From Elusimicrobiota bacterium (GTDB lineage Bacteria; Elusimicrobiota; Elusimicrobia; UBA1565; UBA9628): a stretch of DNA of 44,614 bases. The notes beneath the pieces are model-generated. The model did not search any database, had not been told where the DNA came from, and saw only the letters and a list, made by a program, of their open reading frames with translations. The translations under genes and the position numbers were made by a program. The stretch lies in the NCBI GenBank assembly GCA_003151975.1, contig PLZD01000002.1, positions 214,054 through 258,667 of the forward strand, read 5' to 3'. Below are positions 1-44,614 of the stretch, one piece after another (positions within the stretch are counted from its first letter, which is position 1; every line of letters starts with the position of its first letter).

Positions 1-1482
1 GAGGACGACCCCCGCAACCCCGCCGTCATCGCGGACCTCGTGGGCGACAACGTCGGCGACTGCGCCGGCCGCGGCGCGGACCTCTTCGAGTCCACCGCCG
101 CCGAGAACATCGGCGCGATGATCCTCGGCGTCACCCTCATCCCCTATTTCGGCTGGAAGGGCGTGATCTTCCCGCTGGTCGCGCGCGCGCTGGGCATCGT
201 CGCCTCCATCGTCGGCGTCATGGTCGTCAAGACCGAGGAGCACGACGACCCGATGGACGCGCTCAACATCGGCTACTACGTCGCCTCGATTCTCGCCGCC
301 GCGGGCTTCATTTGGGCCGCGCACTGGCTGCTCGCCAGCGAACAAGCTCCTCACGCCTGGGCGTACTACTCGGTCTGTGGTCTCATCGGCATCGCGACCT
401 CCCAAGCCTTCGTGTACATCACTCAGTACTACACGGAGTACAAGTATCGTCCCGTGAAATCCATCGCGGAAGCTTCCGAAACCGGTCCCGCGACCAACGT
501 CATCGCCGGCATCTCGGTCGGCCTCGAGTCGACGGCCGCTCCGGTCGTCGTCATCGTCATCGCCATTCTGTCTTCGTACAAACTCGGCGGGCTTGCGATC
601 CCCGGCGTCGGCGGCCTCTTCGGCACGGCCGTCGCGACGATGGGCATGCTCGGCACCGCCGCCTACATCTTGGCGATGGACACCTTCGGCCCGATCACCG
701 ACAACGCCGGCGGCATCGTCGAGATGTCCCGCCAGCCCGAGGCCATCCGCAAGAAGACCGACCGCCTCGACGCCGTGGGCAACACGACCAAGGCCCTCAC
801 GAAAGGCTACGCGATCGGGTCGGCGGCTCTCGCCGCCTTCCTGCTGTTCTCGGCCTATCTCGACGAGATCTACAACTACACCGGCCGTCACATCGCCGTC
901 GACCTCGCCAAGCCCGAGGTGTTCGCGGGCGCGCTTCTGGGCGGCATGCTGGTGTTCCTGTTCTCCGCGCTGACGATCCGCGCGGTGGGCAAGGCGGCCT
1001 TCGACGTCATCAACGAAGTGCGCCGCCAGTTCAAGGCGAAGCCCGGCATCATGAAGGGCACCGAAATGCCCGACTACGGCGAGTGCGTCGACATCGTGAC
1101 CGTCGGAGCCCTCAAGGCCATGGTCGCTCCCGGCCTGCTCGCGGTCTGCGGTCCCATCTTCGTCGGTCTCGTGTTCCGCGTTTTCATCACCGCGGCCGAG
1201 CCCACCATCGCGGCCGAGGCCGTGGCCGGACTACTGATGATCGGCACGGTCGCCGGCATCCTGATGGCGCTCTTTCTCAATAACGCGGGCGGAGCGTGGG
1301 ACAACGCGAAGAAGTACATCGAGATGGGCGCGCACGGCGGCAAGAAGTCCGAGCCGCACAAAGCGGCCGTCGTCGGCGACACCGTGGGCGATCCCTTCAA
1401 GGACACCGCGGGCCCGTCGCTGCACGTGCTCATCAAGCTGCTCGCGACCATCACGCTGGTGCTCGCGCCGCTATTCCTCTAG
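1..1482 (+). CDS. hppA: Membrane-bound proton-translocating pyrophosphatase, 5'-truncated
   Basis: C-terminal 493 residues of an integral-membrane pyrophosphatase that couples PPi hydrolysis to ion pumping; the reading frame is open from base 1, so the start lies outside the window. Seen: the substrate-binding segment DNVGDCAGRGADLFES at residues 15-30, several hydrophobic helices, and the conserved C-terminal GDTVGDPFKDTAGPSLH. Residues 260-269 read GNTTKALTKG. Lys264 and Thr267 are the pair known from family biochemistry to mark K+-independent enzymes; K+-dependent enzymes, including all Na+ pumps, carry Ala at the Lys position. Inferred: a K+-independent H+ pump. The next gene starts 55 bp downstream with its own promoter. 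Confidence 0.95.
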   Translation, partial: EDDPRNPAVIADLVGDNVGDCAGRGADLFESTAAENIGAMILGVTLIPYFGWKGVIFPLVARALGIVASIVGVMVVKTEEHDDPMDALNIGYYVASILAAAGFIWAAHWLLASEQAPHAWAYYSVCGLIGIATSQAFVYITQYYTEYKYRPVKSIAEASETGPATNVIAGISVGLESTAAPVVVIVIAILSSYKLGGLAIPGVGGLFGTAVATMGMLGTAAYILAMDTFGPITDNAGGIVEMSRQPEAIRKKTDRLDAVGNTTKALTKGYAIGSAALAAFLLFSAYLDEIYNYTGRHIAVDLAKPEVFAGALLGGMLVFLFSALTIRAVGKAAFDVINEVRRQFKAKPGIMKGTEMPDYGECVDIVTVGALKAMVAPGLLAVCGPIFVGLVFRVFITAAEPTIAAEAVAGLLMIGTVAGILMALFLNNAGGAWDNAKKYIEMGAHGGKKSEPHKAAVVGDTVGDPFKDTAGPSLHVLIKLLATITLVLAPLFL

Positions 1483-1500
1483 ACACAGTCAGGGTTCCCC

Positions 1501-1529
1501 TTGACGGTGGGCTCACTCGGGGCTACACT
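1501..1529 (+). promoter_or_regulatory. Promoter of TPR-kinase 1 (TTGACG-17-TACACT)
   Basis: The -35 TTGACG (1501-1506) is followed by a 17-bp spacer and the -10 TACACT (1524-1529), the latter in the context GGGGCTACACT. The ATG at 1538 is only 8 nt past the -10, so the mRNA would have almost no leader. The same arrangement precedes the next two kinases and the gene near 32200. Confidence 0.75.
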
Positions 1530-1537
1530 CCCGAGTG

Positions 1538-4015
1538 ATGAATGCTATTTCACTCTTCGCGGCATTCGCTCTGCTTACCCTTGGCGCGGTCAACGGGCAC
1601 GGAGCTTGCAGCGATCCTCCAAGCTGTGTTCAGCAGGCAAAGGATTCCCTGAACGGCAGAGAGCAATTGGGAAAAGAGATAACGTCTCTAGAGGCGAAAT
1701 TTTCGTCTGGAAAGAGTTTGGACCCGACGGAACTGGCCAAATACAAGGACGATGTAATTCAAATCAATGCCAAATCAGCGCAATTCGACCAAGCGTTCAG
1801 ACTCCTCGCTCCGTTGCTCTTGAACCCTGCCGCTGACCTCTCTCCTGATCAAGATGTTCTTCTTGGCCAGGTCAGGAATCTCGATGGCGCGCGGATCGTG
1901 GGGGCCGACGCCATATATCATGATAAGAATGATCCCATCCCAATCAAATTCGGCAAGCAAGAGATATTGTCTCCCAAAACCGTAGGCACGGAGCTTCCGG
2001 CGCCAATCACTGACCTGGACAACAGCACGGATAAGAAGACGTTTGTAGATTCCGTCACCGGGCTACCAAAACTCGACGACATCCCGAAAGATCGCCCCAC
2101 CAAAGAATTGCAGAAAAAGGCCGAGGAAACCCAAGCGCCAACCGATCTCAATAACGCGGGCAAAGGTTACTTGAAGGACAATCAGCCTCAGCTCGCCTTG
2201 AAAGATTACACGCAGACGATCAAGACGGACCCCAACAACAAGGACGCGCGCGAGGGCATGGTTCAAGCGAAACTGGCCATGGGCGACCGGGACGGCGCGG
2301 CCGCCGACGCGAAAAAGCTGCTCGCCTTGGATCCAAAGAACCAGCTCGCTCAGCTGGTCGTCGGTCATGGCGACTCGATCTCGCAAGGCGGCTCGCGCAT
2401 GAAGCTCAAGGCGGACTTCGGCTCGCGCGGCGACGCGGACGCGGGCACCGCATCCGGTCCCGCCGCCGGCTGGGGCGCCGCCGGCTCACGCCAAATCCAG
2501 GCGACAACCGCCAATCAAGGATTCGGTCCTGGCTCGGGCCTCACGATGTCTCCCGCGCAGTCTCTCATTTCGCAAGCGTTGGAAAAGCTTCGCATGGGAG
2601 ACGTCACCGGTGCCATCATGTCCGCGCGCCAAGCCGTCGACGCCGACCCGAAGAACGCCACGGCGTGGGCCGCTCTCGCGGAGATCTCGAACCAAGCCGG
2701 CAACGCCAAGGGCGCGCTCGAGGCCGCGAACAAAGCGCTCGCGCTCGACCCGGTCAACCCTCAAGCGCTGAGGGCCAAGGCTTACGCCGAGATTCAGCTC
2801 GGAAATTTCGCCGATGCGTATCAAGACGCGCTTCGCGCGACCCAGCTCGATCCTCAAAACGGCCTGGGCTTTCTGTATCTCGCGATGGCCGAGGAGAAGC
2901 TCGGCCGCACCGCCGACGCGCTCAAGCATTACGAACAGTCAGTCTCGCTTGATACGACTTTGGATCCCCTCGTGCAGGAAGCGCGCAAGCGTCTCGGCGG
3001 CGGCTCCGCCACGGGACTCACGCCCGCGGCCAAGCAGCATCTCGTCCGCGGCGGGGCGATCGCCGGAGGGCTCGTCTTGATCCTGCTCGGCCTGCTCGGC
3101 ACGGCGGCGGGCAAACGCCTGACCACCACCGCCAAGCGCTTGGCGGCGGCCAAGGAAGGCGAATCCGCGACCGTTCTCGATGAAGCCAGGACCATCGGCG
3201 CTGGCTCCTTGCTCGGTGGGAACTTCCGCGTGACGGGAGAACTTGGGCGCGGCGGCATGGGCATCGTCTACGACGCCACCGACGAGACCCTGCGGCGGCG
3301 CGTCGCCATCAAACAGCTCCAGCGTGACGGCTCGACGACCAGCGAGGATCGCGAGCGCTTCTTAAAGGAAGCGCGGCTCGTCGCGAGCCTCAAGCACCCG
3401 CACCTCGCGCAAATCTACAGCGTCATCAACGAAGAGGAACTCTACCTCGTCTTCGAATACGTGGACGGCGAGGCGCTCGACAAGACTTTGGCCCGCGGCG
3501 GCAAGATTCCGCTCCCGCAAGCGCGCCGGCTGCTTTCCGAGATCGCCTCCGCGCTCGACTACGCGCACGCCCAGAAGGTCATCCACCGCGACCTCAAGCC
3601 GTCGAACATCATGATCGCCAAGGACGGATCGGCGAAGGTCATGGACTTCGGCATCGCGCACCAAAGTCAAAACGCCACCGCCGCGACGAAAACCTCCGCG
3701 TCGGGCACGCCGCCGTACATGGCGCCCGAACAAGCCTTCGGCTCGGTCTCCAAGGCGTCCGACCTCTACGCACTGGCCGTTCTGGCCTATGAGATGTTGA
3801 CCGGCAGCCGCCCTTTCGATGGACCGGACTATCTCGAGCAAAAGCTGCAGAAGAGATTCTCCCCGCCTTCGCAGCGCGAAGCGTCCTTGCGCCGGGACCT
3901 CGACGCGTTCTTCGCGCGCGCCCTCGATCCGGATCCGACGAAGCGGCCGCCGGACGCCAAGAATTTCCTGCGCGCCTTCGACGAGGCCTGTGCGGCTCTG
4001 GGCAAACCGGTCTAA
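1538..4015 (+). CDS. Membrane Ser/Thr protein kinase with N-terminal periplasmic TPR domain (paralog 1)
   Basis: 825 residues. In order: signal peptide (about 1-22), mature N-terminus with a C-X5-C motif (ACSDPPSC), a variable region, TPR repeats near 200-270 and 340-480, one membrane helix near 505-525 (GGLVLILLGLLGTAAG), then a C-terminal cytoplasmic Hanks-type kinase domain (about 560-825). Kinase motifs are intact: GRGGMG loop, VAIK lysine, HRDLKPSN catalytic loop, DFG and MAPEQ. Inferred: the TPR region senses or docks something outside the membrane and signals inward. This is the reverse of PknB, where the kinase is N-terminal. ATG 1538 is preferred to GTG 1535 because the -10 ends at 1529. 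The first roughly 500 bp are visibly AT-richer than the rest. No phosphatase gene is nearby and the substrate is unknown. Confidence 0.9.
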   Translation: MNAISLFAAFALLTLGAVNGHGACSDPPSCVQQAKDSLNGREQLGKEITSLEAKFSSGKSLDPTELAKYKDDVIQINAKSAQFDQAFRLLAPLLLNPAADLSPDQDVLLGQVRNLDGARIVGADAIYHDKNDPIPIKFGKQEILSPKTVGTELPAPITDLDNSTDKKTFVDSVTGLPKLDDIPKDRPTKELQKKAEETQAPTDLNNAGKGYLKDNQPQLALKDYTQTIKTDPNNKDAREGMVQAKLAMGDRDGAAADAKKLLALDPKNQLAQLVVGHGDSISQGGSRMKLKADFGSRGDADAGTASGPAAGWGAAGSRQIQATTANQGFGPGSGLTMSPAQSLISQALEKLRMGDVTGAIMSARQAVDADPKNATAWAALAEISNQAGNAKGALEAANKALALDPVNPQALRAKAYAEIQLGNFADAYQDALRATQLDPQNGLGFLYLAMAEEKLGRTADALKHYEQSVSLDTTLDPLVQEARKRLGGGSATGLTPAAKQHLVRGGAIAGGLVLILLGLLGTAAGKRLTTTAKRLAAAKEGESATVLDEARTIGAGSLLGGNFRVTGELGRGGMGIVYDATDETLRRRVAIKQLQRDGSTTSEDRERFLKEARLVASLKHPHLAQIYSVINEEELYLVFEYVDGEALDKTLARGGKIPLPQARRLLSEIASALDYAHAQKVIHRDLKPSNIMIAKDGSAKVMDFGIAHQSQNATAATKTSASGTPPYMAPEQAFGSVSKASDLYALAVLAYEMLTGSRPFDGPDYLEQKLQKRFSPPSQREASLRRDLDAFFARALDPDPTKRPPDAKNFLRAFDEACAALGKPV

Positions 4016-4027
4016 CGCTCGCCGCCA

Positions 4028-4056
4028 TTGACAATCCGACGGGCCGGGGCTACACT
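4028..4056 (+). promoter_or_regulatory. Promoter of TPR-kinase 2 (TTGACA-17-TACACT)
   Basis: Consensus -35 TTGACA (4028-4033), exactly 17 bp, then -10 TACACT (4051-4056) within GGGGCTACACTT. The GTG start at 4066 follows 9 nt later, with no room for a Shine-Dalgarno sequence. Confidence 0.8.
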
Positions 4057-4065
4057 TCTCGTAGA

Positions 4066-6489
<2,424 letters not shown>

Positions 6490-6495
6490 CTCGCA

Positions 6496-6524
6496 TTGAC
6501 AGAAATGCAAGCCGGGGCTACACT
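6496..6524 (+). promoter_or_regulatory. Promoter of TPR-kinase 3 (TTGACA-17-TACACT)
   Basis: TTGACA (6496-6501), 17-bp spacer, TACACT (6519-6524) within GGGGCTACACT. ATG at 6534 is 9 nt downstream. Because each kinase has its own copy, the three genes are probably separate transcription units under common control and not one operon. Confidence 0.8.
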
Positions 6525-6533
6525 ATTCCCGAT

Positions 6534-9239
6534 ATGCCCCTCTCAAAAGCGCTCGCGCTGATCGCGCTCACGCTGCCCATCGTGGCGGCCGCCGAGCAAT
6601 GCACCACGACCGCCGTCGCGAAGCAAAACTCATTCGCGACCATCTCGGCCTGCGAGGCCGAGTTGAACGCGATGGAAAAGAAGCCGCGGCTGGAACGCTC
6701 GCTCGACGATACGGCTGAAATTAAGCGAACCCTCGATCTGATCAAGGGCATGGCCGGCCGCACGATCGAAGGCGCCGCGATCGCCTCTCAAGCGGCCAAG
6801 GTCGAGGTCGGGCATCAGGGAATTCTTTCCCGGGTCGACGTGGGCCCGACGCCTGAGAAAGCGCCGGTCAAGGCGACCGACGAGGCCTCTGAAAAACAAA
6901 CCGCGACTCCCAAGGAGAATGGCCCCCCCATTTTGAATGCGCCCGCGAACACCATGGCGGACCCCGACCCATGCCTCGGCGGAAATCTGCCGGCGTGCAA
7001 AGTGAAGATCGAGGCCGCCCGCGTCGCCGCGATCGATCCGCGCTTGGACGAGGAACAGCACAGGGCCGCGATCGCGGCGCTGCGTCAGCTGGCCGAGCAG
7101 GTCGACCACAAAGCAAACTGGACGATCGAGGAGCGCGGCGATCCGGAAGAGATCAAGGATTACAAAGACCTCAACTTCAAAACCGAGGTGGAGCTCTCCG
7201 GGGTCGAAAACGATTACAGGGATTCGAGGAAGGGCGCTCCTCCCGGCGAGACTCCGCCGGAAGACGAGAAGCAAATGGCCGCCGACGCGTCGCGCGCCGA
7301 GCAGGCGGCGGTCAAGAGCGAGGGGGCCGCGAGCCAGAAGGCCTCGGAAGCCGCCGGCCGCGAGTTCCTCGGCGCCGGCCAGCCGAAGGACGCCGAGCGA
7401 AATTTTCGGCGCGTGCTGAGCAAAGCGCCGGACGATAAACCGGCGCTTGAGGGCCTCATCCGGGCGCTGACGCGCGAAGGCCGTTTGGACGAAGCTCGCG
7501 AGCAGGCCCGCCATCTCGCGGCTCTCGATCCGAAGAATCCGATCGCTCTCATCCTTGCCGGACATTCCGACGGTCTGAGCCGAGCGCAGTCCTCCGTGGG
7601 CAAAGCGGGGTCGCTGGGCAAGGGGCAGGGCCCTGAAGGGCTTTCTAAAGGAGGCGGCCCGACAGGTACGAATGCGGCGGGAGACCTCCCCTTGGCCGTG
7701 TCTCAACCCGGCGACTACGAGCGCGCCGCGGCCCAGCTGACTCCCGCGCCGGATTTCTCCCCGGCCGTCCAAAAGGCCATCCAGAGCCGGCGCATGGGCG
7801 ATAAATCGACGGCTCTCTTTCTGTTATCTCAGGCCGTCGACGCCGATCCCAAGGACGCCGCGGCATGGACGGTCCGCTCCGAGGTCAAAAGCGACTTCCA
7901 GAATTTCCCCGGCGCCGTCTCCGACGCCAAGCGCGCCCTCGATCTTCACCCCTCTCCGCCGCTCAGCGCGCGGGCTTTGAGGGCCAAAGCGTACGCGGAG
8001 ATCGAGCAAGGCGATTTCGGCGCCGCCTTGACCGACATCTCGCTCGCCATCGAGCTCGAGCCCGACAACGGGCTCTCGCTGTTCTACCGCGCCATGGCCG
8101 AGGAGAAGCTAGGCAGGACCGCCGACGCCCTGCGCGACTACGATAAGTCCGACGATCTCGACCCGTCCTTGACCCCGCTGACGACGGAGGCCTTTCAGCG
8201 CCTGGGCGCGATTCCCGGCCAGAGTTCGGAACTGAAGATGACGGCCAGCTGGGATATTTTCAAGCACCGCCACCTTCTCCGCGGCGGCTCCACGGCGCTC
8301 GCGGCCGTGCTCATACTCATCGGCTTGCTCGGCGCGACCGCGGCCAAGCACCTCACCACCCGAGGCGCGCGCGCCGCCGCCCGCGAGTCGGACACCCCGA
8401 CGGGACTCGACCCGACGCCGGTCTCCATCAGCGCGGGGACCACGCTGGGCGGGAATTACCGCGTGACCGGCGAGCTCGGCCGCGGCGGCATGGGCGTCGT
8501 GTACGACGCCATCGACGACGCCTTGCAGCGCCGCGTAGCCATCAAGCAGCTCCAGCGCGACGAAAACACGACCTCGGACGATCTCGACCGCTTCTTGCGC
8601 GAGGCGCGGCTGGTCGCCCAGCTTAAGCATCCCAATCTCGCCGAGATTTATTCCGTCATCAACGAAGGCGATCTCTTCCTCGTGTTCGAGTACGTCGACG
8701 GCCAGCCCCTCGACAAAATCCTGCGCCTCAACGGCCGGCGCCGTCCCGACCAGACGCGGCGCATCCTGTCCGACATCGCCTCCGCGCTGGACTACGCTCA
8801 CGAACGCAAGATCATCCATCGCGACCTCAAGCCCTCCAACATCATGATCACGGAAGACGGCTCGGCGAAGATCATGGATTTCGGCATCGCTCATCAAAGC
8901 CAAAGCGCCAGCGGGCTGACCAAGACCTCGGCTTCCGGCACGCCGCCGTACATGGCGCCCGAGCAGGCGCTGGGCTCGGTCTCGAAGGCCGCGGATCTCT
9001 ACGCGCTGGCCGTGATGGCGTATGAACTGCTGACGGGCACGAGGCCCTTCGAGGGACCCGATTTCCTCGAGCAGAAGCTGCGCAAGCGCTTCATTCCCCC
9101 CTCGCAGCGCGATCCCAACCTGCGCCGGGACCTCGACGCCTTCTTCTCGTCCGCCTTAGACCCCGATCCCACCAAACGCCCTGAAAGCGCCAAGGATTTT
9201 CTGCGGCGATTCGAGGGCGCCTGCGCGGCCCTTCCCTAA
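6534..9239 (+). CDS. Membrane Ser/Thr protein kinase with N-terminal periplasmic TPR domain (paralog 3)
   Basis: 901 residues, the longest of the three. Signal peptide (about 1-20), a Glu/Lys-rich probably helical outer region with a C-X7-C motif (PCLGGNLPAC), TPRs near 270-350 and 410-560, membrane helix near 582-602, kinase domain from about 638. Active-site motifs are complete: GRGGMG, VAIK, HRDLKPSN (about 762), DFG, MAPEQ. The kinase domain resembles paralog 1 more closely than paralog 2. Located 55 bp before yajC, which has its own -10 and ribosome site. Function inferred: transmembrane signalling through Ser/Thr phosphorylation. Confidence 0.9.
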   Translation: MPLSKALALIALTLPIVAAAEQCTTTAVAKQNSFATISACEAELNAMEKKPRLERSLDDTAEIKRTLDLIKGMAGRTIEGAAIASQAAKVEVGHQGILSRVDVGPTPEKAPVKATDEASEKQTATPKENGPPILNAPANTMADPDPCLGGNLPACKVKIEAARVAAIDPRLDEEQHRAAIAALRQLAEQVDHKANWTIEERGDPEEIKDYKDLNFKTEVELSGVENDYRDSRKGAPPGETPPEDEKQMAADASRAEQAAVKSEGAASQKASEAAGREFLGAGQPKDAERNFRRVLSKAPDDKPALEGLIRALTREGRLDEAREQARHLAALDPKNPIALILAGHSDGLSRAQSSVGKAGSLGKGQGPEGLSKGGGPTGTNAAGDLPLAVSQPGDYERAAAQLTPAPDFSPAVQKAIQSRRMGDKSTALFLLSQAVDADPKDAAAWTVRSEVKSDFQNFPGAVSDAKRALDLHPSPPLSARALRAKAYAEIEQGDFGAALTDISLAIELEPDNGLSLFYRAMAEEKLGRTADALRDYDKSDDLDPSLTPLTTEAFQRLGAIPGQSSELKMTASWDIFKHRHLLRGGSTALAAVLILIGLLGATAAKHLTTRGARAAARESDTPTGLDPTPVSISAGTTLGGNYRVTGELGRGGMGVVYDAIDDALQRRVAIKQLQRDENTTSDDLDRFLREARLVAQLKHPNLAEIYSVINEGDLFLVFEYVDGQPLDKILRLNGRRRPDQTRRILSDIASALDYAHERKIIHRDLKPSNIMITEDGSAKIMDFGIAHQSQSASGLTKTSASGTPPYMAPEQALGSVSKAADLYALAVMAYELLTGTRPFEGPDFLEQKLRKRFIPPSQRDPNLRRDLDAFFSSALDPDPTKRPESAKDFLRRFEGACAALP

Positions 9240-9251
9240 AAGAGCCAAATC

Positions 9252-9291
9252 TGCTAAGATTTTCTCGCTTTTAGGACAACGTTCAGGGAGG
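9252..9291 (+). promoter_or_regulatory. Extended -10 and ribosome binding site of yajC
   Basis: TGCTAAGAT at 9252-9260 is an extended -10 (TGN plus TAAGAT) with no clear -35. A strong Shine-Dalgarno AGGGAGG (9285-9291) lies just before ATG 9295. This gene therefore has a normal leader, unlike the kinases upstream. Confidence 0.55.
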
Positions 9292-9294
9292 ATT

Positions 9295-9618
9295 ATGCCG
9301 CCACAAGCTCCGAATCCGCTCGTCAACCTCGTGCCCATCGCCGCGATCTTCATCATTTTCTACGTCTTGCTGATCCGTCCGCAGCAGAAGCAGCAGAAAG
9401 AGCACGAGCAGATGCTCGCCGAGCTCAAGAAGGGCGACCGAATTCTCTCAACGGGCGGCCTCTACGGAACGATCCTGGGCATCAAGGGCGACGATCTCGA
9501 AGTGCGCTTTGCCGAGAACGTCAAGCTGACCTTGGCGCGCTCCGCCGTGGCGAAAGTCGTCGCGGCCGGCGTCCCCGACTCCAAGACGGCGCCCACGAGC
9601 GGCGTTACCGTCTCCTAA
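9295..9618 (+). CDS. yajC: Preprotein translocase subunit YajC
   Basis: 107 residues. One membrane helix near 12-28 (VNLVPIAAIFIIFYVLLI) is followed by the family-typical RPQQKQQKEHEQML and LKKGDRILSTGGLYGTILGIKGD, which form the conserved YajC cytoplasmic domain. YajC associates with SecDF to assist Sec-dependent export, and secD and secF follow directly. Start fixed by AGGGAGG. Confidence 0.95.
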   Translation: MPPQAPNPLVNLVPIAAIFIIFYVLLIRPQQKQQKEHEQMLAELKKGDRILSTGGLYGTILGIKGDDLEVRFAENVKLTLARSAVAKVVAAGVPDSKTAPTSGVTVS

Positions 9619-9634
9619 AGGGCCGGCGATCTTC

Positions 9635-11065
<1,431 letters not shown>

Positions 11066-11068
11066 CCT

Positions 11069-12013
11069 ATGCACTTATTCCCTAAGACTCAAATCGACTT
11101 CCTCGAGATGCGCTGGAAATTCTTCGCGCTGTCGGGCCTGATCCTCGGCGGTAGCGTCGTCTCGCTGGCCACCCGCGGCGTCAAGTACGGCATCGACTTC
11201 ACGGGCGGCACCGTCGTCCAGCTGAGCTTCGACAAGCCGCTGGATCTCGGGCACCTGCGCGACGCCGTCGGCAAATCGGGCATAGAGAACCCCGGCATCC
11301 AGAGCTACGAGGGCACGGCCAAGCCGACTTTCTCGATCCGCATCCAGTCCGACATCAAGCAGGACGCCGAAATCCTCGAGAAGCAGTTGACCGCGCTCCA
11401 GGCCGCCCTTCCCGACAACAAGATGAGCGTCGACAATAAGGAGTACGTCGGCCCGGCCGTCGGGCGCTACTTGTTCCGGCAGGCGCTGCTCGCGATCTGC
11501 ATTTCGCTCGCCGCCATCATCGTCTACCTAGGCTTCAAGTTCAAGGACCTCATGTGGGGCGTGGCCGGCGTGATAGCCCTATTCCACGACGTATTGGCTA
11601 CCTACGGCTTCTTCTCGATCCTCGGGGCGGAAGTGGACTTGCTGATCATCTCGGCGATCCTGACGATCGGCGGCTACTCGATCCACGACACCATCGTCAT
11701 CTTCGACCGCATGCGCGAGAAGCTCAAGATCATGCGCAAGGAGCCGCTCGGCAAGGTCATGAACGAGAGCATGAACGAGACCCTCTCGCGGACGATCATC
11801 ACCTCGGGCACCGTGCTCGTCGTGGTGAGCATCCTTTATCTGTTCGGCGGCTCGGTGATCCATCACTTCGCGATGGCGATGGTCTTCGGTACGATCGTCG
11901 GCACCTACTCCTCGATCGCGGTCGCCGCGCCCCTGGTCTACGAGTGGAATCAGCGCCTCATCGGCGGGCGCCCGCAAGCCGTCGCGACCGGCCCTCGCCC
12001 GAAAAACAAATAA
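11069..12013 (+). CDS. secF: Protein translocase subunit SecF
   Basis: 314 residues. N-terminal helix, the conserved GIDFTGGTVVQLSF segment, a small soluble domain, then membrane helices with SAILTIGGYSIHDTIVIFDRMREKL and LSRTIITSGTVLVVVSILYLFGG, all typical of SecF. Partner of SecD in late-stage protein export. Separate secD and secF genes, not the fused secDF form. The C-terminus ends in a basic tail (GPRPKNK). Confidence 0.96.
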   Translation: MHLFPKTQIDFLEMRWKFFALSGLILGGSVVSLATRGVKYGIDFTGGTVVQLSFDKPLDLGHLRDAVGKSGIENPGIQSYEGTAKPTFSIRIQSDIKQDAEILEKQLTALQAALPDNKMSVDNKEYVGPAVGRYLFRQALLAICISLAAIIVYLGFKFKDLMWGVAGVIALFHDVLATYGFFSILGAEVDLLIISAILTIGGYSIHDTIVIFDRMREKLKIMRKEPLGKVMNESMNETLSRTIITSGTVLVVVSILYLFGGSVIHHFAMAMVFGTIVGTYSSIAVAAPLVYEWNQRLIGGRPQAVATGPRPKNK

Positions 12014-12015
12014 AC

Positions 12016-12588
12016 ATGCGGAAGATCATCGGCTTCAAGCTGGGCCTGCGCATCAAGGAAATTCAGCGCCGCGCCAAGAAGGCGAAGCTGGACCTTGAAG
12101 CCGCGGGCCTGCCCGAAGCCGAACTGCAGATTCTTCTGAACAAGGCCGCCAAAGCTCTCAAGCCCGCGGTGATCTTCGAGACTTTCACCCATCCGGATGC
12201 AGACCTCCACGCCCTTTCCCCCATGCCGGGCCTGGCCTACAGCTTGATCCTCGCCACGCTCGGCGAAGGGTTCTCGGGCTTCGCCGCCCAGGCGGCCTGC
12301 GAGAATGAGTCGCATGGCCGCCTGTGGCCGATCGTCGCCGAGGTCGCGCTCGAGGACGCCGTCGCCTTCGTCAGCCGCCTTCTGCAGGACGACGCCGAGA
12401 AGGACGCCTGCGAGCTGAGCCCGCTCACGACGCTGTCGGATGCCGCCGCAATCGAGATCGCCGTCAAGAAGCTCGAAGCCGGCAAGATCGGCGTATCTCT
12501 CGTCGACGGACGCCTGCGGCCCGAGGCGAGCTCGATCGTCAGCCAGAGCTGGCTCTCCAAGTCGAAAGCGAAGGGCAAAGCGAAGTAG
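12016..12588 (+). CDS. Possible MetH-activation-domain-like protein
   Basis: 190 residues, soluble, basic ends. I do not recognise it with certainty. The order of motifs (LILATLGEGFSGFA near 76-90, an Ala-rich helix, CELSPLTTLSD near 132-142, then KIGVSLVDGRLRPEASSI near 156-173) resembles the AdoMet-binding reactivation domain of cobalamin-dependent methionine synthase. There the equivalents are ATLG, SPGY and IGhxLTES...P..S. No zinc- or cobalamin-binding part is present, so it would be a free-standing or repurposed version. It starts 2 bp after secF and is followed by the envelope operon, so its role may be unrelated to methionine. The match is from memory of the family pattern only. Confidence 0.4.
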   Translation: MRKIIGFKLGLRIKEIQRRAKKAKLDLEAAGLPEAELQILLNKAAKALKPAVIFETFTHPDADLHALSPMPGLAYSLILATLGEGFSGFAAQAACENESHGRLWPIVAEVALEDAVAFVSRLLQDDAEKDACELSPLTTLSDAAAIEIAVKKLEAGKIGVSLVDGRLRPEASSIVSQSWLSKSKAKGKAK

Positions 12589-12593
12589 CCTCC

Positions 12594-13226
12594 GTGCTTC
12601 GCGCGCTCGCGCCCTATCTCGGCTACTCTTACCTCTCTCTCGTGCGCTGGACCACCCGCCTGAGCTGGCGCGGCCTGGAACATCTCGATTCGCTCGAAAA
12701 AAAGAAGCAGGGCTACGTTCAAGCTTTCTGGCACAACCGTCAAGTCTATTTCACCTGCTCCCACCGGGACCGCAAGATCGCGACCTTGGTCAGCCAAAGC
12801 CGCGACGGGGCGGTCATCGCCAAGGTCATGGCGCTCTCGAGAATCGAGGCTCCTCGCGGCTCCTCTTCGCGCGGCGCTTCCGCCGCCCTGCTCCAGATCA
12901 TCGACCTGCACGAGCGCGGCTTCAACACAAGCTTCACGCCCGATGGGCCGAAGGGGCCCGTCTACCAGGTGAAGCCCGGCGTTCTCTTCATCGCTCAGAA
13001 GCTGAAAATCCCGATCTTGCCGGTCATCAACGCGATCTCGAACAAGGTCGTGCTCAAGCGCAGCTGGGACCAGTTCCAGGTCCCGCTGCCATTCGGGCGC
13101 GCGGTGGTGCGCTACGGCCGGCCGATTTGGGTGCGGGAGGACGACGATCTTGCGGCCAAGGCCGCCGAACTCAAGGAAGAACTCGACCGCATCACGGTTG
13201 AGGCCGACGCCGAGGTAGCGCGATGA
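12594..13226 (+). CDS. DUF374-type lysophospholipid/lipid A acyltransferase family protein
   Basis: 210 residues. Begins with a hydrophobic stretch (APYLGYSYLSLVRW), then AFWHNRQVYF with the family's WHNR motif, SQSRDGAVIAKVM, RGSSSRGASAAL and the hallmark TPDGPKGPVYQVKPGVLFIAQKLKIPILPV. DUF374 proteins belong to the LPLAT acyltransferase superfamily and commonly lie beside waaA in bacteria lacking LpxL/LpxM. A role in secondary acylation of lipid A is therefore plausible but inferred. GTG start at 12594, 5 bp after the previous stop. The gene ends in an ATGA overlap with waaA. Confidence 0.8.
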   Translation: MLRALAPYLGYSYLSLVRWTTRLSWRGLEHLDSLEKKKQGYVQAFWHNRQVYFTCSHRDRKIATLVSQSRDGAVIAKVMALSRIEAPRGSSSRGASAALLQIIDLHERGFNTSFTPDGPKGPVYQVKPGVLFIAQKLKIPILPVINAISNKVVLKRSWDQFQVPLPFGRAVVRYGRPIWVREDDDLAAKAAELKEELDRITVEADAEVAR

Positions 13227-14512
13227 GCTTGCTGGTGCTCGCCTTGGAGAATCTCCTCTTCCCGCTCGGGGCCGTCGCCGTCGTTCTAAGATTTCTCTTC
13301 TCGCCGCGGCGCTCCGTCCTGCTTTCCTTGCGCGAAGAGCTCAGCGAGCGCTTCGGCGGGGTCTCCGACGAGTCTCTTGAGAAGCTCGCTGGACGCCGCG
13401 TCGTCTGGATCCACGCGGCCTCCGCCGGCGAAGTCGCCGCGGTCTCCGGCCTTTTGGAACGCATCACGGCCGGCGGCGAGCCCCCCGCCGTCATCATGAC
13501 GACGACGACGATGACCGGCCGCGAAAAAGCCAAGCTCCTGCCGAAAGTCGACGTCGCGATGCTGGCGCCCCTCGACTGTTATCCGGCCGTCGCGCGCTTC
13601 CTGGGTTCGGTGAAGCCCGCGGCTCTCATACTCGTCGAGACCGAGCTCTGGCCCCAAATGCTCAGCCTGGCCTTTGAGCGCGGCGTGCGCATCGGCCTGG
13701 CCAACGCGCGGATGACCGAGCGCAGCTTCTCGAGGTACCGGCTGCTGTCCTTTCTCGCGCGGCCATTCCTCTCGAAGATCGAGCGCATTTGCGCCCAGAC
13801 GGAGACCGACGCCCAGCGCTTCAAGACCGTGGGAGCAGTACCCGCGGCCGTGCGCGTCGTCGGCAACATGAAGTACGACCGGGTCAAGACGCCGAGCAAG
13901 GACCCCGAGATCATCAGCCGCATCGCGGCGATGGGCTGGGACAAGGATCCGATTTGGGTCGCGGGCAGCACGCATCCCGTCGAGGAAGATATCCTGCTGG
14001 CCGCTTTCGAGCTCGCGCGCGAGCGCTTCCCGTCGCTGCGTCTCGTGCTGGCGCCGCGTCATCCCGAGCGCGCCGCCCAGGCCGCGCAGACTTTGAAGGA
14101 CGCGGGACTCGCGTGCCGGACCTGGTCGCAAGAGCCCGGCAAGGCGGACTGCCTCCTCCTGGACGGGCTCGGTGTTTTGCCGCGATTCTACGGCTACGCT
14201 TCCGTCTCCTTCGTCGGCGGGACCTTGGTCCCGGTCGGCGGGCACAATCTGCTCGAGCCCGCCATCGCGGGCTCGCCGGTCCTCTTCGGGCCCCACACCG
14301 AGCACACCTCCGAGGTCGCGCGCCTGCTCTCGAGCGCGGGCTGCGGCCTCTGCGTGGAGGACGCCAAGACTTTGGCGAGCGCGCTCTGCGACCTGCTGGC
14401 CGATCCCGACCGGCGCCTGGCGCTGGGCCGACAAGCGCGGCAGATCTCCGAGGGGCTTCAAGGCGCGATCGACCGTACTTTCAAACATCTCTCCCCCTTG
14501 CTCGCGCGATGA
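13223..14512 (+). CDS. waaA: 3-deoxy-D-manno-octulosonic acid (Kdo) transferase
   Basis: 429 residues. Transfers Kdo from CMP-Kdo to lipid IV-A at the cytoplasmic face of the inner membrane. Seen: N-terminal hydrophobic anchor, HAASAGEVAA (Glu70 is the expected general base), TTTTMTGREKA, ETELWPQML, GNMKYD, VAGSTHPVEED in the hinge region, and the C-terminal VGGTLVPVGGHNLLEPA that marks Kdo transferases. ATGA overlap with the acyltransferase upstream and with the membrane protein downstream indicates tight coupling. Whether it adds one or more Kdo residues cannot be read from sequence. Confidence 0.95.
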   Translation: MSLLVLALENLLFPLGAVAVVLRFLFSPRRSVLLSLREELSERFGGVSDESLEKLAGRRVVWIHAASAGEVAAVSGLLERITAGGEPPAVIMTTTTMTGREKAKLLPKVDVAMLAPLDCYPAVARFLGSVKPAALILVETELWPQMLSLAFERGVRIGLANARMTERSFSRYRLLSFLARPFLSKIERICAQTETDAQRFKTVGAVPAAVRVVGNMKYDRVKTPSKDPEIISRIAAMGWDKDPIWVAGSTHPVEEDILLAAFELARERFPSLRLVLAPRHPERAAQAAQTLKDAGLACRTWSQEPGKADCLLLDGLGVLPRFYGYASVSFVGGTLVPVGGHNLLEPAIAGSPVLFGPHTEHTSEVARLLSSAGCGLCVEDAKTLASALCDLLADPDRRLALGRQARQISEGLQGAIDRTFKHLSPLLAR

Positions 14513-16158
14513 CCCGCAAGCTCGCGCCATCCATCGTCTTCGCGCTGGCGCTGCTGGCCTTCCTGCCCGCCCTGCGCAACGGCTTCGTCAGCTGGGACGA
14601 CCGGATCATCCTGATTCAAAATCCGTATTTTCGGGGTTTGGGCTGGGACAACATCAAGTGGGCGTTCTCCAATTTCACGACGGGGAAATACCAGCCGCTG
14701 AGCTGGCTGACCTTCGGCCTCGACTACTGCCTTTGGGAGATGAACCCGGCCGGCTATCATCTGACCGCCGCGCTGATCCACGCGGCCAACGCCGTCCTTC
14801 TCTTTTTGATCGCTCGCCGGCTCTTCGGCGACGACGACGCGTCTGAATTCGGGGCGCTTTTCTGCGCTCTTTTTTGGGCGCTGAGCCCTCTGCGCGTCGA
14901 GTCGGTGGCGTGGGCGACCGAGCGCGGCGATCCGCTCGCTTGCTTCTTCTACCTGTCGACGACTTTGCTCTACCTGCGGGGAAGCCTGGCGCTTTCTTGC
15001 CTTTGCTACGGCCTCGGCCTCATGTCGAAAGCCACCGGCATCACCTGGCCCGGCGTCCTCCTCGTGCTCGACGCCTATCCGCTGCGCCGTTTGAGCGTAA
15101 AGGCCTGGAAGCCTTCTCTCGCGCGGATGATCCCGTACGCGGCGCTCGCGCTGGCTTTCGCCATCGTCGGACTCGAAGGCCAATCGACGACGCGCGCGAT
15201 GGTGGGCTTGGGACGCTTCGGTCTGCTCGACCGGCTCGCGCAGGCCTGCTACGCGCCCGGATTCTATCTCGCGAAGACTCTTTGGCCCAGCCGTCTCTCC
15301 CCGCTTTACGTACTCTCGCCCCGCCTCGAGCCCGCGCCTTTTTTCCTGGGCGCGGCCGCGCTGGCGATGGTCAGCTGGCTTCTCTATCGCCGCCGGCGCG
15401 AGTGGCCCGCCGCGGCGGCGGCTTGGATCGCCTATCTCGCCGTGTTGGTTCCCGTCGCCGGCCTCGTCAAGCTCGGTCTGGCCATCGCCGCCGACCGCTA
15501 CAGCTATCTGCCTTCTTTGCCTCTGGCCATATTTGCCGGAGTCGCCGCGAAGAACTGGCTCGCGCCATCGCGCAGGCTCGCATTGCCTCGCCTCGCAGTC
15601 CTGGCCGCTTGGCTTATCATGCTGGCCGCTCTCACCGTGAGGCAAACAGCCGTGTGGCACGACTCGATCACTTTTTGGCGCAACGCCGTTGCGGTCGATC
15701 CCGACGGCTACGTCGGCCACAAGAATCTCGGCGACGCCCTGACCGCCGCCGGCCGTGATGACGAGGCGACACAGCACTTGATCCAAAGCCGAGTCTTGTT
15801 GGCAAAGGTCCGCCACGAGATGGGCATCTCGTACTACGAATCGGGCAATTACGAGCAGGCCCTGATTCGCTTTGCCGAGGCCTTGGACGCCGTGCCCGAC
15901 GTCCCGGAGACCGAGAACGACCTGGGGCTTTGCCTATTCCGGCTGGGACGGACCTCGGAGGCCGCGTTCTACTTCCAGAAGGCGGTCTCCGCCAGGCCGG
16001 ACTTCGTGGACGCCCGCGCGAACTGGGCCGGGGCCTTGGCGTCCCAAGGAATCTTCTCCCAGGCCCGCATTCAATTCCAGAAAGTCCTCGCCGCCGACCC
16101 CGGGAACGCGCAAGCCGTCCAAGGCTTGAGCTTTCTCGAGCGCTCGACGGCAAAATGA
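14509..16158 (+). CDS. TMTC-like polytopic membrane protein with C-terminal TPRs
   Basis: 549 residues. About ten hydrophobic helices in the first 380 residues, then three or more TPR repeats (about 405-540). Motifs match bacterial TMTC/GT-C-like proteins: NGFVSWDDRIILIQNPYFRGL (the conserved DD after helix 1), KYQPLSWLTFGLDY, NPAGYHLTAALIHAANAVLLF, SPLRVESVAWATERGDPL and LGLMSKATGITWPGVLLVLD. The family is thought to use polyprenyl-linked sugars for O-glycosylation; here the donor and acceptor are unknown. Starts in an ATGA overlap with waaA. The next gene has an extended -10 right at the end of this one. Confidence 0.75.
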   Translation: MTRKLAPSIVFALALLAFLPALRNGFVSWDDRIILIQNPYFRGLGWDNIKWAFSNFTTGKYQPLSWLTFGLDYCLWEMNPAGYHLTAALIHAANAVLLFLIARRLFGDDDASEFGALFCALFWALSPLRVESVAWATERGDPLACFFYLSTTLLYLRGSLALSCLCYGLGLMSKATGITWPGVLLVLDAYPLRRLSVKAWKPSLARMIPYAALALAFAIVGLEGQSTTRAMVGLGRFGLLDRLAQACYAPGFYLAKTLWPSRLSPLYVLSPRLEPAPFFLGAAALAMVSWLLYRRRREWPAAAAAWIAYLAVLVPVAGLVKLGLAIAADRYSYLPSLPLAIFAGVAAKNWLAPSRRLALPRLAVLAAWLIMLAALTVRQTAVWHDSITFWRNAVAVDPDGYVGHKNLGDALTAAGRDDEATQHLIQSRVLLAKVRHEMGISYYESGNYEQALIRFAEALDAVPDVPETENDLGLCLFRLGRTSEAAFYFQKAVSARPDFVDARANWAGALASQGIFSQARIQFQKVLAADPGNAQAVQGLSFLERSTAK

Positions 16159-16164
16159 TATAAT
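16156..16164 (+). promoter_or_regulatory. Extended -10 TGATATAAT upstream of the GT9 gene
   Basis: A perfect extended -10 (TG-A-TATAAT) overlaps the stop codon of the TMTC-like gene. No convincing -35 at 17 bp. It would give a leader of about 45 nt ending in GGGGAGAAG before ATG 16216. Confidence 0.5.
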
Positions 16165-16215
16165 TGCTTCTTGTCCTCGTACGCGCGCGCGTTCTGGGCG
16201 CTTATGGGGAGAAGA

Positions 16216-17730
16216 ATGCCAAACAACATACTGGTCGTCCGCTTGTCCTCGTTGGGAGACGTCATTCTGACCGCTCCCGTCTATCGCGCTCTCAAGGCCC
16301 ATTGGCCCGATTGCCGGATTTCCGTCCTCGTCAAGCCGCAATTCGCCGCCGCGCTCGAGGGAAATCCTTGGATCGACGAGATCATCCCCTTTTCGAGCTT
16401 GCAGGCGGCAGTAACGCTGGCCCGAAGCTCGGGCTTCACCCACTTCCTCGACCTGCACGCCAACCTGCGGTCCTTTTTCCTGCGCCGACTGTCCGGCATC
16501 CCCCTGAAGGCGGTCTACCGCAAGGACGCGATGGCCCGGCGGCTCTTCGTGGCCTTGGGTGTGCCGTCTCCCGTTCTCGAGAAGCACACGGTCCAACGGT
16601 ATCTCGACGCGCTGGCGGCTTGGGGCGTCCCGGCCGCGGGCTCATCTCTGGTCCTCAAGGATTATGGCTCCCTTCAATCGACGGCGCCGGCCGCGGCTTC
16701 CAAGGTGCTCGTTATCCAAAGCGCCTTCCTCGGGGACAGCCTGCTGACTTTGCCCCTCGCGCGCGAAATCAAGGCGCTTTGGCCCGGCTGCAAGCTCAGC
16801 GTGCTGACCCTGAGTAAGACCGCCGAGCTCTTTTCCAGTTCCGAATGGGTCGACGAAGTCATCATCGACGACAAGCGCGGCGTTCACGGCGGACCCTTCG
16901 GCCCCTGGAAAATGGCGCGCGCGCTCAAGGGACGCGGCTTCGAGGTCGCGATCATCCCTCACCGGTCGTTTCGCAGCGCGCTGATCGCCTACATCGCGAG
17001 CATACCGCGGCGCATCGGATTTTCTTCGAGCGCGGGGCGCATCTTCCTGACCGATGAGGTGCCTTTCGCCTGGCTCATGCACGACGTCGATCGCAACCTC
17101 GCCTTGCTCAAGCCCCTCGACGGGGCCGGCGGCCGGCTGACGGAGAAGTCGGTCTATCTCGGCCAGGACGAGGCGCAGAGCGGGGCCATGCTGGCGCGCC
17201 TGCGCGAGGCGGGCCTCAAGGACGGCCAGCTCGCCATCGGCGTGCACCCGGGCTCGGTCTGGGAGACCAAGCGCTGGCTCTCCGAGCGCTTCGCCGAGCT
17301 GTGCCGCAAGCTCATCGAGGACGGTCATTTCCCCGTGCTCGTCGGCGGGCCGCAGGACAAGGAACTCTGCGCGGGCATCGCGCGGGCCTCGGGCGCGGCC
17401 GACTGGGCCGGACGCACCAAGCTCAACGAACTCAAGGCGCTCATGCCCCACCTGTCGCTGTTCATCACCAACGATTCGGGTCCGATGCATTTGGCCGCCG
17501 GCTGCGGCGTGCCGACGCTGGCCATCTTCGGCGCCACGACGCGCGAGCTTGGCTTCTTTCCCTACGGCGAGGCGCACCGCGTCGTCGAGGTCGACCTCGC
17601 CTGCCGCCCGTGCCGTCTGCACGGCGGGCGTGTCTGCCCCGAGGGGCACTTCCTCTGCATGAAGCTGATCACGACCGACCAAGTCCTCGGCGCGGCCCGG
17701 TCTATGCTGAAGGTCAAAGCCACGGCATGA
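16216..17730 (+). CDS. GT9 glycosyltransferase (heptosyltransferase family) with a duplicated N-terminal domain
   Basis: 504 residues, much longer than the usual 330-360. Residues 1-160 look like a GT9 N-terminal Rossmann domain (ILVVRLSSLGDVILTAPVYRALK...). From about residue 163 the pattern starts again (VLVIQSAFLGDSLLTLPLAREIK...) and continues into a complete C-terminal donor-binding domain with IGVHPGSVWETKRW, FITNDSGPMHLAAGCGVPTLAIFG and a Cys-rich CRPCRLHGGRVCPEGHFLC. The enzyme would add heptose, or a related nucleotide-activated sugar, to the LPS core. The extra first domain lacks its own donor-binding half and may be a pseudo-domain. ATG 16216 has SD GGGGAGAAG. ATGA overlap with the next gene. 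Confidence 0.85.
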   Translation: MPNNILVVRLSSLGDVILTAPVYRALKAHWPDCRISVLVKPQFAAALEGNPWIDEIIPFSSLQAAVTLARSSGFTHFLDLHANLRSFFLRRLSGIPLKAVYRKDAMARRLFVALGVPSPVLEKHTVQRYLDALAAWGVPAAGSSLVLKDYGSLQSTAPAAASKVLVIQSAFLGDSLLTLPLAREIKALWPGCKLSVLTLSKTAELFSSSEWVDEVIIDDKRGVHGGPFGPWKMARALKGRGFEVAIIPHRSFRSALIAYIASIPRRIGFSSSAGRIFLTDEVPFAWLMHDVDRNLALLKPLDGAGGRLTEKSVYLGQDEAQSGAMLARLREAGLKDGQLAIGVHPGSVWETKRWLSERFAELCRKLIEDGHFPVLVGGPQDKELCAGIARASGAADWAGRTKLNELKALMPHLSLFITNDSGPMHLAAGCGVPTLAIFGATTRELGFFPYGEAHRVVEVDLACRPCRLHGGRVCPEGHFLCMKLITTDQVLGAARSMLKVKATA

Positions 17731-18767
17731 AAATCGTCCAGCTGCACGACGAAAGCTGGGACTCGGGGATCGCGCATTACGCCTTGACGCTCTCCGCCGC
17801 GCTCAAGGAGCGCGGCCACGAGATTCTCTTTTGGGCGGCGCCGGGATCATTCGCCGCGCGGCAGGCCAAGGAACTCGGTCTCGAGACGCGCGAGATCGCA
17901 AATCCCTGGGTCACCCTCGGCGCTCTTCGCGCGGAGCTCAAGCGCTGCGGCGTCGAGCTCATCAACGCTCACACAGGCTCGTCGCACAGCTTGGCCGCCA
18001 TACTCGCGGCCGGCACCAAAGTCCGCGTCGTGCGCACGCGCGGCGACACGCGTCCGCCGGCGGGACATTTCCTGGCGCAGGCCTTGGCGCGCCGCACGAA
18101 GGTCTTCATAGCCGCCAATCGCCGTTTGCGCGACGAGCTCTCGGAATCGTTCCCCGAAGCGCGCGTCGAGCTGGTCTTCCAAGGCATCGCCTCCGCGGGG
18201 AAACCGGCCGCGCTGCCGGAGGGGCCGGCGAAGATCGGCATCTTAGGCCGCCTCGACGAAGTCAAAGGCCACGCCGTGCTTCTGGATGCCGCGGCCGAGC
18301 TCAAGCCCGATTTCCCTTCCGTCCAATTTCTTTGCGCCGGGGCCGACACATCCGGCCGCCTGGAGTTCCTGTCGCGGCAATCGCGGGGCCTAGGGCTCAA
18401 CGGCTCTTTCAGCTTCTTGGGCAAAGTCCCCGACGCCGCGAGCTTCATCAAAGGCTGCGGCATCGGCGTCGTCGCGTCCGTCGGCTCCGAGGCGGTGTCT
18501 CGCGCGGCGCTGGAGTGGATGCAGCTGAGCAGGCCGCTGATCGCCACGCGCGTGGGCTGCCTGCCCGATCTTGTCGAGGACGGGCGCACCGGCCTGCTCG
18601 TGCCGCCGAATGATCCCGAAGCGCTGGCCAAGGCGCTCTCACGGCTTCTCTGCGATCCGGCGCTCGCCGCCGAGATGGGAAATCGCGGGCGGCTGCGCTT
18701 CGAGGACCTTTTCAGCCTCTCACGTTTCGCCTCAGAGACCGAACGGGTCTACCGGAGCGCGCTCTGA
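17727..18767 (+). CDS. GT4 family glycosyltransferase
   Basis: 346 residues, GT-B fold. N-terminal domain begins MKIVQLHDESWDSGIAHYALTLSAALKERGHEILFWAAPGS. The C-terminal donor domain has IGILGRLDEVKGHAVLLDAAAEL and the family's EX7E-type region SVGSEAVSRAALEWMQLSRPLIATRVGCLPDLVEDGRTGLLVPPNDPEALA. Likely a core or O-chain sugar transferase retaining the anomeric configuration; the sugar is not predictable. Coupled to both neighbours: ATGA with the GT9 gene and TGATG with the following GT4. Confidence 0.88.
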   Translation: MKIVQLHDESWDSGIAHYALTLSAALKERGHEILFWAAPGSFAARQAKELGLETREIANPWVTLGALRAELKRCGVELINAHTGSSHSLAAILAAGTKVRVVRTRGDTRPPAGHFLAQALARRTKVFIAANRRLRDELSESFPEARVELVFQGIASAGKPAALPEGPAKIGILGRLDEVKGHAVLLDAAAELKPDFPSVQFLCAGADTSGRLEFLSRQSRGLGLNGSFSFLGKVPDAASFIKGCGIGVVASVGSEAVSRAALEWMQLSRPLIATRVGCLPDLVEDGRTGLLVPPNDPEALAKALSRLLCDPALAAEMGNRGRLRFEDLFSLSRFASETERVYRSAL

Positions 18768-19906
18768 TGCGGAAGTTTACCGTTTTTCACGTCGACGGCG
18801 AGCGGGGCTTCCGCGGCGGCGAGCGCCAACTCTCTTATCTAGCCTGCGCATTGCGCGAGCGGGGACACCGGAACATCGTGGTCTGCCGCGCCGGCTCGCC
18901 ATTGGCGGAGTTTGCGGCCGCGCGGCGGCTGGAGGTCCGCACTTTGCCATTTATTGGCGAATGGGATCCCTACACCGCCTTCATGCTGAGCCGCTGGGCC
19001 AAGCAGGCGAAGACTCCGATCCTGCACGCCCACACGGGACACGCCGCGGGCCTCGTGAGCCTCGCGGGATTCTTCGGCAAAGTCCCGAAGGTGATGCACC
19101 GCCGCGTCGACTTCAACCTCACGGGCCAGTCGAGCGCCAATCTCAAGTACGGCCGCGCCGATAAAGTGGTCGCGGTCTCCGAAGCGATCCGGCGGATCAT
19201 GATCTCCGATGGTGTCGCGGCCGCCAAGATCGCGGTCGTTCATGACGGCCTGCCGGTCGACGAACAAGAGTCGGGCTGGGCGGGCGCCTCCGCGAGCGAA
19301 TTCGCGCCCCCCTCCTGGGAAGCGCGGCAGTCGGCGCGCGAGAAGATCGCCGCGGAATTCGGCATCGATCCCAAAGCTCCTTGGGTCGGCAATCTCGCGG
19401 CCCTGGTCCCCCACAAGGACCACGACACTTTGATCGCGGCCGCCTTGATCGCGACCATGAAGCGGCCCGATCTCGTCTTCCTGATCGCCGGCGAAGGGCC
19501 TGAAGAAGAGCGCCTGCTTTCGCAAATCAAGAAAATGGGACTGCTCGGACGAGTGCTCTTGCTCGGCCAGCGCGACGATCCTCTCGCCTTGCTCAAATGC
19601 CTCGACGTCTTCGTTTTGTCGTCGTGGGGCGAGGGCATGGGCAGCGTCCTGCTCGAGGCCGCCGCGTGCGGCGTGCCCGTCGCGGCGACGACGGCCGGCG
19701 GCATCCCCGAGATCGTCACCGACCGCGAAACCGGCTTGCTCTGCCCGCCGCGCGACGCCGAAAGCCTCGCGCGCAGCATCGAGACTTTGATCGCGGACCA
19801 GCGCCTGGCGCGCCGCATGGCGTTGGAGGCGCTCAAGAAATTGCCGCGCTTCGGCCTGGCGCGCATGGCCGCCGAGATGGAGACGATCTATGAAGCCGTC
19901 TCTTAG
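18767..19906 (+). CDS. GT4 family glycosyltransferase
   Basis: 379 residues. N-terminal VFHVDGERGFRGGERQLSYLACALRERGH, then LHAHTGHAAGLVSLAG, VMHRRVDFN and VVAVSEAIRRIM. The C-terminal domain has VGNLAALVPHKDHDTLIAAA, FLIAGEGPEEERLL and SSWGEGMGSVLLEAAACGVPVAATTAGGIPEIVTDRETGLLCPPRDAESLA, the standard GT4 donor site with the EX7E glutamates. Predicted cytoplasmic or membrane-associated LPS glycosyltransferase. One-base overlap (TGATG) with the gene before and a 17-bp overlap with the GT2 gene after. Confidence 0.9.
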   Translation: MRKFTVFHVDGERGFRGGERQLSYLACALRERGHRNIVVCRAGSPLAEFAAARRLEVRTLPFIGEWDPYTAFMLSRWAKQAKTPILHAHTGHAAGLVSLAGFFGKVPKVMHRRVDFNLTGQSSANLKYGRADKVVAVSEAIRRIMISDGVAAAKIAVVHDGLPVDEQESGWAGASASEFAPPSWEARQSAREKIAAEFGIDPKAPWVGNLAALVPHKDHDTLIAAALIATMKRPDLVFLIAGEGPEEERLLSQIKKMGLLGRVLLLGQRDDPLALLKCLDVFVLSSWGEGMGSVLLEAAACGVPVAATTAGGIPEIVTDRETGLLCPPRDAESLARSIETLIADQRLARRMALEALKKLPRFGLARMAAEMETIYEAVS

Positions 19907-20663
19907 CGCGCTCATCATCGCCAAGGACGAGGAGCGCGACTTGCCGGGCTGTCTCGAGTCGCTTCAGGGCTTGGCCGACGAGATCGTCGTGCTCGTCGAT
20001 GATTCCACTACGGACGGCACCGAGAGGATCGCGCGCGACGCCGGCTGCAAGGTCGCCCGCAGGAAATTCGACGACTACGCCAGCCAGCGCCAGGCCGCGC
20101 TCGAACTTTGCACGAAGGAGTGGGTTCTTTGGATAGACTGCGACGAAAGCGTTTCGTCCGAACTCAAGGCGTCGGTGACATCGCTCTTCGCCCGGGAAGG
20201 CAATGCCGGCGTGAACGACGGCTACATCATCCCCTTCACCTTTCGATTCTTGGGAAAGACGCTCCGTTTCGGCGGCATGGGCAGCGAAATGCATCTGAGG
20301 CTTTTCCGCCGATCGAAGTCCCGCTTCGTCGGGGGACAGCTTCACGAAGCCATCGAGATCTCCGGCAACGGCATCGCGTTCATGCCCGGCGACGGGACCA
20401 TCCTTCATCAGTCGTATGTCGATATCCCCGACTATCTGGCGAAGCTGGACCGCTACACGACGCTCTCAGCTGAGAAGAAATTCGCCGCCGGACAGCGTTT
20501 CCGCTTCTGGCACCGCTTGATCGCACCTTGGGAATTCGTCATGCGCGTGTTCATCAAATTGGGATTTCTCGACGGCCGGCCCGGCATCGTTTGGGCCCGG
20601 CTCTCGGCGCGCCACAGCGCCCTGAAATATGCCAAACTAAGAGAACTGGAACTCAAGAAATGA
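19890..20663 (+). CDS. GT2 family glycosyltransferase (WaaE/KdtX-like)
   Basis: 257 residues. GT-A fold start LSALIIAKDEERDLPGCLESLQGLADEIVVLVDDSTTDGTERIA, then FDDYASQRQAALELCTKEWVLWIDCDE, where DCDE supplies the metal-binding acidic motif. The C-terminal half contains FRFLGKTLRFGGMGSEMHLRLFRR and RWHRLI-like aromatic segments seen in LPS core beta-1,4-glucosyltransferases of the WaaE group. Last gene of the first envelope operon. No intrinsic terminator is visible on this strand; the GC-rich hairpin at 20713-20738 is not followed by a T run on the plus strand. Confidence 0.87.
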   Translation: MKPSLSALIIAKDEERDLPGCLESLQGLADEIVVLVDDSTTDGTERIARDAGCKVARRKFDDYASQRQAALELCTKEWVLWIDCDESVSSELKASVTSLFAREGNAGVNDGYIIPFTFRFLGKTLRFGGMGSEMHLRLFRRSKSRFVGGQLHEAIEISGNGIAFMPGDGTILHQSYVDIPDYLAKLDRYTTLSAEKKFAAGQRFRFWHRLIAPWEFVMRVFIKLGFLDGRPGIVWARLSARHSALKYAKLRELELKK

Positions 20664-20678
20664 TTTCCTGGCTCTGCC

Positions 20679-20701
20679 AAAAACGAGAAAATACGTTTCT
20701 C
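20679..20701 (-). terminator. Rho-independent terminator, minus strand
   Basis: On the minus strand GAGAAA-CGTAT-TTTCTC forms a 6-bp hairpin, followed after one G by TTTTT (20683-20679). It would end both the predicted small RNA and any read-through from tRNA-Asp. The stem is AT-containing and modest in strength. Confidence 0.6.
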
Positions 20702-20755
20702 CCGAAAAGCGAAAGGGCCCCGGTTTCCCGAAGCCCTTGTGCCCAGTTGTCACCT
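20679..20755 (-). ncRNA. Predicted 77-nt small RNA with 5' end antisense to the tRNA-Asp anticodon arm
   Basis: Read on the minus strand, a consensus promoter (20762-20790) predicts a start at about A20755. The RNA begins AGGTGACAACTGGGC (20755-20741), a perfect complement of nt 26-40 of tRNA-Asp encoded about 80 bp upstream on the same strand. Next is an 11-bp stem (20738-20728 with 20723-20713, two U.G pairs) closed by a GAAA tetraloop. It ends with a 6-bp terminator hairpin (20701-20685) and five Ts. No open reading frame of note. Promoter, fold and terminator are read directly; existence of the RNA and binding to the tRNA are inference. Alternative: an incidental inverted repeat beside the tRNA. 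Confidence 0.6.
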
Positions 20756-20852
20756 AAACGGAGTTTACCAGGCGAACGTCATTCTGTCAAGACGGATACG
20801 ACAGGCTGCAGGGAAGGGAGTCGAACCCCCTCTTCCCAGGTGACAACTGGGC
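20741..20852. repeat. 15-bp perfect inverted repeat (20741-20755 / 20838-20852)
   Basis: GCCCAGTTGTCACCT at 20741-20755 is repeated as its exact reverse complement at 20838-20852, where it forms the tRNA-Asp anticodon arm. The arms are 82 bp apart. Three further U.G pairs could extend the duplex on one side (TTT against tRNA G41-G43). Confidence 0.9.
20762..20790 (-). promoter_or_regulatory. Promoter of the predicted small RNA (TTGACA-17-TAAACT)
   Basis: Minus strand: TTGACA at 20790-20785, exactly 17 bp, TAAACT at 20767-20762. It lies between the tRNA 3' end and the antisense segment, so the small RNA can be made independently of the tRNA. The start is expected 6-7 nt past the -10, near 20755. 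Confidence 0.7.
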
Positions 20853-20876
20853 GTGCTACCGTTACACTACCCCGCA
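20806..20876 (-). tRNA. tRNA-Asp (GTC)
   Basis: Complete cloverleaf on the minus strand, 71 nt with the discriminator. Acceptor TGCGGGG pairs with CCCTGCA (one G.T). D-stem GTGT/GCAC, anticodon stem CCCAG/CTGGG with loop TTGTCAC (anticodon GTC), 4-nt variable loop, T-stem GGGGG/CCCTT with loop TTCGACT. Discriminator G73, as expected for Asp. The genome continues CCT, so CCA is not encoded and must be added. The 15-nt segment covering nt 26-40 is complemented exactly by the predicted RNA downstream. Confidence 0.96.
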
Positions 20877-20888
20877 ACCTGATATTGC

Positions 20889-20918
20889 ATACGATTTACC
20901 CCCCTAAAAAGTTCCACT
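20889..20918. repeat. Dispersed 30-bp intergenic repeat, copy 1
   Basis: ATACGATT, then T, then ACCCCCCTAAAAAGTTCCACT. The same 30 bp, with one substitution (T to G at the ninth base), recurs at 44353-44382. This copy lies between the divergent tRNA-Asp and polysaccharide deacetylase genes, in the position expected for the tRNA promoter. Confidence 0.85.
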
Positions 20919-20937
20919 TCCCGTCGGAGGCCGCGCG

Positions 20938-21753
20938 ATGATCGAGATCGCCGCGGGACTCGCCGGAGCCGCCGCCATCGGTGCCAGCTGCCGGTGGAAC
21001 TGGTGGCGCCGCAAGGTCACGGGCGGCATCCCGGTGCTCATGTACCACAAGGTCGGCACCGCCCCGAAGGGCTCCCAGCTCGGCAAGCTCTGGGTCACGA
21101 CGGCGGAGTTCCGCGAGCAGATGCTCTACCTCAAGCAGAACGGCTACACGACGCTCAACTTCTGCGACATGCGCGACATCGAACTCGGCAAAATGAAGCG
21201 GCCCGAGAAGCCCGTCGTGGTGACTTTTGACGACGGCTACGCCAATAATTACACGGACGCTTATCCGGTTCTTCGAGAGCTCGGGCTCAAGGGCTGCATC
21301 TTTCTCGTTTACGAGACGATCGACTCGCACAACTCCTGGCACAATCCCGACAGCGAGCCGTGGGTTCCAATGCTGACCTGGGCGCAGGTCAAAGAGATGC
21401 AGGATTCCGGCGTCGTCGAGTTCGGCTCGCACACGATGAAGCACCGCAACCTGCCGACGATCCCGCTCGATCAGGTCCGCTGGGAGCTCACCGAAAGCAA
21501 GAAGCGCATCGAGGAGAAGCTCGGCCGCGAGATGGTGGGCTTCGCGTACCCCTACGGCGCCGGCGCATTCGTGCCGGAAGTGCGCAAGGCCGCGCGCGAG
21601 GCGGGCTACCGCTACGATTTCAGCATCAAGCAGGGCATCTCCCCCTTCCCATGGAATCCTGATTCGGGACCTCTGAAGAGGCTTTTCATCCGCGGCGACG
21701 ATTTCATGGTCGACTTTCATCTGAACATGACCCGAGGCAGGGCCAGGTTTTGA
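20938..21753 (+). CDS. Polysaccharide deacetylase family protein (NodB domain, CE4)
   Basis: 271 residues. Short N-terminal hydrophobic segment (IAAGLAGAAAIGA), then a CE4 domain. Motif 1 is TFDDGY (96-101; Asp98 the probable base, Asp99 a metal ligand). Motif 2 is SHTMKH (164-169; His165 and His169 metal ligands). Motif 3 is FAYPYGAGAF. Such enzymes remove N- or O-acetyl groups from glycans. Lying directly before a GT9 and lpxK, it may trim an LPS-core or precursor sugar, but a peptidoglycan or capsule substrate cannot be excluded. ATG has SD GGAGG (20926-20930). The stop overlaps the next gene's TTG. Confidence 0.88.
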   Translation: MIEIAAGLAGAAAIGASCRWNWWRRKVTGGIPVLMYHKVGTAPKGSQLGKLWVTTAEFREQMLYLKQNGYTTLNFCDMRDIELGKMKRPEKPVVVTFDDGYANNYTDAYPVLRELGLKGCIFLVYETIDSHNSWHNPDSEPWVPMLTWAQVKEMQDSGVVEFGSHTMKHRNLPTIPLDQVRWELTESKKRIEEKLGREMVGFAYPYGAGAFVPEVRKAAREAGYRYDFSIKQGISPFPWNPDSGPLKRLFIRGDDFMVDFHLNMTRGRARF

Positions 21754-22745
21754 ACGACCCGCGCAGCATCCTCGTCATCCAGCTGAGGCGCATCGGCGAT
21801 GTCATCCTGACGACTCCGGCCGTCGCCGCGCTGAAGAAGAGTTTCCCGCAGGCGCAGATCGACTTTCTCGTCGAAGCTCCCGGCGCGCAGGCCCTGGAGG
21901 GCAACCCCCACTTGCGCGAGGTCATCGTCTACGACGCGGAGGGCCCCATCGGCACTCTGTCGTGGATTCGAAAAATCCGCGCGCGACGCTACGACTGGGT
22001 GATCGATTTCCTCGGCACGCCGCGCAGCGCGATGGTGACGGCGGGTTCCGGAGCGCTGGTAAAGGCCGGCCCCGCGCATGTCTCGCACCGCTGGGCGTAC
22101 AACACGCCGCTGACCCAGTCCGACACGACGCATTACGGCGCGCTCGAGAAAATCCGCGTGCTCAAACCTCTCGGCGTATCGTCCGACGATGCGGATTTCA
22201 TGCCAAAGCTCTTTTTCTTCAAGAACTCTTCTACTGCGCGCAATGTCGTGGGACTCGTTCCAGCTTCGCGGAAGATCACGCGCCAATGGCCCGCGGCCTC
22301 CTTCGCCCAGCTTGGGCGGCTGCTGCGCCTGCGCTACGGCTGCGAATTTCTAGTCTTCTGGGGACCGGGCGAAAAGGAACTCGCGGAAGAAGTCGCCGCC
22401 GGCATCGGCGACGGCGCGCGAGTTACTCCAGAAACGAAAAGCCTGAAGGAAGCCGCCGAGCTCATGCGGAGCTGCCGCCTGGTCGTCACGAACTGCAACG
22501 GCCCCAAGCACATCGCCGTCGCCTTGGGAGTGCCGACCGTGACGATCCACGGCTCGAGCGATCCGACGAGCTGGAATCCCCCTCATCCGAAGCATCTTGT
22601 CGCGCGCCTCGACGACCTGCACTGCATCGGCTGCGGCCTCAACCGCTGCCCGACGCAGATCGAGTGCATGCGCGATCTCTCGCCCGAGCGCGTGCTGGAA
22701 AAGGCGGCGCGGCTCCTCGGAGAGCCCGCGAAGGTGGCCAAGTGA
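21750..22745 (+). CDS. GT9 glycosyltransferase, ADP-heptose:LPS heptosyltransferase family
   Basis: 331 residues, normal length for the family. N-terminal ILVIQLRRIGDVILTTPAVAALKKSFPQAQIDFLVEAPGA; C-terminal VVTNCNGPKHIAVALGVPTVTIHGSSDPTSWNPP and a Cys-containing HCIGCGLNRCPTQIECM near the end. TTG start at 21750, overlapping the preceding stop, is the only start giving the full N-terminus; an AGGCAGGG sequence upstream may serve as ribosome site. Probably adds a heptose to the inner core. Which heptosyltransferase step it performs cannot be told from sequence. Confidence 0.88.
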   Translation: MNDPRSILVIQLRRIGDVILTTPAVAALKKSFPQAQIDFLVEAPGAQALEGNPHLREVIVYDAEGPIGTLSWIRKIRARRYDWVIDFLGTPRSAMVTAGSGALVKAGPAHVSHRWAYNTPLTQSDTTHYGALEKIRVLKPLGVSSDDADFMPKLFFFKNSSTARNVVGLVPASRKITRQWPAASFAQLGRLLRLRYGCEFLVFWGPGEKELAEEVAAGIGDGARVTPETKSLKEAAELMRSCRLVVTNCNGPKHIAVALGVPTVTIHGSSDPTSWNPPHPKHLVARLDDLHCIGCGLNRCPTQIECMRDLSPERVLEKAARLLGEPAKVAK

Positions 22746-23851
22746 AGTCCGGCTGGGCGCGACGGAGAGAGAAGCTCAAGAAGGGCTTCGCCGGGCGCGC
22801 GCTGCTTTGGTGCTTGTCGATGGTCTACGGCGCCGCGGTCGTCATGCGCCGCTGGCTTTACCAGGCCAACATTCTGACTTCGCGCAAGCTCCAAGCCAAG
22901 GTCGTCTGCATCGGCAATCTCACGACCGGCGGGACCGGCAAGACGCCCGCCGTTCTTCTGGCGGCCGCGACCCTGCGCAAGAGGAATTTCCCGGTCGCCA
23001 TCCTGAGCCGCGGCTACGGCCGGCGCACCAAAGATGGCGAAGTCATGACTTTGTTGGATGATAATCCGCCGCCGTGGACCGAGTGCGGCGACGAGCCCTG
23101 GATGATGCACCAAGCGCTCGCGGGCCAGAACATCCCGATCCTGGTCTCCCCCGACCGCACCAAGGCCGGCCACGAGGCCGTCACCTTCTATCACTCGCGC
23201 GTGATCATCCTTGACGACGGATTCCAGCACCTCAAGCTCAAGCACGACCTCGACATCGTGCTCATCAACGCGCTCGACCCGTTCGGCGGCGGCGGCCTAC
23301 TGCCGCTGGGCAACCTGCGCGAGCCCATCGGAGCCCTGTCCCGCGCGCACCTCATCGTGCTGACCCACGCCGACCTCGTTAGCGACGAAGCGCTCCAGGA
23401 CATCCGTCAGCGCATCCTCAACGTCAATTCGCGGGTGCCGATCCTGGAAGCCGCGCACAAGGCCGATTTCTATTTCGACGTGCGCAGCGAGAAGCGCCTG
23501 CCTCTCGACCACCTCGACAAGAAGAAGATCGTCGCGCTCTCCGGCATCGCCGACCCCTCGCAGTTCGAGGAGTCGCTGGCCGGCGTCGGCGCCAAGGTCG
23601 CGCAGAAGTGGCGCTATCCCGACCACCACCCCTACACCGCGCGCGAACTGCGTTCGATCCAGCAGGTTCGCAACGGCCTGCCCCTGGTCACGACCTTCAA
23701 GGATTTCATCCGGTTTCCCAAGAATTGGCGCGACATTATGGAGGACGAGGTGCTCGTCCTCTCGATAAAACTCGAGATACTCAAGGGGCGCAATACATGG
23801 ATCGACAGTCTTCTGAACTTGGCCGGAGAGCCGCCGGGCCTTTCCGCATGA
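22742..23851 (+). CDS. lpxK: Tetraacyldisaccharide 4'-kinase
   Basis: 369 residues from GTG 22742 (GTGA overlap with the preceding gene). Phosphorylates lipid A disaccharide at the 4' position. Seen: N-terminal membrane segment, VVCIGNLTTGGTGKTPAVLLAAATL (LpxK P-loop), ILSRGYGRRTK, CGDEPWMMHQAL, SPDRTKAGHEA, IILDDGFQHLKLKHDLDIVLI, LLPLGNLREP and the C-terminal YPDHHPYTARELRSI, all in the expected order. Provides the substrate for WaaA encoded about 8 kb upstream. ATGA overlap with the next gene. Confidence 0.96.
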   Translation: MKSGWARRREKLKKGFAGRALLWCLSMVYGAAVVMRRWLYQANILTSRKLQAKVVCIGNLTTGGTGKTPAVLLAAATLRKRNFPVAILSRGYGRRTKDGEVMTLLDDNPPPWTECGDEPWMMHQALAGQNIPILVSPDRTKAGHEAVTFYHSRVIILDDGFQHLKLKHDLDIVLINALDPFGGGGLLPLGNLREPIGALSRAHLIVLTHADLVSDEALQDIRQRILNVNSRVPILEAAHKADFYFDVRSEKRLPLDHLDKKKIVALSGIADPSQFEESLAGVGAKVAQKWRYPDHHPYTARELRSIQQVRNGLPLVTTFKDFIRFPKNWRDIMEDEVLVLSIKLEILKGRNTWIDSLLNLAGEPPGLSA

Positions 23852-24663
23852 GAACTTTGCTGGCGGCGATCGCGCTCGGTCTTTGCTGCGTGCCGACGGC
23901 GCGAGCCGTCGACCTCACCGATCCCACGGTGGCCGACCCGCATCTTCTGGTGGGCTCCACGATCCCGTTCTCGAGCTCCTACAAGCGCCTGACCGTGTTC
24001 CCCGAGCAGCTGACCTACGACGTCTCATGGGGGTACCTCGGCGTGGGGCAGGCGACCCTCGAGATCACGGGCCTCGTGGACTTCGACGGTGAGCCGGCCT
24101 ACCGCATTCAATCGCGCGCGATTTCCAACGGCTTCTGCGACACTTTCTACCAGGTGCGCGACCTCAACGAGTCCTGGGTCGACGCGAACACCCTGACCTC
24201 CCTGGCCTATTCGAAGAAGCTGCGCGAAGGGCACTTCGTGCGCGACGAATGGGTGACGTACGATACCAAGAACAAGACTTTCTTGGCGCGCTGGGTCGGC
24301 AAGGACAAGAACTACGAAGTGCGCCGCGGGACGATCCCGGCCTCCGTGCAGGACATCCTCTCGAGCATGGTTTATCTGCGCTCCCAGAACCTCGTCCCCG
24401 GCACCGACGTCGTGCTCGACGTCAATACGAAGCAAAATTGGCCGCTCGCGATCCGCATCATCAAGAAAGAGTCCATCAAGACGCCCGCCGGCACCTTCAA
24501 AACGATCCTCGTCGAGCCCGGCCTGCGCCAAGAGGGCATCTTCATCCAGAAAGGCAAGAAGCTCCAAATTTGGCTGACCGACGACGACAAAAAAATCCCC
24601 GTGCAGATGAAGGTCGAAGTTTTCTTCGGCCACATCTCCGCGAAATTGGTCAAAATGTTATAA
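23848..24663 (+). CDS. DUF3108 domain protein, exported
   Basis: 271 residues with a cleavable signal peptide (MRTLLAAIALGLCCVPTARA-V). The mature part has the DUF3108 pattern: LTYDVSWGYLGVGQATLEI, YRIQSRAISNGFCDTFYQVRDLNESWVD, a central strand-rich region, TPAGTFKTILVEPGL and KGKKLQIWLTDDDKKIPVQMKVEVFFGHISAKL. The family is periplasmic or outer-membrane-facing with a beta-rich fold and no established reaction. Coupled to lpxK by an ATGA overlap, which suggests an envelope role. Confidence 0.85.
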   Translation: MRTLLAAIALGLCCVPTARAVDLTDPTVADPHLLVGSTIPFSSSYKRLTVFPEQLTYDVSWGYLGVGQATLEITGLVDFDGEPAYRIQSRAISNGFCDTFYQVRDLNESWVDANTLTSLAYSKKLREGHFVRDEWVTYDTKNKTFLARWVGKDKNYEVRRGTIPASVQDILSSMVYLRSQNLVPGTDVVLDVNTKQNWPLAIRIIKKESIKTPAGTFKTILVEPGLRQEGIFIQKGKKLQIWLTDDDKKIPVQMKVEVFFGHISAKLVKML

Positions 24664-24664
24664 T
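24656..24664 (+). promoter_or_regulatory. Extended -10 TGTTATAAT before the heptose kinase gene
   Basis: A perfect TGN-TATAAT overlaps the stop codon of the DUF3108 gene. It also overlaps ATG 24663, which therefore cannot be the start for transcripts made here. The next in-frame ATG, 24675, is 10 nt past the -10. Confidence 0.6.
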
Positions 24665-24674
24665 GGCCCGCGAG

Positions 24675-25667
24675 ATGCAGGCAAATTCCGCCGGCGCGCG
24701 CTCGTTACGGCGCCTTGTCGAACGCTTCAAGGACAAGCGCATCCTGGTCGTCGGCGATCTCATGCTCGACCAGTATGTGCGCGGAAGCGTCTCCCGCATT
24801 TCTCCCGAGGCGCCCGTTCCCGTCGTCCGCGTGACCCAGGAGTCGTTCATCCCGGGCGGCGCCGGCAATGTCGCCGATAACCTGGCGGCGCTCGGCGCCA
24901 AGGTCGGCGTGGTGGGCGTCATCGGCGACGACGAGGCCGGCCGCCAGCTCGCCGACGATCTGCGCGCGCGGCGCGTCTCGGTCGACGGCGTCATCACCGA
25001 CCGCTGGCGCGTGACCTCTCAGAAGTGCCGCATCGTGGCCGAGCGCCAGCAGGTGGTGCGCTTCGACCGCGAGACGGTGGGCGCGCTCAGCGAGGAGACG
25101 AGCCGGCACCTCCTCAAGCGCCTCGAGAGCGCGATGGAATCGGCGCAGGCCGTCATCCTGTCCGACTACGGCAAGGGCGTCGTCGATCCGCGGCTGCTTG
25201 GAGCGGCGATTCGTCTGGCCAAGCGCCGCCGCGTTCCCATCACCGTCGACCCGAAGATCGAACATTTTCGCCGCTACCGCGGCGTGACCTGCCTGACGCC
25301 GAACCTCCACGAAGCCTGGTCCGGCATGCGGCGCGCGCCCAAGGGCGGTCTGCCGGAGCTCGAGGCCCTCGGCCGCGACATCCTCAAGGCGCTGCGCTCG
25401 GAGTCGCTGCTCATCACGCGCGGGCCCGACGGCATGAGCCTGTTTCAGTCGAAGGGGCGCGTCACGCACATCCCGACGCGCGCGCGCGAGGTCTTCGACG
25501 TGACCGGCGCCGGCGACACCGTGATTTCCGTGCTCACTCTCGCTCTTGCCGCTGGGGCCTCAATTCTCCAAGCCGCCCAAATCTCGAACCACGCCGCCGG
25601 CATCGTCGTCGCCAAGCTCGGCACGGCGACGACCTCGCCCGCGGAACTTCTCGAGGCCATCAAGTGA
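24675..25667 (+). CDS. D-glycero-beta-D-manno-heptose-7-phosphate kinase (HldA/RfaE1 type)
   Basis: 330 residues, PfkB/ribokinase fold. Seen: ILVVGDLMLDQYVRGSVSRISPEAPVPVV (RfaE signature), GGAGNVADNLAALGAKVGVVGVIGDDEAG, LSDYGKGVVD, TVDPK, TPNLHEA, LITRGPDGM and the catalytic DVTGAGDTVISVLTLALAAG. Phosphorylates heptose-7-P at C1, towards ADP-heptose for the GT9 enzymes. Only the kinase half is present; there is no fused nucleotidyltransferase as in E. coli HldE. ATG 24675 is preferred over 24663 because the extended -10 covers the latter. GTGA overlap with kdsB. Confidence 0.9.
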   Translation: MQANSAGARSLRRLVERFKDKRILVVGDLMLDQYVRGSVSRISPEAPVPVVRVTQESFIPGGAGNVADNLAALGAKVGVVGVIGDDEAGRQLADDLRARRVSVDGVITDRWRVTSQKCRIVAERQQVVRFDRETVGALSEETSRHLLKRLESAMESAQAVILSDYGKGVVDPRLLGAAIRLAKRRRVPITVDPKIEHFRRYRGVTCLTPNLHEAWSGMRRAPKGGLPELEALGRDILKALRSESLLITRGPDGMSLFQSKGRVTHIPTRAREVFDVTGAGDTVISVLTLALAAGASILQAAQISNHAAGIVVAKLGTATTSPAELLEAIK

Positions 25668-26431
25668 CGGGCCGTTTGCCGCCCTCGAAGAGGGAGAATT
25701 CCTGCCTCGTGGTGATTCCCGCGCGGCTCGGCTCGACGCGCTTCCCCGCCAAGGTCCTGGCGAAGCTTCGCGGCCGCTCGATCGTCGAGTGGTGCTGGCG
25801 CGCCGCGAAAGCCGCGAAGATCGGGCCCGTGCTGGTGGCGACCGAAGCCCAAGAAGTCGTCGACGCCGTGCGCGCCTTCGGCGGAATCGCTTGCCTCACG
25901 CCGGCTTCCTGCGTGTCCGGCAGCGACCGCGTGCACAAAGCCGCCAGGATGTTCCCCCACAAAGTGGACTTCATTCTCAACCTGCAAGGCGACCAGCCGC
26001 TCGTCGAGGCCAAGACGCTCCGCGCGGTCGTCGACATGCTCAAACGCAATCCGAAGGCCGACATGGCGACTGCCGTCATGGACTTGCCCGACGCCAAGCG
26101 CGCGCAGGACCCCAACGTGGTCAAGGCCGCCGTGGCCAAAGACGGCCGCGCGCTTTACTTCTCGCGCGCCGCGATCCCCTTCCCGCGCAATGGGCACGCG
26201 CCGCAGCGCTACGAGCACCTCGGCATCTACGGCTTTCGCCGCGCCGCGCTCGACCGATTCGTCAAGCTGCCCGCATCAAACCTCGAGAAAACCGAGAGCC
26301 TCGAGCAATTGCGCGCGCTCGAGGACGGGATGAGCATTTACGCCGCCGTGGTCAAGGATCACCCGGTCGCCATCGACACCAAAGCCGATTTGAGACGCGC
26401 CGAGCTTCTCCTAGGGAGAATGAAAAAATGA
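25664..26431 (+). CDS. kdsB: 3-deoxy-manno-octulosonate cytidylyltransferase
   Basis: 255 residues. Activates Kdo with CTP to CMP-Kdo. Seen: VVIPARLGSTRFPAKVLAKLRGRSIVEW (nucleotide-binding N-terminus), SGSDRVHKAA, ILNLQGDQPLVEAKTLRAVV, ALYFSRAAIPFPR, YEHLGIYGFRRAALDRF, LEKTESLEQLRALEDG and the C-terminal IDTKADLRRAE. The N-terminus carries about 13 extra residues before the usual start; GTG 25664 is supported by the GTGA overlap with the preceding stop. ATGA overlap with pyrG, whose product supplies the CTP. Confidence 0.96.
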   Translation: MTGRLPPSKRENSCLVVIPARLGSTRFPAKVLAKLRGRSIVEWCWRAAKAAKIGPVLVATEAQEVVDAVRAFGGIACLTPASCVSGSDRVHKAARMFPHKVDFILNLQGDQPLVEAKTLRAVVDMLKRNPKADMATAVMDLPDAKRAQDPNVVKAAVAKDGRALYFSRAAIPFPRNGHAPQRYEHLGIYGFRRAALDRFVKLPASNLEKTESLEQLRALEDGMSIYAAVVKDHPVAIDTKADLRRAELLLGRMKK

Positions 26432-28050
26432 CCAAGTATATTTTCGTGACTGGCGGAGTCGTGAGTTCGTTGGGCAAGGGCATCAGCGCCTCGAGTATCG
26501 GCAAGCTGCTGCAGGCCCGCGGCCTGCACGTGACCATGCTCAAATGCGACCCGTACATCAACGTCGACCCGGGGACGATGAACCCGTTCCAGCACGGCGA
26601 GGTCTACGTGACCGAGGACGGCGCCGAAACCGACCTCGACCTCGGCCATTACGAGCGCTTCCTCAACAAGGAGATGCACCAAAGCAACAATTTCACCGCG
26701 GGCAAGGTCTACGAGACCGTCATCGCGCGCGAGCGCAAAGGCGACTTCCTGGGCACGACCGTCCAGGTCATCCCCCACATCACCGATGAGATCAAGAATC
26801 GATTTCGGGCGGTCAGTAAAGGGGCCGATGTAGCGATCATCGAGATCGGCGGCACCGTCGGCGACATCGAGAGCCTCCCGTTCCTCGAAGCGGCGCGCCA
26901 GATGGGCATGGAACTCGGCAAGGACAACGTCCTCTATCTGCACGTGACTTTGATCCCGTACATCAAGGCAAGCGAGGAGCTCAAGACCAAACCCACGCAG
27001 CACTCCGTCGGCAAGCTGCGCGAGATCGGCATCAATCCCGATGTGCTCGTCTGCCGCGCCGAGCGGCCGATCTCCCCCGAGATGAAGGCGAAGCTCTCCA
27101 TGTTCTGCTCGGTGCCCAAAGAATCCGTTATTGAAGCGCCGGACGTCGACAGCATCTACGAGGTGCCGCTCGTGTTTCATAAGCAGGGCCTCGACGAACA
27201 GATCATCATGCTCCTGCGGCTGCGCACGCAGTCCAAGGACCTCGAGTCGTGGACGGAGGTCGTGCGCAAATTGAAGAACCCGAAGCACGAGCTCGTCATC
27301 GCGCTCGCGGGCAAGTACACCGACTACAAAGACGCCTACAAGTCCGTCAACGAAGCGCTCATCCACGGCGGCATCGCGAATGATTCGCGAGTCAAGATCA
27401 GATTCCTCGACACGACCGATCCCGACATCGACAAGCAGCTTGCCGGAGTGCACGGAATACTCGTCCCCGGAGGTTTCGGCGACCGCGGCATCGAGGGCAA
27501 GATCCGCGTGGCCCAGCTCGCCCGCGAGAACAAGATCCCCTACTTCGGTCTCTGCCTCGGCCTGCAGATCGCGATCATCGAGTTCGCGCGCAACGTGCTC
27601 AAGCTCTCCGGCGCGCATTCCACCGAGTTCGATCCGAAGACGCGCTATCCCGTCATCGATCTCCTGCCCGAGCAGAAGACCGTCAAGGAAATGGGCGCGA
27701 CGATGCGGCTGGGCACCTACGACTGCCAGGTCAAGAAAGGCAGCCTCGCCAACGCCGCCTACGGCGCGACGATGATCTCGGAGCGCCATCGCCACCGCTA
27801 CGAGGTCAATAACAAGTTCCGCAAACTCATCGAGGACGCCGGTCTCAAGGCCACGGGCATCCACGTGCCGAAAAACCTCGTCGAGATCGTCGAGCTCGAG
27901 GACCACCCGTGGTTTCTCGCGGTCCAGTTCCACCCCGAGTTCAAGAGCCGCCCCGAGAAGCCGCATCCGCTCTTCGTCGACTTCATCTCGGCGGCCGTGG
28001 ACCGTGCCCGTCTCATGGAGAGCCCGCGCGGCGCGCATTCGCATGCCTAG
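26428..28050 (+). CDS. pyrG: CTP synthase
   Basis: 540 residues, full length. Converts UTP and glutamine to CTP. Synthetase domain: KYIFVTGGVVSSLGKGISASSIGKLLQARG, DPYINVDPGTMNPFQHGEVYVTEDGAETDLDLGHYERF, EIGGTVGDIESLPFLEA. Glutaminase domain: ILVPGGFGDRGIEGK, FGLCLGLQIAIIEFARN (nucleophile Cys) and AVQFHPEFKSRP (His and Glu of the triad). SD AGGGAG upstream. Lies between kdsB and kdsA, a linkage known from other Gram-negatives (pyrG-kdsA-lpt). That places CTP supply within the Kdo pathway operon. Confidence 0.98.
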   Translation: MTKYIFVTGGVVSSLGKGISASSIGKLLQARGLHVTMLKCDPYINVDPGTMNPFQHGEVYVTEDGAETDLDLGHYERFLNKEMHQSNNFTAGKVYETVIARERKGDFLGTTVQVIPHITDEIKNRFRAVSKGADVAIIEIGGTVGDIESLPFLEAARQMGMELGKDNVLYLHVTLIPYIKASEELKTKPTQHSVGKLREIGINPDVLVCRAERPISPEMKAKLSMFCSVPKESVIEAPDVDSIYEVPLVFHKQGLDEQIIMLLRLRTQSKDLESWTEVVRKLKNPKHELVIALAGKYTDYKDAYKSVNEALIHGGIANDSRVKIRFLDTTDPDIDKQLAGVHGILVPGGFGDRGIEGKIRVAQLARENKIPYFGLCLGLQIAIIEFARNVLKLSGAHSTEFDPKTRYPVIDLLPEQKTVKEMGATMRLGTYDCQVKKGSLANAAYGATMISERHRHRYEVNNKFRKLIEDAGLKATGIHVPKNLVEIVELEDHPWFLAVQFHPEFKSRPEKPHPLFVDFISAAVDRARLMESPRGAHSHA

Positions 28051-28861
28051 CGTCAAGGTCGGCAAAGTCGTCTTCGACAACAAGGCGCCGCTCGCGTTCA
28101 TCGCGGGCCCGTGCGCGCTGGAGTCGGAGAAATTCCTGCGCAAGGTGGGCCTGAGCCTCAAGGCCTCCTTCGCCAAACTCCGCATTCCATTTGTACTCAA
28201 GTGCTCCTTCGACAAGGCCAACCGCACCTCGATTAGCTCGTACCGCGGCCCGGGACTGGAGAAAGGCCTCGAAATCCTCGGCCGCGTGGGCCAGGACCTC
28301 GGAGTGCCCGTGCTGACCGACGTTCACGAAGCCGCGCAGGCCGAGCTTGCCGCGCGCTACGTCGACGTCCTGCAGATTCCGGCTTTTCTCTGCCGCCAAA
28401 CCGACTTGCTCCTGGCCTGCGGTCGCACGGGCAAACCAGTAAATATCAAGAAGGGCCAGTTTCTATCGCCGTGGGACATGAAAAACGCCATCCGCAAAAT
28501 CGAGTCCACGGGCAACAAAAAGATTCTCGTCACCGAGCGAGGCACAAGCTTCGGCTACGGCAACCTCGTCGTCGACATGCGCTCGTTCGAGATTATGCGC
28601 TCCTTCGGCTACCCCGTGATCTACGACGCCACTCACTCCGTCCAGCTGCCGGGAGGCCTCGGCACCTCGACCGACGGCCAGCGCCAGTACGCCATCCCGC
28701 TCTCGCGGGGTGCTGTCGCCGTCGGCATCGCGGGCCTCTTTCTCGAGGTCCATCCCAATCCGGCGAAGGCCTTATCGGATGGTCCCAATTCGCTTTTCCT
28801 CAAAGACGTTCCGGACTTCGTTCGCCAGGCGCGGTCGATCGACGCGCTGGTCAAGGGGTAA
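28043..28861 (+). CDS. kdsA: 3-deoxy-8-phosphooctulonate synthase
   Basis: 272 residues. Condenses PEP with arabinose-5-phosphate to Kdo-8-phosphate. Seen: FIAGPCALESEKFLRKVG, VLKCSFDKANRTS, YRGPGLEKGLEIL, LTDVHEAAQAE, LQIPAFLCRQTDLL, NIKKGQFLSPWDM, VTERGTSFGYGNLVVDMRSF, YDATHSVQLPGG and GLFLEVHPNPAKALSDGPN. ATG 28043 (MPSVKVGK) matches the usual N-terminus and overlaps pyrG by 8 bp; an in-frame ATG at 28004 would add 13 atypical residues. The genes for the isomerase (kdsD) and phosphatase (kdsC) are not in this window. Confidence 0.96.
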   Translation: MPSVKVGKVVFDNKAPLAFIAGPCALESEKFLRKVGLSLKASFAKLRIPFVLKCSFDKANRTSISSYRGPGLEKGLEILGRVGQDLGVPVLTDVHEAAQAELAARYVDVLQIPAFLCRQTDLLLACGRTGKPVNIKKGQFLSPWDMKNAIRKIESTGNKKILVTERGTSFGYGNLVVDMRSFEIMRSFGYPVIYDATHSVQLPGGLGTSTDGQRQYAIPLSRGAVAVGIAGLFLEVHPNPAKALSDGPNSLFLKDVPDFVRQARSIDALVKG

Positions 28862-28864
28862 AAC

Positions 28865-29185
28865 ATGAAATGTCTCAGCTGCGGCCAGGAAAACAAGGAC
28901 ACCGCGAAGGCCTGCAAGAAGTGCTCGCGCGACCTGACCATCCCGCCCACCTGGTTTCCGGACGCTCAATGGCACTTGAAAACGCTCGGGGTCATCTACG
29001 CGCTCGTCATCGTCTTCTATTTCGGCGTCAGCGCGGCGCTCAAGACCTTGCCACGGCCCTACAACATCCGCAAGATCCCCATCGAGATGACCCCCTGGCT
29101 GCGCCACGGCGAGAAATTCCTGCCGGAAGACCAGCTCAAGGCGCCGCCGATCGAGCCCGCGGCCGAGGCGAAGACCTCCAAGTGA
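28865..29185 (+). CDS. Small zinc-ribbon membrane protein
   Basis: 106 residues. N-terminal zinc ribbon with C3-X2-C6-X10-C17-X2-C20 (KCLSCGQENKDTAKACKKC), then one membrane helix near 41-58 (TLGVIYALVIVFYFGVSA) and a tail of about 45 residues containing PRPYNIRKIPIEMTPWLRHGEKFLPEDQ. I do not recognise a family beyond the ribbon. Inferred topology: ribbon in the cytoplasm, tail in the periplasm. It sits 3 bp after kdsA and its stop overlaps lptC by GTGA, so it is co-translated with the LPS export genes and may assist them. Confidence 0.75.
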   Translation: MKCLSCGQENKDTAKACKKCSRDLTIPPTWFPDAQWHLKTLGVIYALVIVFYFGVSAALKTLPRPYNIRKIPIEMTPWLRHGEKFLPEDQLKAPPIEPAAEAKTSK

Positions 29186-29697
29186 GGCCCGCGCTCTTGA
29201 TCGCCGCGGCGATCGCGCTGGGCGGCTGCGGAAAGTCCGCCGTCCAGTCGTCGTATGAAGAACCTCACCAGACCCTCGATGATTTCTCGCTGAGCCAGAA
29301 TGAGCTCAACACGACGACCTGGACCCTCCGGGCGCGCAGCGCCTTGCTCAAGGAAGATAAAAAAGAAGCCGACCTGACCTTGCCCAGCATGGATTTCTTC
29401 AAGATGGGCAAAGTCGTCACGCATCTGCGCTCCGACACCGGCATCGTCAACACGGAGACCTCCGACCTGCGCCTCTCGAGCGATGTGGTCGTGACCTCGA
29501 TCGAGGACCAGTCGGTCGTCAAGACCGAGCTTCTGCTTTATTCGTCGGAGCAAAAAAAGTTCTACACGGAAGCCGCGGTCGCCGTCACGCGCCCCGGCGG
29601 CATACTCCACGGCCGCGGCCTCGAGGCCAACCCCGATCTCTCCGAGATCCGCATTTTCCATCAGACCTCCGTCATCGACAAGGAGCCGACGCAGTGA
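29182..29697 (+). CDS. lptC: LPS export protein LptC-like, predicted lipoprotein
   Basis: 171 residues. N-terminus VRPALLIAAAIALGGCGKS ends in a lipobox-like LGGC, so the protein is probably lipid-anchored; E. coli LptC is instead held by an N-terminal helix. The rest is beta-rich with the LptC/YrbK pattern: LSQNELNTTTWTLRARSALLKEDKKEADLTLPSMDFFK, VTHLRSDTGIVNTETSDLRLSSDVVVTS and LLLYSSEQKKFYTEAAVAVTRPGGILHGRGLEANPDLSEIRI. LptC passes LPS from LptB2FG to LptA. GTG start overlaps the preceding stop, and the gene ends in a GTGA overlap with lptA. Confidence 0.85.
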   Translation: MRPALLIAAAIALGGCGKSAVQSSYEEPHQTLDDFSLSQNELNTTTWTLRARSALLKEDKKEADLTLPSMDFFKMGKVVTHLRSDTGIVNTETSDLRLSSDVVVTSIEDQSVVKTELLLYSSEQKKFYTEAAVAVTRPGGILHGRGLEANPDLSEIRIFHQTSVIDKEPTQ

Positions 29698-30392
29698 CCG
29701 CGCTGTTCTTCGCTTTGAGTCTGTTTAGCGCAGTCCCGGCGCGCGCCGCGAGCGCGGTGGCGGGCAGCGTCGTCTCGAGCAAGGAGTGGAAGGTCAGGCG
29801 CGGCGAGCAGAAAGAAGAAGAGTTCATCGGCGACGTGCGCTATCGCAGCGGCGCGACGATTTTCAACGCCGACTGGGCGCTTTTTAAGCACGCGAGCCAG
29901 TCGTGGCGGGCCAAGGGCCGCGTGAAGGTCGAGCACCTCCTGGAGAGCGGAGACGACCTGGTCGCCCACGGCGATGAGGCGGTTTACGATCAAGTCAGCC
30001 AGAAAGGCACCATGACCGCCAAGAAAGACGTGACTTTCGACCGCACGCCGCGAGACGAGGAGACCGACCACGGCCGGGCGGACCGCGTCGAATGGTCGGG
30101 CAAGGACCAGATCGCGGCCATCGGCTCCGTGCGCCTCTGGGGTACTCGCATGCTGACTTGGTCCGACCGCGCGGATTTCGCCAACGACGAGCGCACGCTG
30201 AAGCTGACCGGCAACCGGCCCGTGCTGGTCAAGCTCGCGGGCTTTGATCCCACGAGTTCCGACTGGGTCGGCGCCCTGCAGGGAGACACGATAACTTCCT
30301 ACGAGACGCCGCGGCGTCTCACCGCCGACGGCCGCGCGCGCGGCTGGCTTGATTTCACGAAGAAGAAGGACTCCTCCGGAGGAAAGCAATGA
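29694..30392 (+). CDS. lptA: LPS transport periplasmic protein LptA-like (OstA domain)
   Basis: 232 residues. Signal peptide (about 1-18: TALFFALSLFSAVPARA). The mature part follows the OstA/LptA repeat pattern of beta strands: FIGDVRYRSGATIFNADWALFKHASQSWRAKGRVKVEHLLESGDDLVAHGDEAVYDQVSQKGTMTAKKDVTF..., ADRVEWSGKDQIAAIGSVRLWG and ADFANDERTLKLTGNRPVLV. Forms the periplasmic bridge for LPS. GTG start. ATGA overlap with lptB. Confidence 0.85.
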   Translation: MTALFFALSLFSAVPARAASAVAGSVVSSKEWKVRRGEQKEEEFIGDVRYRSGATIFNADWALFKHASQSWRAKGRVKVEHLLESGDDLVAHGDEAVYDQVSQKGTMTAKKDVTFDRTPRDEETDHGRADRVEWSGKDQIAAIGSVRLWGTRMLTWSDRADFANDERTLKLTGNRPVLVKLAGFDPTSSDWVGALQGDTITSYETPRRLTADGRARGWLDFTKKKDSSGGKQ

Positions 30393-31108
30393 AGCTCCAG
30401 GCCAGAGAGATCCACAAGACCTACGGTCAGCGCCAAGTGGTCAAGGGCATTTCTCTTGAGGTCAACTCGGGCGAGATCGTTGGCCTGCTGGGCCCCAACG
30501 GTGCCGGTAAAACGACCACGTTTTACAGCTTAGCGGGCTTCATTCGCCCCGAGACCGGCGCCATCTTGATCGACGGCGAGGATGTGACCGCCTTGCCCAT
30601 GTACGCGCGCGCGCGCAAAGGATTGGGCTACCTCGCCCAGGAACCGACCGTATTCAAGGGCCTCAGCGTCGAGCAGAACCTGCGCGCGGTGCTCGAGCGC
30701 ACGATTTCCAGCAAGATGGCCCAGCTGCGCAAGGTCAAGGACTTGCTCGACGAGTTCGGCCTCTGGAAGATGCGCAGTCAGCCCGCCTGGACGCTGTCGG
30801 GCGGCGAGAAGCGGCGTCTTGAGGTCGCCCGCGCGATGATTCACAACCCCAAGATCATCATGCTCGACGAGCCTTTCGTCGGCATCGACCCGATCACGGT
30901 CAACGAGCTCAAGCGCATGATCCAGAAGCTCTGCAAGCAGGGCATCGGCGTATTGATCACAGATCACAATGTGCGCGAGACCTTGCCGATCATCGAGCGC
31001 GCCTATCTGATCTACGACGGCAAGATCCTCGTCGACGGCACCGCCCAGACTTTGCTCAACGACCCGAAGGCCCGCTCGCTCTATCTGGGCGAAGACTTCA
31101 AGATTTAG
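30389..31108 (+). CDS. lptB: LPS export ABC transporter ATP-binding protein
   Basis: 239 residues. Walker A GPNGAGKTT, Q-loop region YLAQEPTVFKGLSVEQNLRAVLE typical of LptB, signature LSGGEKRRLEVARAM, Walker B IIMLDEPFVGIDPITV and the H-loop ITDHNVRETL. Powers extraction of LPS from the inner membrane with LptF and LptG, which are not in this window. Last gene of the envelope run. Its TAG stop (31106-31108) interlocks with the TAA stop of the opposing TPR gene, leaving no space for a terminator. Confidence 0.97.
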   Translation: MKLQAREIHKTYGQRQVVKGISLEVNSGEIVGLLGPNGAGKTTTFYSLAGFIRPETGAILIDGEDVTALPMYARARKGLGYLAQEPTVFKGLSVEQNLRAVLERTISSKMAQLRKVKDLLDEFGLWKMRSQPAWTLSGGEKRRLEVARAMIHNPKIIMLDEPFVGIDPITVNELKRMIQKLCKQGIGVLITDHNVRETLPIIERAYLIYDGKILVDGTAQTLLNDPKARSLYLGEDFKI

Positions 31109-32094
31109 GTAAAGGGCTCGAGGTAGGTGCGCAGGCCCGCCTTCCGGGCGGTATTAAGAGAGCGTTCAAACCAGGATTCCGCGGTCTTCGTGTCGCCGCG
31201 CGCGTGGTGGAGCGCCGCAAGCGAGCCTTCTGTTAACGCCAAGCCGCGCGCCTCGTCGCCCCAGGCAAAGCCCTTGAGCGCCTTGCGGAAATAATTTTCG
31301 GCGGCCGAGAATTCTCCCTGCTGCAGCGCGATCTTCCCAAGTCCCCAGTCGACGTAAGCGAGATCGACTTTGTCGCCCAGGCTCGAATATAAGCGATGAG
31401 ACCGCTCGTAGTTCTTGCGCGCTTCCGCCCATAAACCGAGTTGGCGCAGGGCGTTGGCCAGGCCGCAGTGCGCGTAGGCGCGACCGAAAACATCGTCGCT
31501 TCCTTTGAGCTGTTTGCCGGCCTCGGTGTAGAATTTGCGCGATTCCTCGAGGCGTCCGGCGATGCGCGTCACGCCGCCAAGCCCGAAGAGCGCGTAGATT
31601 TGGCCGTCTTTGTCTTTCGCCCGTTTCGCGAATTTGAGCGAATCGTGGAAGTCGCGCTCGCCGCCTTTGAGATCGCCCGAGAAACGACGCGCGCCTCCCG
31701 TGGCCCAAAGGATGAATGCCGCGCCGCTCCAATCGCGCTCGCGCCGGAATTTGTTCAGGAACACTTTGAGCTTCGAAAGGGATTTTGCGTAGGCGCCGGC
31801 CGCGCGGTCCACGAGGGCATCTTCCAGCGCCAGTCGGTCGTTGAATTCTCTCGTGCCCAACTTTCGGGCCATGCGCTCGGCTTGTTTCAGGCGCTCTCGG
31901 GCTTGCTTGACCGCGCCGAGACTGCGGTGCACGCTCGCCAAGGAAAGACAGGATTCGATGTAAAGCTCGGGATCGCGGTTTTCGGAGGTCGCGAGCACCT
32001 TCCTATATATAGCGGCCGCGCGGTCGAAATAGCCCTGATTGCGCAGGCGTTCGGCCTTTTCGAAGGATTGCTCTAGATTCTCGCCGCTCGGCAT
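31105..32094 (-). CDS. TPR repeat protein, cytoplasmic
   Basis: 329 residues, almost entirely TPR-like helical repeats (about seven), e.g. YFDRAAAIYRKVL, YALFGLGGVTRIAGRLEESRKFYTEAG, YAHCGLANALRQLGLWAEARKNYERS and GEFSAAENYFRKAL. No signal peptide or membrane helix, and no attached enzymatic or DNA-binding domain, so it is probably a protein-interaction scaffold of unknown partner. On the minus strand a TATAAT (32107-32102) lies only 7 nt before the ATG, suggesting a leaderless mRNA. Divergent from the HEAT-like gene. Confidence 0.8.
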   Translation of the reverse strand: MPSGENLEQSFEKAERLRNQGYFDRAAAIYRKVLATSENRDPELYIESCLSLASVHRSLGAVKQARERLKQAERMARKLGTREFNDRLALEDALVDRAAGAYAKSLSKLKVFLNKFRRERDWSGAAFILWATGGARRFSGDLKGGERDFHDSLKFAKRAKDKDGQIYALFGLGGVTRIAGRLEESRKFYTEAGKQLKGSDDVFGRAYAHCGLANALRQLGLWAEARKNYERSHRLYSSLGDKVDLAYVDWGLGKIALQQGEFSAAENYFRKALKGFAWGDEARGLALTEGSLAALHHARGDTKTAESWFERSLNTARKAGLRTYLEPFT

Positions 32095-32101
32095 GGAAGC
32101 G

Positions 32102-32107
32102 ATTATA
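32102..32107 (-). promoter_or_regulatory. -10 TATAAT of the TPR gene
   Basis: Consensus TATAAT on the minus strand, ending 7 nt before the ATG at 32094. No clear -35 at 17 bp. Confidence 0.5.
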
Positions 32108-32128
32108 GATTATTCAGCGTCGACCCTC

Positions 32129-32144
32129 CGCTGCAAAAGCAGCG
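32129..32144. promoter_or_regulatory. Inverted repeat CGCTGC-AAAA-GCAGCG between divergent genes
   Basis: Perfect 6-bp arms with an AAAA centre, 22 bp upstream of the TPR gene's -10 and 14 bp before the -35 of the HEAT-like gene. Possible operator or small hairpin; no run of Ts follows on either strand. Confidence 0.35.
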
Positions 32145-32157
32145 AGTCCTATGGCCA

Positions 32158-32186
32158 TTGCGGGAATTCATTGCGCGGGCTACACT
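32158..32186 (+). promoter_or_regulatory. Promoter of the HEAT-like gene (TTGCGG-17-TACACT)
   Basis: TTGCGG (32158-32163), 17-bp spacer, TACACT (32181-32186) within GCGGGCTACACTT, matching the three kinase promoters 26-30 kb away. An ATG follows 10 nt later at 32197. Confidence 0.65.
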
Positions 32187-32196
32187 TCTAAGCGAG

Positions 32197-32235
32197 ATGG
32201 CGCAACGGCAACGATCGTGCTTCAGAAACAAATGA
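32197..32235 (+). CDS. Possible 12-codon leader peptide
   Basis: ATG 32197, 10 nt after the -10, opens a 12-codon frame (MAQRQRSCFRNK). Its TGA (32233-32235) overlaps the ATG (32232) of the HEAT-like gene as ATGA. This geometry would let ribosomes that load on the leaderless 5' end reinitiate on the main gene. It may also be the remains of an older start that lost frame. Too short for composition tests. Confidence 0.35.
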   Translation: MAQRQRSCFRNK

Positions 32236-33539
32236 TTCTGAACAAAGCTACTCTTGCAGCAATGTATCGCCTTGTGCAGGGCGTCGCCATAGTCGCCTTG
32301 GCGCTAACAGCACAATCTGCACTCTGTGAAACAGCCAACAGCGTTGACCCGGAGATTGAGATTTCAAGGGATGCCATTCGCACAGCTCTTCACAGCGACA
32401 ATTCTATCGTCGTCGGGAAGACTTGTTGGGATTTGGGCCAACGCGGAGAAGCCTCTGCCTGGGCCATCCCAGACCTCGAAAAGGCAATTTCGCAGGATTC
32501 CGCCTGGAATTTTCGTGTCCCAGGGCAAGTTTATGAGCACAACAAATACTGCCCGAGAAACCCTAGCTTAAACGCACCCGCTGGAGCTCTCATCAAGATC
32601 GGCCCTATGGGCATTCCAGCGTTGATCAATGTCCTTGAACATGGTGACAGCTGCTCGCAACTTCCGGCAGCGTGGGCACTGGGACAGGAAAGCAATATCC
32701 CCGGCCCTGTTGACGTAGTTACGGCCGCCTTTGAGCAGGCTCTAAATCGACCAGACGGAGTCGATCTGGAGCTAAAGAAGGTCATTCTCGAAGCACTCGG
32801 GAATAGGGCCGTCTCGGCCCGCTCCGTCATTCCAAGACTTGTTCAAGAGGTTTACAGTGAAGATTTTGCGACTGGATCTATAGCACGAACGGCGCTCAAG
32901 AAGGTTGGGCGACTTGAGCCAAACGATCTTGCAAGCCTAGCACCCGAAGGATCGCCGACAATGACAGCGACCGTCGTTCCTCTTGTCCCTGGCAGCACAG
33001 ATACGATTCGGTTCTTCGTGACCTTTCGGAATCCCACCGACAAAATAATTTATCTGGCAACTCCTGCGACGTTTGAAGAACAAAGTGAATCGCATCAGCC
33101 AATCCATTTCTTGATTCTTGATGATGAAGGGCATCTCTTTAGGCGCGAAACGCTCTCTCTAGTTGGACTTGGTATGGGCCGCGGCGCTGAAGATCCTGTT
33201 ACAGAACTTCCCGCTCACGATAATGTGAGCTTCACGCTCGCATTAACGACCTCGAGTCGATTTTTTGAATATATTTTCGAGCCCATCACTGCGGAGCCCA
33301 ATCGGCATCCGTTCCACATCGACCCAGCAGTGTCGAAGTCGAATGGGTTGCTTTCGCACAAGGCAGACAGCAGAAGCCATCTTCCCCCTGGGCACTACCG
33401 TCTAAGGCTGTGGTACCATTGCTCTCCCTCAGAAGAGGACTCCTTTATGGAATGGGCCAAGTATTCGCATCAGACAATTGGCCCCTTGCAGATTGGAAAT
33501 ATTTACTCAAACATCGTCGAATTCGATGTAGGTGGGTGA
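32232..33539 (+). CDS. Secreted HEAT-like repeat protein of unknown function
   Basis: 435 residues from ATG 32232. Signal peptide region (KATLAAMYRLVQGVAIVALALTAQSALC, lipobox-like AL-C possible), then alpha-helical HEAT/PBS-like repeats (about 40-230: IPDLEKAISQ, GIPALINVLEHGDSCSQLPAAWALG, VILEALGNRAVSARSVIPRLVQEV). A beta-rich C-terminal half follows (about 240-430) with an Ig-like look (IRFFVTFRNPTDKIIYLATPATF, HLPPGHYRLRLWYHCS). I do not know the family. Visibly AT-richer than its neighbours and with different codon use, so possibly acquired. An in-frame ATG at 32262 is an alternative start. Shares its promoter type with the TPR-kinases, which hints at a common pathway. Confidence 0.7.
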   Translation: MILNKATLAAMYRLVQGVAIVALALTAQSALCETANSVDPEIEISRDAIRTALHSDNSIVVGKTCWDLGQRGEASAWAIPDLEKAISQDSAWNFRVPGQVYEHNKYCPRNPSLNAPAGALIKIGPMGIPALINVLEHGDSCSQLPAAWALGQESNIPGPVDVVTAAFEQALNRPDGVDLELKKVILEALGNRAVSARSVIPRLVQEVYSEDFATGSIARTALKKVGRLEPNDLASLAPEGSPTMTATVVPLVPGSTDTIRFFVTFRNPTDKIIYLATPATFEEQSESHQPIHFLILDDEGHLFRRETLSLVGLGMGRGAEDPVTELPAHDNVSFTLALTTSSRFFEYIFEPITAEPNRHPFHIDPAVSKSNGLLSHKADSRSHLPPGHYRLRLWYHCSPSEEDSFMEWAKYSHQTIGPLQIGNIYSNIVEFDVGG

Positions 33540-33560
33540 GGTATGTTGAAAACAGACGGG

Positions 33561-35018
33561 CTACTGCTCGATGCTTGAAGATAGCGTATCACGCAGAGCC
33601 GAAGCGGCCCACGCACTCGCGCCGAGTATGACCGCCCCGACTAGAACTCGAACCGGCAAGACCATTCTCCCCAATCCCCCCGCATCCGCAAAAAGCTGCG
33701 AGACCGGGTGCAAGCTCCACCACCACGCCTGAGCTTCCTGCACTTCGTAGGAATACGAGCCCGGCCAATTTAAATACGAGCCCAGCGCCCCAACCAGCAC
33801 GGAGAACACTCCGGCAAACGCGAAGGCCGACAACCAAGCGCCGCGTCTCCTAATGACCTCTTCGATGTCCGCGCAAAAGAAAAGCAGAATGACCGACGCC
33901 CCGGACAAATACCGCGGCCCGAAAGTCATTCCTGCGGTCCAAAACCCATACGACGACACCAGGAGCAGACTCAGCCCGCAAGACGCCAACAACCAAACCG
34001 CCGAGTCCCGAAACCCGCGATGCAGCGCGCCGTAGATTCCGAAAAACGCGATGGGACAGAAGAACAGAAGCCCGCGCGTCGGGCTGAACAAGAATCCCAG
34101 CAAAGCATCCATGCGAAGCCCTTTGAAGACATGCGCGTGGAACTGCATCTCGGGCGGCTCGAGCTTGCCCGTGTAGTGGACCCAATAAACCGCCAGCAAG
34201 CCCAGCGGAATCGCGGCACCCGTCAAAAAGCGCGGCAGTCTGCGCGGCGCAAAGAAAATCAGCCAGCAGCCGGCGGCGGAGGCAAACAACGCCGTGTCGG
34301 GCCGTGCACCCACTGCCAGCGCAAAGCCAAAGCCCGACAGCCAGTCCGCGCCTCCGAATAAGCCCATGAGCCCCAGCGCGAGTCCCAACTGCGCAGGCCC
34401 GTGCTCCCACAGCCCTTGGCTCGCGACACTGAACGAAAAACAATTCAAAGCATAGAACGCGGTCACCGCGAGCGCCCAGCGCCGAGAACAGCGCGGTCTC
34501 ACTCCCAAATAAAAGATCGCAGCCGACGCCGCCGTGATTACCGCCGCCGAGACCTTGGACAAATTATGCAGCGACTGCACCGTGAGGTCGGCCTTGCAGA
34601 GGGCCGGAAGCAAATAGGCCGGCAGCGCGAGTATCGCCGGGACGGTCGAGAACAGCGTCAGCTTGTGCCCGCCGGTCTCGATCACGAAATCTTTATATTT
34701 CCCCGTGAGCCACGGATCGATCACTGGATCGAGCGTCATCGTCCCGTGATTAAGAATCGCCAGCGGCAAGATCGAGGCCGGCGTGTCGTCTCCGCCTCTC
34801 CAGCGGAAAGTGGACAGATAAATCGCCAGACACCCGAAGAAAACCGTCCCGTGCGCGTGCTTCTTCCAAAATTCCGCCGGATCGCACAGATACGAGCTCC
34901 ACAGCATGGCGAGGCAGGTCGCGAATAACGGCGTCCAAACGACGCCGCCCCGGCATGAGGCGACCGCGGTCCAAAGAAGGAACGCCCAGACCGCCAGCCG
35001 CGCCGTTCTCTGAGGCAT
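33561..35018 (-). CDS. Polytopic membrane protein, GT-C-like, unknown function
   Basis: 485 residues with roughly eleven hydrophobic helices spread along the whole length. A loop after the third helix (STFRWRGGDDTPASILPLAILNHGTMTLDPVIDPW) carries an Asp-Asp pair, as in the first periplasmic loop of GT-C glycosyltransferases. Other recognisable stretches are HGPAQLGLALGLMGL, ALAVGARPDTALFASAAG, LLGFLFSPTRGLLFFCPIAFFGIYG and GMTFGPRYLSGASVILLF. A similar layout occurs in uncharacterised bacterial membrane proteins near glycosylation genes; the function is inferred only. Convergent with the HEAT-like gene (21 bp apart) and divergent from the ceramidase-like gene. Confidence 0.7.
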   Translation of the reverse strand: MPQRTARLAVWAFLLWTAVASCRGGVVWTPLFATCLAMLWSSYLCDPAEFWKKHAHGTVFFGCLAIYLSTFRWRGGDDTPASILPLAILNHGTMTLDPVIDPWLTGKYKDFVIETGGHKLTLFSTVPAILALPAYLLPALCKADLTVQSLHNLSKVSAAVITAASAAIFYLGVRPRCSRRWALAVTAFYALNCFSFSVASQGLWEHGPAQLGLALGLMGLFGGADWLSGFGFALAVGARPDTALFASAAGCWLIFFAPRRLPRFLTGAAIPLGLLAVYWVHYTGKLEPPEMQFHAHVFKGLRMDALLGFLFSPTRGLLFFCPIAFFGIYGALHRGFRDSAVWLLASCGLSLLLVSSYGFWTAGMTFGPRYLSGASVILLFFCADIEEVIRRRGAWLSAFAFAGVFSVLVGALGSYLNWPGSYSYEVQEAQAWWWSLHPVSQLFADAGGLGRMVLPVRVLVGAVILGASAWAASALRDTLSSSIEQ

Positions 35019-35027
35019 CGGTGCTTT

Positions 35028-35047
35028 TATAGTATATTTGAAGGAAG
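35028..35047. promoter_or_regulatory. Compact divergent promoter region
   Basis: Only 29 bp separate two divergent ATGs. Plus strand: TATAGT (35028-35033) or TATATT (35033-35038), then GAAGGAAG before ATG 35048. Minus strand: TATACT (35036-35031), 12 nt before the ATG at 35018. The -10 boxes overlap, so the two promoters probably exclude one another. Confidence 0.45.
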
Positions 35048-36496
35048 ATGATCCTGAGGTCTCTGCTCGTCGTATGTCTGGCCGCGACGGCCGCGCAAGC
35101 CGCCCCCTTTTACGCGGCGGCAGGCTCGACCGACATCACACCCGACCTCAAGAACGAGACGACCTGGATGGCCGGCTACGGAGCCGCGGGCCGTCATCCC
35201 ACGGCCGTGCACGACCCGCTCTTCGCGCGCGCGCTCGTCGTCTCCGATGGCAAAAAAACGATCGCCATGGTCGCGGTCGACAACATCGGCATGTTCCGCG
35301 AAGATGTCGAGGCGATCCGGCGCAACATCGACTGGACTCACAGCGACAAGTACCTCTTCGTGGCGGGCGTCCACACTCACTCGGGGCCTGACACCGAAGG
35401 GCTTTGGGGACATTACCCCGGCGTCTCGGGAGTCAACGAGCACTACCGCGCGCGACTGCTGAAATCCATTTCCGAACTCGTGATGGAACTCTCGACGCAT
35501 CTGCAGGAGGCCCGTCTCACCGCGGCAAGCAAAAACATCGATCCGCGAGGCATCTGCAGGGACATCCGCGATCCCGTCGTCATCGACCCCGAGCTCGACG
35601 CGCTGCAGTTCCAGCGCAAGGACGGCAGCGCTATCGGCACGCTGGTGCGCTACTCCTGCCATCCCGAGGTCATGGGCCGGGCCAACACGGAACTCACGCC
35701 GGATTTCCCTGGCGCCCTGTGCGCGCGCATCGAGGAGAAGACGAGCGGCCCCTGCGTCTATTTCTCGGGTGCCATCGGCGGCATGATGACGCCCGACGTA
35801 GATCACTCGCAAGGCGTTTTGAAGGAATTCGCCGAGGTCAAGCGCGTCGGCGAAGCGCTCGCTGATCTGGCGCTAGGGGCGCTCAAGACCGACGCGCTCA
35901 AGGACGCCAGCGGCCCCGTGTCGTTTGAATCCAAGTTCGTCCGCTTGCCGGTTGAGAATTCTCGCTACCTCTTGTTCCTGCCGAATCTCGTCTTCGGCCA
36001 TCGCCTGTTCGACAAAGACGGCGCTCCGCTGGGCGCCGAAAGCCCCTACCTCCTTGCCATGCGCCAATTGCTCCTGTTCCCCCTGCCCGAGGCCGCGCGC
36101 CCACGCATCGAGACGGAAGTCTCGCTTCTGCGCATCGGCCCCGTGAAGATTCTCGGCATTCCCGGCGAGCCGTTCCCCGAGCTCACCATCGGCGGCTATG
36201 ACGGCCGCTACCGCTTCGGCTGGCCGCTGATCGGCCCAGCCAACCCGAACCCGCCAGATCTCTCCAAAGCGCCCAAGGGACCCTATCTGCGCGAACAGCT
36301 CAACGCGAAGGTGGGACTCATCATCGGCCTGGCCAACGATCACATCGGCTATCTGATGCCCGATTACGATTTCCAGGCCAAGCAGAACCGTTCGATGGAT
36401 CCTCAGCCGCCCGGCACGCATTACGAGGAGACCAATTCCATAGGGCCGTCGGCGACCGACATTATCCTCAAAGCCTGCGGCGAACTGCTCAAGTGA
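35048..36496 (+). CDS. Neutral/alkaline ceramidase-like hydrolase, secreted
   Basis: 482 residues. Signal peptide (MILRSLLVVCLAATAAQA-A), then AAGSTDITPDL, WMAGYGAAGRHPTAVHDPLFARALVVSDGKKTIAMVAVDNIG and the motif GVHTHSGPDTEGLWG (His109-Thr-His111), which supplies zinc ligands in neutral ceramidases. Further on: YSCHPEVMGRANTELTPDFPGALCARIEE, FSGAIGGMMTPD and ILGIPGEPFPELTIGG. The family hydrolyses N-acyl links in ceramide, but many bacterial members are uncharacterised and this one lacks the usual C-terminal domain by length. Overlaps the GH84 gene by GTGA, so a joint role in degrading glycolipids or glycoconjugates is plausible. Confidence 0.78.
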   Translation: MILRSLLVVCLAATAAQAAPFYAAAGSTDITPDLKNETTWMAGYGAAGRHPTAVHDPLFARALVVSDGKKTIAMVAVDNIGMFREDVEAIRRNIDWTHSDKYLFVAGVHTHSGPDTEGLWGHYPGVSGVNEHYRARLLKSISELVMELSTHLQEARLTAASKNIDPRGICRDIRDPVVIDPELDALQFQRKDGSAIGTLVRYSCHPEVMGRANTELTPDFPGALCARIEEKTSGPCVYFSGAIGGMMTPDVDHSQGVLKEFAEVKRVGEALADLALGALKTDALKDASGPVSFESKFVRLPVENSRYLLFLPNLVFGHRLFDKDGAPLGAESPYLLAMRQLLLFPLPEAARPRIETEVSLLRIGPVKILGIPGEPFPELTIGGYDGRYRFGWPLIGPANPNPPDLSKAPKGPYLREQLNAKVGLIIGLANDHIGYLMPDYDFQAKQNRSMDPQPPGTHYEETNSIGPSATDIILKACGELLK

Positions 36497-38571
36497 AGCG
36501 GGCCGTAGCGGCGCTCGCCCTCTGTCTCGCGGCCTCTTCCGCGCAAGCCGCCGGCTTCAAGTGGCGCGGCGTGCTGGAGGGCTTCTACGGACGCCCGTGG
36601 ACCTGGCAGCAGCGCGCCGGCATGGTCGACTGGATGTCGCGGCGAGGCATGAACCTGCTCGTCATCGCGCCGAAGGACGACGACGCCCAGCGCCGGCGTT
36701 GGCGCGAGCCGCTGTCGTCCGAATACCTCGGAGAGCTCTCAAAGCTCAACAAGCGCGCGGCCTCCAAGGGAATCTCCCTCGGTTGGACTTTGAGTCCTTT
36801 GGGCATCGACCCGCGGCGCGACGCGGAGCTTGCCGCCGCTCTCGTGAAGTTCCGCCAAGTCCTCGGCCTCGGCGTGCGCAAGCTCGTCATCGCCTTCGAC
36901 GACACGGCGCCGAAGGTGAGCCAGGTCGATTTCGCCAACCGCGTCCTGCGCGATCTGGCGCCCGATTATCCCGATCTCGAGATGACCTTCGTTCCCGCGG
37001 TCTATTGGAGCGGAGCTGCTCCCTCGCCTTACTTCGACTACCTTGCCGCCACGCTCGATCAAAGATTTCTCGTCGCTTGGACGGGCCCCAAGATCATTTC
37101 GCAAACGATCAGCGCCGAGGACGGCCGTCGCTTCCGCGCTTACATCCGCCACAAGCTCGTCCTCGGCGACAATTACCCCGTTCAAGACCGCCTGCTCGAC
37201 TCGGGTCCGCTCTTCTTGGGTCCCCTGATCGGACGCGAAGCGGGCCTCGTCGATTCCCAAGAGGCCTTCGTCTCCAACGCCAGCCCCCTTCCTGAAGCCA
37301 GCAAGCTGCCGCTGCAGACCGCGGCGGATTTCATGAAGGATCCCGAGCATTACGATCCCGAAGCGTCGTGGCGGCGCGCAGTGAAGGACCTCGGAGGGCC
37401 GCAAGCCGCCCCCTGGCTCGAGCTCCTGGCCCGCGAGTGCGCCGTCTCGTGGATTTCGGACCCGCCTCCGGATTGGCTCAGAAAGGAGTCGATCGGCGCG
37501 GCCATCGCGGACTACGGCCGGAGCAAGGATGCTAAGCCGCTGCTCGCGCGGATGAAAGAGTTGTCGCAAGTTTCGTCGCGCTTGAAGTCGGCGCTAGTCA
37601 TTCAGCCGGCGCTTTACGCGGAGCTGCGTCCCTGGGCCGACAAGCTCTCGGGCCTGGCGCTGGTCGTCACTCCCGCCGGCACGCGCGCCGCGCTGATCGA
37701 GGCGCAGGAGAACCCCGCGGTCGTAGCAAGCCTTGCCCTCGACCGATTCATGCTGGGCGCGCCCCTGCAAGGCACCTGGACGGAACTGCTGGGAGACCTC
37801 GACCAAGGCACGGACCGCACCGCGGACGCGCGCGACGCTCTGAGCCGCCTCGGAACCCTCGCGAAGCTCTTCCCTCCGACCGAAGACCGCGGCTGGCCCG
37901 GCGGCCTGATGCCGTGGTTCCAGATCCTCGGCACCAGCGCCCAGCACGCGCAAGCCTACGCCGAGAATCCCGCCAAGGCGACGTTCGTGCCGGACCTATT
38001 CTGGAGCTGGCGCCAGCGCGTGAGGATGCTGCCGCTTATGACCGACCGGGCTTTGCTCGAGCGGCACTTCGACTTGGTGGAATCTTCCTGGAAGACTTCG
38101 CGCGAAGGGCCCCGCCAGCTCGGCTGGCTGGGCGTTTGGCTTTGGTTCGAGGGCTGGGTCAAGCCGTCGGCGTTTCCGGTCACGCTTCAGCGCCAACTAG
38201 CGCGCTGGAGCGCCGCGCAAGATCCCGGCCGGCTTCCGGAGCTTTTCTCCTACCTCGAGGCCCTGCCCGCGCGCGCGCGCGCCGCCGCGGGCCCCGCCTT
38301 CCCGCCGGAAATGGAACCGTGGCTCTCGAAACTCGCCGAATACGGGAAGCTCGGCAGGATGTCTCTCGAGTACGGACGCGCGCCGAGCGCCGCGCAGAAA
38401 GACGCATGGGAGCTCCAGCGCGACCGCCTGCGATCGTCCAACGGCCTCGAGCTCGCCGTGAAGCTGAAGTACGCGCTCGACGCGTACGCCCGGTGGAAAA
38501 GGCTGCCCGCGGCGGAGCGCCCGCGAAAGTTCAGCGTTGAATGGCCCGCGGACCCCAGCGGTCTTTTTTGA
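36493..38571 (+). CDS. Beta-N-acetylglucosaminidase, GH84 family, secreted
   Basis: 692 residues. Signal peptide (about 1-19), then the GH84 catalytic barrel: WRGVLEGFYGRPWTWQQRAGMVDWMSRRGMNLLVIAPKDD, RRRWREPLSSEYLGEL and LVIAFDDT with the catalytic pair Asp136-Asp137. Later come VAWTGPKIISQTIS, LGDNYPVQD and FLGPLIGRE, which match substrate-site segments of bacterial GH84 enzymes. These cleave terminal beta-GlcNAc (hyaluronan fragments, O-GlcNAc proteins) by substrate-assisted catalysis. The C-terminal 350 residues are helical and unassigned. GTG start by GTGA overlap. The 3' end overlaps the convergent DUF218 gene by 41 bp. Confidence 0.9.
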   Translation: MKRAVAALALCLAASSAQAAGFKWRGVLEGFYGRPWTWQQRAGMVDWMSRRGMNLLVIAPKDDDAQRRRWREPLSSEYLGELSKLNKRAASKGISLGWTLSPLGIDPRRDAELAAALVKFRQVLGLGVRKLVIAFDDTAPKVSQVDFANRVLRDLAPDYPDLEMTFVPAVYWSGAAPSPYFDYLAATLDQRFLVAWTGPKIISQTISAEDGRRFRAYIRHKLVLGDNYPVQDRLLDSGPLFLGPLIGREAGLVDSQEAFVSNASPLPEASKLPLQTAADFMKDPEHYDPEASWRRAVKDLGGPQAAPWLELLARECAVSWISDPPPDWLRKESIGAAIADYGRSKDAKPLLARMKELSQVSSRLKSALVIQPALYAELRPWADKLSGLALVVTPAGTRAALIEAQENPAVVASLALDRFMLGAPLQGTWTELLGDLDQGTDRTADARDALSRLGTLAKLFPPTEDRGWPGGLMPWFQILGTSAQHAQAYAENPAKATFVPDLFWSWRQRVRMLPLMTDRALLERHFDLVESSWKTSREGPRQLGWLGVWLWFEGWVKPSAFPVTLQRQLARWSAAQDPGRLPELFSYLEALPARARAAAGPAFPPEMEPWLSKLAEYGKLGRMSLEYGRAPSAAQKDAWELQRDRLRSSNGLELAVKLKYALDAYARWKRLPAAERPRKFSVEWPADPSGLF

Positions 38572-39157
38572 ACGCGTCGCGCACCGCGCTGGCCGCTTCG
38601 CCCGCGAGCCCGAGCCATTTGTAGCCGTAAAGCGCCAGCGGCCGGTAGCGCGTGGCCGGATAAGCGCGGGCGCAAAGATCGCCCCGCTGACGGCACCAGT
38701 AGCGCTTGGCGCGGAGGACGTGCAGGGGATCCGAGACGAGAAACACCGACGGAAACTTTTCCAGCCGCGGCAGCGAGTACGCGATGTTCTCCCAAGTATC
38801 GCGCGAGCGCCCCTCGATCCAAATCTTGTCTTGAGGAATACCGGCCTCCAGCGCGAGCTTGGCCATCGTCTCGGCCTCCACGAACGGCGAATGCGGCGAG
38901 CCTCCCGCCAGCGCCATGAGCTCGCAGCGCTGCTCTCGGTAAATCGCAACCCCGGTCTCTACGCGCGAGCGCTGGAGGGCCGAAGGCGAACCGTCGCTTC
39001 GGGTCGGAAAGCCCAGGACCAGCACGGCGCAATCGCCGGGCGCGGGCCGGTTCTGGGCGGCCTTGGCCGCCAGCCAGAAAGAGACCTCCGGGAATATCAG
39101 CAAAGCGAGGACCAGGATCCCGCGCTTCAGAACTTTAGTTCCGCTCAGCGCGGCCAT
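38531..39157 (-). CDS. DUF218 family protein (YdcF/SanA/ElyC-like)
   Basis: 208 residues. N-terminal membrane helix (KRGILVLALLIFPEVSFWLAA), then the DUF218 core: CAVLVLGFPTRSDGSPSALQRSRVETGVAIYREQ, LMALAGGSPHSPFVEAETMAKLALEAGIPQDKIWIEGRSRDTWENI and VFLVSDPLHVLRAKRYWCRQRG. Members of this group (SanA, ElyC) affect envelope integrity and undecaprenyl-phosphate or enterobacterial common antigen handling; the reaction is not established. Start overlaps the end of the glycosylase gene by 23 bp; last gene of this minus-strand run. Confidence 0.85.
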   Translation of the reverse strand: MAALSGTKVLKRGILVLALLIFPEVSFWLAAKAAQNRPAPGDCAVLVLGFPTRSDGSPSALQRSRVETGVAIYREQRCELMALAGGSPHSPFVEAETMAKLALEAGIPQDKIWIEGRSRDTWENIAYSLPRLEKFPSVFLVSDPLHVLRAKRYWCRQRGDLCARAYPATRYRPLALYGYKWLGLAGEAASAVRDAFKKDRWGPRAIQR

Positions 39158-39851
39158 GGCGGCACCCCTCCTTCAGCGGACAACCCGGACAGCTCGGCGT
39201 CGCGCGGCAATGGCGTTTGGCGAGTTCGACGAGCAAGGCGTGGAATTCGGCGTAGACCGCCGCGTCTTTCGGGAGCTTGCGCGTGAAGAACCTCTGCACA
39301 TGATCGTAATCGTGCCGCCGAAACCAACCGGCGCGGCGGCCGATGCGGACCGCGTAGGCGTCCACCACGAAGACGGGGCGGCCTCCGGCGTACAGCAGGA
39401 TCGAGTCGGCGGTCTCGGGTCCGACGCCCCAAAGCGACAAAAGTTCCTCGCGCAAGGAATCAAGCGGAGCGTCCAGCCACTTCCCGATGGATCTGCCGCG
39501 CGAGAGGGCGTGACGCGCGAAGATCTTGAGCTTCTTGGCTTTCTGCCGGAAGTAGCCCGAGGGACGGACCAGAGCCTCGAGCCGGCGACTAGGCGTTTTC
39601 AGGATGCCGCGCAGGTCCCTGGCCCCGGCGCCGTGCAAGGTGCGCAGCGCGCTCTCGACGTTCTTCCAATTCGTATTTTGCGTCAGGATCGCGCCGACGC
39701 AAACCTCGACGCGCTGGCGCTCGGTCAAGCGCCCTTGATGCCCCGGACGATAGACCGGTCCCTTGGAGGGCTTCACGGTGACGGGCCACCAGCCGCGCGG
39801 GCCGTAGGCCTTCAATAATTTGCGGTAGGCCTCGGAAGGCCCGAGGGTCAT
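39135..39851 (-). CDS. HhH-GPD DNA glycosylase, MagIII/endonuclease III-like
   Basis: 238 residues. Seen: VGAILTQNTNWKNVESALRTL, helix-hairpin-helix LLSLWGVGPETADSILLYAGGRPVFVVDAYAVRIGRR, and a C-terminal iron-sulphur cysteine set HCRATPSCPGCPLKEGC (C-X5-C-X2-C-X5-C). The lyase lysine of endonuclease III (GVGRKTA) is Glu here (GVGPETA), while the catalytic Asp (VVDAY) is kept. This matches MagIII-type monofunctional glycosylases that remove methylated purines without strand cleavage. ATGA overlap with the response regulator gene upstream. Confidence 0.85.
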   Translation of the reverse strand: MTLGPSEAYRKLLKAYGPRGWWPVTVKPSKGPVYRPGHQGRLTERQRVEVCVGAILTQNTNWKNVESALRTLHGAGARDLRGILKTPSRRLEALVRPSGYFRQKAKKLKIFARHALSRGRSIGKWLDAPLDSLREELLSLWGVGPETADSILLYAGGRPVFVVDAYAVRIGRRAGWFRRHDYDHVQRFFTRKLPKDAAVYAEFHALLVELAKRHCRATPSCPGCPLKEGCRHGRAERN

Positions 39852-40219
39852 TTGCCCGGAGTGAGAACTTTCTCGAGTTTTTTAAAGAGACGGTCGGAGT
39901 CGAAGGGCTTGATGATGTAATCGTCGGCGCCGTTTTGGAAGGCCGTCTCGACGTCGCCCATCCGGCCGAGGCCCGTGATCATGATGATCTTGATCTTCTT
40001 GGTGTTGGCGTCCGACTTGAGGATACGGCAAACGTCAAAGCCCCCCATCTTCGGGAGCATGATGTCGAGCAGCATGGCGTCGGGCTGCGCTTCCCGCGCC
40101 GCCGAGACTCCCTGGGCGCCGTCGAACGCCAGAACGACCTCGTAGCCCCGCGCCGCCAGCAGCGCCTGGATGTTCTCCGCGACGGCTCTCTCGTCCTCGA
40201 CGACCAGTATCTTTGCCAT
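39848..40219 (-). CDS. Single-domain response regulator (CheY-like)
   Basis: 123 residues, receiver domain only. Acidic pocket VEDE (Asp9), phospho-acceptor Asp52 (AMLLDIMLPKMGG), Thr82 (MITG) and Lys104 (IIKPFD) are all in place. No output domain, so it must act through protein contact. Encoded 27 bp after a histidine-kinase-like gene, though an extended -10 lies between them. ATG chosen 10 nt after that -10. Co-translated with the DNA glycosylase. Confidence 0.92.
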   Translation of the reverse strand: MAKILVVEDERAVAENIQALLAARGYEVVLAFDGAQGVSAAREAQPDAMLLDIMLPKMGGFDVCRILKSDANTKKIKIIMITGLGRMGDVETAFQNGADDYIIKPFDSDRLFKKLEKVLTPGK

Positions 40220-40229
40220 TGGCTGTCTT

Positions 40230-40238
40230 ATTCTAGCA
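40230..40238 (-). promoter_or_regulatory. Extended -10 TGCTAGAAT of the response regulator gene
   Basis: Minus strand TGC-TAGAAT, with the hexamer at 40235-40230. The ATG follows after exactly 10 nt, so the transcript would be leaderless and the regulator could be expressed without the kinase. Confidence 0.5.
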
Positions 40239-40246
40239 GTCCGGCG

Positions 40247-41056
40247 TTACAAATCCTTTACGGCGGCAGGCGCGACCTGAGCCCTTTTGGCGGCCGGAAC
40301 GGTCAATCGAAGCCTCACTTTCCCCTTGCCGTCGGTCTCTTGCTGGAGATCGCCGCCTTGAAGCCGCGCCAGGTCCCGCACGATTCCCAGCCCGAGCCCG
40401 GTCGAGGTCATGCTTTTATCCCCCCGCTGCTGCGCGGGGAAGTAGAGATCGAGAGACAGGCGCGCCTCCTCTTCAGACAGCGGCGGGCCGTGGAATTCCG
40501 TCACGAATTCCACGAAGCGGCCGTTTTCCGACGGAGACGCCGACACGATCAGCGGCCCCACGGTGCGGAATTTCCGCGCATGAAACAAAAGGCTCGTCAG
40601 GCAGCGCGGCAGCCGGTCCGGGTCGGCGTGGACGGCGGGCAGACCCTCGGGGATGGCCGCGTCGATGCCGACGCCCGAGTGGGCGCAGCCGTAGCGGACC
40701 GCGCGCAGCGCGGTTTCCACGAGCTCCTTGACCTCGACGTCCTCCGCGTGGACCAGCAGATCGTCGTGCATGCTCAAGTGGATGATGTCGCGAAGCTCGC
40801 CGACCATCCCGCTGAGCCGCACGACCTGCTCGCGCATCATCTCGATCCACTGGACCTGATCGGGCGGCACGTCGCCGAAAACGCCGCTCAAGAGGTTTAG
40901 GATCGTCATGTTGACGGCCGTGATCGGCGTGTTGATCTCGTGCGCGGCGAAAGAAAAAAAGCGTCCCATCGTGCTCTGCTGGCGGCGGTACAGCCAGAGA
41001 GCCGCGCCGGCCGCCGCGGCGGCTCCCGCGATAGCGCCCACGGCGAAGGCCAGCAT
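40247..41056 (-). CDS. Membrane histidine kinase-like protein with degenerate ATP site
   Basis: 269 residues. One N-terminal membrane helix (about 3-23), then directly the dimerisation/phosphorylation helix FFSFAAHEINTPITAVNMTILNLLSG (His39), with no sensor domain. The ATPase part keeps the G2 box (STGLGLGIVRDLARLQGG). The N-box, normally NLLxNAxK, reads SLLFHARKF, and the G1 box (DxGxG) is replaced by EFHGPPLS, so ATP/Mg binding is doubtful. It may act as a phosphatase or partner of the adjacent receiver and not as a classical kinase. ATG 41056 overlaps the stop of the carbonic anhydrase gene. Confidence 0.8.
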   Translation of the reverse strand: MLAFAVGAIAGAAAAAGAALWLYRRQQSTMGRFFSFAAHEINTPITAVNMTILNLLSGVFGDVPPDQVQWIEMMREQVVRLSGMVGELRDIIHLSMHDDLLVHAEDVEVKELVETALRAVRYGCAHSGVGIDAAIPEGLPAVHADPDRLPRCLTSLLFHARKFRTVGPLIVSASPSENGRFVEFVTEFHGPPLSEEEARLSLDLYFPAQQRGDKSMTSTGLGLGIVRDLARLQGGDLQQETDGKGKVRLRLTVPAAKRAQVAPAAVKDL

Positions 41057-41574
41057 CAGAAAAGCACCCGGGAGGTGCGCCGATGCGCCGCGGCAAGCTC
41101 GACGTAGCCCGCCTGGCTCCGGCGCAGGTGCTTGAGCTCGTCGGCGGTCAATTTGCGCCGCACCTTGGCCGGCATGCCCATGACCATGCTGCGAGGCGGG
41201 ATCTTCATTCCGGCGGGCACCATCGCCCCGGCGGCGATCAGGCACTCGCGGCCGACGACGGCCTCCATCACGATCGCGCCCATCCCGATGAGGCAAAGAT
41301 CGCCGATGCGCGCGCCGTGCACGATGGCGCCGTGGCCCACGGTCACGCCGTTGCCGATCACGGCCGGCTTGCCGTTGCGGCAATGGACGACCGCGCCATC
41401 TTGGATGTTGGTCCTCTCGCCGACGCGGATCGCGTCGACGTCGCCGCGCAGGACGGCCATGGGCCAAACGGAGGACCCGGCGCCCAGAGCGACGTCGCCG
41501 ATGATCTCCGCGGAATCGTGGATGAAGGCGGTCTTGTGCGCGCGCGGCGAGCGTCCCTTGAAGGTTCGGATCAT
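41056..41574 (-). CDS. Gamma-carbonic anhydrase family protein
   Basis: 172 residues, left-handed beta-helix hexapeptide repeats throughout: [85 protein letters not shown] and [32 protein letters not shown]. The three zinc-binding histidines are present ([12 protein letters not shown]). CO2 hydration is possible, but many family members (YrdA/PaaY) have other or unknown roles. First gene of the minus-strand run, divergent from nadB with overlapping -10 elements. Confidence 0.9.
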
Positions 41575-41585
41575 GGTCTCCAGCG

Positions 41586-41598
41586 ATTATGATAAAAT
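41586..41598. promoter_or_regulatory. Overlapping divergent -10 elements of nadB and the carbonic anhydrase gene
   Basis: Plus strand TGATAAAAT (41590-41598) is an extended -10 for nadB. Minus strand CATAAT/TATCAT (41586-41594) serves the carbonic anhydrase gene, which also has GGAGA before its ATG. An in-frame ATG for nadB at 41589 lies inside the box and is unlikely to be used. Confidence 0.5.
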
Positions 41599-41624
41599 TG
41601 ACTCGTCGTCGCAAGGCGATCTCC

Positions 41625-43214
41625 ATGAACCAGCGCTCCGATTTTCTCGTCTTGGGCAGCGGCATTGCCGGTCTGCTTTCCGCGCACAAACTCTCGGCCC
41701 TGGGCTCGGTCTGCCTCGTCACCAAGAAGAATGCTTCCGACGCCAATACGAATTACGCGCAGGGCGGGATCGCCGCCGTCATGGACCCCTCCGACAGCTT
41801 CGAAAACCACATCGAGGACACGCTGGGCGCGGGCGCGGGCCTGTGCGACGAAAAGATCGTGCGCATGACCGTCGAGGAAGGCCCGGAGCGCGTGCGGGAA
41901 CTGCAGGAGCTCGGCGTGCGCTTCTCGGCCAACCGCGACGAGGTCGACCTCGGCCTGGAGGCCGGCCACTCGCAGCGGCGCATCCTGCACTCGGGAGACA
42001 TCACGGGGCGCGAGATCGAGCGCGCGCTGATCGAAGCCTGCCGCAAGAATCCCAACATCAAGATTTTCGAGAACCATATCGCGGTCAACCTCATCCTCGA
42101 CCCGCAGGGACGCTGCCGCGGCGCCTACGCGATGGACCGCGCGACGAACCGCATCCGGACTTTCGCGGCCGCCGCCACGATCCTCGCGACCGGCGGCGCG
42201 GGCAAAGTCTACATCTACACGACCAACCCGGATGTGGCGACCGGCGACGGGATGGCGATGGCCTACCGCGCGGGCGCGACCCTGGCCAACATGGAGTTCG
42301 TGCAGTTCCACCCGACTTGCCTCTTCCATCCGACCGAGCGCTCGTTTCTGATCTCCGAGGCCGTGCGCGGCGAGGGCGCCAAGCTCCAGCTCAAGGACGG
42401 CACTCGGTTCATGAAAAAGTACGATGCTCGCGCCGAACTCGCCCCCCGCGACATCGTCGCCCGCGCCATCGACGCCGAGCTCAAGCGCACCGGCGACGAG
42501 TGTGTCTACCTCGACATCACGCACAAGACCGTGCGCTTCCTGAAATCCCGTTTTCCGAATATCCGCGCCAAGCTCCTGTCGCTGGGCATCGACATGGCCG
42601 AACAGCCGATCCCCGTGGTGCCCGCCGCGCACTTCTTCTGCGGCGGCGTGAAGACCGACTCGTGGGGCGAGACCGACATCCCGCGCCTCTTCGCGATCGG
42701 CGAGGCCGCCTGCACGGGACTTCACGGCGCCAATCGTTTGGCCTCGAACTCCCTCCTGGAAGGCTCCGTGTTCGCGCACCGCGTCTTCATGCGCCTGCAG
42801 GACGAGAACCGCCGCTACCGGATGCCGGTCTTCGAGCCCGCTCCGTGGAACACCGGCAAAGCCGAGCCGCTGGACGAGGCCGTCGTCATCACGCAGAACT
42901 GGGAAGAGATCCGGCGCCTGATGTGGAACTACGTCGGCATCGTGCGCACGGATAAGCGCCTCGAGCGCGCCCTGCGCCGCATGCAGCTGCTCAACGCCGA
43001 GATCGAACAGTATTACTGGAACTTCATCCTGACGCCGGACCTCATCGAGCTGCGCAACCTCGCCGAGGTCGCCACCGCCGTGATCCATTCGGCGATGAAG
43101 CGCAAGGAGAGCCGCGGCCTGCACTACAACCTCGACTACCCCAAGCCCCGCGCCGCCGAGCGGCACGACACTTTGATCAGCAAGAAGGCCTTGCCGAAGT
43201 CCCTGGCCCGCTGA
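41625..43214 (+). CDS. nadB: L-aspartate oxidase
   Basis: 529 residues. Oxidises L-aspartate to iminoaspartate, the first step of NAD synthesis. FAD-binding N-terminus [121 protein letters not shown]-like capping-domain residues, [50 protein letters not shown] 41625 ([11 protein letters not shown]) is chosen because an upstream ATG at 41589 overlaps the -10. The 3' end overlaps the opposing HNH gene by 38 bp. nadA and nadC are not in the window. Confidence 0.95.
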
Positions 43215-44271
43215 GCCGCCGTCCCGGCACGGCTCTCCCGAAAGTCCTGCGCGCGAGTTCTAAGTTGTGAGCCCTGCAGAGCAGGCGGATGTTCTTCGGG
43301 TTGTTCGACGGCCCGCCGAGCGCGAACGGCACGATGTGGTCGTACTCGAGTCCCCCGCGCTCCTCGCAGCGCCGGCCCGCTTCGTCGTGAAAAATGCATC
43401 GCCCGCCGTCCCGCCGCCACACGGCGTCTTTGACGGCCTGCGGTATGTGTCGCATCGCGAAGGCCCACGCTGATTGAGGACGCGCTGCGTGTTCCTTCCC
43501 CGCCGCCACTTTTTCTTCCTTGGCGCGCAGCTTCCGCTCCGGATCTTTTCTGTCGAGAAGCGCATCCAGCGCTTCCAGGAAGATATTCTCCATTTCCCCC
43601 GCCGGATACTTGTGTCTTAACACATCTTGGGCGCGACGCAGGAGATTCAACAGGCGCTCGCTGCCGCTGAAGGCGAACCTCACTCGCTCCGGAGACGTTG
43701 GACGAATGTCGTGGCGTAGGTGCAGGGGTTCCGCCGGTGGAGCTATTCGCGAATCGTCACTACTCGACTCCGCCCTGATCGCCGAATCCGGATCGCTGTC
43801 GTTCTCGAGGAGTTGCACCATCGGACGAAATTGATCGGTCGAAAAACGCACTAAGTCCCGAGCATCCGGACGTGGAGCTAAACGCGCGACAATCCATTCA
43901 ATCTCGCGTTTCGTCTTGCCGCAAGCTTCTTCTAGGACAGCGCTGTTGTTCTCAGCGTTAAGATGAGGGCCCAACATAACGACTGCTTCCAGATGGAGTC
44001 GCCCGTCCTTCAGCAGATTTAGGATTGAGGGATAATGCTTGGCCTTCCTGGCCGCAAAGATTCGCTTGCCCGCCGCGCTCTCAGAATAGCCCAAGGTCTT
44101 CGTGCAGTACGCGAACAAAGTGGGACAACTCTTCTTCACATGGATCCGCCGAGAGTCCATTTCGATCAAACATTCGAGTACGCCGATCAAGCATTCCTTT
44201 TCCGCAACGGCGAACCGCTGGAGGCGGTCGCACACCTCGTCGTCGGTCAGTCTTGAGTATTCGATTTCCAT
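43177..44271 (-). CDS. HNH endonuclease domain protein
   Basis: 364 residues. N-terminal helical domain ([70 protein letters not shown]..., [19 protein letters not shown]) similar to that of DUF222/HNH proteins, a variable middle, and a C-terminal HNH nuclease: [54 protein letters not shown]. Two CX-type metal cysteines and the DH...N...H core are intact. ATG 44271 has SD GAGGAG; earlier ATGs (44289, 44331) lie in or before a 16-bp palindrome. AT-richer than its neighbours and flanked by a dispersed repeat, so a mobile origin is possible. Confidence 0.82.
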
Positions 44272-44286
44272 ACCATTCTCCTCGAG

Positions 44287-44302
44287 CATTCGCCGGCGAA
44301 TG
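44287..44302. promoter_or_regulatory. 16-bp perfect palindrome upstream of the HNH gene
   Basis: CATTCGCCGGCGAATG reads the same on both strands, 15 bp before the preferred ATG of the HNH gene and after its SD on the minus-strand approach. Could be an operator, a leader hairpin over the 5' end, or a target site of the nuclease. Confidence 0.45.
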
Positions 44303-44352
44303 TTGATTCTTAATGCCTGACACCTTGCCACCGCCGCGAACCCCTGAAGAGA

Positions 44353-44382
44353 ATACGATTGACCCCCCTAAAAAGTTCCACT
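44353..44382. repeat. Dispersed 30-bp intergenic repeat, copy 2
   Basis: Same 30 bp as 20889-20918 with one change (G for T at the ninth base), same orientation, 23.5 kb away. Lies between the HNH gene and uvrA. Similarity fades after the CCACT at the right-hand end, though both copies continue into GC-rich GCCGCGCG-like sequence. Confidence 0.85.
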
Positions 44383-44432
44383 CTCCGTTGAGCGGCGCGC
44401 GGCCGTCATCGGGCCAAGCGCCGCTTCCGAAA

Positions 44433-44441
44433 TGCTAAACT
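44433..44441 (+). promoter_or_regulatory. Extended -10 TGCTAAACT of uvrA
   Basis: TGC-TAAACT, with ATG 44451 following after 9 nt. No Shine-Dalgarno and no clear -35. I see no SOS-type operator between the repeat and the start codon. Confidence 0.5.
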
Positions 44442-44450
44442 GTGCTCCGA

Positions 44451-44614
44451 ATGGACAAAATCCTCATCCGCGGCGCGCGGCAGCACAACCTTAAAGACAT
44501 CTCGCTGGACCTGCCGCGCGGCAAGCTGATCGTCGTGACGGGCCTCTCGGGTTCGGGCAAGTCGAGCCTCGCCTTCGATACGCTCTACGCCGAGGGCCAG
44601 CGCCGCTACGTCGA
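44451..44614 (+). CDS. uvrA: Excinuclease ABC subunit A, 3'-truncated by the window
   Basis: First 54 codons only: [53 protein letters not shown]. This is the invariant UvrA N-terminus with the first Walker A (GLSGSGKSS) and the YAEGQRRYV signature. UvrA is the damage-sensing ATPase of nucleotide excision repair. The predicted transcript is leaderless. Confidence 0.97.

Follow-up and report, generated by a model that had tools for sequence, protein, structure and literature searches.

Non-canonical tRNA genes of Elusimicrobiota paired with small RNAs predicted to act as antisense to their own anticodon arms

Antisense RNAs against mRNAs are known, as is the sequestration or cleavage of tRNAs by RNAs or enzymes. 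T-box elements, which carry a T-box sequence and an antiterminator before an amino-acid gene, are one kind of RNA that reads the anticodon loop of a tRNA. Stress- or competence-induced sigma regulons can place recombination or uptake genes and toxin genes behind a common inducible promoter; we are aware of no such regulon in which tRNA genes are paired to antisense RNAs. In type VIII toxin-antitoxin systems, CreTA included, both toxin and antitoxin are RNA, and the antitoxin of CreTA is made from degenerate CRISPR repeats and acts with Cascade. The CreT toxins sequester rare tRNAs (PMC8501985).

The locus described here lies in a 44,614-nucleotide stretch of an Elusimicrobiota genome (contig PLZD01000002.1, positions 214,054 to 258,667; hereafter the window), in which a tRNA gene is followed on the same strand by a predicted antisense RNA gene. 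Its parts are as follows.

20889 to 20915, minus strand: ECF-type promoter before the tRNA, GGAAC-N17-CGTAT (GGAACTTTTTAGGGGGGTAAATCGTAT), one of 45 exact copies in the genome
20806 to 20876, minus strand: non-canonical tRNA-Asp(GUC) with U1-A72, G73 and no encoded CCA, the putative repressed partner (ARAGORN, Rfam tRNA match, inventory and comparison)
20785 to 20790, minus strand: -35 hexamer TTGACA of the antisense RNA promoter (promoter scan; 17-nt spacing in nine aligned units)
20762 to 20767, minus strand: -10 hexamer TAAACT of the same promoter (promoter scan; nine aligned units)
20741 to 20755, minus strand: antisense segment A, AGGTGACAACTGGGC, the exact 15-nt complement of tRNA nt 26-40 at the predicted 5' end of the RNA (complementarity, covariation)
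20713 to 20738, minus strand: terminator hairpin of the antisense RNA, an 11-bp stem with a GAAA loop, then a T-rich tail to about 20705 (fold, family stem pairing)
20705 to 20755, minus strand: antisense RNA predicted from promoter and terminator, about 50 nt (about 77 nt if extended to the second hairpin)
20679 to 20704, minus strand: second hairpin and TTTTT, a back-up terminator peculiar to the window copy (fold)

The Rfam tRNA covariance model (RF00005) matches the window tRNA-Asp at 57.1 bits as a cloverleaf with a T arm, and this is the sole Rfam match at the unit at both gathering and loose thresholds. A housekeeping tRNA-Asp would combine G1-C72, G73 and a GUC anticodon and be the sole or main decoder, whereas the window tRNA has U1-A72. 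Downstream of it, TTGACA-17-TAAACT (20790 to 20762, minus strand) scores 10/12 as a consensus promoter of the sigma-70 type, with a predicted +1 at 20755 on the minus strand; three promoter-like sites were observed in the region versus 0.4 in shuffles. A sequence-only reading of this DNA had proposed an antisense small RNA aimed at the adjoining tRNA-Asp, its 5' end complementary to the anticodon arm; the promoter, predicted start, 11-bp GAAA stem and 15-nt complement that it described were all recovered in place, and the comparisons below favor the proposed RNA. Its view that chance hardly accounts for the match also holds, as only about 1e-5 chance 15-nt matches are expected in 200 nt (an estimate, 73 x 200 / 4^15) and the match recurs with compensatory changes in paralogs and relatives. 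The terminator calls for one correction: the second hairpin and its five Ts exist, but comparison with other units identifies the GAAA-loop hairpin itself (a GNRA loop, then a T tract) as the family terminator and the second as an extra of the window copy. No terminator was found between tRNA and antisense in the window, so that transcripts from the ECF-type promoter can carry the antisense in cis too. The consensus promoter and terminator, conserved across units, are those that an independent antisense transcript would have. At the unit loci read, a conserved protein is absent, and the unit consists of a tRNA and a short RNA alone.

The window genome (4.64 Mb, 68 contigs, 51 tRNA matches) contains seven such units, six with an extra tRNA-Asp(GUC) and one with an extra tRNA-Glu(CUC). 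Every one of them has the tRNA, a TTGAC-type promoter with 17-nt spacing, a complement of its own anticodon arm and a terminator hairpin, the loop of which is GNRA in all but one. Among 50 tRNAs, the longest self-complement within 200 nt downstream measures 11-15 nt in these seven versus at most 9 nt in the other 43, and the cognate tRNA is the best partner among the 50 for six of the seven antisense RNAs. A further segment B, complementary to tRNA nt ~5-18 (5' acceptor/D arm), is clear in four of the seven and in most relatives; it is missing in clear form from the window copy and from the units C53c and C2c. The antisense of C53c (L050:168-353), with a 3' part devoid of clear segment B, scores slightly higher with the housekeeping tRNA-Glu than with its own tRNA. 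The same genome also holds a tandem of odd tRNAs (L052, G000:C34:62070-62216), a class-I tRNA called as Leu(UAA) and a short one called as Arg(UCU), without antisense.

The sequence-only reading had suggested conservation with covariation in relatives as a check, and when this was carried out the antisense proved to be kept and to covary with the tRNA. In an alignment of nine units, trimmed by hand (unalignable linkers removed, and 1-2 bases taken from the terminator or variable loop of a few sequences to bring columns into register), 13 of the 14 pairs of the anticodon-arm duplex have changed on both sides, including loop positions 32-36 that are unpaired in the cloverleaf. In these nine units 92.6% of duplex cells are paired, versus 28-48% with the partner slid by 1-3 columns; the cloverleaf is also kept (95% of cells paired, with covariation), and the terminator stem is paired in 100% of cells, or 99.6% across 41 sequences. 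The covariation score of the duplex over the 41 sequences is 0.364 versus 0.035-0.074 when slid, in an alignment biased towards the model to which it was fitted. For 35 units, the complement to the cognate tRNA averages 12.3 nt, a value somewhat selected because units were admitted at 9 nt or more, versus 5.2 nt for non-cognate tRNAs, and none of 20000 permutations reached the cognate mean.

Comparison of corresponding sites again shows tRNA and antisense changing together. At one orthologous site, where the proteins on either side are 78% and 87% identical, one genus has a Glu(CUC) tRNA and another an Ile(GAU) tRNA; the two antisense sequences, TTGAGGGGCGGCT and TTATCGGGCGGCT, each match the tRNA beside them. 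A second site carries Asp in two of three genomes and Glu(UUC) in the remaining one, and differing sets of units occupy a third, syntenic site in three genomes. Fold prediction gives a gain of about -20 kcal/mol for the tRNA-antisense duplex, and a read-through RNA is predicted to fold into this duplex and not into the anticodon arm. The complementarity is extended, specific to its target and kept by compensatory change, as would be looked for in an antisense RNA, and pairing and co-evolution of tRNA and antisense are well supported by these comparisons. The housekeeping tRNA-Asp was rejected as the main antisense target, since the complement follows each unit's own tRNA sequence. Regulation of ordinary Asp decoding, put forward in the sequence-only reading, is likewise disfavored: the housekeeping tRNA-Asp is a separate gene (contig C33, position 5652; GGAGCC...GCCA) with G1-C72, an encoded CCA and no antisense, the target is a non-canonical tRNA of the ECF-type regulon, and at orthologous sites the anticodon varies between Glu, Ile and Asp. 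Its other suggestions, a shield against anticodon nucleases or a binder of tRNA halves, gained no specific support. That reading did not include the further units, the segment B of most units, the ECF-type promoter before the tRNA or the relatives' trailer hairpin described below, with its second anti-anticodon loop.

A covariance model of the unit (R1), used to search for units in relatives, matched in several genera of the window genome's family and in another family within its order. Weak matches outside these two families (E above 1e-6, 30-45 bits, for example in family f12) are probably ordinary tRNAs and were not counted. The ECF-plus-tRNA pattern picked out 11 stretches from a collection of about 85,000 species, all in Elusimicrobia MAGs or MAGs titled only 'bacterium', and no mobile carrier of units was found in phage, plasmid or IMG/VR collections. 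About 30 further units were found in related genera, each with an antisense complementary to its own tRNA; the 37 units tabulated comprise 24 Asp, four Ser(GCU), four Glu, two Tyr, two Val and one Ile. In the Ser and Val variants the antisense segments are placed otherwise (a complement of nt 43-53, or two pieces reversed in order), and the logic is kept. Most relatives, unlike the window genome, have a trailer between the tRNA and the sigma-70 promoter that forms a hairpin in which 7-10 nt complement tRNA nt 29-36; this anti-anticodon stretch usually lies in the apical loop, and some cases do not beat shuffled controls.

Several departures from the standard unit were also observed. Two ECF-driven tRNA units have no downstream antisense (L148:1078-1151 in G020; L181, G004:C9:77318), one of them with a trailer hairpin. 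In what appears as a deletion remnant (L140:4273-4346, G013:C4:766772-766845), the 5' half of the tRNA is joined straight to segment B and the terminator, with an ECF-type promoter upstream. The T arm of three unit tRNAs is broken by palindromic inserts of about 55-65 nt (L141:3619-3707, G005:C34; L142:1882-1953, G022:C11; L154:17560-17631, G039:C40); two of the three inserts have AACATCTTT...GCGAGCGAAGGCAGGGTTCGA in common, and the antisense downstream of the interrupted tRNAs is intact. These inserts are possibly a small mobile element or an intron-like insert.

The promoter motif was followed through the window genome; an ECF sigma promoter is marked by a GGAAC -35 and a CGT-type -10, with a sigma gene that autoregulates and an anti-sigma. 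GGAAC-N17-CGTAT gave the 45 exact copies mentioned above and the reversed control pattern none; it sits directly before six of the seven units, and the seventh tRNA lies about 650 nt downstream of a site, behind an ORF, as in an operon. The motif also precedes the gene for an ECF sigma factor itself (L066), followed by an ORF with a sub-threshold match to zf-HC2 (anti-sigma type), and from the form of the motif and this apparent autoregulation we infer that the ECF factor binds it. Further sites precede recA, radC, comEC (Pfam Competence), UPF0102 and a zinc-ribbon/phosphoribosyltransferase protein (ComF-like), a phage-integrase-family recombinase and IS91-type transposases, about a dozen BrnT, HigB or Gp49-type toxin genes, and ORF6N and YhcG proteins. 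A second genus also has the motif, before tRNA units and before recA and a ComF-like gene, both of these genes being named only from the start of their translation. With the motif common to tRNAs and recombination or uptake genes, the tRNAs would be members of a recombination/uptake-like ECF regulon rich in toxin-antitoxin genes, whereas the antisense RNAs appear to have housekeeping-type promoters. The spacer of the 45 sites (for example L066, L076, L080, L084 and L087 in G000) is unusually conserved, with GGGGGG or CCCCCC and then TCAAT, and several toxin-antitoxin genes of the regulon also carry a sigma-70 promoter.

Set beside the described systems, the units share with type VIII toxin-antitoxin pairs and CreTA that both partners are RNA, that a small antitoxic RNA would be encoded beside a toxic one and that tRNA function is the theme; both components are indeed RNA here, and the toxin role of the tRNA is putative. 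They differ in that the repressed RNA is a tRNA with a co-varying cloverleaf to which the antisense would pair directly, and in that no CRISPR effector or repeat-derived guide is evident, nor were direct repeats noticed around the antisense, in the locus sequences read. As in type I systems, a small antisense RNA, made constitutively from its own promoter and ended by its own terminator, would oppose a conditionally expressed partner, but the target is no mRNA, no toxin peptide is needed, and the antisense lies downstream on the same strand instead of overlapping on the opposite one. A T-box likewise reads an anticodon loop; in the units, however, the complement extends over the entire loop and stem (11-16 nt) of a single, dedicated adjoining tRNA, no downstream gene is regulated in cis, and Rfam gave no T-box match even at a loose threshold. 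No paper on tRNA antisense in Elusimicrobia was found in a literature search that was incomplete and could have missed one, CreTA being the nearest concept. For a dedicated antisense RNA that is encoded beside, and co-evolves with, its own tRNA, no description was found in Rfam or the literature searched.

At the level of sequence, the architecture of the unit, its complementarity, its co-variation and its promoter sharing are established, and the explanation that we favor, at a probability of about 0.68, is a multi-copy family in which an inducible non-canonical tRNA is held off by a constitutive, dedicated antisense RNA, the two forming an RNA-only, toxin-antitoxin-like pair. The antisense RNA very probably pairs with its own tRNA and blocks the cloverleaf, which would leave the tRNA inactive while antisense is in excess. 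The antisense would be made constitutively and the tRNA induced with the recombination/DNA-uptake regulon of the ECF sigma factor, so that active tRNA would appear once it outruns the antisense. The freed tRNA, which is probably harmful or conditional, may then disturb or re-programme translation, and the pair may constitute an RNA-only toxin-antitoxin module; the putative regulon also holds many protein toxin-antitoxin modules. Addiction-like turnover is favored by the deletion remnant L140 and the changing sets of units at the syntenic site. The two ECF-driven tRNAs lacking antisense argue against strong toxicity of the tRNA, unless trailer hairpins, or the antisense RNAs of sibling units, act on them, and the retention of Asp(GUC) in most units argues against the anticodon serving purely as a pairing tag. 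The C53c antisense, with its slightly higher score for housekeeping tRNA-Glu, also counts against the favored explanation.

Other readings of the same arrangement also have to be weighed. The tRNAs could be auxiliary decoders, not toxic but useful only in a competence-like state and otherwise kept off by antisense, and a promoter in common with recA, comEC and comF, the predominance of Asp(GUC) and a cloverleaf kept with covariation are all consistent with this; we nevertheless consider it a lesser possibility, as anticodon identity changes at orthologous sites, many units have C33 or odd stems, and a private antisense for each copy, together with remnants, resembles addiction-type turnover. 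That the ECF-induced tRNA is itself the regulator, titrating the antisense off some other target (an mRNA or a housekeeping tRNA, for instance), is improbable: sponging would be permitted by the arrangement, and housekeeping tRNA-Asp and tRNA-Glu are among the next-best partners of some antisense RNAs, but each antisense tracks its own neighbor across paralogs and orthologs, no common second target is visible, and RNAs of about 50-100 nt have little sequence beyond the tRNA-complementary segments. An equally slim chance is given to a role in maturation or quality control, with antisense and trailer hairpin as cis elements steering the folding or processing of the pre-tRNA. The complementary loop of the relatives' trailer hairpin and the uninterrupted path from tRNA to antisense would suit it, but a purely cis element has no need of the separate consensus promoter conserved directly before the antisense, and housekeeping tRNAs have no such elements. 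Chance, or the decay of an inverted duplication of a tRNA fragment, can point to the existence of remnants and nothing more, and is scarcely credible against the covariation, the permutation test and the recurrence in many genera; a simple inverted duplication of the tRNA is ruled out by the compensatory changes.

What the unit tRNAs would do once free bears on a specific form of the favored toxin-antitoxin-like reading, in which AspRS or GluRS charges the tRNA, GatCAB then amidates the Asp to Asn or the Glu to Gln, and the Ser(GCU) units insert Arg at Ser codons; we regard this form as possible but tentative. Between a unit tRNA and the nearest ordinary tRNA of the genome, identity is about 70-79%, and no one parent recurs. 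The unit tRNAs mostly lack an encoded CCA. U1-A72 is present in almost all Asp, Glu, Tyr and Ile units, as it is in tRNA-Asn and tRNA-Gln of the window genome; its housekeeping tRNA-Asp and tRNA-Glu have G1-C72. In tRNA-dependent amidation U1-A72 is a determinant and G1-C72 an antideterminant (PMC9976931), and on this reading GatCAB would amidate the Asp and Glu unit tRNAs because they carry this identity pair in place of G1-C72. The window genome encodes GatB, a bacterial-type AspRS and AsnRS, which together with U1-A72 suggests that charging of the Asp and Glu units might be followed by amidation, placing Asn or Gln at Asp or Glu codons. A second asnS-like gene is also present (L174/L175, G000:C44:24869-25814), its match split across two reading frames. 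The Ser(GCU) units have class-I bodies without the long variable arm, and their nearest ordinary tRNA is a tRNA-Arg in all four cases. Against mistranslation stand the C1-G72 pair in two of the seven window-genome units, the C33 base in about a third of units, which should impair decoding, and the Tyr, Ile and Val units, which have no simple fit. The fullest version of the idea, a class of RNA-only toxin-antitoxin pairs whose toxin is a programmed mistranslating Asp/Glu tRNA (U1-A72, a GatCAB substrate) and whose antitoxin is an antisense to the anticodon and D arms, with release through a DNA-uptake programme under ECF control, must be called rather doubtful.

These readings predict two 5' ends per locus, a duplex specificity that can be matched anew when segments are exchanged, and, upon induction, the replacement of Asp by Asn or of Glu by Gln. 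If programmed mistranslation is correct, cells would mistranslate or arrest during recombination, under the ECF-controlled DNA-uptake programme. If the favored pairing of inducible tRNA and constitutive antisense is true, these bacteria would hold silenced tRNAs ready for release by an RNA switch that is linked to DNA-uptake and recombination genes.
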